NCBI GenBank assembly: GCA_025054955.1
Contig: JANWZE010000053.1
Coordinates: forward strand, 1 to 40,352
DNA: 40,352 nt
Direction: 5' to 3'
Origin: Blastocatellia bacterium
GTDB lineage: Bacteria; Acidobacteriota; Blastocatellia; HR10; J050
Part shown: in pieces, positions 1 through 40,352 of the stretch
Numbering within the stretch: position 1 is the stretch's first letter
Layout of the letters: every line of letters starts with the position of its first letter
Position numbers and translations under genes: made by a program
Notes under the pieces: generated by a model
What the model saw: only the letters and a program-made list of their open reading frames with translations
What the model was told of the DNA's origin: nothing
The model's database searches: none

Positions 1-127
1 AAGGGGTCCACGCGTGGACAACTTCGTAGTCCCGTACCGTTAGCTCATGCAATGAGCCGACGGTTTTCTCGCGCGAGAGCAGTTCATGAATGAGTGTGCC
101 CTGGGGGCGCACGATTCCGGCGTGCAT
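1..127 (-). CDS. Left-edge partial gene, hypothetical protein
   Basis: The minus strand is open from about 187 to the window edge. The first in-frame ATG is at 127-125 and gives 42 residues, beginning MHAGIVRPQGT and ending in VVHAWTP where the window stops. The composition looks like real protein, but I do not recognise a family. A GGAGG at 151-147 lies 19 bases upstream of this ATG, too far for a normal ribosome site, so the start is uncertain. The rest of the gene lies left of the window. It could also be a chance ORF. Confidence 0.35.
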   Translation of the reverse strand, partial: MHAGIVRPQGTLIHELLSREKTVGSLHELTVRDYEVVHAWTP

Positions 128-874
128 GAGCCCGGAAGATATGTGACCTCCAGCTTGAGGCAACGGAGACTTGCTCTGGGTGCGCGATCAGTTTTTAGTC
201 GTTAGCTGTTTGCTTCAGTTCATGCAACGATTCTTGCCCATGCTCAGGAATCGCTTGCGCTTTCGCGGCAACTATCATCAATGGTCTGGAGAAAGGCCGT
301 GGCAGATGAAGCAACCTGGAGAGCAGGAGCAGAACGTCCCAAGCAGCACTCTCAGATTTTCTGCAGGCGTGTTTGGTATGAGGCCGTACTTTCAAGGAAC
401 TGCCCCTATGCTATTGCACGCCATGAAGAATGAAAATAGAGCACAAGCAGGAATGCCTGTGCCACTTTTTCTGAGGAATCGCCCCTATGCGATTGCACAC
501 CACGAAGCATGAAAATGGTTATTTTTAGAGGCGGCGTCACAAGCGTGACCGCAGCGAGCCGTTGCGTGGCGACAAGTGGAAGCAACGCTCGATTGATTCG
601 ACTGTATGCTCGCCGTCGAGCAGCGTTTGAATTGAGCCGGGTCTTTGAGCCAGGAACCAACGGCTCACATATCGGCCACATCGCCTGAGCGACGATTGAA
701 CTCATCCTGCATGTGGATTGGAGATTGACCAACCAGATTGATAAGCAGCCACATGCAACCGCATAAGCTGTCTTCAGAGGCGATTGGCATTACTCATGAG
801 GACGATTTTGGCTGCTGCCAGTGTTTCAAAAGAACTTGTAACAACCAACGCAGCGTGACTGGCGCTGATCCTCT
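128..874. other. Repeat-rich spacer before trmJ
   Basis: No convincing gene is seen. Two copies of the dispersed repeat described under 396-530 sit here. Open frames on either strand (for example minus 732-406) have no recognisable domain, and part of them is just translation of the repeat. The stretch 540-870 holds nothing I can name. Confidence 0.6.
396..530 (+). repeat. Two copies of dispersed repeat family 1
   Basis: Copy one starts at 396 and copy two at 475, a spacing of 79 bases. Both read GGAAnnGCCCCTATGC, then ATTGCAC, then CATGAAG or CACGAAG, then ATGAAAAT. The second continues into GGTTATTTTTAG. Related copies lie near 3415, 8456, 8576, 13415, 26279, 26461 and 27578. Between the two copies is the phrase GGAATGCCTGTGCCACTTTT, which recurs at 3586. 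This is a non-coding repeat family with no transposase in the window. Confidence 0.75.
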
Positions 875-1612
875 ATGGACTTATCTCGTAGCAAAATCAT
901 TCTCGTTCGCCCGCGTGATCCGAACAACATTGGCGCGGTCGCTCGCGCAATGAAGAATTTCGGGTTCACCCAGTTGGTCATCGTCGCGCCCCATCCGCCG
1001 GTGTGGGATGAAGTGGTCTCGGCTGTTCATGCCGATGATATTCTCAAGGAGGCGCCCGTCGTGGCGTCGCTCGCTGAGGCTGTAGCCGATTGCACATGGG
1101 TGGTAGGAACAACTGACCGCCGGCGGGTCGAGCCAAAACAGACGCTCTATACGCCTGCCGATCTGTGCCGCGATGTGCGCCAGAGCGAGCACAGGCTGGC
1201 GCTCGTTTTCGGGCCGGAAAAACACGGCTTGACCAATAATGACCTGAGCCATTGCCATCGTGTCATGAGCATTCCCACACAACCTGATTGCCCTTCGATG
1301 AATCTGGGACAAGCGGTCGCTATTTGCTGTTACGAGCTAACGCGGGATCAGCCGGTGCCCCTTCAGACCAAGCAACAGGTTGAATGGGCAACGGCCGGCC
1401 AGATCGAAACCGCTGTGCAGTTGATGCTCGACGTGTTATGTCTCTCCGAGTTCATTCAACCAGCTCGCCGACCGGATTTCGCGCTCAAACTACGACGCTA
1501 CCTGATGCGCTTGAACATGACCAGACGCGATGTCAACACGTTGTGCGGCGCTCTGAGCAAAATCAAAGAAAAGTTGGTTCACCGGCCCGTGTCGTCACCG
1601 GTCCAGGATTGA
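875..1612 (+). CDS. trmJ: tRNA 2'-O-methyltransferase, TrmJ family (SPOUT)
   Basis: The 245-residue protein has the SPOUT methyltransferase pattern of the TrmJ/TrmH family. The N-terminus reads ILVRPRDPNNIGAVARAMKN, which matches the family's substrate-side NIG-ARAMKNFG motif. Motif 2 is FGPEKHGLTNND at about 112-123. Motif 3 is IPTQPDCPSMNLGQAVA at about 134-150, forming the AdoMet-binding trefoil knot. Family members methylate the 2'-OH of nucleotide 32 in the tRNA anticodon loop using AdoMet, in the cytosol. The C-terminal 90 residues are the helical extension typical of TrmJ. No clear Shine-Dalgarno precedes the ATG. The gene stands alone; the next gene is 87 bases downstream with its own ribosome site. 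The exact tRNA substrate is inferred from the family. Confidence 0.9.
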   Translation: MDLSRSKIILVRPRDPNNIGAVARAMKNFGFTQLVIVAPHPPVWDEVVSAVHADDILKEAPVVASLAEAVADCTWVVGTTDRRRVEPKQTLYTPADLCRDVRQSEHRLALVFGPEKHGLTNNDLSHCHRVMSIPTQPDCPSMNLGQAVAICCYELTRDQPVPLQTKQQVEWATAGQIETAVQLMLDVLCLSEFIQPARRPDFALKLRRYLMRLNMTRRDVNTLCGALSKIKEKLVHRPVSSPVQD

Positions 1613-1699
1613 TGGACTCGCTCTTACTGGATCAATGGGCAACCTGCTAGAATGTGGCCCGCTCGCGCCATGAGGATCGTTGGAAAAGGAGATAGCAAT

Positions 1700-3301
1700 A
1701 TGCAAAAGACAGCGTGGATGAGCTTGCTGATTCTTTTGATTTGTGCTGGCGTGGGAGCGCTCCCGGCACAGATGCAACAACTCAGCGAGCCCGTGCCGAC
1801 TGAATACGGGCCGGTGCGCGGCGAGGTGTTGAGTCAGTCCATTCGGTTTCGTGGCATCCCTTACGCGGCACCTCCGATCGGCCCGTTGCGTTGGCGTGCG
1901 CCACAGCCGCCGCAGCCGTGGACTGAACTGAGAGCCAGCGCCTACGGTTCACCGTGTCCACAGTTTGCCGCTGATGGCAGCTTCGTGGGCAATGAAGATT
2001 GTTTAACGCTGAATATCTGGACGCCCAGGAACAGAGGCTCATCGCTGCGCCCTGTGATGGTGTTCATTCACGGTGGCGCCAACACGTTCGGCGCATCATC
2101 ATTGCCGACCTACGATGGTCAAGCCTTTGCTGAAAAGGGTGGCGTGGTGCTGGTGACGATCAATTACCGACTCGGTCCATTCGGTTACTTGGCGCATCCG
2201 CTGCTGAGCGCTGAAGACGCCGAGCATCGCAGTTCGGGCAACTACGGTCTGCTTGATCAAATCTTCGCGCTCCGGTGGGTGCAACGCAACATCGCCAACT
2301 TCGGCGGTGATCCCAACAACGTGACCATTTTCGGCGAATCAGCCGGCGGGCTTAACGTCGCCTGCTTGCTGGCCTCGCCGGCGGCCACTGGTCTATTTCA
2401 TCGCGCGATCATTCAAAGCGGTGGATTCTTCGTCAGCAAACCATTGCGCGACGAGGATCCACGGACAGAGAGCGCCGAAGAATTTGGTCAACGGTTCGAG
2501 CAGGAGATCAACTGTGCATCGGCGAACGACCCGTTGGCGTGCATGCGCCGAAAAACGACCCGTGAGGTGATGGATACACTGCGTCCGCCGCCGCCCGTGA
2601 TCGGGGCTTGCCGGAATCCACCGTGTCCCGAATACGGCCCCAATCTGGACGGCTATGTGTTGACCGGCAGTCCGGTGGAAGTGATACGACAAGGACAATA
2701 CAATAACGTGCCCGCCATCGTGGGTACCAACAAGAATGAAGCTTCGATCTTCATCACGCTCGTGTTTCCGCTTGTGACCGAGGCGCAATATCAAGCTGCC
2801 GTGCGACGCTTCCTGCCCAACATTGCTGATCAAGTGTTGGCGCGTTATCCGCTCTCTGATTACCCGAGTGCGCGGGATGCGCTCGACGCTGTGTTCACTG
2901 ATCTGCTATTCATCTGTCCAGCGCGATTGGGCACGCGCGCCATGAGCTTGCATCAATCGAATCTCTATGTCTATCACTTCACGCATGAGCTGGACTCACG
3001 TCTATACAACTATCTTGGCGCGTTTCATGCGCTAGAGCTCTATTTCGTGTTTAACAATTTCGTATTACCGGCGCACACGCCGACCAATCGGGAACTGGAC
3101 TTAGCCAACAGCATGCTTCGATACTGGACGAACTTCGCCAGGACCGGCGACCCCAATGGTCAAGGCCTGCCGCGCTGGCCGGTGTACACGTTGGATGGCG
3201 ACCGGCACATCATATTGGACGAACGCATCAGCACGGGCACGCACCTGCGTAAGGAATACTGCGAGTTTTGGTGTGAAGTGCTCGGGCTGAGCTGCTTTTG
3301 A
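1700..3301 (+). CDS. Exported type-B carboxylesterase
   Basis: This is a carboxylesterase/cholinesterase-type alpha/beta hydrolase (533 residues, normal length) that should cleave carboxylic esters outside the cytoplasm. I chose ATG 1700 because AAGGAG sits 8 bases upstream and the protein then opens with a signal peptide (MQKTAWMSLLILL, cleavage near residue 23-27). An upstream in-frame ATG at 1652 lacks a ribosome site. The catalytic triad is visible: Ser214 in GESAGG, Glu347 in TNKNEAS and His443 in GAFHALEL. The oxyanion loop HGGAN is near residue 120. A possible -10 box TAGAAT lies at 1648-1653 with a poor -35. The natural substrate cannot be told from sequence. Confidence 0.92.
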   Translation: MQKTAWMSLLILLICAGVGALPAQMQQLSEPVPTEYGPVRGEVLSQSIRFRGIPYAAPPIGPLRWRAPQPPQPWTELRASAYGSPCPQFAADGSFVGNEDCLTLNIWTPRNRGSSLRPVMVFIHGGANTFGASSLPTYDGQAFAEKGGVVLVTINYRLGPFGYLAHPLLSAEDAEHRSSGNYGLLDQIFALRWVQRNIANFGGDPNNVTIFGESAGGLNVACLLASPAATGLFHRAIIQSGGFFVSKPLRDEDPRTESAEEFGQRFEQEINCASANDPLACMRRKTTREVMDTLRPPPPVIGACRNPPCPEYGPNLDGYVLTGSPVEVIRQGQYNNVPAIVGTNKNEASIFITLVFPLVTEAQYQAAVRRFLPNIADQVLARYPLSDYPSARDALDAVFTDLLFICPARLGTRAMSLHQSNLYVYHFTHELDSRLYNYLGAFHALELYFVFNNFVLPAHTPTNRELDLANSMLRYWTNFARTGDPNGQGLPRWPVYTLDGDRHIILDERISTGTHLRKEYCEFWCEVLGLSCF

Positions 3302-3702
3302 GCTGCACATAAGTCAGTGTTGATGAAGTGTCGTCCGAGTGAGCACGGCGCTCAGGTGGTGCCCGGCGACGGTGAAAAGGGCCAAGGTCTTGGCTTGTTC
3401 TCGGCTCTTTTTAAGGGCTTGCCCGTATGAGGCCACTCGCCACGAACGATGAAAATGAAGTCACCGAGGTCACAGAGACCACTGGGAGGTTTCTTCTCCG
3501 TTCTCTGCAAATGCGCGCTTATTCTTAGAGCGTTCTACATGCTGTGTAGACGACGCTCTGAAACGATGAAAAACGCCACAGGCAGGAATGCCTGTGCCAC
3601 TTTTTCTGAGGAGTTCTACATGTCGTCTGGACGACGCTCTGAAACGATGAAAAACGCCACAGGCGTGGATGCCTGTGTCACTTTTCTGAGGAGATGATGA
3701 CG
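3302..3702. other. Repeat-bearing spacer upstream of prolyl oligopeptidase
   Basis: A degenerate copy of dispersed repeat family 1 lies at about 3415-3458 (GCCCGTATGAGG, then GCCACGAACGATGAAAATG). A two-unit tandem repeat follows at 3533-3693. The plus frame 3449-3697 is open only because both tandem units are free of stops, so I do not call it a gene. Confidence 0.65.
3533..3693 (+). repeat. 81-base tandem repeat, two units, ending in a ribosome site
   Basis: Unit one is 3533-3613 and unit two is 3614-3693. Both run TTCTACATG, then GACGACGCTCTGAAACGATG, then AAAAACGCCACAGGC, then GGATGCCTGTG or GAATGCCTGTG, and end CACTTTT(T)CTGAGGAG. The units differ at roughly ten positions. The final CTGAGGAG is the Shine-Dalgarno sequence of the prolyl oligopeptidase gene, so the repeat supplies its ribosome site. 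The GGAATGCCTGTGCC core also occurs at 451-464. Confidence 0.9.
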
Positions 3703-5808
3703 ATGCTTAAACAAGCCAGAAGATTCGTTGCATTTCTTATCCCGCTCATCATGTGTGTTACGCCGATGCTGTTTGCCCTTGCGCAGACGCCCGCGCCGCC
3801 ACCGACGCGCAGAGATAACGTCACAGAAGTCATTCACGGCGTCACCATCACAGATCCCTATCGGTGGCTGGAAGATCAAGACAGCCCGGAAACACGCGCC
3901 TGGATTGATGAGCAGAACAAATACACGCAGTCGTGGCTCGGCGCGCAGCCCGGACGCGAGCCGCTCAGGCAACGACTGACCCAACTCATCAAGATTGACT
4001 CGATCAGCCTGCCCACAGTGCGTAACGGTCGCTACTTCTTTGCGAAACGTCGCGCTGATCAGGAACTCTTCGTGATCTACATGAGACAGGGAGCCCGTGG
4101 CAAAGATGAGGTGTTGGTTGATCCTCACCCATTGAGCGCTGATCGGCGAACGAGCGTCAATTTAATGGACGTGTCTGACGACGGTACGCTGATTGCCTAC
4201 GCGATCCGGCAGGGCGGCGAAGACGAAGTGGAAATCCGCTTGATGAATGTCAACACGCGGCAACATCTGCCCGATCGCTTGCCCAAAGCTCGCTATTTCG
4301 GCCTGTCGTTGAAGTCGGACAACAGTGGGTTCTACTACTCGCGCTATAGCGCGGAAGGCTCGCGTGTCTATTATCATGCGCTGGGAACTGATCCGGCGAA
4401 TGATCCGAAAATTTTCGGCGACGGTTACGGCCCTGACAAAATCATCGGCGCGGGGTTGTCGGAAAATGGCCGCTATCTCACCATCACTGTGTCACACGGT
4501 GCAGCAGGTGATAAAACCGAAGTGTATGTTCAGAACATTGCCAAGCAAACTCCTATTGTGCCAATCGTCAACGACCTGAATGCTCGATTCACCGGACGAG
4601 TGGCCGGCGACACGCTCTTTCTGCAAACCAACTGGCAAGCACCCAACGGACGACTGTTCGCCGTTGATCTGCAGAATCCAACGCGCGACCGCTGGCGTGA
4701 AATTGTCCCGACGAGCGATGCCGTGATGCAAGGCTTCACGCTGGCCGGCGGCAAGTTGTGCGTGAACTACTTGCAGAACGTCGTCTCGCGGGTGAAGGTC
4801 TTTGATCCCAACGGGCGGCATCAGCGCGACATCATACCGCCCGCGCTTGGTTCGATCAGCGGTGTGTTCGGTCGCTGGAGCAGCAATGAGGCGTTCTTCA
4901 GCTTCAATTCGTTTCACATTCCGACGACGATCTACCGATATGATATAGCTCGAGGCCAGCAATCTGTATGGGCGCGGCTTGACGTCCCGATCAAGAGCGA
5001 GCAGTTCGAGATTAAACAAGTCTGGTACGAATCAAAAGACAAAACGAAGGTGCCGATGTTCCTCGTGCATGCCAAAGGCCTCAAACGCGATGGATCGAAT
5101 CCGACGTTGCTATACGCTTACGGCGGTTTCAATGTGAGTCTCACGCCGAGCTTTTCACCGCGCGCTGCTCTGTGGGTCGAGCGCGGTGGCGTCTATGCTG
5201 TCGCCAATTTGCGCGGCGGGGGCGAATTCGGCGAACAATGGCACCGGGCTGGCATGCGAGAGAAAAAGCAAAATGTCTTTGATGATTTCATCGCAGCAGC
5301 CGAGTGGCTCATCCAGAACGGGTATACCACGCCGGCCAAGCTGGCCATCTCCGGCGGAAGCAATGGTGGATTGTTGGTCGGCGCGGCGCTCACGCAACGG
5401 CCCGATCTGTTTCAAGCTGTCGTCTGTTCGGTGCCGCTGCTGGATATGATTCGCTACCATAAGTTTTTGGTCGCGCGCTTCTGGGTGTCAGAGTATGGCT
5501 CGTCGGAAAATCCTGATGAGTTCAAATACCTCTATGCTTACTCGCCCTATCATCAGGTCAAGCCCGGCACCAAGTATCCGGCTGTGTTGTTTATCACAGG
5601 CGATGCCGATACGCGCGTGGCGCCATTGCACGCACGCAAGATGACAGCGTTGCTTCAGTGGGCGACCGCTTCGGATAGACCCATCCTGCTTCACTATGAC
5701 ACGAAAGCCGGTCATGCCGGCGGCGTGCCGACCAGCAAGCAGATTGAGGACCTGACCGATGAATTAACGTTTTTATTCTGGCAACTGGGCGTGAATGCAA
5801 CGCCATAA
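3703..5808 (+). CDS. Secreted prolyl oligopeptidase (family S9A)
   Basis: Serine peptidase that cuts short peptides after proline. ATG codons occur at 3694, 3697 and 3703. I chose 3703 because GAGGAG at 3688-3693 is then 9 bases upstream. The 701-residue product begins with a signal peptide (hydrophobic to about residue 25, ending ALAQTP). Residues 35-420 form the seven-bladed propeller with the S9A N-terminal signature TDPYRWLEDQDSPET. The C-terminal alpha/beta hydrolase domain carries Ser553 in GGSNGG, Asp636 in DADTRV and His671 in AGHAGG. The signal peptide suggests a periplasmic or outer-membrane role in peptide use. A PhoD-like phosphatase follows after 18 bases and is probably co-transcribed. 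Confidence 0.93.
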   Translation: MLKQARRFVAFLIPLIMCVTPMLFALAQTPAPPPTRRDNVTEVIHGVTITDPYRWLEDQDSPETRAWIDEQNKYTQSWLGAQPGREPLRQRLTQLIKIDSISLPTVRNGRYFFAKRRADQELFVIYMRQGARGKDEVLVDPHPLSADRRTSVNLMDVSDDGTLIAYAIRQGGEDEVEIRLMNVNTRQHLPDRLPKARYFGLSLKSDNSGFYYSRYSAEGSRVYYHALGTDPANDPKIFGDGYGPDKIIGAGLSENGRYLTITVSHGAAGDKTEVYVQNIAKQTPIVPIVNDLNARFTGRVAGDTLFLQTNWQAPNGRLFAVDLQNPTRDRWREIVPTSDAVMQGFTLAGGKLCVNYLQNVVSRVKVFDPNGRHQRDIIPPALGSISGVFGRWSSNEAFFSFNSFHIPTTIYRYDIARGQQSVWARLDVPIKSEQFEIKQVWYESKDKTKVPMFLVHAKGLKRDGSNPTLLYAYGGFNVSLTPSFSPRAALWVERGGVYAVANLRGGGEFGEQWHRAGMREKKQNVFDDFIAAAEWLIQNGYTTPAKLAISGGSNGGLLVGAALTQRPDLFQAVVCSVPLLDMIRYHKFLVARFWVSEYGSSENPDEFKYLYAYSPYHQVKPGTKYPAVLFITGDADTRVAPLHARKMTALLQWATASDRPILLHYDTKAGHAGGVPTSKQIEDLTDELTFLFWQLGVNATP

Positions 5809-5826
5809 GAATCGAGGAGCACAACC

Positions 5827-7206
5827 ATGAACAACGCTTTCCATCAGCGCTTGATCTATTGTTGTTGCTTGTTAGTTGTTGTCTGCCTCAGCGGATTGGA
5901 TTTCACCATCTTGTCGGCAGAGCAGTCGAAGCTGCGCTCTGGGCCGATGGTCGGCTACGGCGAGATGACGGAAGTCATGCTCTGGGTGCAAACGACGCAG
6001 CCGGCAACAGTGCGATTCCGCTATTGGGATACGCAATCTCCTGAGCAGAAACAGATCACGCCGAGCGTGCGCACGTCAGAAGAGCGAGCCAACGTCGCTC
6101 ATGTTCGTATTAGCGGCTTGAAGCCGGGACGAAAATTTGAATATGAACTGCTGATTGACGAGCAGGTCGTCAAGCGTCCTTATCGGTTGGCATTTCAGAC
6201 GCAGCCGCTCTGGCAATGGCGCACCGAGCCGCCCGACTTCAGCGTAGCGATTGGCTCCTGCGCTTTTGTCAACGAGCCCGAATGGGACCGACCGGGCCCG
6301 CCCTACGGCAGCAATTACCAGATTTTCTTGACCATCGCTGAGAAGAAGCCGGACTTGATGATCTGGCTGGGCGACAACGTCTACTACCGCGAGGTGGATT
6401 GGAACACGATCGCCGGTATGCGCCATCGGTATTCACACACGCGAGCGCTGCCGGAGCTGCAGCCGCTGCTGGGCGCAACGCATCACTATGCCATCTGGGA
6501 CGATCACGATTACGGGCCGAATAATTCTGACCGCAGCTACCGCATGAAGACGACGGCGCTCGATATCTTCCAGCTTTTCTGGGCCAATCCCAGCTACGGC
6601 ACCGATGAGGCTAAAGGTATCTTCACGCGGTTTGAATGGGGCGACATCGAATTTTTCCTGCTCGACGATCGCTATCACCGCTCACCCGAATTGGCGCCCA
6701 AAGAGGAATCCACGATGCTGGGCAAGGCACAGCTTCAATGGTTGATGGACGGATTGCTCTCCAGCCGCGCCCCGTTCAAAGTGATCGCTTGTGGCAGTCA
6801 GATGCTCACGCCACGCGGCTCACGCGAAGCGTTTCGCCATTACACCGATTACGATCTGTTGTTGAACTATATTAAACAGCGGAAAATCCCTGGCGTGCTG
6901 TTTGTCTCTGGCGATGTGCATGCCACCGAATTGACCAAGCTCGAAAGCCCCGATTTCTACCCGCTCTATGATTACACCAGCTCGCCGCTGACCAGTGGCC
7001 TATTCCGTGGCGAGTCGAACAATCCAGCGCGTGTGCCCGGCACGTGGGTCAACGACGCGCACAATTTCGGCATGTTGCGGTTTAGCGGGCCGCGCCGTGA
7101 TCGCCAGGTCACGCTCGAATGCTATGACTTTACTGGCAAGCTCCGCTGGTCACACCGCATCAAAGCCAGCGAGTTGAGATTGCCGGGGCGGCCTGAAGAA
7201 AATTAA
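5827..7206 (+). CDS. PhoD-like metallophosphatase, exported
   Basis: 459-residue PhoD-family phosphodiesterase/alkaline phosphatase, expected to free phosphate from organic phosphate esters outside the cytoplasm using bound metal ions. Residues 1-31 form a signal peptide with an unusual triple Cys (YCCCLL). Residues 35-125 are the PhoD N-terminal beta domain. The metal-binding motifs are GSCAF (143-147), GDN (182-184), DDHDYG (225-230) and GDVH (362-365), in family order. AGGAG upstream of the ATG supports the start. It follows the prolyl oligopeptidase by 18 bases, suggesting one transcript. The exact substrate is unknown. Confidence 0.9.
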   Translation: MNNAFHQRLIYCCCLLVVVCLSGLDFTILSAEQSKLRSGPMVGYGEMTEVMLWVQTTQPATVRFRYWDTQSPEQKQITPSVRTSEERANVAHVRISGLKPGRKFEYELLIDEQVVKRPYRLAFQTQPLWQWRTEPPDFSVAIGSCAFVNEPEWDRPGPPYGSNYQIFLTIAEKKPDLMIWLGDNVYYREVDWNTIAGMRHRYSHTRALPELQPLLGATHHYAIWDDHDYGPNNSDRSYRMKTTALDIFQLFWANPSYGTDEAKGIFTRFEWGDIEFFLLDDRYHRSPELAPKEESTMLGKAQLQWLMDGLLSSRAPFKVIACGSQMLTPRGSREAFRHYTDYDLLLNYIKQRKIPGVLFVSGDVHATELTKLESPDFYPLYDYTSSPLTSGLFRGESNNPARVPGTWVNDAHNFGMLRFSGPRRDRQVTLECYDFTGKLRWSHRIKASELRLPGRPEEN

Positions 7207-7290
7207 CATGATTGGGTTAGCGCCGAGCCGCGTGACTGATCTGCACGGACGGGCGCGGCGCGGCCTGAACAAAATGAAGATGGTCTCGTT

Positions 7291-7767
7291 ATGGCTCAAT
7301 TAAACGTCCAGATTGGTCAACCAGCCCCTGACTTTGAGTCCGTGGATGATCGTGGTCAGCCCATTCGACTGAAAGATTTCCGCGGTCAACATGTCGTGCT
7401 TTATTTCTACCCCAAAGACAACACGCCCGGCTGCTTGCTCGAAGCGCGCGCGTTCAACGCGAGCTTAGAAGAATTTACCAAGCGCAACACCGTGGTGCTT
7501 GGCGTCAGCACCGACGATGTCAGCTCGCACGAGCGGTTCCGCGATAACTGCGGTCTGCGATTTCGGTTGATTGCAGACTCCAAGAAGACCATTGCGCGCA
7601 CGTATGGTGCATTGAGCGGACTTGCGGGCTTGTTAGGACTGGCGCAGCGGGTGACCGTACTGATTGACAAAGATGGCATCGTGCGTGCTGTATGGGATAA
7701 AGTCAGTCCACGTCATCATCCCGAAGAGGTGCTGGAAAAGATTGATGAATTGAAATTGGCTCGGTAG
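7291..7767 (+). CDS. Bcp-type peroxiredoxin lacking the usual resolving cysteine
   Basis: 158-residue thioredoxin-fold peroxidase of the Bcp/PrxQ family, which reduces hydrogen peroxide and organic peroxides in the cytosol. The peroxidatic Cys48 lies in PKDNTPGCLLEAR. Most Bcp proteins have a second Cys five residues on, but here residue 53 is Arg. The only other Cys is Cys87 (DNCGLR), so it either acts as a 1-Cys enzyme or uses Cys87 or an external thiol. A second, classical two-Cys Bcp is encoded at 27018-27488. Upstream of ATG 7291 the ribosome site is weak. A block of 19-base repeats begins right after the stop codon. Confidence 0.92.
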   Translation: MAQLNVQIGQPAPDFESVDDRGQPIRLKDFRGQHVVLYFYPKDNTPGCLLEARAFNASLEEFTKRNTVVLGVSTDDVSSHERFRDNCGLRFRLIADSKKTIARTYGALSGLAGLLGLAQRVTVLIDKDGIVRAVWDKVSPRHHPEEVLEKIDELKLAR

Positions 7768-7861
7768 CGGCGCTGCAACGCTTATGCGGGGCGGCAACTC
7801 TTGTGCGGCGGTGCAACCCTTATGCGGCGGCACGACCGTGTGCTCCACCGTAACCCTTGTG
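7768..7861 (+). repeat. Degenerate 19-base tandem repeat, five units
   Basis: Directly after the peroxiredoxin stop come units at 7768, 7787, 7806, 7825 (18 bases) and 7843. The first three read CGGCGCTGCAACGCTTATG, CGGGGCGGCAACTCTTGTG and CGGCGGTGCAACCCTTATG; the last two are more decayed. Because 19 is not a multiple of three and the block starts at a stop codon, it is non-coding. Confidence 0.75.
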
Positions 7862-7880
7862 CTGCGTCGCGCCGCGTTGA

Positions 7881-7917
7881 TTGACATCCGCGTCATTTGC
7901 TTGTATGGTTGACGCGG
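7881..7917 (+). promoter_or_regulatory. Sigma-70-like promoter with an inverted-repeat operator, upstream of csp
   Basis: A perfect -35 TTGACA (7881-7886) is followed after 17 bases by TATGGT (7904-7909). A perfect 8-base inverted repeat, CCGCGTCA (7888-7895) and TGACGCGG (7910-7917) with a 14-base gap, brackets the -10 box, as expected of a repressor site. Transcription would start near 7916 and give about 135 bases of 5' leader before the cold-shock ATG, the length range in which csp leaders act as RNA thermosensors. The promoter role is inferred from consensus. Confidence 0.6.
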
Positions 7918-8051
7918 TTTTGATTTGTGTTGAGAGATTCGTCAAAGCAACCGCGCTGTGTGGCTCGACATTCACTGACCTGCTGGGCGGTTCGCTGCGT
8001 ATTTCAATAAGCCCAAGCCAAAACTGATTATTTAGGAGATTGTGTTTTTGC

Positions 8052-8258
8052 ATGAAAGAAACAGGACGCGTCAAGTGGTTTAACCAAACCAAAGGCTATG
8101 GCTTCATCGAGCGCAAGTCAGGTGGAGACATCTTTGTTCACTACACAGCCATCCAGGCCGACGGCTTTCGTTCCCTGCAAGAAGGGGAGGAGGTCAGTTT
8201 CGAGGTAACGGAAGGCCCCAAAGGTTTACAAGCGTCGAACGTCTCTGTGAGACGCTAA
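8052..8258 (+). CDS. Cold-shock domain protein (CspA family)
   Basis: 68-residue single cold-shock domain that binds single-stranded RNA/DNA in the cytosol. RNP1 is KGYGFIE (residues 15-21) and RNP2 is DIFVHY (27-32 region). The C-terminus [10 protein letters not shown] matches the family. ATG 8052 gives the standard length. AGGAG at 8034-8038 is 13 bases upstream, a little long. A TTG at 8040 would be too close to that site. The promoter at 7881 and the long leader suggest control at both transcription and mRNA structure levels. Confidence 0.93.
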
Positions 8259-8694
8259 CGCACACCCCTCATTCCAAACCGGTGCTGGCGTGCCAGCTCT
8301 AGCTGATAAATCCAAGAATTGGGAATCCAAGGGGCTGTTGATAGCGTCTATGAGGACGCGGGAGAAACCATGAATACCTGGGAGCGCCCTTGCAAGCGCC
8401 CGAGGCGTTGAGCAACAGGGCGCCGGCTAGGGGCCTCCGCTCCCAAGGATTTTCCGAGGATTGCTCATGAGCGACGGCATGCCGCAACGCAGGAAAATTG
8501 CCTCGCCAATAGATGAAGGGTGTCACCGGATATTTGATCCGTTGGGACTTTTCATCCGTTGGCGGAGTATTTGCTAGGACTCGCCCATGTGCGACGGCAC
8601 ACCATGAACTTTGAAAATCCGGTCGCGTATGCCTCCGGCGTGCCGTGCTGTCAGTTCCATCAAGCGCGCAAGATGCCTGCGCGCCCAGCAAGTT
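8259..8694. other. Repeat field after csp
   Basis: No gene is supported. Two copies of dispersed repeat family 1 lie at 8456-8500 and 8576-8620, 120 bases apart. Both contain CATGAGCGACGGCA or CATGTGCGACGGCA. The phrases ATCCGTTGG at about 8535 and 8554 also repeat. A 5-base-stem hairpin at 8283-8296 (GCTGGcgtgCCAGC) lacks a T-run and is a weak terminator candidate for csp. Confidence 0.55.
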
Positions 8695-9014
8695 GTGGAC
8701 CTGGAGCCAGGCAATCACTACACGAGCTACCACGCGATCCTTCAGGCAACAGCCGGCGCAGCCATCGTGCGGCGAAGTGCATTGCGGGCACTGGAATCAC
8801 AGCAGAGTGATTCGAGTGAAGAATTATAGGCGCAGCCATCGTGCAACGAAGTGGATTGCGGGCACAGCAGCCTGAGGGCGGTCGAATTGTTTCCCTGCTC
8901 GTACCGGCTCGTCGGTTAAAACCCGGCCAATATGAACTCACGCTTCGCGGCGTTAAGCCGGATGGAGAACTGGAAGACGTCGGCTTTTATTATCTCGATG
9001 TGACGGGGAAGTAA
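8695..9014 (+). pseudogene. Broken 3' end of an exported-domain gene, split by a 74-base duplication
   Basis: The last 64 codons before TAA 9012-9014 are open from 8820 and encode a tidy C-terminus: VPARRLKPGQYELTLRGV followed by DGELEDVGFYYLDVTGK. Another frame (8695-8829) encodes LEPGNHYTSYHAILQATAGA, which would normally lie just upstream in the same domain. A 42-base segment beginning GGCGCAGCCATCGTG occurs at 8755 and again at 8829. The 74-base offset shifts the frame by two, separating the halves. The arrangement resembles the C-terminal beta domain attached to anti-sigma or zinc-finger proteins of Acidobacteria (inference). No start or upstream domain remains. Confidence 0.6.
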
Positions 9015-9047
9015 CCGATCCAGTTTCTCTGTGAGGACGTGTCGTGC

Positions 9048-9143
9048 GCGCTGCTCAGATGAGGAGCCGAGCGCCCTGCTGCTTCGTCCTTCCACGCGCT
9101 GCTCAGATGAGGAGCCGAGCGCCCTCCTGCTTCATCTTTTCAA
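9048..9143 (+). repeat. 48-base tandem repeat, two units
   Basis: Units start at 9048 and 9096. Both read GCGCTGCTCAGATGAGGAGC then CGAGCGCCCTGCTGCTTCGT or its near copy CGAGCGCCCTCCTGCTTCAT. The second decays after about 40 bases. The 48-base period keeps frame, but no convincing gene covers it. Confidence 0.85.
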
Positions 9144-9276
9144 AACCAATCGCTCATACGCGTATCCTGCCGTCGGTCGAACCGGTGACCAACGCGAACA
9201 GAGGTGGAGGAACGGAGCCATGCCGTTTGCAGGAGTTGCTCGATCGCCTCTCCAGGCTTCATTGCAGACATTACGG

Positions 9277-9305
9277 ATGACCTTCTGAACCGCTTCGGCT
9301 ATACT
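9277..9305 (+). promoter_or_regulatory. Possible promoter abutting the M48 protease start
   Basis: ATGACC (9277-9282) and TATACT (9300-9305) are 17 bases apart. Transcription would begin near 9312, at the GTG/ATG pair 9312/9315, so the message would be leaderless. This fits the absence of a Shine-Dalgarno sequence. The -35 matches consensus at only four of six bases. Confidence 0.4.
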
Positions 9306-9314
9306 GTGAATGTG

Positions 9315-10577
9315 ATGAGACTGGGCCGACGAAAACTAGCCGGTTTGTTATTGGCGCTGGCGGTGATCGCACCGGCCGGGCTGTCGGCCTCGCCCAAAAA
9401 GAAACCGCTGCCGATCAACAAAGATCCTCTGATGATCGGCAGGCGGGACATCAACAAGAATCAGATCAACTTCTACTCAATCGAGAAAGAAATCGCGCTG
9501 GGTCGGCAGCTTGCCGCGGTCGTTGAACAGCAGCTTCCATTATTGAATGATCCGGTCATTGCTGAATACGTCAGCCGCATTGGGCAGAACATTGTGCTCA
9601 ATTCTGACAGCAACTTTCCGTTTAACTTCAGAGTTGTTGCATCGGATGAAATCAATGCATTTGCGCTGCCGGGCGGATTCCTCTACATCAACCTCGGTGT
9701 GCTCAAGGCAGCCGACAGCGAAGCCGAGTTAGCCGGTGTGATAGCTCATGAAATTGCGCACGTAACGGCGCGACACGCGCTGGAGAACCTCTCTAAAAGC
9801 CAACTGCTTTCATTGAGCGCGTTGCCATTGATTTTCATTGGCGGGCCGCTTGGCGATCTTGGACGGATGGGCGCTGAGTTGGGACTGGCCGCCGTTTATT
9901 TCAAGTTCAGTCGCGGCGCAGAAAAGGAAGCTGATGAGCTGAGCGCGCAATATCTCTGGGCGTGTGGGTATGATCCTGAGAGTCTGGTCACATTTTTCGA
10001 GAAGTTGGCCGCGCGTGAGCGGCGGGTCAAGGTTTCAAAGTTGTTCCGCTCACATCCGACAACGCCTGATCGCATTAAGCATGTGCGCAAGTTGATTGCT
10101 CAGTTTCCTGAGCGAGAGACCTATGTTGTCAATACCCGCGAATTCGCTGCCATCAAGCGAGACCGACTCAGTGAGTTTGGCGCCGTCGCGCCTGACATCC
10201 CTCGCTCCGAAGGCCAACGACGACCGCCCGTGCTACGGCGGGGCACGACCCAGCCGGATCACGAACGCCCTACGTCCGAATCCCGCCCCGATACCACAGC
10301 GCCTGACGAGCATTCGATTGATCCGACAAGCAGGCAAGCGCAGGGCCGTCGGCCGCCGAGCATTGTTCGTCGCACCTCACCTGAGCCTGATGAGCACCCG
10401 ACGATGCCAGACACGAGGCCAACGAGCGAGCACACCGACGGACGACAGCCGCCACGCATCGTGCGTCGCACGTCCCCTGAGGAACAAGGTGAACAAGCCT
10501 CATCTTCAGTCAACATCAATGATCAAGGACCATCGGCGTTGACACGCACGCCGCCGCGATTACGCCGACGCTTTTAA
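9315..10577 (+). CDS. Exported M48-family zinc metalloprotease with Arg/Pro-rich tail
   Basis: 420 residues. A signal peptide (MRLGRRKLAGLLLALAVI) leads into an M48 peptidase domain. The zinc site is His145-Glu146-x-x-His149 (HEIAH), with Glu205 in EKEADEL as third ligand. This matches the BepA/LoiP-like periplasmic proteases that degrade misfolded outer-membrane proteins. The last 125 or so residues are low in complexity, with four RRPP/RQPP/TPPR blocks followed by RR. This tail is absent from ordinary M48 enzymes and may bind nucleic acid, lipopolysaccharide or peptidoglycan (inference). An open frame reaches back to 9204, but that part overlaps repeat-field sequence and the signal peptide would be buried, so I start at 9315. 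A GTG at 9312 is an alternative. Confidence 0.88.
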   Translation: MRLGRRKLAGLLLALAVIAPAGLSASPKKKPLPINKDPLMIGRRDINKNQINFYSIEKEIALGRQLAAVVEQQLPLLNDPVIAEYVSRIGQNIVLNSDSNFPFNFRVVASDEINAFALPGGFLYINLGVLKAADSEAELAGVIAHEIAHVTARHALENLSKSQLLSLSALPLIFIGGPLGDLGRMGAELGLAAVYFKFSRGAEKEADELSAQYLWACGYDPESLVTFFEKLAARERRVKVSKLFRSHPTTPDRIKHVRKLIAQFPERETYVVNTREFAAIKRDRLSEFGAVAPDIPRSEGQRRPPVLRRGTTQPDHERPTSESRPDTTAPDEHSIDPTSRQAQGRRPPSIVRRTSPEPDEHPTMPDTRPTSEHTDGRQPPRIVRRTSPEEQGEQASSSVNINDQGPSALTRTPPRLRRRF

Positions 10578-10651
10578 CATCGTTGGCCAATTTCAACCAG
10601 CAACGCTCCGACAAACGTTGCCGTTGGCCACCGGCTGGCGTGATCGCGTCC

Positions 10652-10679
10652 TTGACAGCGTCGGCGACCCACATAGAAT
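10652..10679 (+). promoter_or_regulatory. Strong promoter directly before the PIG-L gene
   Basis: TTGACA (10652-10657) and TAGAAT (10674-10679) are separated by 16 bases. The predicted start near 10686 is about three bases before ATG 10689, and there is no Shine-Dalgarno sequence. This suggests a leaderless mRNA. Confidence 0.6.
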
Positions 10680-10688
10680 CAGGCGCTG

Positions 10689-13364
10689 ATGATTCACAGA
10701 AAAGCATCGCATCGCTCTCCTGACTTCACTTGGCTAGCATTGGCCATCTGTTTGTTGATTATTTTCTGCACCCTCTTGCGTGCCGGTGTTCACGCCGGTC
10801 CGAGCGAGTTGCCTCAAGATCGCGGCATTAGCGGCTTATGGCAATCGCTCGAACGATTGCCGGTTGTTGCCAGCGCGCTGCACACCACGGCGCACCCCGA
10901 TGATGAAGACACCGGATTGCTGGTATATCTGAGCCGACGCGTTCATGCGCGGACATCGTTGCTATCGGCCACGCGCGGCGAAGGCGGCCAGAGCATCATC
11001 GGACCGGAAACCGGTCCTGCTATGGGTCTGGTGCGGTCCGGCGAATTGCTTGCCTCGGCGCAATACTACGGCGTGGATGTCTTTTTCACACGCGCTTACG
11101 AATTTGGTTATTCGAAGACGGCTGAAGAAACGCTGGCCAAATGGGGCCGCGAAGAAACGCTGGCTGACTTCGTGCGAGTGATTCGTCAGACGCGCCCTGA
11201 CGTCATCATCACGCGGTTCGATGGCTCACCTGTTGGGCACGGGCATCATCAAGCGGCGGGCTTGCTCACACGCGAAGCATTTCGCGCTGCGGCTGATCCA
11301 TCGCGGTTTCCTGAACAGCTTGCAGCGGGGTTGCGCCCGTGGCAGGCCAAGAAGCTCTACTGGGGTGGTCGCGGCCTGTTCGGCCCACCGGCGGAAACGT
11401 GGAACGTGAAGATCAATATCGGCCAGTTCGACGCTGTGCTTGGCCAGACCTATCATGAGATGGGCATCGAAGGTCTCAGCAAACAGCGCTCGCAAGGCGT
11501 AGCCGCCATCATCCCACGACGTGGACCGCTGGAGGTGAGTTTCACTCGACTGGATAGCGTCATTCAAACGCCGGAGAAAGAATCCGGCTTGTACGACGGC
11601 ATTGATACAACCATCACCGGCATCGCTTCGCGCATCGGCGCTGAGGCAGACAGCGTGCCGGAGCTGACAACGGCGCTCGGTGAAATTCAACGTCATGCTT
11701 TAGCCGCCCTTGCTGCTTTTGCGCCGCGTCAGCCGGAAGCTGCGGCGCGGCCTGTGCTCGCTGGACTCAAGCGGCTCCGCCAATTGATCAGCGCGGTTGA
11801 AATTACTCCTCTCAAGGATGAAACCAAGCACGAGCTGCTGTTCCTACTGCGTCGTAAAGAGCAAGATTTTGCCGACGCGGCGCGGCGCGCGTTGCAGCTT
11901 GAATTTGATGTGCGCGCCAGCGATGATACGGTCATTCCGGGGCAACAATTCACTGTCACGGCGCAGGTCTACAATCATGGCCGCGAGGCAGTGGAACCGA
12001 CAGCGTTGAATCTTTCCGCGCCCAGCGGCTGGCAGGTTGCGCTTACAAAAGGCCAGTTGAAGCGGCTCTCAGCCGGCGAGCATGTCTCTTTAGAATTCAA
12101 GGTGACGGTGGCCGCCGATGCGCCTTACACACAACCTTACTGGTATTTGAACGCGGAGACGGACAACCGATACGAGTTGCGATCAGAGCAGTGGCAGACA
12201 TGGCCATTTGAGCCGCCGGTGGTTGTCGGTCGCCTAACGTGTCGCGTGCATGATACGACGTTTGATCTCTCGGCGCCTATCCGCGCGCCGGAACTAGACC
12301 GGTTGCAGGGCGTGTTGTGGCGCGATGTGCAAGTAGTGCCGGCGGTCTCAGTCAAGCTCACGCCAACGCTGGCCATTGTTCCGCTCTCGCCGAAACCGCA
12401 GGAGCGCCAGTGGCGCGTGACTGTGGTGAACCATGCGCCGAGCCAGGTGGAAGGGACTGTCCAGTTGCATGCGCCTTCGGGGTGGCGCGTGACGCCGCCG
12501 GCTCTGCCATTTCGTTGCGCCCGTCAGAAGGAATCTGCCACCCTGGCCTTTCGCGTCACGATTCCTGCTGGGCACGAGCCGCAGCAAACTTCTCTCAAGG
12601 CAGTCGCGCGCGTGAACGGGCAAGCATATAGCTCATGGTACCAAGCGATTTCCTATCCCGACATTTGGACACGTCATCTATATCACCCGGCTGAATGTCG
12701 CGTGCGCATCTTCGATATCAAGGTCGCGCCGAACCTGACGGTGGGTTATATTCCCGGTCCGCAGGATGAAATTCCTGAAGCGCTCCGACAACTGGGCGTC
12801 ACGGTTCGTCTGCTCGAGGCAGACGAGTTGGCCTTCGGCGATTTGCAGCAGTTCGATTGCATCATCGCCGGCGTGCGCGCTTATGAGTTCCGAAACGATT
12901 TGACCCAGCACAATCAACGTCTGCTCGACTATGTCAGAGAGGGCGGCGTCTTCATCGTTCAGTACAACACGTCGCGCGCGTGGGACCCTGGGCAATATGC
13001 GCCCTATCCGGCGAAGATGGTAGGAAACGAGCGGATCACGGTGGAAGAATCGCCGGTTGAAATCCTGGCGCCGGAGCATCCCGTGTTCAATCGTCCGAAC
13101 AAAATCACGACGGCCGATTTCGACGGCTGGGTTCAGGAGCGCGGATTGTATTTCTGGACGCAGTGGGACGAGCGGTATCGCTCTTTGCTGGCCGGGCATG
13201 ATCCGGGCGAGTCGCCGCAGAAAGGTGGTTGGCTTGAAGCGACGTATGGCAAAGGCCTATACGTCTACACGGCCTATGCGTGGTTCAGGCAATTGCCAGC
13301 CGGCGTGCCGGGTGCCTATCGCTTGTTTGCCAACTTAATCAGCCTGCCCAAAACTCGCTCCTAA
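10689..13364 (+). CDS. Exported PIG-L deacetylase-like protein with C-terminal glutaminase-like domain
   Basis: 891 residues. A short N-terminal hydrophobic segment (about 14-34) acts as signal or anchor. Residues 60-330 are a PIG-L/LmbE domain: the zinc motif HPDDE is at 69-73 and HGHHQAAG near 183-190 supplies the third ligand. Family members remove N-acetyl groups from GlcNAc-containing glycolipids or glycans. Residues 400-640 contain beta-sandwich modules of the NEW3/alpha-galactosidase-associated type (for example VYNHGREAVEP). The last 220 residues form a ThuA/GATase-1-like fold with FDCIIAGVRAYE and GGVFIVQYNTS. Such secreted fusions are common in Acidobacteria and Bacteroidetes. The glycan substrate is unknown. 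A promoter lies 10 bases upstream. Confidence 0.88.
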   Translation: MIHRKASHRSPDFTWLALAICLLIIFCTLLRAGVHAGPSELPQDRGISGLWQSLERLPVVASALHTTAHPDDEDTGLLVYLSRRVHARTSLLSATRGEGGQSIIGPETGPAMGLVRSGELLASAQYYGVDVFFTRAYEFGYSKTAEETLAKWGREETLADFVRVIRQTRPDVIITRFDGSPVGHGHHQAAGLLTREAFRAAADPSRFPEQLAAGLRPWQAKKLYWGGRGLFGPPAETWNVKINIGQFDAVLGQTYHEMGIEGLSKQRSQGVAAIIPRRGPLEVSFTRLDSVIQTPEKESGLYDGIDTTITGIASRIGAEADSVPELTTALGEIQRHALAALAAFAPRQPEAAARPVLAGLKRLRQLISAVEITPLKDETKHELLFLLRRKEQDFADAARRALQLEFDVRASDDTVIPGQQFTVTAQVYNHGREAVEPTALNLSAPSGWQVALTKGQLKRLSAGEHVSLEFKVTVAADAPYTQPYWYLNAETDNRYELRSEQWQTWPFEPPVVVGRLTCRVHDTTFDLSAPIRAPELDRLQGVLWRDVQVVPAVSVKLTPTLAIVPLSPKPQERQWRVTVVNHAPSQVEGTVQLHAPSGWRVTPPALPFRCARQKESATLAFRVTIPAGHEPQQTSLKAVARVNGQAYSSWYQAISYPDIWTRHLYHPAECRVRIFDIKVAPNLTVGYIPGPQDEIPEALRQLGVTVRLLEADELAFGDLQQFDCIIAGVRAYEFRNDLTQHNQRLLDYVREGGVFIVQYNTSRAWDPGQYAPYPAKMVGNERITVEESPVEILAPEHPVFNRPNKITTADFDGWVQERGLYFWTQWDERYRSLLAGHDPGESPQKGGWLEATYGKGLYVYTAYAWFRQLPAGVPGAYRLFANLISLPKTRS

Positions 13365-13793
13365 AGCGATTTTTGTTCTTCGCCATTAGAGCAATTTTCA
13401 ATTGCCTTTGCCCTGGGAATCGCTCCTCTGCCACAGCACGCCACGACGGATGACAAGCAAGCACAGATTGACAGGATCAACTGATTTGAATCTGTTGAGC
13501 AGGTAATCTGAAGCGTGTGCATAAATGGCAAGCTGGATCATGCGCTGGCCGCGGAGCGGCCAGAGTGACTGTAGCCGTGCACTTCAGTGCACGGTGGGCG
13601 TGTCATCACGGGTTGTTCGTCGCGTCAGCGACGGGTGAATGGGTGAATGAGCGCCGTTCAAGCGTCGCTCGTGCGACAGGGTGTGATCGCTGCTATGCTG
13701 TTGCCGGCTTTGAAAAACCTGAATTGACTGCGCCGCCTGCGCGGGCGGATTTATGCTCCGCTTCAGTTCATCCTTGGACGTGACCAGTGGTCA
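13365..13793. other. Spacer with repeats and a stem-loop
   Basis: It contains GAGCAATTTTCAATTGCC (13389-13406), related to 17837-17854. A family 1 repeat copy follows at 13415-13456, then a perfect hairpin at 13575-13594. The plus frame 13517-13783 has no domain, is Arg- and Ala-rich and crosses the hairpin, so it is not called. Confidence 0.55.
13575..13594. repeat. Perfect 8-base stem-loop (REP-like)
   Basis: CCGTGCAC and GTGCACGG flank the loop TTCA. There is no following T-run, so it is not a classical terminator. It looks like a REP-type palindrome. Confidence 0.7.
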
Positions 13794-13822
13794 TTCACAT
13801 GAGTTTGGAAGAGGTGTAAAAT
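13794..13822 (+). promoter_or_regulatory. Promoter before the small exported protein
   Basis: TTCACA (13794-13799) and TAAAAT (13817-13822) are 17 bases apart, with TG just before the -10 box. The predicted start is near 13829, four bases before TTG 13833. Confidence 0.5.
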
Positions 13823-13832
13823 GCGGGTGTAG

Positions 13833-14072
13833 TTGAAAGCTCAGGCAAGATTTGCAGGCATTGGAAGCCATGAAAAATGGTTGAGAACGATATGTTTGAT
13901 GGTGCTTTCCCTACTCTTGATCATGTCACCCACATACATCGCCACCGCCCAACCATACACCTCCTCTTACGCACGGTATGGCGACTATGATTGTCTAGCG
14001 GCATGGTGTTGGGACAGTAGAGGCGGGCAATGGGTGATGGTTGGTGTTTGGTGGGTGCAAGATCTTCAATGA
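13833..14072 (+). CDS. Small exported Trp/Tyr-rich protein, unknown function
   Basis: 79 residues from TTG 13833, or 63 from TTG 13881. Both keep a clear signal peptide (LRTICLMVLSLLLIMSP, cleavage near IATA-QPY). The mature peptide is only about 40 residues and rich in aromatic residues (five Trp, five Tyr), with two Cys in DYDCLAAWCWDS. No family is recognised. The TTG start fits the promoter at 13794, which would leave almost no leader. A second exported protein starts 57 bases downstream. It could be a secreted peptide, or a decayed gene fragment whose signal peptide survives. Confidence 0.5.
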   Translation: MKAQARFAGIGSHEKWLRTICLMVLSLLLIMSPTYIATAQPYTSSYARYGDYDCLAAWCWDSRGGQWVMVGVWWVQDLQ

Positions 14073-14128
14073 GGTTAACTGCTTCTGACCTTCACAACGA
14101 AAGGTTGAGTTTGAAAAAGGAGGCACGT

Positions 14129-14809
14129 ATGAGAACAACTAGAAACAGCAGATTATCATGGTTTCTCATCGGATTGACCACAGTCGGCTGGAGTTTCCTT
14201 CTCGGCGACTTCTCTCTGGCGAAAGGACAATCTGGCAATCCTCTGCAGGCCACCGTCCGCCAAGGAACCGTTGTGGTTCGGCACGTCGGCTCCAAACCGG
14301 TGGTTGCGTTTAATGGCGTCTTTACCTACCGAAGCCCGAAAGGGCATGTGGCCACTCCTACATTTACCCATTCATTCCTCGGCACGTGGTTCGAGGGGCG
14401 AGGCAGCTTCCGACCCGGACAAGAGGTGAGGTTTCCGCCCATTTCTCCTCCCGATGACTCAAGTCTGACTTACGAGTACTTGGACGCGGCAGTGACCGGC
14501 GTGCTGTTTGCTGATGGAACCACGTGGGGAAGTACAGGGGACTCTTTACGTCGGAGTATGTTGGCCAGAGCCGGAGCCATCTGCGCAAAATTGAATGATA
14601 TTCTGAATGTGATTAAGGATAATTCGCTCGAAGAAGTTGAGCAGCTTTTGCGGGGTCCAGGCCCTATCATTCAAGGGCAAGAACTAGGAGAATGGCTGCA
14701 TCGGGTGCTCCGAAAAGAGTTGCTAAATCAGAATGGAGAAATCTATCCCGATGCTCTCAACCGACTCAGGCGGATGATCACGCACCTGGAAGGGATGATT
14801 GACCGGTAG
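14129..14809 (+). CDS. Exported hypothetical protein
   Basis: 226 residues. ATG 14129 is preceded by AAAGGAGG at ideal distance, and the product opens with a signal peptide (SWFLIGLTTVGWSFLLGDF, cleavage near LAKGQ). The middle part is beta-rich (VRQGTVVVRHVG, PVVAFNGVFTYRS), and residues 150-226 are predicted helical (AKLNDILNVIKDNSLEEVEQ). I do not recognise a family. It follows the small exported protein and precedes RHS-like and Cys-rich sequences, so this patch may be an accessory surface-protein locus. Confidence 0.75.
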   Translation: MRTTRNSRLSWFLIGLTTVGWSFLLGDFSLAKGQSGNPLQATVRQGTVVVRHVGSKPVVAFNGVFTYRSPKGHVATPTFTHSFLGTWFEGRGSFRPGQEVRFPPISPPDDSSLTYEYLDAAVTGVLFADGTTWGSTGDSLRRSMLARAGAICAKLNDILNVIKDNSLEEVEQLLRGPGPIIQGQELGEWLHRVLRKELLNQNGEIYPDALNRLRRMITHLEGMIDR

Positions 14810-14882
14810 CGCAGTGCCTGAGCAACGGTGCGGCGGATTCGCAGGTTCGGTCGTGAGCCTGCGAATGAAGCTACCGCGATGA

Positions 14883-15368
14883 GCCGCTGGCGCGGGGGCC
14901 ATCGTCACCGGTGGGACTGGGCTTGAAAGGTGTCTACGTAATGACAATGGCATCACAGTGGCGATCAGGAATCCGTTAGGAGTTGAGAGCCGCGCATTGC
15001 TAGATGAGCGAAACCAGGTCCAGAAGCTCTATCGAAATGGTGCGGTTCAGGCGGAGATGAGCTATCATAGCGACGGCCGACTCCGTTCGCTAATCAGGTA
15101 TGATGGTATAACACCTCAGCTTATGAGCTATACATACGATGAGCTGGGGCGACTGGTGGAGATCCGAAGTGCGGATGATCAAGTAGTGCTGCCGGATGCC
15201 GTTGTGCAAAGCACGATGCATCGCGTTCGGACCACGGGGCTCGGGGACTCAACCTATGATAAGGAAGATGACCTTCGATGCTCCATCAAATGTGATATTC
15301 ATTCCGGCAGAGTATTGGGCGGTCAATTGCTGTATAATATGCTCATTGCCTTTCGATCCTTTCTGTAG
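14883..15368 (+). pseudogene. RHS/YD-repeat protein fragment
   Basis: The frame is open from 14883 after a TGA, with only a GTG at 14958 as start and no ribosome site. It encodes one to two RHS-type YD repeats: LYRNGAVQAEMSYHSDGRL followed by MSYTYDELGRLVEIRSADDQ. Full RHS proteins are large surface or toxin-delivery proteins with many such repeats and a variable C-terminal toxin. Here about 100 residues of repeat remain, then the frame drifts to a stop at 15368. It is probably the relic of a larger gene, overlapping a Cys-rich frame that starts at 15256. Confidence 0.55.
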
Positions 15369-15582
15369 CTGTGAACTGGGAGGTAGCTGCCCCGAAGGCT
15401 GTAGCAGGCAGTGTGGCGTAGAGCCAGAGGTAAGTAGGGGCAAGAGATGCAGTGATTCTTGCTTTATCCGTGACAATTGTCATTGGGTCCAGTGCCTGGT
15501 CACTGCGTTTTCATGTGGCGGAGTCAATAATCCTTTTAACGACCACTGTGATGATTACCTTCCTTGTATCGAACTCCCTTGA
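15256..15582 (+). CDS. Cysteine-rich hypothetical ORF overlapping the RHS remnant
   Basis: 108 residues from ATG 15256 (ATG 15268 also possible), ending TGA 15580-15582. It holds 15 Cys in its last 85 residues, in clusters such as NCCIIC, FCSC, CPEGCSRQC and CSDSC. No signal peptide is evident. The spacing does not match a ferredoxin or zinc-ribbon pattern I know. Such Cys-dense tails occur as variable C-terminal ends of RHS-like proteins, so it may once have been joined to the preceding frame by a frameshift, or be a separate disulfide-rich protein. No function is assigned. Confidence 0.4.
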   Translation: MIRKMTFDAPSNVIFIPAEYWAVNCCIICSLPFDPFCSCELGGSCPEGCSRQCGVEPEVSRGKRCSDSCFIRDNCHWVQCLVTAFSCGGVNNPFNDHCDDYLPCIELP

Positions 15583-15615
15583 CTAATATGCTTCGATAGC
15601 GAGTAGGAGGAGTAT

Positions 15616-16410
15616 ATGATAAACATGCACGTTGAATCGAGAACAATGTTAAAATGGGCCTTGGTGTTGGTCCTCATCGGAGTTGCGGTATTTATGGGTC
15701 ACTTGATCCATTCGCGGATGAGAGCCCAAGAAGTGCGCGCCGGCGGTCCCATTCCTTACACTGTCATACTAAGGGAAACCCTCTACTACCCTAATGGCAC
15801 TAGCACAGTAGCGGGAGAGTACACTCAGGCTGTCCGTTCGGATGGATCATTTGTTTGGCGATACGCGGAGATAGGAGGCCATGCTCTGAGGGAGCGAGGT
15901 ATCCAATTTGCCTCCGGCGTCGAGGTCACCATAGATGAGATCGGGAATACCAAGAGCACACAAATGATCCGTACGAATCTGGCCCGCATGCAGAGGGACC
16001 CAAGCTCGAAGTGTGTTAACTCGTTTGCTGGAGAACCTTTCATGTCACCGCCGGAGGTTTTCAGCGGTGAAGAGACAGTGGCAGGATATCGGACAGTGAA
16101 GCTTGCACAGGGTGTTGCCACGGGGTGGTACGCTGTGGATTGCGGCTGCGCCATGGTGAAATCCAGACATGATTGGGGTGGCGGGAGCGTCACGGAAAAG
16201 AATCTGGTGGCGCTCATTCCTGGAGAACCCGACGCGGCGCTATTCGATGTGCCTGCAACCGCCAAAGAAGTGCCTCCATCGGAAAGGATTCTGGGCTCCG
16301 CTAAGAAGCGCATTAGGCCCGGCCCGGATGCTGAGGAGAGGCTTCGGCGGCTCGCCGAGCAACTTCGCGTATACGACGAGTACTATTACAAGCATCGTCC
16401 GAAGCAGTAG
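15616..16410 (+). CDS. Membrane-anchored periplasmic hypothetical protein
   Basis: 264 residues. ATG 15616 has GTAGGAGGAG 5 bases upstream. One transmembrane or signal segment (WALVLVLIGVAVFMGHLI, residues 14-31) is followed by a periplasmic domain rich in beta strands. The C-terminal third is charged and helical (RLRRLAEQLRVYDEYY). The domain contains VDCGCAMVKS and single Cys residues, perhaps disulfide-bonded. I recognise no family. The frame continues open for 69 codons after its TAG stop (see 16411-16620). Confidence 0.75.
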   Translation: MINMHVESRTMLKWALVLVLIGVAVFMGHLIHSRMRAQEVRAGGPIPYTVILRETLYYPNGTSTVAGEYTQAVRSDGSFVWRYAEIGGHALRERGIQFASGVEVTIDEIGNTKSTQMIRTNLARMQRDPSSKCVNSFAGEPFMSPPEVFSGEETVAGYRTVKLAQGVATGWYAVDCGCAMVKSRHDWGGGSVTEKNLVALIPGEPDAALFDVPATAKEVPPSERILGSAKKRIRPGPDAEERLRRLAEQLRVYDEYYYKHRPKQ

Positions 16411-16620
16411 ACTGTAGATGCTCAATCAGGTGACGCAGCTTCGCCCAGGCTGAAGCACCTGTTCAATCGGCCGATTGAAGTAGCCACCCCGGAGGGAAGC
16501 GACTTCGACATAGGTATCGTGACGGCGAGCCGGACATACGGTTGCAGATGGATCATCACACAGGGCGAGCCTTGTCAGAGCGAATCAGCAGAGGTCTGGC
16601 CTTGTGGTGGAATCCCTTAG
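16411..16620 (+). other. In-frame open extension after an amber stop
   Basis: After TAG 16408-16410, the same frame runs 69 sense codons to TAG 16618-16620. The peptide includes FNRPIEVATPEGSDFDIGIV and ends in GEPCQSESAEVWPCGGIP. It has no ATG of its own and no ribosome site. It could be a former C-terminus cut off by a nonsense mutation, a readthrough extension, or chance. Confidence 0.35.
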
Positions 16621-16677
16621 GAATGGTTTGACGGAAGCTCAGGTTTGCTCTAACTTGGGACGACAAGGAGAAGCGTT

Positions 16678-16755
16678 ATGAAGAAGAAGACGAAACTTTT
16701 GGCTGGAATGATAGCGGCCGTTGTGGCGGCCATGAGCCAAGCTCCAAGAGGATGA
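16678..16755 (+). CDS. 25-residue leader ORF coupled to the Crp/Fnr gene
   Basis: ATG 16678 is preceded by AAGGAG at 8 bases and encodes MKKKTKLLAGMIAAVVAAMS plus five residues, a bare signal-peptide-like sequence. Its TGA (16753-16755) overlaps the first ATG of the regulator (16752-16754). It may be a leader that couples translation to the regulator, or the stump of an exported protein replaced by the regulator gene. Confidence 0.35.
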   Translation: MKKKTKLLAGMIAAVVAAMSQAPRG

Positions 16756-17447
16756 TGATGACCAGCCAGCCAGCGTGTCGGACCTGCCAGCGTTGTGCCT
16801 TTTGCCTGTTGGCCGACGATGCCTGGAATAGCCTGGAGCGGCACGCGCCCTTGCGGACGGTTCGTCCAGCAGTGGTTCTGTTTCGGCAAGGGGAGCAGCC
16901 AGCGGGGGTTCATCTCATCTGTGGTGGACGGCTGAAGCAGTGGTGTTTGGATGAGCAAGGTCGGTGGTTTCTGTGGCGATACATAGAAGTGGGGGAGGTG
17001 CTAGGGGCCATTACGTTGATGCGTGGCAAGCCGTATCCCACGACGGTGGAAACGGCTGAGACCTGCTTGATCCGGTATCTGGGCAAAGAATTATTTTTCC
17101 GGATACTCCAGGATCACCGAGAGATTGAGCGCCAACTGTTGCTGCAGACCGGCGCCAGGCTCTATGACACGGTGGAACTGCTTCGGGGCTTTGCGCTCAG
17201 TCGCTCGGCGTTGGGACGCCTAGCGTTGTTGCTATACCGGTTGTGGGCTGAGCGGCAAGGGTCCTGGGCTAGCGGCGAACCGGTGCGGATTGACCTGAGT
17301 CGGGAAGAGCTGGCCGAGCGCATCGGGGTGGAGAGCGTGGAGACGGTGTCGCGGCTGCTGGGCAAGCTGGCTGAGGCCGGGCTGATCGCACGCGAGCGAG
17401 GGGTCACCATCATTCTTGAGCCAGAGCGGTTGAAGTTGGTCGAGTAG
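16752..17447 (+). CDS. Crp/Fnr-family regulator with four N-terminal cysteines
   Basis: 231 residues. ATG codons stand at 16752, 16755 and 16758; AAGAGG at 16745-16750 best fits 16758. The order is cyclic-nucleotide-type beta-barrel (about 30-125), dimer helix, then a winged helix with recognition region LSREELAERIGVESVETVSR (about 180-200). Near the N-terminus Cys9, Cys12, Cys15 and Cys18 are spaced C-x2-C-x2-C-x2-C, recalling the cluster-binding Cys of FNR, though FNR spacing differs. An oxygen, NO or redox-sensing [4Fe-4S] role is plausible but inferred. No target operator is evident nearby. The gene is translationally coupled to a 25-residue leader ORF. Confidence 0.9.
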   Translation: MMMTSQPACRTCQRCAFCLLADDAWNSLERHAPLRTVRPAVVLFRQGEQPAGVHLICGGRLKQWCLDEQGRWFLWRYIEVGEVLGAITLMRGKPYPTTVETAETCLIRYLGKELFFRILQDHREIERQLLLQTGARLYDTVELLRGFALSRSALGRLALLLYRLWAERQGSWASGEPVRIDLSREELAERIGVESVETVSRLLGKLAEAGLIARERGVTIILEPERLKLVE

Positions 17448-17939
17448 GCTCCTCGTTTGCCGACGTCGTAGTCGGTACTCATGCGCCCAGTCTACGTTCT
17501 TCACGAAGCCCTCAAAGACTCATTCAGAAGTTCCACTTCGTGGCCTCGCTCATTCTTTACTCTGCTATGCATTCACGGTGATTTTGGAAGCAGATGTTGA
17601 CGCTGGCCGTCACGCTGACAAGAAACGATGTTCATCTACCTGCCCATAAGCATGAAGGGGGTTGAATCAGTCACAGGATCAGTGTTGGTTCATTGCCGGC
17701 AGCAGCGCGGTGCGCCTTCGTTTTCATGACCGATGGTGGGGTCACAGGATCAGTGTTGATTTAATTGCTCATATCGGTGCGGGGCGTGGGGGCAGGGTGA
17801 TTGGAACAGCCCGCTCACCCATGCCCATCCGAATTGGAGCGACTTTCAATTGTCTTTAGCCTGGCAAGCCCGCCTCTTGCGGGCTCATGCAACGCTGCAA
17901 GCGTGCAGCTTCCCAGGGTAGACTTATTCGCAAACCGCT
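17448..17939. other. Convergent spacer with direct repeats and hairpins
   Basis: Between two convergent genes. GTCACAGGATCAGTGTTG occurs at 17670 and 17741 (71 bases apart). GAGCGACTTTCAATTG at 17837 resembles 13389. A hairpin with 7-base stem AGCCCGC/GCGGGCT (17867-17885) and another, GCTGCAagcgTGCAGC (17894-17909), lie close to the end of the DUF1573 gene and may stop transcription from either side, but neither has a T-run. The frame 17662-17859 is not a supported gene. Confidence 0.6.
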
Positions 17940-19142
17940 CTAGTTTACTTCGCCGGTCACCGGAATCTTGAATTCGCTAAATTCCTTGTCATTGGTGCGC
18001 ACAATGACCATGCCGTTGAACGCCCCCTTGGGCAGCTTATCTCTGGCCACCGTGATTCTGACACTGTAGGGCAAGTTACTCTGGGCGGGATTGATCACTT
18101 CCGTTTGAATGAACGGCAAGGTGGATTGTGCGCCGGTAACTTTGAATCCTTGATCGCGACTCTGGACCGTGATCGTGCGGTTCAGCAACATCGCGCCACG
18201 TGGATTTTTATCGAGCGATTCCAGGTTGATTCGTCCATAAACCAATCGTTCCGGCGAGACCTCAACCCGCGCTGCAATGTGCACCATCACGGGGATGCTC
18301 ACCTTCTCTTGTTTCTTATTGTCGGTTGTCACCGTGACAGAGGTGCTATACCGGCCGGGTGCATCCGTCTTGTTCAGTTTGGCGATCAGATCATAGCGCC
18401 GGCCGTTTTCCACTGTTTTTAGTTCAGCCGTGAACTCCGGGTTTTGCGATTCCACTGCCAGGATTTTCAATGGCTGCTTGTCGTTGTTGATTAACGTGAC
18501 TTTGCCCTGAGCAGGTTGTCCCTTGTCCACCTCAAGGGAGATGTAAGCGGCGGGTTGAATGTCAATCACCGGTTTGACGTTGGCTTTGATGGTGAGCGTC
18601 ACATTGGGATTGATCGGGTCGTTGGACGTGACAGTCGCTGTTTTTTGAATTTCACCGCGAAAGCTTTCCGTTTTCACCGTCAGTGTCACAGTGCCTTCCT
18701 GCCCAGGTGGGATCGTCTTGGTGAAGTCAGAGACGGTGCAGCCACAGCTTGGGTTGACGGATTGAATGGTCAAGTCCGTTTTGCCGGTGTTCTTCACCTT
18801 AAATTTATGGACGACCTCGTGGCCGGCCTCTACCGTGCCAGCGTCATAGATTGTCTCAGAGAATGTTGCCCTGGGGCCGTTGGCCGGATCAGTTTGCTGG
18901 GGCGTCGCGTTGGTCGTTCCTGTAAACGGGTTGGAGATCAGCGAGTCTGCCGACGCCACCTCTGCGGTTTGCTCGGTCGTTGTCAGTGGTGCAGCGGTTG
19001 ATGATGGATCAGCCGTGCCGCCGCTCTGTGCACCGGGCTGCCCTTGTCCTTGCGTGCGTGAACAGCCCGATAATGTCACAAGCCCCGTCATCAGCAGCAG
19101 CGCCAATACCACGGCCAACCGATTCTGGTGAACTAGTCTCAT
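17940..19142 (-). CDS. DUF1573-domain lipoprotein
   Basis: 400 residues. The N-terminus has a lipobox LVTLSGC with Cys27 as the lipidated residue, so the mature protein is membrane-anchored in the periplasm. A Gly/Ser/Thr-rich linker (30-90) leads to a DUF1573 immunoglobulin-like domain (about 92-190) with the signature NPSCGCTVSDF. Two more beta-sandwich segments follow (200-290, 295-400). DUF1573 proteins are common in Bacteroidetes and Acidobacteria, but their role is unknown. GGGAGG precedes the ATG. A possible -10 TACAAT lies at 19190-19185 with a poor -35. Confidence 0.88.
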   Translation of the reverse strand: MRLVHQNRLAVVLALLLMTGLVTLSGCSRTQGQGQPGAQSGGTADPSSTAAPLTTTEQTAEVASADSLISNPFTGTTNATPQQTDPANGPRATFSETIYDAGTVEAGHEVVHKFKVKNTGKTDLTIQSVNPSCGCTVSDFTKTIPPGQEGTVTLTVKTESFRGEIQKTATVTSNDPINPNVTLTIKANVKPVIDIQPAAYISLEVDKGQPAQGKVTLINNDKQPLKILAVESQNPEFTAELKTVENGRRYDLIAKLNKTDAPGRYSTSVTVTTDNKKQEKVSIPVMVHIAARVEVSPERLVYGRINLESLDKNPRGAMLLNRTITVQSRDQGFKVTGAQSTLPFIQTEVINPAQSNLPYSVRITVARDKLPKGAFNGMVIVRTNDKEFSEFKIPVTGEVN

Positions 19143-19350
19143 ATCTTTGCCTCCCTAGAGTCATTCATCGTCGTGAACGCGCATATTGTAGCGAACCTGT
19201 CAATTTTTTGCAGCCTATTTTTTCTGCCTTGTCACAAATGGCGAGCTGTTGAGTCTCCCGGCGGCCAAGCCGGCGGGGATTGGAACATCTTCATGGACAT
19301 TGTCACAAAAAGCGAGCTGTCGGCGCTTCCTGCCCACGCCGCTCATGAGC
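19143..19350. other. Divergent spacer with paired direct repeat
   Basis: Intergenic between the divergent DUF1573 and hydrolase genes. GTCACAAATGGCGAGCTGT (19231) and GTCACAAAAAGCGAGCTGT (19302) are 71 bases apart. No gene is seen. Confidence 0.6.
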
Positions 19351-19378
19351 TAGAAACTGGATGCGAGCATGCTATAAT
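19351..19378 (+). promoter_or_regulatory. Promoter for the alpha/beta hydrolase
   Basis: A perfect -10 TATAAT (19373-19378) with TAGAAA (19351-19356) 16 bases upstream. Transcription near 19385 would leave about 15 bases of leader before ATG 19400, which supports that start over the upstream ATG 19361. Confidence 0.5.
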
Positions 19379-19399
19379 CGCGGCTCGTTATCGAAAACG

Positions 19400-20164
19400 A
19401 TGCGCATCAACCTGGGAACCAACGGTGAATACATCGAGGTCACACACACGCGGCCAACGGAGCCGCATTCAGTCACGGCTATCTTTCTGCATGGGTTCAT
19501 GTCCACGCAAGCGGGCGAAAAAGCTGGCTACTTCCGAGACGTGTTGTTATCGCGCGGAGTCGCGTATATCACCTTCGATTTCCGCGGCCACGGCCAATCC
19601 AGTGGAACCATGCGCCAATTGACCGGCACGCGCCTGCTGGAAGATTGCCACGCGGTCATTGAACAGTGTTGTCCGAGCACTCATCGCATCGTGCTCATCG
19701 GTTCGAGCATGGGCGGCTGGGTGGCCAGTTGGTATGCAGCTCAGCATCCTGAACGGATCACTGCCGCTATGTTGATTGCTCCTTCATTTGATTTTGGACG
19801 GGGATTCCTCGACAACCTCAATGCAGAACAACAGCGGCGTTGGGCGGAAGAAGGCGTGTGGCGCTTCGTGAATGAATATGGCGCTGCTGAGTTGGGATAC
19901 GAGTTGATCCAAGATATGACTCGGTATCCGCTGACTGCGCTCTATCAACGCTATTGCACGCCGACGCTGATTTGTCATGGCCTCTGTGACGATGTGGTGG
20001 ATTACCGGCAGAGTTTGGAATTTCAACGTCAGACTGCCGCCGCCGATGTGGATGTCCTATTGCTCAAGCAGGGCGATCATCGTTTAACAGCGCACAAGCA
20101 AGAATTGGCCGAATGGTTGCTGATTTATTGGCAGAACCGGTGGGCCGGTCTTGCCGCTCGATGA
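19400..20164 (+). CDS. Alpha/beta hydrolase (serine hydrolase, lipase/esterase-like)
   Basis: 254-residue cytosolic hydrolase. HGF at 31-33 is the oxyanion loop. Ser103 in GSSMGG is the nucleophile. CHGLCDDVVDY carries the likely Asp and GDHR near the C-terminus the His. FRGHGQSSG is the conserved loop of the monoacylglycerol lipase/BAAT group. I start at 19400 because TATAAT at 19373 would put ATG 19361 upstream of the transcript. The substrate is unknown; short-chain esters or monoacylglycerols are typical. The convergent lipid cassette begins about 100 bases downstream. Confidence 0.88.
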   Translation: MRINLGTNGEYIEVTHTRPTEPHSVTAIFLHGFMSTQAGEKAGYFRDVLLSRGVAYITFDFRGHGQSSGTMRQLTGTRLLEDCHAVIEQCCPSTHRIVLIGSSMGGWVASWYAAQHPERITAAMLIAPSFDFGRGFLDNLNAEQQRRWAEEGVWRFVNEYGAAELGYELIQDMTRYPLTALYQRYCTPTLICHGLCDDVVDYRQSLEFQRQTAAADVDVLLLKQGDHRLTAHKQELAEWLLIYWQNRWAGLAAR

Positions 20165-20203
20165 ACGCGAGAGCGGGACAGCTCAAGCCGACACGCTCAT
20201 TGA

Positions 20204-20295
20204 CCAACCATTTCGATCACGGCATCCGAATTGAGCGCCACAATCAGGGACGACCTGCTGCGACAGGTTCACTGGCCAACCATTTCGATCACGGC
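20204..20295. repeat. 20-base direct repeat copying the lipocalin gene 3' end
   Basis: CCAACCATTTCGATCACGGC is present exactly at 20204 and 20276 (72 bases apart). The second copy lies inside the last codons of the minus-strand lipocalin-like gene (residues AVIEMVG), the first just beyond its stop. Flanking bases are partly similar, so a slightly larger block was duplicated. Confidence 0.9.
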
Positions 20296-21228
20296 GCCGC
20301 CATCGGTGCTGATTTGTTCTAATGGTCGGCCCTGACGACTCAGATAAAGCGTCGCTCGCGCAAGACTGTTATTGGCGACTTCAAACGTTCCTGAGCAATC
20401 GGTTTTCAAATAGGGCAAGCGATGGATGCCGGGACCGCTGCCGTCCACAATAGCGATCAGCGAGGCGCCCTCGGCGTTGGAGCAGGCAAACATCCATTGC
20501 AGATGTTCGCGGTCACGGCTGATGGTTTCAATCCCCTCAAACGTGTAGCGCATTCCTTCGTGCCACAGGAGCGCTTTACGGAATTGCAATCCCAATGGGA
20601 TTTCGTATTCGAGCGCTTCAAATGTGCTGATTCGACCGGTCGAATCGAAAGCCAGACAATGCGTCCAGTTCCACAGATGGCGATGACGAAAGCCACAATT
20701 ATGACCCTGCAATCCGTAACCGAGCGGCTCGCCGCGAAAGCTCTGATCATCCAACGTCACTTCGCCAGAGAAGACGGCATCCGAATGTGGCGTGCGCGAG
20801 AATCCAATCCAACCGACTTCAGTCATCGAAGCGCCGAACGTCGAATCATAGCGTAGCTGCCAGCTCACCGTGTGCCCATCCACACAGACGCGCCCCTTGC
20901 AAGACCGCTCATCAATCATGTTGTCGTCGTTGATACGCAGTTGCAACGGCTGACTCGGCTCACTGAGCGAAAGCTGCGTTTGTGAAAATCCTTGAATGAA
21001 ACTTTGCGGACGACCCTGGCGTGGAAACCACGTGGCCCACACTTGCGCGGGCATGCCCAATGGATTGCCTGCGCACCCACCGCCAGCAGGCCGCCCCAGA
21101 TTCATAAGCAAATAACGGAACCACCACGCGCCGCTGCCATCGGCCAGCATGAACCGTAGGAACCAGACTTCATATCGCCGCCGGGTGGACAACGTCGAAT
21201 AGATCGAATTGAGTGATTGTTGTTTCAT
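20269..21228 (-). CDS. CrtC/AttH-like lipocalin domain protein
   Basis: 319 residues without signal peptide. The N-terminal [12 protein letters not shown], then [10 protein letters not shown], matches the AttH/CrtC-type lipocalin-like superfamily (hydroxyneurosporene synthase and relatives), which binds or hydrates hydrophobic lipids or carotenoids. Later segments such as [17 protein letters not shown] and [13 protein letters not shown] suit the two-barrel fold. Its ATG overlaps the stop of plsC by four bases (ATGA), so it is the last gene of the lipid cassette. This is a family-level call based on motif resemblance. Confidence 0.6.
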
Positions 21229-22013
21229 ACGATTTCTGATTCAATGCCCATGGCTTGATCTACAGGCCGTGAGACAATCCGGTGCACACGTTCGACCAGC
21301 GCGTCAATCTCGTGTTTGGTCATCCCGGTCGTTTCGATGGTGTCGTGTATGTAGACGACGATCTTGGAGGGGTAGAGCATCCAACTGCCTTTGCGATTGA
21401 ACTCATAGGAGCCGACGATGCTCATCGGCACAATTGGGTAGCCGGTCTGTTGCGCCAGGATGAATGCCCCTTTCTTAAACGGGCCAACGCGGCCATCGGT
21501 CGTGCGCGTGCCTTCGGCAAATACGATCAGGCTGACGCCATTGTCCAATGCTGCTTGCGCTTGCCGGATCATCTTCTTCAGCCCTGCTGGGCTGCTATCT
21601 TTGGGCACAGGCACATTGCCGAATCGTTTCATCATCCAGCCGTAGGCCGGAATCTTGAAGTGAGACTCTAGCTCCAGGCCGCGCACGAATTGCGGAATCG
21701 CCGAATAAATCACGAAGGCGTCAAACAAATTGACGTGATTACAAATGAAGAGACTCGTGCGCGTGCGATCAAAGCCGGGCGCATATTTCACTTCAAATCC
21801 CACACCGGCGACGCGCAGGATATTGCGAAAGAACCAGCGTTGCGGGCGATCATTTTTTCGCGGATCAACGAAAATTCCTAAGATCACCAACAGGGTGCAA
21901 ATCGGGAAGAAATGCACGATGCTGGCGATCCACAAGAGCAGGCTGCGGACGATCAGGTAGAGTTGCCGGAGACACGAAGCCGTGCCTGTGCTGCGTTGGT
22001 CGAGTTTGTTCAT
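21225..22013 (-). CDS. plsC: 1-acyl-sn-glycerol-3-phosphate acyltransferase (PlsC family)
   Basis: 262-residue membrane-bound acyltransferase that moves an acyl group from ACP or CoA to a lysophospholipid acceptor. The catalytic NHxxxxD motif is at His93-Asp98 (NHVNLFD) and the acceptor motif EGTR at 167-170 (VFAEGTRT). One membrane helix lies near residues 25-48. I start at 22013 because that ATG overlaps the lipid-kinase stop as ATGA. A longer frame from 22058 would overlap the kinase by 49 bases. It sits directly after a lipid kinase, so it may act on that enzyme's product. It may be a specialised copy rather than the housekeeping enzyme. Confidence 0.9.
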
Positions 22014-22909
22014 GCGACCACGTTGAGGACCGATGGCAACACCTCCAGAGATTGACAATGTACGCGGAGCACTTCGCCATCAATCATGATGTTGACCGGT
22101 TGATCCATGTAGAAATCAACGCGGCGCGCGGGGCGATGCCACAGCGCCGGATGGTTGATATGCGAGCCGTCGTACATGTTGGCGAAATTCAGCAAAAAGC
22201 CGAGCCGCCCCACAGCCCAGCAGACGATCTCCACCAGCCCATCGCTGACGTTAGCATGTGGAGCCAGCCGCATCGTGCCGGCGGTGTACTGGCTGTTGTT
22301 GAAGATCAGCAGGGCTGTTTTCGTCTGATCCATCTCGGAGGCGCCGTCAATGCGCATTGGATAGACCACGCGCTTGAACCGCGCCATACAAAGTATCACC
22401 GCCAGCCCATAGCCCATGAAGCTCATCCACTTGAAATAACGGTTGGTGAGCGCGCAAACATCGGCGACAAAACCCAAGCTCAGAATGTTGATGTAGTAGA
22501 CAACGCCCTCCCGATGCGTCAATTTGATGACATCGCACGGGCGTGAACGGCCGCTCAAGAGCGATTCCATCGCGTAGTCTAAGCCACGCTGACTGAAGTC
22601 ACGCAAAAACGAATTGCCCGTGCCGAGCGGCAGAAACCCAAGAGTTGGCGGCTCGCCATCAAGCGCTTCGGGGAACAGGCCGTTGACGATCTCGTAGGCT
22701 GTGCCATCGCCGCCGACAGCAATGAAGCGACGATACCCACACCGATACGCCTCGCGCGCTAACGCCACAGCGTGCCCGGCATGCGTTGTCTGAGCAACGT
22801 CAATCTGCAGTCCAGCAGCCCGCAGACGCGCTAGCGCCGGCGCAAACAGCTTGCCGCAACGTCCATGTCCGGCAGCCGGGTTGACAATGGCAAGAAATGA
22901 ATCTGTCAC
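22010..22909 (-). CDS. Diacylglycerol/sphingosine kinase-like lipid kinase
   Basis: 299-residue ATP-dependent lipid kinase of the DAGK catalytic family (YegS/DgkB type), which phosphorylates diacylglycerol or related lipid alcohols. N-terminal VNPAAGHGR is the nucleotide-binding loop; GGDGT at 66-70 and LPLGTGNSF at about 94-102 are the signature motifs. The start is GTG 22909, overlapping the ligase TGA as GTGA, so it is translationally coupled. The alcohol substrate cannot be read from the sequence. Neighbours suggest it makes the acceptor for PlsC, or phosphorylates a lipid made by the ligase/ACP pair. Confidence 0.9.
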
Positions 22910-24615
22910 AGTGGTACAATGGCCGTTCGATCCACTCGGCTTCGTATCTGTTCGGCCAGCACGCCGCGTTTGATTTTGAGCGAAGCCGTGCGCGGGAAAT
23001 CATCCGGCCAGATCAGATAACCGCCGACGCGCTTGAAATCAAGCAAGCGCCGATTGCGCGCCACCAGGTCGGCCTGTAGCGCATCATTCCAGCTCTGACC
23101 CGGCTCCAGATGCACGACAATCACCAGTTGCTCGCCGGTCATTGCGTGCTGAGGCCAGATGTAATTGGCGGCAAAGACGCAAAATTCTTTGACCGGCAGC
23201 CCTTCAAACGCTGCTTCGACATCTTCGGGATACACGTTCTTGCCGCCTTCCGTCACAATCATGTTTTTCTTGCGACCGACCAGTTGCAAGTGACCCATCG
23301 CGTCAATGCGACCCAGATCGCCGGTCATCAACCAACCGTCAACGATCGTTTCAGCGGTCAATTCCGGATCGTCCAGATAGTGCGACATAATGGCCTTGCT
23401 GCGTGTGGCCACTTCGCCGATGCCATCGGCATCCGGATTGACGATTTTGATTTCAATGCCAGGTAGCGGTTTGCCAACGGTATCAGCCCGAAACGGCTTC
23501 AGATCATTGACCGTGATGGCCGTGCACGCTTCGGTCAATCCGTAACCGTTGGCCACCGGAATGCCGAGGTCATAGAAAAATTGCAGCGTCGCCGGTTCGC
23601 TGAATGCGCCGCCCACGATGATCGTCTGTAACTCGCCGCCAAATGCCCGATGGATTTGCGGCAACAAACGACGGCTCAAAGCCAGATTGGGGCGCCGGCG
23701 CGTCAGCGCCCGATTGATCGCAATTAGGAGGTTCAATATAGTTCGGCGCCACGGCGAGAGCTGCTCAAATCGGGCGCGTAGCCCTTTTTCCAGATTCTTC
23801 AGCACCATCGGCACCACACTCACGTAGGTGATCTTGTATCGGGTGAAGGCCTCGCGCACGTATTCTGGCCGTAACGTTCTCAGATGCACCACCGTCGCCC
23901 CGCAGATGAACGGGCCGATGAACCCGACCATGAAGTCAATCGCGTGATTGGTTGGCAAAATGCTCAAGTATCGCACGCCCGGCCAGAACGGATACCACGA
24001 GGTTAGCGCTATGCATTGCTCCAGGTAGTTCTCATGTGTCATCACGCATCCTTTAGGCCGTCCGCCTGTGCCTGAGGAGTAAACGATACAGGCTGTATCG
24101 CTGCGACGTCGCGGCACAAAGGCCGGCTCCCCTTCGACGCGACACTCTTCCCAGCGTCGCGCGCCGGCCAGTTCAGCATCGGGCGGGGCTTCTGTCACCA
24201 GCACAGCCTTCACGTCCAAGTCCTGGAATCCTTCAGTCTGCATCATCGCGCGCCACAGGTAGTATTCAATGATCAGCAGCTCCGCTTTGCAGTGAGCGAG
24301 CAGTTGAAGATGCTCGCGGCTGGTCAACTTGTAATCGAGCGGCACAAGCACGCCACCACGATAGAAGATGGCGTAAGCTGACATCAAATACTTCGACTGG
24401 TTGGTCATGATGATGGCAGCGCGGTTGCCCTCGCCAAATTCGATCTCTTGCAAGAATCTGGCCAGTGGCAGCGCCGCTTGCTTAAATTGCTGATATGTCC
24501 ACCGGCCGTTTTCTCGGTCGCGGTCTGCTTCGATTAGACACAATTGATCCGACCATCGCTCCAGCGCATCACGCAATGCCTCCCCCAATGATTGATATTG
24601 ACGCAAGTCGAGCAT
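22906..24615 (-). CDS. AMP-forming acyl-CoA/acyl-ACP ligase
   Basis: 569-residue ANL-superfamily adenylating enzyme that activates a carboxylic acid with ATP and passes it to CoA or to a carrier protein. The P-loop [11 protein letters not shown] is at 179-189, NGYGLTEA at 356-363, TGDLG at 431-435, [20 protein letters not shown] at 447-466, and the C-terminal lysine region SLKIKRG near 550. The gene starts inside the stop of the ACP gene (TGATG), implying that the two proteins work together. A fatty acid is the likely substrate (long-chain ligase-like), but ACP as acceptor is inferred from position only. Confidence 0.88.
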
Positions 24616-24857
24616 CAGAGTCGTGTGTGAATGCGTTCAGCTAACGCGCGAAAATCGCTGACCCCTTGCAGCTCGTAATCGGGCAGTTCGATATGAAAGT
24701 GATGTTCCAAGCGCGTCAACAGCTCCAACGCTTGAAGGCTGTCAATGCCCAGCACGGCAAACATGTCATCTTCAGGCCGAAGCTGATGGCGCGGCACATT
24801 GAAATGAGTGGCGGCCAGCGTCAAGACCTCATCTGTTATTTGTTCGAGTGTGCGCAT
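24615..24857 (-). CDS. Acyl carrier protein (phosphopantetheine type)
   Basis: 80-residue carrier protein. Ser40 in [11 protein letters not shown] is the 4'-phosphopantetheine site. Sequence and size match ACP/PCP carriers, though it differs from typical fatty-acid AcpP (GADSLD). I start at ATG 24857, with GGAG 10 bases upstream; a TTG at 24872 is an alternative. The stop overlaps the ligase start. Its dedicated position suggests a specialised acyl-loading pathway separate from bulk fatty-acid synthesis. Confidence 0.9.
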
Positions 24858-24936
24858 ACAGCAATGCTCCAATGTGACGACCTTGCCGGAACTGGATATG
24901 GTCTCAACACCTCTTTTTCCTGTGTCGGCGCGGCAG

Positions 24937-25938
24937 CTAGCCTATATTGGCGCTGGCTCGCTGCCGCTGGCGAAGATACCGGCCAAGGACGCCACTCCAC
25001 GGCGGAATAACAATGGAGACCGCGCCATACGCTTGCGCCTGACAGGCCAAGCGAATGATCGGCTTCTCCTCATCTGTGTCAATATAGCCAAACTCCTTCA
25101 TCCGCTGCCGTTCAAATGAACTGACCGGCGAGAGCTTCTCAGCGCCACCCAGCACGCCTACCCAGCACGTGCCACATGAGCCGGCGCGACATTGCACCGG
25201 AATCGGTCCTTCATTGATGATGCACCGAGAATCGCGCAGGTGATAGGGACGCTTATCATGAGCCGCCGCTGTCGTCAGGTGTTGTGAATTGATGAGCTTG
25301 AACGTCGCATGCGGATCATTTTCATCAAACGTGATCGTCCAAACTTTGTCCGGATATTTGAACCAGGCCAGCCATCCTTGCCGATCATCCCGCGCACGGC
25401 AAGCCAGCACTTGCTGGGGCGAGCGAGCCGCAACGTGCTGGGGCAGCCTGATCGCCCCATCGGCTTGCATGAAGGCGCTCAGCCCAACTTGTTGCACCGT
25501 CATAAAACCAACGGCGGTGATCCCAATGAACAAAGAGAAGGGCTGGTTCAGCTCGTTGCTAACCTGCTGGGCGACGTGCTTAATCTGCTCGGTCAGCGTT
25601 TGGCCTGACAGCACGCTGCTCGAGTTTGCGTGCGCAATGATCGCTTGTTTCACCTGGGGCCAGTAACGATGACCGTAAAGAAAGGCGTGCGACGAATCAA
25701 TTTGATCTGTCAATCGGTAGCGCCCTTGCAAGACGAGTTTGTTGGCCAACGCTGCCGGATCGTCTGATTGCTGGAGCGCACGAGCCAAAGCCAATGGATA
25801 AAAATGGAACCAGATGCGCGTGGCTGTTTGATCAACTTCGTGTATCAACGGCAGAAGCGAATCCATCACCTCGGCCCATGCCTCATCATCATGTTGATTC
25901 AAGAACGTTTCAAACAGAACTCCGCTGCTTGTACTCAT
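24937..25938 (-). CDS. Protein with C-terminal [2Fe-2S] ferredoxin domain
   Basis: 333 residues. The last 100 hold a plant-type [2Fe-2S] domain with Cys250, Cys255, Cys258 (CRAGSCGTC) and Cys299 (RLACQAQ), the C-x4-C-x2-C-x40-C pattern. The first 230 residues are helical, with a hydrophobic stretch near 135-155, and match nothing I recognise. Electron transfer to an oxidoreductase is the obvious role. It is the first gene of the minus-strand lipid cluster, 79 bases before the ACP gene, so it may provide electrons for modifying the acyl or lipid product (inference). AAGGG precedes the ATG. A TTGACA at 26047-26042 has no convincing -10. Confidence 0.85.
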   Translation of the reverse strand: MSTSSGVLFETFLNQHDDEAWAEVMDSLLPLIHEVDQTATRIWFHFYPLALARALQQSDDPAALANKLVLQGRYRLTDQIDSSHAFLYGHRYWPQVKQAIIAHANSSSVLSGQTLTEQIKHVAQQVSNELNQPFSLFIGITAVGFMTVQQVGLSAFMQADGAIRLPQHVAARSPQQVLACRARDDRQGWLAWFKYPDKVWTITFDENDPHATFKLINSQHLTTAAAHDKRPYHLRDSRCIINEGPIPVQCRAGSCGTCWVGVLGGAEKLSPVSSFERQRMKEFGYIDTDEEKPIIRLACQAQAYGAVSIVIPPWSGVLGRYLRQRQRASANIG

Positions 25939-26278
25939 ATCCCTTTACCACATGACCTGCGTTTTTGTTTTGGAAGCGAAACAGCGTGTTTTAGCAAGGT
26001 TGACGTGCGGTTTCATGCTTCATGTCTGAGATGAACAAGCGTGTCAAATTACAAAGCAAGTACCGGTTTGTCAATGGTGACGTGGGCAGCAATAGCAAGC
26101 CGTCACTAACGCATTGCTGTGGGCAACAGCGCACCGGCAAGAATGGGAATAGCCATAGAATCACCCATCTGCTACCAGGTACACCGTGAAAGATGAACAT
26201 GAAGCTGCTGAAGCCATGGCGACCCCTGTGAGTCTTCTTATTCTCTGTGCTCCTCGCGCCCTTGCGGCTCTCATCAGG

Positions 26279-26335
26279 GGAATCACTCATGTGCTATCGC
26301 GCGCCTCGAAGGATGAAAATGGTTATTTTCAGGGA
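26279..26335 (+). repeat. Dispersed repeat family 1 copy
   Basis: GGGAATCACTCATGTGC, then GCGCGCCTCGAAGGATG, then AAAATGGTTATTTTCAGGG. It has the same order as the copies at 475 and 26461. Confidence 0.8.
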
Positions 26336-26343
26336 CGCATGCG

Positions 26344-26452
26344 TTTTGGAGTGCGGCGGCAAGCCCGCAGGGCGCGACGCCGCTTTGGCCTGCTGCGTTG
26401 TGTTGGGACGGAAAGCGCCGTCGCCGCTTCGCTCTGCCGGCGCACTCCAAGA
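26344..26452. repeat. Inverted-repeat element ending in TTGGAGTGC
   Basis: TTGGAGTGC (26346-26354) and GCACTCCAA (26442-26450) are perfect inverted ends, about 105 bases overall. The interior is rich in GCGGCG and CGCCGC words that can fold. No ORF. A relative with the same ends lies at 33550-33613. Confidence 0.75.
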
Positions 26453-26460
26453 TAAAGTCA

Positions 26461-26520
26461 GGAATCGCCCATGAGCTCCGCGCTGGCCACGAAGCATGAA
26501 AATGGTTATTTTCAAGGAAG
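26461..26520 (+). repeat. Dispersed repeat family 1 copy
   Basis: GGAATCGCCCATGAGC, then GGCCACGAAGCATG, then AAAATGGTTATTTTCAAGG. This is close to the consensus. Confidence 0.85.
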
Positions 26521-26720
26521 GTCTCATCGGGTGAGTCCGAGGTGCTGACGCCACCCGAGAATAATCCCGAATACCCAAACAGGGTCCATGCCTATTAGGC
26601 CGGCAGAAAGATCGAGGCGTCAGGCCAGTTCACATTGTTTGGAGAAGTCTGAAGAATGCTTCCTCATCAGCGATTCTCCCCACTGCTTGCAGGCCTGACA
26701 GCGCGCGATGGGCCCAAGAC

Positions 26721-27002
26721 TTATGGTTTAACTTCCACGCCGCGCCAGAAAGCGACGTAATGAGCAATCTCCTGCGCAGCCTCTTTCGGTTCGGGATAGT
26801 ACCACGCCGCGTCCTTATTGACGTGCTCGCCAACCACCACGTCGTAGTAACTGGCCACACCTTTCCACGAACAGACAGTATGAGTGTCGCTGTGTCGCAG
26901 GTAGGCCATGTTGACGGAATCCGGCGGAAAATAGTGGTTCCCTTCGACGATGCGCGTCTCGTCGCTTTCAGCCAGGACGACTCCTTGCCAGATTGCTTTC
27001 AT
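26721..27002 (-). CDS. DUF427-domain protein
   Basis: 93 residues matching the small DUF427 family: KAIWQGVVLAESDETRIVEG at the N-terminus, HTVCSWKGVASYYDV in the middle and DAAWYYPEPKEAA near the end. The fold is a single-domain beta barrel of unknown function. GGAGGAGG precedes the ATG by 4-5 bases. It follows the bcp stop by 15 bases, so the two are probably one transcript. Confidence 0.9.
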   Translation of the reverse strand: MKAIWQGVVLAESDETRIVEGNHYFPPDSVNMAYLRHSDTHTVCSWKGVASYYDVVVGEHVNKDAAWYYPEPKEAAQEIAHYVAFWRGVEVKP

Positions 27003-27017
27003 GATCCTCCTCCCCTG

Positions 27018-27488
27018 CTAGGCAGTGAGCTCCGCCAAGTCGTTCAGCACTTCCTCGGCGTGCGTTTCTGGTTTGACGTTCTCATAGATTTTGGCGATCT
27101 TGCCCTTCGGGTTGATCAGGAACGACGTGCGATGCGTGCCCATGACTTCCCGTCCCATAAATTTTTTCTTGCCATACACGCCGTACTCATGAACCAGTTT
27201 CTTCTCAGCGTCAGCCAGAAGCGTGAAGGGCAGATGATATTTCTCAGCGAACTTGCTGTGGCTCTTGACCGAATCCGTGCTGACACCAAAAACCTTGACG
27301 TTCAGTTGCTCAAAGCGCGGAAACTGATCGCGTATGGCGCAGGCTTCTTTGGTGCAGCCGGGTGTATCGTCTTTGGGATAGAAGTAGAGCAGCACCCATT
27401 GTCCCCGATAGTCCGACAGGGTGTGCATGGTTCCATGTTGATCGGGCAAACGAAAATTAGGAGCTTTATCACCGATGTTCAGTTTCAT
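27018..27488 (-). CDS. bcp: Two-Cys Bcp peroxiredoxin
   Basis: 156-residue thiol peroxidase of the Bcp/PrxQ family. Peroxidatic Cys45 and resolving Cys50 are in DTPGCTKEAC, the classical atypical two-Cys pair recycled by thioredoxin. The HRTSFLINPKGKI segment is conserved. The start at 27488 gives the normal length; an open frame reaching 27575 adds an unrelated N-terminus. The ribosome site is weak. It pairs with DUF427 downstream and is divergent from the BNR/VPS10 gene. It differs from the paralogue at 7291, which lacks the resolving Cys. Confidence 0.93.
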   Translation of the reverse strand: MKLNIGDKAPNFRLPDQHGTMHTLSDYRGQWVLLYFYPKDDTPGCTKEACAIRDQFPRFEQLNVKVFGVSTDSVKSHSKFAEKYHLPFTLLADAEKKLVHEYGVYGKKKFMGREVMGTHRTSFLINPKGKIAKIYENVKPETHAEEVLNDLAELTA

Positions 27489-27577
27489 AGGCGCATGAGC
27501 ATATCCTGAAGATTGACTTCTTGCCAAGAGTTGTGTACATCTGACCGGCAAGCCGTAGGTAAAAGCCAAATACATTC

Positions 27578-27620
27578 GGAGGAATTGCCCATGAGCTTAC
27601 GCACGCCACAAAGGATGCAA
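27578..27620 (+). repeat. Dispersed repeat family 1 copy providing a start site
   Basis: GGAGGAATTGCCCATGAGC, then ACGCACGCCACAAAGGATGC. The GGAGG and ATG of the repeat are those of the BNR/VPS10 gene. Confidence 0.75.
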
Positions 27621-30600
27621 ACCGGGGAGCGCGCCTGCGCGCGTGCCTATGTGGCCTTCAAAAGCACGCACGATGCGTGCGCTCCCAGTCTATTTTCAGG
27701 ACGAGACGAAACGAAGACAGGAGGCAACTGGCATCGCCCCGGCAGTCTCCGTGCCTGGACGCGCCGGTGGGTAGCAATCAGCCTCATCGTCTCAGTTGTC
27801 GGATGGGTCTTGCCAACTTACGCGCAGCCCGAAGCCAAGTCTGCCTCACTCGATGTCCGCCTTTACAAGGCGCTGCAATGGCGGAGCATCGGCCCATATC
27901 GCGGCGGGCGCTCGGTTGCTGTTGCCGGACATCCTCGCCAGCCCTACACGTTCTATTTCGGCGCAACGGGCGGAGGCGTCTGGAAAACCGAAGATGGCGG
28001 CATCACCTGGATCAACATTTCTGATGGCACATTCAAAACCGGCTCGGTTGGCGCGATTGCCGTTGCTGAATCGGACCCCAATGTGATTTACGTCGGCATG
28101 GGCGAAGCCTGTATTCGTGGCAATGTCTCGCCCGGCGACGGTGTCTACAAATCCGAGGATGCCGGCAAAACGTGGAAGCACGTCGGGCTGGCCGACACAC
28201 AAACCATCAGTCGCGTCCGCGTGCATCCCAACAATCCCGATCTGGTCTATGTGGCCGCGTTCGGGCACGCCTTTGGGCCGCATGCTGAGCGCGGCGTCTA
28301 TCGTTCAAAAAATGGCGGCGCAACCTGGGAAAAAGTTCTTTTCAAGGACAACAAGACGGGCGCGATTGATCTGATCCTGGACCCCTCCAACCCGCGCATC
28401 ATCTATGCGGCGCTGTGGGAGGCCTATCGCAATCCGTGGAGTTTGTCTTCAGGCGGCCCGGGCAGCGGCCTGTATAAGTCAACGGACGGCGGTGATACGT
28501 GGACCGAGTTGACCAACAATGAGGGCTTGCCAAAGGGCATCAAAGGCAGAATCGGCATCACCGTCTCGCCGGCGCAACCGGAGCGCCTGTGGGCGATCAT
28601 TGAGGCTGAAGATGGCGGCGTATTCCGCTCTGATAACGGCGGTCAAACGTGGCGCAAAATGAACGACGATCGCCGATTGCTCCAGCGCGCTTGGTACTAC
28701 TCGCACATTTACGCTGATCCGAAAGACGCCGAAACAGTCTACGTGCTCAACGTGCAGTTCCTCAAATCGGTTGATGGCGGCAAAACGTTTGATCGGACCA
28801 TCTCTGTGCCGCATGGCGACAACCACGATCTGTGGATTGATCCGAATAATCCTCTGCGGATGATTAACGCCAACGATGGCGGCGCGAACGTCACCTACAA
28901 CGGCGGCGCGACGTGGACTGAACAGGATCAGCCGACGGCACAGTTCTATCACGTCACAGTGGATAACCAATTTCCTTATCGCGTCTACGGCGCGCAGCAA
29001 GACAACACCACCGTGAGCATTGCCAGCCGAACGACCAGCTTCGGCATTGATCGCACCGATTGGCATCCCGTGGGCGGTTGTGAAAGCGGCTACATTGCTG
29101 TGCGACCGGATGATCCCAATATCGTTTACGCGGGCTGCTACGGCGGCTATCTGTCGCGCTACGATCATCGCACACGGCAAGTCCATGAGATTTCCGTCTG
29201 GCCGGAAAGTCCCATCGGCTGGGGCGCAGGCGATCTGAAGTATCGGTTTCAGTGGACAGCGCCGATTCTGATTTCACCGCATGATCCCACTGTGCTTTAT
29301 ACCGCCGGCAATCATGTGTTCAAGAGCACAGACGAAGGGATGAGCTGGCAAATCATCAGTCCCGACCTGACGCGCAACGATAAGTCCAAGCAGGGTCCAT
29401 CGGGCGGTCCGATCACCAAGGACAACACGAGTGTCGAATACTACAACACCATTTTCGCGCTGGCCGAATCGCCTCGACAAGCCGGACTGCTCTGGGCCGG
29501 CACGGACGATGGCCGTATTCACATTTCCAGAAACGGTGGTCGTTCGTGGGAAGAAGTAACGCCCAAAGAGCTACCAGAATGGACACTCATCAGCATCATC
29601 GAACCGTCGCCACACGATGCAGCCACAGCTTACGTCGCTGCCACTCGCTACAAATTCGATGATTTCAAACCGTACATCTACAAGACCAACGACTATGGCA
29701 AGAGCTGGAAGAAAATCACCGCCGGCATTCCAGACGTCGAGTATACGCGCGTCGTGCGCGAAGACCCGCATCGTCGCGGCTTGCTGTATGCCGGCACAGA
29801 ACGAGGCGTGCACGTTTCCTTCGACGATGGTCAACAATGGCAATCACTGCAATTGAATCTGCCGGCCACACCAATTCACGATTTGGTGATCCAGCCGCGG
29901 GAAAAAGACTTGATCGTCGCCACACATGGACGCTCGTTTTGGATTCTGGATGATCTGGCGGTGCTGCATCAATTGAGCCGCGAGGTAGCCAATGCCGATG
30001 CCTACCTGTTCGCGCCAGAAACCACCTATCGCATGGGCGGGTCGAGCTTCAGCCGTCCGGGGCTGAGCCTGGGAACGAATCCGCCCAACGGCGCCGTGCT
30101 CTATTACTACCTGAAGGAAAAACCTAAGACCGACATCAAGCTGGAAATCTTGGACGAAGCCGGCGCGGTGATCCGCACGTTCAGCAGCGCGGCCAGCGCC
30201 GAGCCACCGCCTACCGAGCAGCAAGAGGAGTCGTTCGGCGCTCGGCGCGCTCCAACCAAGCTGCCGGCTGAAGCTGGACTCAATCGGTTCATCTGGGACC
30301 TGCGCTATCCGGACGCCACGGCGCTGCCCGGCGCTTTGCTTTGGGGCGGGAGCACACGTGGACCGGTTGCCGTGCCCGGACGTTATCAAGTTCGACTGAC
30401 CGTCGGCGACATCAAGCTGACGCAACCTTTGCAGATCGTCAAAGACCCGCGCCTGACGACAACTCCGGAGGACTTCAAACAACAGTTCGAGCTGCTCATC
30501 AAGCTTCGTGACAAACTCTCTCAAGCGCACGAGGCAGTGCTCACCATTCGAGAGGCTCGTAAACAGGTGGACGACTTAGCCCGACGATTAAAAGATCATC

Positions 30601-30962
30601 CCAACGCCAAATCGTTGGGCGACACGGCAAAATCGTTACAACAGAAGTTCACGGCGATTGAGGAAGAGCTTGTTCAGGTGCGCGTCAAGAGTAGCCAGGA
30701 CGTTTTGAATTATCCGATTAAGCTCAACAACAAGCTCGCGGCGTTGGCTAGCACGGTGGCGAGCGCCGATGCTCGACCAACCCGGCAGATGTATGACGTG
30801 TTCAATGATCTCTCGGCCCGACTGGACGCGCAATTGACCGCGCTGCAGCAGGTCATAAGCAAAGACCTAGCGGCATTCAATCGCACGCTCAGAGACGGGG
30901 ATATTCCGGCGGTGCTGGTCAAACCGGCCAGCCAGCGCAACGTCGCGCCACCTGAGCAATGA
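27591..30962 (+). CDS. Exported BNR/VPS10-like beta-propeller protein
   Basis: 1123 residues from ATG 27591. Eight or more Asp-box/BNR motifs (VYKSEDAGKTW, VYRSKNGGATW, LYKSTDGGDTW, VFRSDNGGQTW and others) form a large beta-propeller of the sortilin/VPS10 or WD40/YVTN glycosyl-hydrolase-like group. The C-terminal 300 residues include a beta domain and a helical segment (about 960-1060). A hydrophobic segment WVAISLIVSVVGWVLPTYAQ lies about 60 residues in, so either the n-region is unusually long or the true start is later; no ATG, GTG or TTG follows GTG 27651. AGGAGG at 27719-27724 has no start at proper distance. ATG 27591 has GGAGG eight bases upstream, both inside a dispersed repeat. Likely operon with the S9 peptidase 80 bases on. 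Substrate unknown. Confidence 0.88.
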   Translation: MSLRTPQRMQTGERACARAYVAFKSTHDACAPSLFSGRDETKTGGNWHRPGSLRAWTRRWVAISLIVSVVGWVLPTYAQPEAKSASLDVRLYKALQWRSIGPYRGGRSVAVAGHPRQPYTFYFGATGGGVWKTEDGGITWINISDGTFKTGSVGAIAVAESDPNVIYVGMGEACIRGNVSPGDGVYKSEDAGKTWKHVGLADTQTISRVRVHPNNPDLVYVAAFGHAFGPHAERGVYRSKNGGATWEKVLFKDNKTGAIDLILDPSNPRIIYAALWEAYRNPWSLSSGGPGSGLYKSTDGGDTWTELTNNEGLPKGIKGRIGITVSPAQPERLWAIIEAEDGGVFRSDNGGQTWRKMNDDRRLLQRAWYYSHIYADPKDAETVYVLNVQFLKSVDGGKTFDRTISVPHGDNHDLWIDPNNPLRMINANDGGANVTYNGGATWTEQDQPTAQFYHVTVDNQFPYRVYGAQQDNTTVSIASRTTSFGIDRTDWHPVGGCESGYIAVRPDDPNIVYAGCYGGYLSRYDHRTRQVHEISVWPESPIGWGAGDLKYRFQWTAPILISPHDPTVLYTAGNHVFKSTDEGMSWQIISPDLTRNDKSKQGPSGGPITKDNTSVEYYNTIFALAESPRQAGLLWAGTDDGRIHISRNGGRSWEEVTPKELPEWTLISIIEPSPHDAATAYVAATRYKFDDFKPYIYKTNDYGKSWKKITAGIPDVEYTRVVREDPHRRGLLYAGTERGVHVSFDDGQQWQSLQLNLPATPIHDLVIQPREKDLIVATHGRSFWILDDLAVLHQLSREVANADAYLFAPETTYRMGGSSFSRPGLSLGTNPPNGAVLYYYLKEKPKTDIKLEILDEAGAVIRTFSSAASAEPPPTEQQEESFGARRAPTKLPAEAGLNRFIWDLRYPDATALPGALLWGGSTRGPVAVPGRYQVRLTVGDIKLTQPLQIVKDPRLTTTPEDFKQQFELLIKLRDKLSQAHEAVLTIREARKQVDDLARRLKDHPNAKSLGDTAKSLQQKFTAIEEELVQVRVKSSQDVLNYPIKLNNKLAALASTVASADARPTRQMYDVFNDLSARLDAQLTALQQVISKDLAAFNRTLRDGDIPAVLVKPASQRNVAPPEQ

Positions 30963-31042
30963 GGACGCGCCGACTCAAACGGCGATTGACCTGCGTGATT
31001 GGCTGGTCGGTCAGTCGTCGTGGAAACAACGGGAGGGGCATT

Positions 31043-33142
31043 ATGAAAAAGCCGCTCGTATCTCTCTCATTGATCATCTTCATCGCGGCTTCGGGCTTTG
31101 CGCAATCGGCTCCAGCCAAGCGCCCGATCACCGTAGAAGACCTCTGGGCTGTCAAACGTGTTGGAGCGCCTTCGGTCTCGCCCGACGGACGCTGGGTCGC
31201 TGTCGAAGTGACCAGTTACAACATGCAGGAGAATAACAGCTCATCGGACATCTGGCTGCTGGCCACCGACGGTCGCACCCAGCGCCGGCTCACAACCCAC
31301 ACGGCGCGCGACGCCGAGCCTCAGTGGTCACCTAACGGGCAGTGGATTGCCTTCGTCAGTAAACGTGACGGCGATGAGCAGAACCAAATTTACCTGATCT
31401 CGCCTGAAGGTGGTGAAGCCCGGCGCCTGACGAAAATTCCTACCGGCGCTTCAGCCATCAAATGGTTCCGCGATTCAACCCATCTGGCCTTCATCTCATG
31501 GGTCTGGCCAGACCTGAGCACCGATGAGGAGCAGGCCAAACGGCTCAAAGAACGACAAGATGCCAAGGTCAAAGCCTACGTCATCGAGACCACCAATTAC
31601 CGCTACTGGGACCGTTGGCTGGCCGATGGGCGCGTCCCGCACCTGTTTGTCATCAACGTGCAAACCGGCGAACGTTGGAATGTGTTGGCGGGCAGCGGCA
31701 TTTACATCGCTCGGGACGAACCCTCAGCCGCTCTCTATGATATTTCTCCGGACGGCCGCGAAATCGCGCTCACTGTTGACTTGTCCAAAGACCCTGGCTT
31801 CGATCCCAACTTAGACATCGTGACGATCCCCGCACGGGGCGGCTCGTGGCGCAACTTGACCAGTGATAACCCAGCCAATGACAGCCGTCCACGTTACTCA
31901 CCCGACGGAAGCTGGCTGGCTTACACGCGACATCTGATCAAATATGCGCCAGACCGACAGCGCGTCATGTTGATCAATCGCCGCACCGCCGACCGACAAG
32001 CATTGGCAGACGACTGGGATTATTCAGTTAACGAATTGACTTGGGCATCCGATAGTCAGCGGCTCTATGTGACGGCCGAAGATAAAGGGCGTCAGCCGAT
32101 TTGGCTGCTGCCATTGACCGGCGGCCAGCCGCGCCGGCTGATTGAAGGAGGCACACATCTGAATTTTGCGTTGAGCGACGATGGGCGCACCATCGCATTC
32201 GTTCGCACCAGCATGGACGTGCCGCCCACTCTGTATGCCGCTTCATCCGATGGCAGCGACGTTCGCAAAATTGAAACGTTCAACGATCAACTGACTGCTC
32301 AGTGGCAACTCGGTCCGGTGAAGGAGTTCTACTTCAAAGGGTGGGGTGGCGAGTCTGTGCAGATGTGGGTCATCTATCCGCCCAACTTTGATCCACAGAA
32401 GAAATGGCCGCTGCTGCATGCCGTGCATGGCGGGCCGCATAATGCCTGGCTTGATCAATTTCATTTTCGCTGGAACATGCACCTATTGGCCAGTCGCGGG
32501 CATGTTGTAGCGGCCGTCAATTTTCACGGATCACCGGGCTGGGGCGATGCCTTCACTGATTCGATCAAGGGACAATACGGCACAAAAGAGCTGGAGGATA
32601 TTGAACGAGCCACCGATTTCTTGATCGCTCAGGGATATATTGATCCGCAGCGGCTGGCCGCTGCCGGCGGCAGTTTTGGCGGCTACATGGTCGCTTGGAT
32701 GAACGGCCACACCGACCGATATAAAGCCTACGTGTGTCATGCTGGCGTCTATGATTGGGCGCCGCAGATGGCTTCCGATTATGTGCGCGGACGCGAGCGG
32801 GCGCTGGGTGGATTTCACTGGGATAATCCGCAAGGCGTGGAAAAGCAATCGGCCAGAGCGTATGCCAAGAATTTCAAGACGCCGACGCTGATCACGCATG
32901 GTGAACTCGATTACCGCGTGCCGGTGACGCACGGCTTCGCTTACTACGCCACGTTGCGCATGCTGGGTGTGCCGGCGCGGCTCGTTTACTTCCCTGACGA
33001 AAACCATTGGATTCTGAAACCACAGAATTCGCGACTCTGGCATCAGGAGTTTTTCAACTGGATTGAAACCTATATTGGCGCCGGCCCAACTGATCCTGCG
33101 CGTCTGCCACCGGAGCCGGTATCGCATCAGCAGAGACGATGA
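31043..33142 (+). CDS. Secreted S9-family dipeptidyl/acylaminoacyl peptidase
   Basis: 699 residues. ATG 31043 has GGGAGG 7 bases upstream and opens a signal peptide (MKKPLVSLSLIIFIAASGFA). Residues 25-420 are a PD40/WD40-like propeller with repeated SPDGRW/SPNGQW motifs. The C-terminal alpha/beta hydrolase domain has Ser544 in GGSFGGYM, Asp623 in GELDYRVP and His655 in DENHW, typical of the S9B/S9C group (DPP-IV or acylaminoacyl peptidase). It should release dipeptides or blocked residues from peptides outside the cytoplasm. It follows the BNR/VPS10 gene by 80 bases and probably shares its transcript. Confidence 0.93.
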   Translation: MKKPLVSLSLIIFIAASGFAQSAPAKRPITVEDLWAVKRVGAPSVSPDGRWVAVEVTSYNMQENNSSSDIWLLATDGRTQRRLTTHTARDAEPQWSPNGQWIAFVSKRDGDEQNQIYLISPEGGEARRLTKIPTGASAIKWFRDSTHLAFISWVWPDLSTDEEQAKRLKERQDAKVKAYVIETTNYRYWDRWLADGRVPHLFVINVQTGERWNVLAGSGIYIARDEPSAALYDISPDGREIALTVDLSKDPGFDPNLDIVTIPARGGSWRNLTSDNPANDSRPRYSPDGSWLAYTRHLIKYAPDRQRVMLINRRTADRQALADDWDYSVNELTWASDSQRLYVTAEDKGRQPIWLLPLTGGQPRRLIEGGTHLNFALSDDGRTIAFVRTSMDVPPTLYAASSDGSDVRKIETFNDQLTAQWQLGPVKEFYFKGWGGESVQMWVIYPPNFDPQKKWPLLHAVHGGPHNAWLDQFHFRWNMHLLASRGHVVAAVNFHGSPGWGDAFTDSIKGQYGTKELEDIERATDFLIAQGYIDPQRLAAAGGSFGGYMVAWMNGHTDRYKAYVCHAGVYDWAPQMASDYVRGRERALGGFHWDNPQGVEKQSARAYAKNFKTPTLITHGELDYRVPVTHGFAYYATLRMLGVPARLVYFPDENHWILKPQNSRLWHQEFFNWIETYIGAGPTDPARLPPEPVSHQQRR

Positions 33143-33249
33143 GGCAGCCTCGAGTTGAAGTGAGCTCTTTTCTGCCTGCGTTCCTGCTGAACAATCCTGA
33201 CCTGGGAGACGATGAAGAAGTCTCGAGCTGAAGTGTGCTTCAATTGCGT

Positions 33250-33340
33250 GGGGAAAGGCCACGTTCGTGGAGCCCAGAAGCATAGCAGCACCTGAACTGA
33301 CTGAGCGCGACTGCGCAATCTTCACACGGCATTTATAAAG
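33250..33340 (+). repeat. Left copy of a 90-base direct repeat
   Basis: GGCCACGTTCGTGGAGCC, then CACCTGAACTGACTGAGCG, then CGCAATCTTCACACGGCATT. The right copy is at 35173-35260, 1.9 kb away, beyond the coiled-coil gene, at roughly three-quarters identity. Confidence 0.8.
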
Positions 33341-33530
33341 CTCGGCTCCGACAAGACGGACATCCGTTGGCACGCTTCATCCGTTGGCGCACCTGATCGG
33401 GGAAATCGCCGCCCACGGATGAAAGGTGCCCACGGAATTAGTTGGCACGTTTCTGCGACTTGTTTCCAGGCGGTGTTAGGTTCTGATACCAAGCGCGCGC
33501 AGAAGATCGAAGACTGCTGCTTAGTAACGT

Positions 33531-33663
33531 GACAAAAGTTCGGGGCGTTTTTGGAGTGCTGCGACTTGGTGCAGCTTTGATCGGAAAGCGGTGACAGGTC
33601 ACCGCACTCCAAAGCCTCCCGTCCCTGCAACCCGTCCTTCCAAAATGTCCCGGAACTTTTGTC
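33531..33663. repeat. Nested palindromic element (MITE-like)
   Basis: Outer arms GACAAAAGTTC (33531-33541) and GAACTTTTGTC (33653-33663) are perfect. Inside are TTTGGAGTGC (33550-33559) and GCACTCCAAA (33604-33613), the ends shared with 26344-26452. A further hairpin GCGGTGACAGGTCACCGC (33588-33605) lies within. No ORF. It may be a hairpin element inserted in an older palindrome. Confidence 0.75.
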
Positions 33664-33900
33664 CACCTACTTTGGGAAGCTCTGGTTCTGCTCTTTCGTG
33701 TCGCTTCATCAGACATGGTTTTTGTCCGGGCTACTGGTAAGAATAACCGAAGAAGCTGGGCTGGGGTTCCTTTGTGGAGGCTGGAGCAACGATGCATGTT
33801 GTGGTAGTCTAATGAGCGGGTTTGGTCACAGGCATGCTGCCTGTTGGTTGCCTAATGGGGCTTGGTCGCCCGAGACCGTGAGTGGTCCGGAGGACGAAGG

Positions 33901-34968
33901 ATGGCTTTTGAAGTACAAGATTACCTGGATTTAGTCAGGCTGCTTGGAGAACATCCGGAGTGGCGGGCTGAACTGCGTCGTTTGTTGCTGACCGACGAGC
34001 TACTGGCGCTGCCGGAAATGGTTCGAGAACTGATCGAGGCGCAACGTCGCACTGAAGAACAAGTAGCGGCGTTAGCCGTAGCGCAGCGTCGGACGGAGGA
34101 GGCGCAGCGTCGCACGGAAGAGCGGCTGAGCCGCACCGAGGAGCAATTGGCGGCGTTGGCCGAAGCGCAGCGTCGGACCGAAGAGGCGCTGAGGGCGCTG
34201 GCTGAGGCGCAGCGTCGGAGTGAGGAGCGGTTGAGCCAGGCCGAGGAGCGGCTGAGCCGGACGGAGGAGCGGCTGAGCCGGACGGAGGAGCGGCTGAGCC
34301 GCACAGAAGAGCAATTGGCGGCATTGGCCGAAGCGCAGCGTCGGACCGAGGAGCGGCTGAGCCAGACGGAGGAGGAGTTGAGAGCGTTGGCCGAGGCGCA
34401 GCGTCGGACCGAAGAGGCGCTCAGGGCACTGGCTGAGGCGCAGCGTCGGACCGAAGAGCGGCTCACTCAACTAGCCTCCGAGACAGCCCAGCTACGGGAG
34501 GCTCAGCAACGAACTGAGATTAGACTAGGCTATCTAATGGGTCGCGCATTAGAGGCCGAGTATGAAAACAAAGCGAGTGCTTACTTCGGTACGCTGCTTC
34601 GGCAGGTTTGTGTGGTAGAGCGTGAGACGTTGAGGAACGCCTTGGAGGCCCATCTCTCTCCTGCCGATGTGACAGATGCGCTGCTGGTAGACCTGATCGT
34701 CAGCGGTCAGCCGCGCGTTCGGCCTGAAGTCTCGGACGTCTATTTGGCGATCGAAGTTTCTGCGGTGGTGGATGTGAACGATGTGAAGCGTGCATGGCGG
34801 CGAGCTCGCCTGCTGGGGCAGGCAGGCTATCGAGCTATTCCTGTCGTTGCTGGTGAACGAGCCACCCCTGGAGCTAAAACTGAGGCACGCAATACTCAGG
34901 TCGCCGTGCTGCAAAATGGGCGGGTGTACCTCTGGGAAGAAGCCCTGCAAGCGTGGCTCGCTGAGTAG
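33901..34968 (+). CDS. Coiled-coil protein with C-terminal PD-(D/E)xK-like domain (DUF3782 type)
   Basis: 355 residues. I chose ATG 33901 because GGAGG at 33889-33893 is 7 bases upstream. Residues 1-45 are a helical cap (EHPEWRAELRRLLLTDELL). Residues 45-205 are a long coiled coil of heptads such as ERLSRTE and 14-residue units AEAQRRTEEALRAL, made of near-identical 21- and 42-base DNA units. Residues 210-355 form a nuclease-like domain, with Glu/Lys in EAEYENKA, Asp in LVDLIVSG and IEVSAVVD in place of the usual ExK. Proteins of this build are scattered in Chloroflexi, Cyanobacteria and others and are not characterised; DNA binding or nuclease activity is inferred. It is flanked by a 90-base direct repeat and runs convergently with the defence-like operon. 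Confidence 0.8.
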   Translation: MAFEVQDYLDLVRLLGEHPEWRAELRRLLLTDELLALPEMVRELIEAQRRTEEQVAALAVAQRRTEEAQRRTEERLSRTEEQLAALAEAQRRTEEALRALAEAQRRSEERLSQAEERLSRTEERLSRTEERLSRTEEQLAALAEAQRRTEERLSQTEEELRALAEAQRRTEEALRALAEAQRRTEERLTQLASETAQLREAQQRTEIRLGYLMGRALEAEYENKASAYFGTLLRQVCVVERETLRNALEAHLSPADVTDALLVDLIVSGQPRVRPEVSDVYLAIEVSAVVDVNDVKRAWRRARLLGQAGYRAIPVVAGERATPGAKTEARNTQVAVLQNGRVYLWEEALQAWLAE

Positions 34969-35423
34969 GCGCGTAGAACGCTGAGCCAATTCTCCTGACA
35001 GACCGTCAAAAGAAACCCTTGCAAGCGTGGCTCACTGAGTACAAGTTCTGGTTTCTTGCAAGCGCTCATTCTCCGATTGCTGCAAAGAAATTTGCTAAGC
35101 TCATCGCCTAGTTTTTCCAACCACTCCTTAATGTAAATTGCCTTTGCAAACCCCCTTGTTCTACCAATGGCGGGGGAATAGACCACGTTCACGGAGCCAA
35201 AGAGCGTGGTGGGACCTGAACTTACTGAGCGGCAATGTGCGATCTTCACTCGGCATTTGTATGATACCAATTGGCCTACGAAAGGCCACGCATCACGAAG
35301 CATAGAGCTCGAAAGGACACAAACTTACCAGGTGGCATTCTCCGGTCCCCAATCCGCATTTGGTATGAGCATTATCGTTCCACAATCTGCGTTCTAAAAT
35401 CGGTGTTAGCCTAACCACTGTTT
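34969..35423. other. Convergent spacer with repeats
   Basis: GCAAGCGTGGCTC, present at 34947 in the end of the coiled-coil gene, recurs at 35021, including the following CTGAGTA. The right copy of the 90-base direct repeat is at 35173-35260. The minus frame 35303-34896 is translated repeat and is not called. No terminator is evident. Confidence 0.6.
35173..35260 (+). repeat. Right copy of the 90-base direct repeat
   Basis: GACCACGTTCACGGAGCC, then GACCTGAACTTACTGAGCGG, then GCGATCTTCACTCGGCATTT. See 33250-33340. Confidence 0.8.
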
Positions 35424-38336
35424 TTATTCTGGTTGCTCTTCAGGTTCTCGCTCGATATTAGCCTCCTCCAGAGGTTCTTCGACCGCGTTACGCAGCCAGG
35501 ATGGGTCGAAACCTTCTGACGATCTCCCTTCCACACTAACAGTGACTTTCTGCTCGTCCGATTTGTCCGCTAGATTCGCGATGGCCGGAAAGGCCTTGAA
35601 AATCTGGTCTCTGGTGGCCTTGAACCTGAGCCGCACGGCGCTGGGGCGCGTACCGGCCCGGGTGGCAGTCGGCGAATCCGGAGCTACGCCTGAATCCGCT
35701 GGTTGGGGAGAAAACTCACCGCCGCCAGCGGTGCCGGACGGAGTCGGACCGGCTCCGCCGCCTAGAGGGACTGCCGCCTCGGGGACTGCTGCAGGCGCCA
35801 TGAGGAACCCCGATTCGAAATCCACCTCGTCCTCGGCAAGTGGCCGTCCGACGACCACCTTGTCGCGGCTGACCTGGAACTTCCCGTCCGCGCCCAGGAC
35901 CGGTTGGGGGCCGCTTGTATAAGCGAATGTCCCTTCGGCAACCCCCCGCACAATCGCCTTCCGGAGAACCTCAGAAGACTCGAGGCGCGGCGGCACGAGA
36001 TCTCTGAAGAAGGACTCCAGAACCTCGGACGCCTTGACACCCAGAACCGGTGCTCCGCCTTGGGGAACCGCATCTCCCAGCTTGACGCGTTCCGCGACCT
36101 TGCGAGGGGTGACGCTGCCATGGAGGCGAGGAATCCCGACGCTGGTGAGCAGCTCCATGACCCGCTCATGGATGCCGGCCGCCTGAAGCGGCCGGCCCCC
36201 TCGCTCCACCCGCTCTAGGGCGATCTCGCCGTTCGCGACGCGCGGCAGCCACACAGCAATGTACAGGTCGCGCAAGCAGGACTCCGCTGCGGCCTCTTCC
36301 GTCCGTTTCCTCTCCTTCAGTTGGTCCAACTGATCCTTCGTCAGGCGAAGCTGCTGCTTCCTCGCCTCCACCCGCTCGATGGCCAGGAGGTAGCGCACCG
36401 CGCGGCGAAGCCCTTCGATCTGCTTCTTGTCGGGAATGGCCAAGCCGAGACCGTTACGGTAGCGCCGGGGCCGATCCCCGTACTTCGAGAGGTAATCATT
36501 CGCCACTCGCTCCTGTTCTGCTTTGGTCTCCCCCGCGAACTCCAGCGGAAGATAGGCTACCAAAAAGCGCGGCTCGCCATCGGGGATATCCTGGCTCCTC
36601 TCCGGCCACACGACCGCCGCGTGGTGGCCCGCGAGGCGGGCATCGAGCAACTCCTTGATTTTGTCGCGAACCGGCCCTCGACCTCCCGCCTGTGCCTCTT
36701 GCCGCGAGATCTCTTGTTCCGCGTCCTCGATGAGTTTGGTGACGTTCGGGTCCTTCTTGAAGCAGTAGCGGACGCCGTCATAGTGGAGGTACAGGCAGGC
36801 GTTGCGGAGTTCGGACAGTACCGCCGTTGCCGTGATGTTGTCCAAATCCGGCCCGACACAGGCTGCCAGCAGCTCGCTCTCCGTCACCCCAGCGGGCAGC
36901 GTCTCGGTCTCGCCTGCGCCCTCTCGCCGGAGACCGCCGAAGGAGTACAGGAGGATGGCGGTGGCCAGGCGCGTGGCCGGCTTGACGCTCGCCAGTGCCG
37001 GCGTCTCCCGTGCCATCCGCTCGTCAATCCGCTTGGCCCGCGCGTTTGGCCCCTCGATGTCTGCGGTGATGACCGGATCATAGTCGTTCTGGGCGCCGAG
37101 CTCCTTGAGCATCTTGACCCGCACATCAACGTCCTTGAGCGGCACATCGCTGGGGCCAAGGAGCAGCCGGGCACCACCGTTCCTCTTGAGCGAGTGCATG
37201 CAGGAAGCGAGAAAACGCAATGCACCCCGCGTCCTCTGGAAGGCATCCACGGCCGTCCACCGCTCTCGCATGAGGTCGATGAGCGCAGGATGGAACGGGT
37301 AAGCCGCCCGCATACGGTCGCGCAGGAGACGGCCTTCCTCTTCGGCCTGCAGGCGTTCGGCAGGCGTTTCCGCATGGGCCCTCCGCATGCCTGTGACGAC
37401 ATCCTGGTAGGCAGTCGCAACCTCCGTGGCGACGCCGTGGTCCGGCGCAGCGCCGAGGAGCCGACGCTTTAGGATGTGCAGAATCTCGTCCCCAGTGACT
37501 GGTTCCCGAAGCTGGTCTACACGGCTGGCAAGCTTGTCAATCTCGGCCAGCAAGGCGACGTTCCCGAGCGCCTCCCGGGCGCTCCAGGTGAGCGAGTAGA
37601 CGAGCGCCGCGTTCGTGCTCCCTGCGACCTCGACGGTCAAGTTCTGGAAAAAGTCCTTGGCCTGCCGCTGAAGCGTCGAGTCGAGCACGCTCACGGCGGC
37701 CGCCCGCTCCATGTACTTCAGGACCTCGTCAAGCAGCAGCAGCACCGGGCGTCCACTCGCCCCTTTGGAGAGGAGGTCCCGAATTACGTCGCCGCCCGGC
37801 GCGACGCGATCCTGGTCGTGACCCGCCACGATGGGAAATGCCCGCTCCGGGTCAATCTGCCAGGCGATCCATCCCCACATCGTGCGGATCGTCCGGCCGC
37901 CTTCAAGTTCCTTACCGTTGCGGGCATCGAACTTTTCCCCGTCGAACACGGCGACCGCCACGTTCGCGGGCCGCGCCAACTGCTGCGCCTCCGGCAGCTG
38001 AACGAGCGCCTCGGGGTGCCGGGCGGCGTGCAGCAGTGCCGCCAGCGTATGCGATTTGCCGCCGCCGAACGGCGTGCGCAATTTGAGCACGCGGTTGTAG
38101 CCGTGCCTTCCCGCAAGCGAGGCCAGCACCTCATCGAGGAGCTTCCGCAGATCGGTCGTGAGGTAGGTCGCGCGGAAGAAGGCCTCAGGGTCCCGGTTCA
38201 CGACTGGAACGTTGGGGTCGCCTGCAGCAATGGCTCCGAGGTCTATGGCGAAGACGGCCTCCGTCAGCACGCCCGCTTCGACGTCGGGGTGCAGCTTCAC
38301 CAGCTCGGTCCAGGGACGAAGGGCCTTGGTAGTCAT
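35424..38336 (-). CDS. DUF499-domain ATPase (COG1483)
   Basis: 970-residue P-loop ATPase of the DUF499 family. Walker A is PFGGGKSHT (residues 89-97); Walker B is VLLLLDE (198-204). Residues 100-550 are the AAA-like core. A Gly/Pro/Ala-rich linker (about 865-910) precedes a C-terminal beta/helical domain. Family members are often encoded next to DUF1156 DNA methylases in presumed defence loci; their action on DNA or phage is not established. The ATG overlaps the preceding stop as ATGA, so it is coupled to the operon. The DNA looks richer in G+C than the lipid and peptidase genes. Confidence 0.88.
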   Translation of the reverse strand: MTTKALRPWTELVKLHPDVEAGVLTEAVFAIDLGAIAAGDPNVPVVNRDPEAFFRATYLTTDLRKLLDEVLASLAGRHGYNRVLKLRTPFGGGKSHTLAALLHAARHPEALVQLPEAQQLARPANVAVAVFDGEKFDARNGKELEGGRTIRTMWGWIAWQIDPERAFPIVAGHDQDRVAPGGDVIRDLLSKGASGRPVLLLLDEVLKYMERAAAVSVLDSTLQRQAKDFFQNLTVEVAGSTNAALVYSLTWSAREALGNVALLAEIDKLASRVDQLREPVTGDEILHILKRRLLGAAPDHGVATEVATAYQDVVTGMRRAHAETPAERLQAEEEGRLLRDRMRAAYPFHPALIDLMRERWTAVDAFQRTRGALRFLASCMHSLKRNGGARLLLGPSDVPLKDVDVRVKMLKELGAQNDYDPVITADIEGPNARAKRIDERMARETPALASVKPATRLATAILLYSFGGLRREGAGETETLPAGVTESELLAACVGPDLDNITATAVLSELRNACLYLHYDGVRYCFKKDPNVTKLIEDAEQEISRQEAQAGGRGPVRDKIKELLDARLAGHHAAVVWPERSQDIPDGEPRFLVAYLPLEFAGETKAEQERVANDYLSKYGDRPRRYRNGLGLAIPDKKQIEGLRRAVRYLLAIERVEARKQQLRLTKDQLDQLKERKRTEEAAAESCLRDLYIAVWLPRVANGEIALERVERGGRPLQAAGIHERVMELLTSVGIPRLHGSVTPRKVAERVKLGDAVPQGGAPVLGVKASEVLESFFRDLVPPRLESSEVLRKAIVRGVAEGTFAYTSGPQPVLGADGKFQVSRDKVVVGRPLAEDEVDFESGFLMAPAAVPEAAVPLGGGAGPTPSGTAGGGEFSPQPADSGVAPDSPTATRAGTRPSAVRLRFKATRDQIFKAFPAIANLADKSDEQKVTVSVEGRSSEGFDPSWLRNAVEEPLEEANIEREPEEQPE

Positions 38337-38797
38337 GTGCTGTCACTCCCAGATGAAGCCGCTTTCCTCCGGCGACGCAGAATGATTACGGGCTGGCCAT
38401 AGTGCTGGCCGGCCACGTGTGTGAGCTCCAGGTGTTTGATGTCTTCGAGCGTGCCGAGCTTGCTCGTCCAGGTTCCGTCGGGAAGTTGACGCGCTGCATG
38501 AGTGGGCGTGCCGTCCGGCGTGGCAAAGAGCGCGACCTTCTCCCAGCCTTCTTCAAGTCCTGCGTCCGCACAATCCTCAAAACCTTGCAGCCGGAATGCG
38601 TCGGCGTAAGCCTGCAGGGTGTATTCACGCCGAACCTCGCGAGGCCAATACCGCAAATGCAGGGGATCGGGTTCCCACCAGCGTGAGGTGTCCTGCGTGG
38701 CCCAGGCGATACAGTTGTAACCGACATCGGCGGGGCTCGTCACCTCGTAGGGGGTCCCACAAAGCCCCGGGAACCAGTTCTCCAGCACCTTGCTCAC
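38333..38797 (-). CDS. DUF7689-like conserved hypothetical protein
   Basis: 155 residues from GTG 38797, whose last two bases start the upstream TGA (GTGA). AAGGGGA lies 7 bases upstream; an ATG at 38824 has no ribosome site. Conserved features are YNCIAWATQDTSRWWEPD, LEEGWEKVALFA, and THAARQLPDGTWTSKLG followed by DIKH. Cys, His and Asp in these blocks could form a papain- or transglutaminase-like triad, but that is speculation. Proteins of this type are often found beside the helical protein encoded just upstream (family recollection). The stop overlaps the DUF499 start. Confidence 0.75.
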   Translation of the reverse strand: MSKVLENWFPGLCGTPYEVTSPADVGYNCIAWATQDTSRWWEPDPLHLRYWPREVRREYTLQAYADAFRLQGFEDCADAGLEEGWEKVALFATPDGTPTHAARQLPDGTWTSKLGTLEDIKHLELTHVAGQHYGQPVIILRRRRKAASSGSDST

Positions 38798-39243
38798 CAC
38801 TCGATTCCCCTTCTTCGGGCCCATTCGAGCCAGTCATGCGCAATATCGGCGATACGGCCCGCATGCTCGGGAGGGACCGGGTTCTCCCCCGTGATCGCCC
38901 ACAGCGCCCAGTCCCAATGATCGGGCTTACGCTCCAGTTCGCGCAGAAGAAACGGGAGCGCCTCTTTGCCCATACCGATGATCTGCTGGTACGCCGGGTG
39001 CAGCACCATCTCACGCATTGAAGAGAGGTGAGCGCATTCCCTTCGCCACTCTTCCGCTAGCGAATAGAATCGCTCAGCAACCGCGGCTGATTCGGGCGAC
39101 GCTTCCGCCTCCACCAACACTGTACGAGTACTGCTCTCCATCCCGAATCTGTCGAGGCGGATGACAGGTTTCATAGCCCTAGCGGACTCAGGCGACAGGT
39201 ACTCGTGGCTCGGTAGCCTTGGCAGAACTGATGCAGTTGTCAT
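38794..39243 (-). CDS. Small helical conserved hypothetical protein
   Basis: 149 residues. The conserved C-terminal half reads HPAYQQIIGMGKEALPFLLR, then WDWALWAITGENPVPPEHAG, ending in DWLEWARRRG, a HEAT-like helical repeat module seen in many defence- and toxin-associated loci. No catalytic motif. It overlaps the TIGR04255 gene before it (ATGA) and the DUF7689-like gene after it (GTGA). Its tight coupling with the latter suggests a two-protein unit. Confidence 0.75.
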   Translation of the reverse strand: MTTASVLPRLPSHEYLSPESARAMKPVIRLDRFGMESSTRTVLVEAEASPESAAVAERFYSLAEEWRRECAHLSSMREMVLHPAYQQIIGMGKEALPFLLRELERKPDHWDWALWAITGENPVPPEHAGRIADIAHDWLEWARRRGIEW

Positions 39244-40034
39244 ACTCGCTCCTCCGGTTCAAAGAGCGCTCGAAGCTTATCGGTAATGCTGTCTTCGAAA
39301 GCAACAACGATGTTTTCGTGCGCCCGGCGTATTTCTTTTCGTATAGCCTCTTCCTCGATTGCTATGTTGATCACCACACGATCATAAAAATCCAGAACAA
39401 ATTGCTGCACCGGCTCCGGAGCAGAGGGGGGACCTCCGGTCCCGAAGGTGATCACCACAACGTGGCCGTCGTCTGGTTGCGGCACTTCCACTCGAACCAC
39501 GAAGGCGCCGTGCATTTTACCGAGCCTGGGTGGGAGGTTCGGATATATGGTGAAATAATCCTCCATATGTATCTGTCCGCCCGGAATCTCGATACGGTTG
39601 ATGTAACGCAGCCCGAGGTGGCTCAGTCGTTCAGGCTGGGCCAGCTCTCGATATAGGCTGAGTGCTCGGAATACGTCGGGTTCCCACTCCTCGAAGTGTG
39701 GGTAGGGTGCAAGCTGGTTGAGCACCAGCAGATCTCGCGCCAACTGAATCATTCGATGCTTTTGGTTGGAGAGAAATTGCATCCAAGGCGGAAGCTGGCG
39801 AACGCCCGCGGTAGCATGTTCAAGTCCGAGCGTGATCTGGGCCTCCTGAATTGTCCTCTGCCGCTTTTGCGGAAAGTCACTCTTGACCCGCTCGTAAAAC
39901 GCACCCGGAATGGTTTCGTCCCAGTTGGAGCCAGCGAAGTAGATCTCGCAAAGCGCTTCGATCACGGGCGGCTTGCGGTACCTTCGCTCTGGAACTCGGC
40001 CCGGATCGCCGTTTGTCTTTGTGTCGGCGTTCAT
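39240..40034 (-). CDS. TIGR04255-family protein
   Basis: 264 residues from ATG 40034 (GTG 40037 also possible), with AGGAGGAGGG just upstream. The family N-terminus PPVIEALCEIYF, the middle LGLRYINRIEIPG and the C-terminal VINIAIEEEAIRKEI followed by HENIVVAFEDSITDKLR match TIGR04255, a sporadically distributed family of unknown function. No catalytic motif is visible. The gene begins right after the TAA of the partial methylase-like gene and overlaps the next gene by four bases. Confidence 0.85.
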   Translation of the reverse strand: MNADTKTNGDPGRVPERRYRKPPVIEALCEIYFAGSNWDETIPGAFYERVKSDFPQKRQRTIQEAQITLGLEHATAGVRQLPPWMQFLSNQKHRMIQLARDLLVLNQLAPYPHFEEWEPDVFRALSLYRELAQPERLSHLGLRYINRIEIPGGQIHMEDYFTIYPNLPPRLGKMHGAFVVRVEVPQPDDGHVVVITFGTGGPPSAPEPVQQFVLDFYDRVVINIAIEEEAIRKEIRRAHENIVVAFEDSITDKLRALFEPEERV

Positions 40035-40037
40035 CAC

Positions 40038-40352
40038 TTACCCTCCTCCTCTTGTATCGAACATCCTGCCTTCGTCCGCCGCGAGTCGCTGATCCACAAG
40101 CGCCCGCCAGTGGGCGAGCAGCTTCTTGAGCGCGGCCTGCTCCGCCGGCGTGGTGATCACGCTGCGTTCCTCTGCGTCGCCGCCGGAGAGCGCGCGGCCG
40201 GCGAGGGCCTGGGCGACCACGCGGAGGCGCTCCCGGTTGGGACGGGCCTCGTCGAGAAAACGGTTGAGGTTCCGTGGCTGGTTTTCCACGAGCCACAGGA
40301 TGCGGTGGAGCGCGTCGATGAGCGGCGCCGGGCTACCGCTGTTGTCCGGCAT
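40038..40352 (-). CDS. C-terminal end of a probable DUF1156 DNA methylase, cut by the window edge
   Basis: 104 residues, open to the window edge. The ATG at the edge may be internal. PLIDALHRILWLVE, then NRFLDEARPNRERLRVVAQA, then ALKKLLAHWRALVDQR resembles the helical tail of COG1743/DUF1156 adenine-specific DNA methylases, which usually neighbour DUF499 ATPases. The catalytic NPPY region would lie to the right of the window. I cannot exclude a stand-alone small protein. Confidence 0.5.
   Translation of the reverse strand: MPDNSGSPAPLIDALHRILWLVENQPRNLNRFLDEARPNRERLRVVAQALAGRALSGGDAEERSVITTPAEQAALKKLLAHWRALVDQRLAADEGRMFDTRGGG

Follow-up and report, generated by a model that had tools for sequence, protein, structure and literature searches.

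Organization of the cassette

The window (the whole 40,352-nucleotide stretch of a Blastocatellia contig that was analysed) carries, on its minus strand, a lipid cassette of six genes:

24937-25938, minus strand: Fer2-domain protein with a C-terminal plant-type [2Fe-2S] ferredoxin domain (PF00111, 8e-8)
24615-24857 (from ATG), minus strand: stand-alone acyl carrier protein (ACP) with its DSL site (PF00550, 2e-12)
22906-24615, minus strand: AMP-binding (AMP-forming) acyl ligase (PF00501, 3e-65)
22010-22909, minus strand: YegS/DAGK-type lipid kinase (PF00781, 4e-28; PF19279; TIGR00147)
21225-22013, minus strand: PlsC/AGPAT-type acyltransferase with HX4D and FAEGTR motifs (PF01553, 3e-21)
20269-21228, minus strand: CrtC/AttH-type double-lipocalin protein of 319 aa (predicted structure)

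The end of the Fer2 gene is separated from the ACP ATG by 79 bases. The remaining genes overlap head to tail, by 1 base between ACP and ligase (TGATG at 24615) and by 4 bases between ligase and kinase (GTGA, 22906-22909), kinase and PlsC (ATGA, 22010-22013), and PlsC and the CrtC-like gene (ATGA, 21225-21228). An alternative TTG start for the ACP is open at 24872. The initial annotation had described all six positions, the overlaps and the gap accurately, and its family names proved correct when compared with Pfam and NCBIfam (five genes) or with a predicted structure (CrtC/AttH).

The ligase includes the catalytic-Lys region and would charge a fatty acid onto the ACP or onto CoA, its sequence being compatible with either acceptor. 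The lipid kinase scores 144 bits against TIGR00147 (cut-off 118.65) and has the features of the YegS/DAGK family, namely a YegS C-terminal domain and a catalytic domain whose GGDGT motif is kept in 22 relatives, with VGGDGT invariant. PlsC likewise has the features of its PlsC/AGPAT family: H108-X4-D113 (numbered from a TTG start) and FAEGTR are kept in 17 relatives. In the Fer2 domain, the cluster cysteines (C-x5-C-x2-C plus a distal C) are conserved in the six genomes that have Fer2 beside the ACP. The N-terminal domain of this protein is of an unrecognized kind, and no fold could be read from a single-sequence structure model (pLDDT 37).

Structure of the CrtC/AttH-like protein

Neither Pfam nor NCBIfam recognized the family of the CrtC/AttH-like protein, and structure prediction was therefore needed; a PDB sequence search with its profile also gave no match. 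The AlphaFold model (pLDDT 82.5) superposes on AttH (2ich_A) with a Z-score of 22.2 over 265 residues (rmsd 3.5), on 7a0q with 21.4 and on 9g2i with 19.9. The matches at Z 19-22, which span the whole chain, comprise AttH (2ich), kievitone hydratase, CghA/Fsa2/Phm7 and 25-phosphosteroid lyase; the next structures, which are unrelated, appear only near Z 5. The model thus agrees with the earlier call of a CrtC-like lipocalin and predicts a double-lipocalin fold. A conserved GHNCGxRHRxxWxWTH-type motif is present, and the protein has 34 relatives, all in Acidobacteriota and mostly in the absence of the cassette. Since it occurs in few clusters and often without them, the protein is an accessory component. 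Stand-alone AttH-like genes in Terriglobia lie, by eye, near apparent PhaR, phasin, lipase and wax-ester synthase genes.

Conservation in Acidobacteriota

The ACP gene is immediately upstream of the ligase gene in all 24 ligase loci read (seven families plus two named MAGs), and the linkage is thus more than chance. The 24 ACP relatives in this position are 66-78% identical. Among the loci read, the six-gene order complete with both Fer2 and CrtC occurs in the window only, but its sub-orders recur: Fer2-ACP-ligase-kinase in five further genomes (G001, G004, G005, G007 and G008, with Fer2-to-ACP gaps of 0.1-1.1 kb) and kinase-PlsC-CrtC in three further loci (adjacent in L019 and L058; in L024, PlsC and CrtC are separated by two small genes). 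The initial annotation would have given up the cassette if its neighbours were not conserved in relatives. They are conserved, so this test leaves the cassette standing, and the proposal of a translationally coupled unit with a private ACP and ligase is supported. Its inclusion of the [2Fe-2S] gene also holds, as six genomes, drawn from two families, have this gene upstream of the ACP (60-65% identity). Many Acidobacteriota have Fer2 homologues outside such clusters, which at first favoured the idea that the gene is a chance neighbour; the idea was dropped, the gene adjoining the ACP in four genomes of family f3.

A second half encoded at a separate locus

Related Acidobacteriota carry a larger cluster, with ACP-ligase-kinase-PlsC as its 3' half. 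The other half encodes a fusion of a HAD domain to a fatty acyl reductase, or FAR (HAD-FAR), a thioester reductase, a pyruvyl-transferase-like (PS_pyruv_trans) protein, a second ligase and a crotonase. The cassette directly follows this half in one co-directional run in G014, G079, G135, G246 and the MAGs L019 and L024 (a set in which HAD-FAR was also counted as a remnant at a contig edge), whereas in family f3 the two halves adjoin but are oriented divergently. Contig C85 carries the first half in the window's genome (42872-50110), with no crotonase at the locus. The six genes had been read as a whole route; this was not borne out, as the system has 9-10 genes and the cassette supplies its second half.

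The FAR carries a Sterile domain and is of the alcohol-forming type; it and the PS_pyruv_trans-family protein are invariant in the cluster. An FAR query over the window's genome matched the C85 fusion alone; other strong NAD_binding_4 matches are frames of 3053 aa and 711 aa, whose contexts do not look elb-like. All 19 fusions that cover HAD motif I have WRVEGSL or WRAEGSL there, and the nucleophile is lost, whereas stand-alone ElbB homologues retain D-x-[DE]-G-T.

Of 247 genomes sampled from the phylum, the same 6 encode the ligase, HAD-FAR and the pyruvyl-transferase-like protein. Within the class, 20 of 162 genomes have the ligase and 19 have HAD-FAR, all 19 being shared. Such restricted, almost perfect co-inheritance of ligase and HAD-FAR argues against an ordinary fatty-acid salvage or phospholipid-repair operon, which does not predict this pattern. 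In that scheme, the ligase and PlsC would act in an Aas-like manner, the kinase would recycle diacylglycerol and the FAR link would be loose. Every protein does come from a common family and separate Aas-sized ligase fusions exist, but these fusions, together with other ligases and DAGK paralogues, are already present in the same genomes; we consider salvage improbable.

ElbD activities and a Tes/Mss-like neighbour

In Myxococcus, ElbD combines FAR, acyl-CoA synthetase, ACP and AGPAT in one protein (PMC9131029). All four activities are encoded in the window's genome: the window supplies ligase, ACP and PlsC, and C85 supplies the FAR. The initial annotation knew of no pathway with this combination; the combined activities are in fact those of the Myxococcus elb ether-lipid operon (PMC9131029). 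No ElbD-type protein was found in any sampled genome that has the ligase (0/20 in the class), whereas about 114 of the 142 class genomes without the ligase have an elb-type match. This exclusion, striking when counted by genome, follows family lines: tested by family or in the phylum sample, it gives p values of about 0.27-0.42, and because it is not significant by either count we do not use it as strong evidence.

C85 also encodes a Tes/Mss-like radical SAM protein, a clear homologue of the tetraether lipid synthase Tes (7tol, 3e-65); Mss denotes membrane-spanning lipid synthase. Its score against NF045702 (Tes) is 318 bits, below the cut-off of 450, and we therefore regard it as a bacterial Mss-like relative. 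The gene lies 3.9 kb ahead of HAD-FAR in the window's genome and about 150 bp ahead of it in G079; in G001 and G002 it lies about 350 bp after PlsC, and in G145 it is beside an elb operon.

Proposed pathway

We give an even chance to the reading in which ether lipids, possibly of a membrane-spanning nature, are made in Acidobacteriota by a dispersed elb-like pathway that lacks ElbD, and the cassette encodes the half of it that activates acyl chains, phosphorylates and acylates. The earlier suggestion of an unusual membrane lipid as the product is probably right. We infer the substrates, the order of steps, the ether-forming step and the ether product as follows. The ligase would activate a fatty acid, probably iso-branched, and load it onto the private ACP, and the FAR of the other half would act on the acyl-thioester, reducing it to either a fatty alcohol or an aldehyde. 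The chain would then be attached to a glycerol unit by an ether bond; no known ether-forming enzyme is among the cluster's genes, and the candidates are the second reductase and the pyruvyl-transferase-like protein. Phosphorylation of the alkylglycerol by the lipid kinase and addition of a second chain by PlsC would yield 1-O-alkyl-2-acyl-glycerol-3-phosphate, which could enter ordinary phospholipid synthesis or be converted to membrane-spanning lipids through chain-joining by the Tes/Mss-like radical SAM protein. The [2Fe-2S] protein may provide electrons and the AttH-like protein may bind or tailor the product.

A more specific version appears unlikely to us: that the two halves together form the glycerol-ether linkage of membrane-spanning lipids of the iso-diabolic-acid or branched GDGT type, by a route that needs neither ElbD nor Ger nor AGPS. 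Here the kinase would act on an alkylglycerol, the ether would be formed by the pyruvyl-transferase-like protein or the second reductase, and the [2Fe-2S] and AttH-like proteins would tailor the product; the AttH-like protein could even follow the kinase as a phospho-lyase, in the manner of 25-phosphosteroid lyase.

The lack of a recognized ether-forming enzyme and the invariant Sterile-domain FAR and PS_pyruv_trans-family protein would also suit a fatty-alcohol-based or glycosyl/pyruvyl-modified phospholipid or a neutral lipid, in which the FAR would supply a fatty alcohol, the pyruvyl-transferase-like enzyme would modify the polar head, and the kinase and PlsC would recycle or build the anchor. 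The storage-lipid-looking surroundings (by eye) of the stand-alone Terriglobia AttH-like genes point the same way. However, no wax synthase was recognized in the ligase clusters (by eye), the kinase and PlsC indicate phosphatidic-acid chemistry, all ElbD activities are present, and Tes/Mss homologues adjoin the clusters in four genomes; we regard this alternative as less probable than the ether-lipid reading.

Implications for ether-lipid biosynthesis

A main source of brGDGT climate proxies is believed to lie in the ether-bound and membrane-spanning lipids that Acidobacteriota make; elb or AGPS genes are found in only some subdivision-4 genomes, and the ether-forming pathway has been termed unclear (PMC11868695; PMC10087280). 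The present analysis names, in genomes that lack ElbD, a definite set of 9-10 genes that is co-inherited and sometimes sits beside a Tes/Mss homologue. The cluster offers a genomic marker of ether-lipid potential that ElbD searches miss and could help to explain climate-marker membrane lipids in soil bacteria without elb machinery. Through two short loci, the ether-lipid question becomes directly testable.

Comparison with known systems

The elb operon (elbA-E, in Myxococcus xanthus and Acidobacteriota) shares with the cluster a Sterile-domain FAR, a ligase, an ACP, an AGPAT-type acyltransferase, a HAD protein and an NAD-binding reductase. The FAR domain aligns with acidobacterial ElbD at 34-38% and the HAD domain with ElbB at about 30%; this comparison was made with acidobacterial ElbD-type proteins, the likeness to Myxococcus ElbD being one of activities. 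A YegS-type kinase is beside elb genes in L118, L123, L124, L125, L126 and L128. The two systems differ in several respects. ElbD is a single protein (about 1,450-1,530 aa), whereas the cluster divides its functions among individual proteins encoded at one locus or two; the ElbB-equivalent HAD of the cluster is fused to the FAR and lacks its nucleophile; and elb operons have no equivalent of the pyruvyl-transferase-like protein, the second ligase or the crotonase. Conversely, the LarA-like ElbC (PF09861) of acidobacterial elb operons was recognized in none of the loci with the cluster (loci only). The ligase branches apart from the ACS domains of ElbD, in a long-stemmed clade of its own (support 100/100), and the kinase clade is separate from elb-linked kinases. 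Because both form separate clades, we rejected descent of the cassette from an ElbD that was cut up. The likeness to elb is kept purely as an analogy, the cassette being no elb member as judged by its sequences.

Tes/Mss neighbourhoods resemble the cluster loci in that G000, G001, G002 and G079 have a Tes homologue close to one of the two halves, although most cluster loci have no adjacent Tes/Mss gene (it is seen in 4 of ~25 cluster genomes, two of which are sisters).

The combination of private ACP, ligase and lipid kinase is shared with the Caulobacter sphingolipid genes, which include a dedicated ACP (AcpR), an acyl-ACP synthetase and a ceramide kinase (PMC9386255, PMC10331486). A comparable route, in which the ACP and synthetase would feed serine palmitoyltransferase and the kinase would act on ceramide, is nevertheless highly improbable here: no serine palmitoyltransferase was recognized in the 32 loci examined, and the FAR and PlsC of the cluster loci, like the second reductase, have no role in it. 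Among the best eight PF00155 matches read in the genome, the sole clear alpha-oxoamine synthase resembles, by eye, the amino-acid enzyme KBL.

Finally, although the window's CrtC/AttH-like protein is merely 9-12% identical to AttH (NE1406), kievitone hydratase, Fsa2/Phm7/CghA and 25-phosphosteroid lyase and falls outside the Pfam and NCBIfam families, its predicted double-lipocalin fold is shared with these enzymes over the whole chain.

The cassette and a larger cluster

The cassette occupies 20269–25938 and comprises six genes, all on the minus strand. The initial annotation described five of these genes as overlapping head to tail (TGATG, GTGA, ATGA and ATGA), with the [2Fe-2S] gene 79 bases ahead of the ACP start, and both descriptions are exact.

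Genes of the cassette and the HAD–FAR (fatty acyl reductase) fusion of the larger cluster
First cassette gene, minus strand, 79 bases before the ACP start: [2Fe-2S]-domain (Fer2) protein
Minus strand: stand-alone ACP
Minus strand: AMP-binding ligase
Minus strand: YegS/DAGK-type lipid kinase
Minus strand: PlsC-type acyltransferase
Last cassette gene, minus strand: 319-aa protein, AttH-like by structure
L062:16499-18889 and 18 other loci; in the window genome, C85:42872-45235: HAD–FAR fusion, motif I WRVEGSL, once WRAEGSL

A palindrome-like sequence, TGAAAATGGTTATTTTCA, occurs three times in the window (510-527, 26314-26331 and 26497-26514; one copy with a mismatch), where none is expected by chance. 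Two of the copies lie immediately upstream of the Fer2 gene.

The search for close homologues of the ligase covered 247 phylum genomes and 162 class genomes, and 32 stretches around cluster genes were read for gene order. In relatives, the run begins with the HAD–FAR fusion (about 790 aa), an NAD_binding_4 thioester reductase, a PS_pyruv_trans-like protein, a second AMP ligase and a crotonase. It continues, sometimes through a KAS III, with the ACP, ligase, kinase and PlsC, and at some loci it ends with an AttH-like or an esterase gene. In one family (f3), the halves are adjacent but run in divergent directions, and the [2Fe-2S] gene lies between them, upstream of the ACP. In the window genome, the cassette lies inside contig C53 and the first half inside another (C85:42872-50110); because both are internal to their contigs, an assembly edge does not obviously account for the split. 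One genome (G001) is intermediate, with the first half, the cassette and the AttH-like gene on a single contig, spaced by tens of kilobases. We found no description of this cluster in the open-access literature searched. The window genome also has a separate frame of about 3,050 aa (L107:8040-17192, contig C115) with a strong thioester reductase domain at its end; it is probably an NRPS or PKS.

Co-inheritance of the two halves

Six genomes of the phylum sample carry the ligase, and the same six carry the HAD–FAR fusion and the pyruvyl-transferase-like protein. Across the class, 20 genomes have the ligase and 19 have the fusion, and 19 carry both; Fisher p values for this co-occurrence are tiny, though inflated by relatedness. 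At least seven families show the pattern. The cassette and first half therefore form one system, and the cassette is very probably one half of a larger lipid pathway whose genes are inherited together and include a fatty acyl reductase gene.

Probable accessory proteins

The 319-aa protein had no match in Pfam or NCBIfam. Its AlphaFold model (32-sequence alignment, pLDDT 82.5) matches AttH (2ich) over the whole chain with a Z score of 22.2; further whole-chain matches are kievitone hydratase, the decalin-forming cyclases CghA, Fsa2 and Phm7, and 25-phosphosteroid lyase. The earlier CrtC/AttH assignment thus holds as a fold, which implies no activity. The AttH-like gene lies within the cluster at four loci (the window, L019, L024 and L058), is present elsewhere in G001 and G002, and stands alone in about 30 Terriglobia-type MAGs. 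At L024:8245-9041, PlsC and the AttH-like gene are separated by an inserted pair of small genes that resemble, by eye, a PIN toxin and a Phd-type antitoxin. At the Terriglobia-type loci (L021–L051), the stand-alone gene is convergent with an alpha/beta hydrolase gene, nearby genes resemble PhaR and phasin by eye, and six loci carry a wax-ester-synthase-like gene.

The [2Fe-2S] protein adjoins the cluster in six genomes of two families (60–65% identity), and unlinked homologues occur in many genomes. Both proteins look like accessories.

Proximity to homologues of membrane-spanning lipid synthases

Contig C85 encodes a radical SAM homologue of tetraether synthase, 3.9 kb before the HAD–FAR gene on the same strand (3e-65 to 7tol; 318 bits to NF045702, below the cut-off of 450). 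This Tes/Mss-like protein (named for tetraether and membrane-spanning lipid synthases) has homologues elsewhere: G079 encodes one about 150 bp before HAD–FAR, G001 and G002 each have one about 350 bp after PlsC, and in G145 one lies next to an elb (ether-lipid) operon. Bacterial homologues of this type, termed Mss, have been proposed to couple chains, giving iso-diabolic-type lipids, and iso-diabolic acid glycerol ethers are abundant in subdivision-4 Acidobacteria (PMC13274423). That the pathway supplies membrane-spanning lipids is a tentative reading, which we consider less likely than not. The same-strand run before HAD–FAR (C85:32488-42185) comprises an Aas-sized ligase fusion, a radical SAM protein, the Tes/Mss-like protein and a second radical SAM protein with weak B12-type matches.

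Comparison with the elb operon

In Myxococcus xanthus, most alkyl and vinyl ether lipids require ElbD, a FAR1-like, acyl-CoA synthetase, ACP and AGPAT protein, and the operon also encodes a HAD protein (ElbB), the unknown ElbC and NAD-dependent proteins (PMC9131029). The acidobacterial elb operons that were read encode ElbB, a LarA-like ElbC, ElbD (FAR, AMP-binding, ACP and acyltransferase) and ElbE. This ElbC, described as unknown in Myxococcus, matches PF09861, the lactate racemase N-terminal family (L119:12455-14053, 1e-38; L123:10461-12128, 1.5e-39), with equivalents in L118–L125 and L129.

Among phylum matches, the nearest relatives of the FAR are ElbD FAR domains (34–38%), and the HAD domain is nearest to ElbB (about 30%). 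Descent from the elb operon was nevertheless rejected. In a 43-row tree, the ligase forms its own clade (100/100) on a long stem, separate from ElbD synthetase domains, and the cluster kinases likewise form their own clade. Whereas stand-alone ElbB homologues retain the nucleophile (D-x-[DE]-G-T), motif I of the fusion is altered in all 19 covering sequences, with loss of the catalytic aspartates, so its HAD domain is probably not a phosphatase. No sampled genome with the ligase gave an ElbD-type match (0 of 20 in the class), and an elb-type match was found in about 114 of the 142 class genomes without the ligase; because this exclusion tracks the families, it counts for little as independent evidence.

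At half of the 12 elb-type loci read (L118, L123–L126 and L128), the elb genes have a YegS-type kinase gene next to them or nearby, which makes a kinase step in elb-like pathways plausible. The lipid kinase would phosphorylate an alkylglycerol before acylation by PlsC. An ether lipid is the putative product, a proposal to which we give about an even chance. At L123–L125, the FAR is a separate protein of 500–630 aa adjoining ElbB, ElbC and the kinase, an architecture between the ElbD operons and the dispersed cluster. Each ElbD activity is present in the Acidobacteriota system, but as separate proteins, and the HAD domain is fused to the FAR, unlike in the elb operon. Given the separate ligase and kinase clades and the changed HAD motif, we infer that the system is elb-like in function and not by descent.
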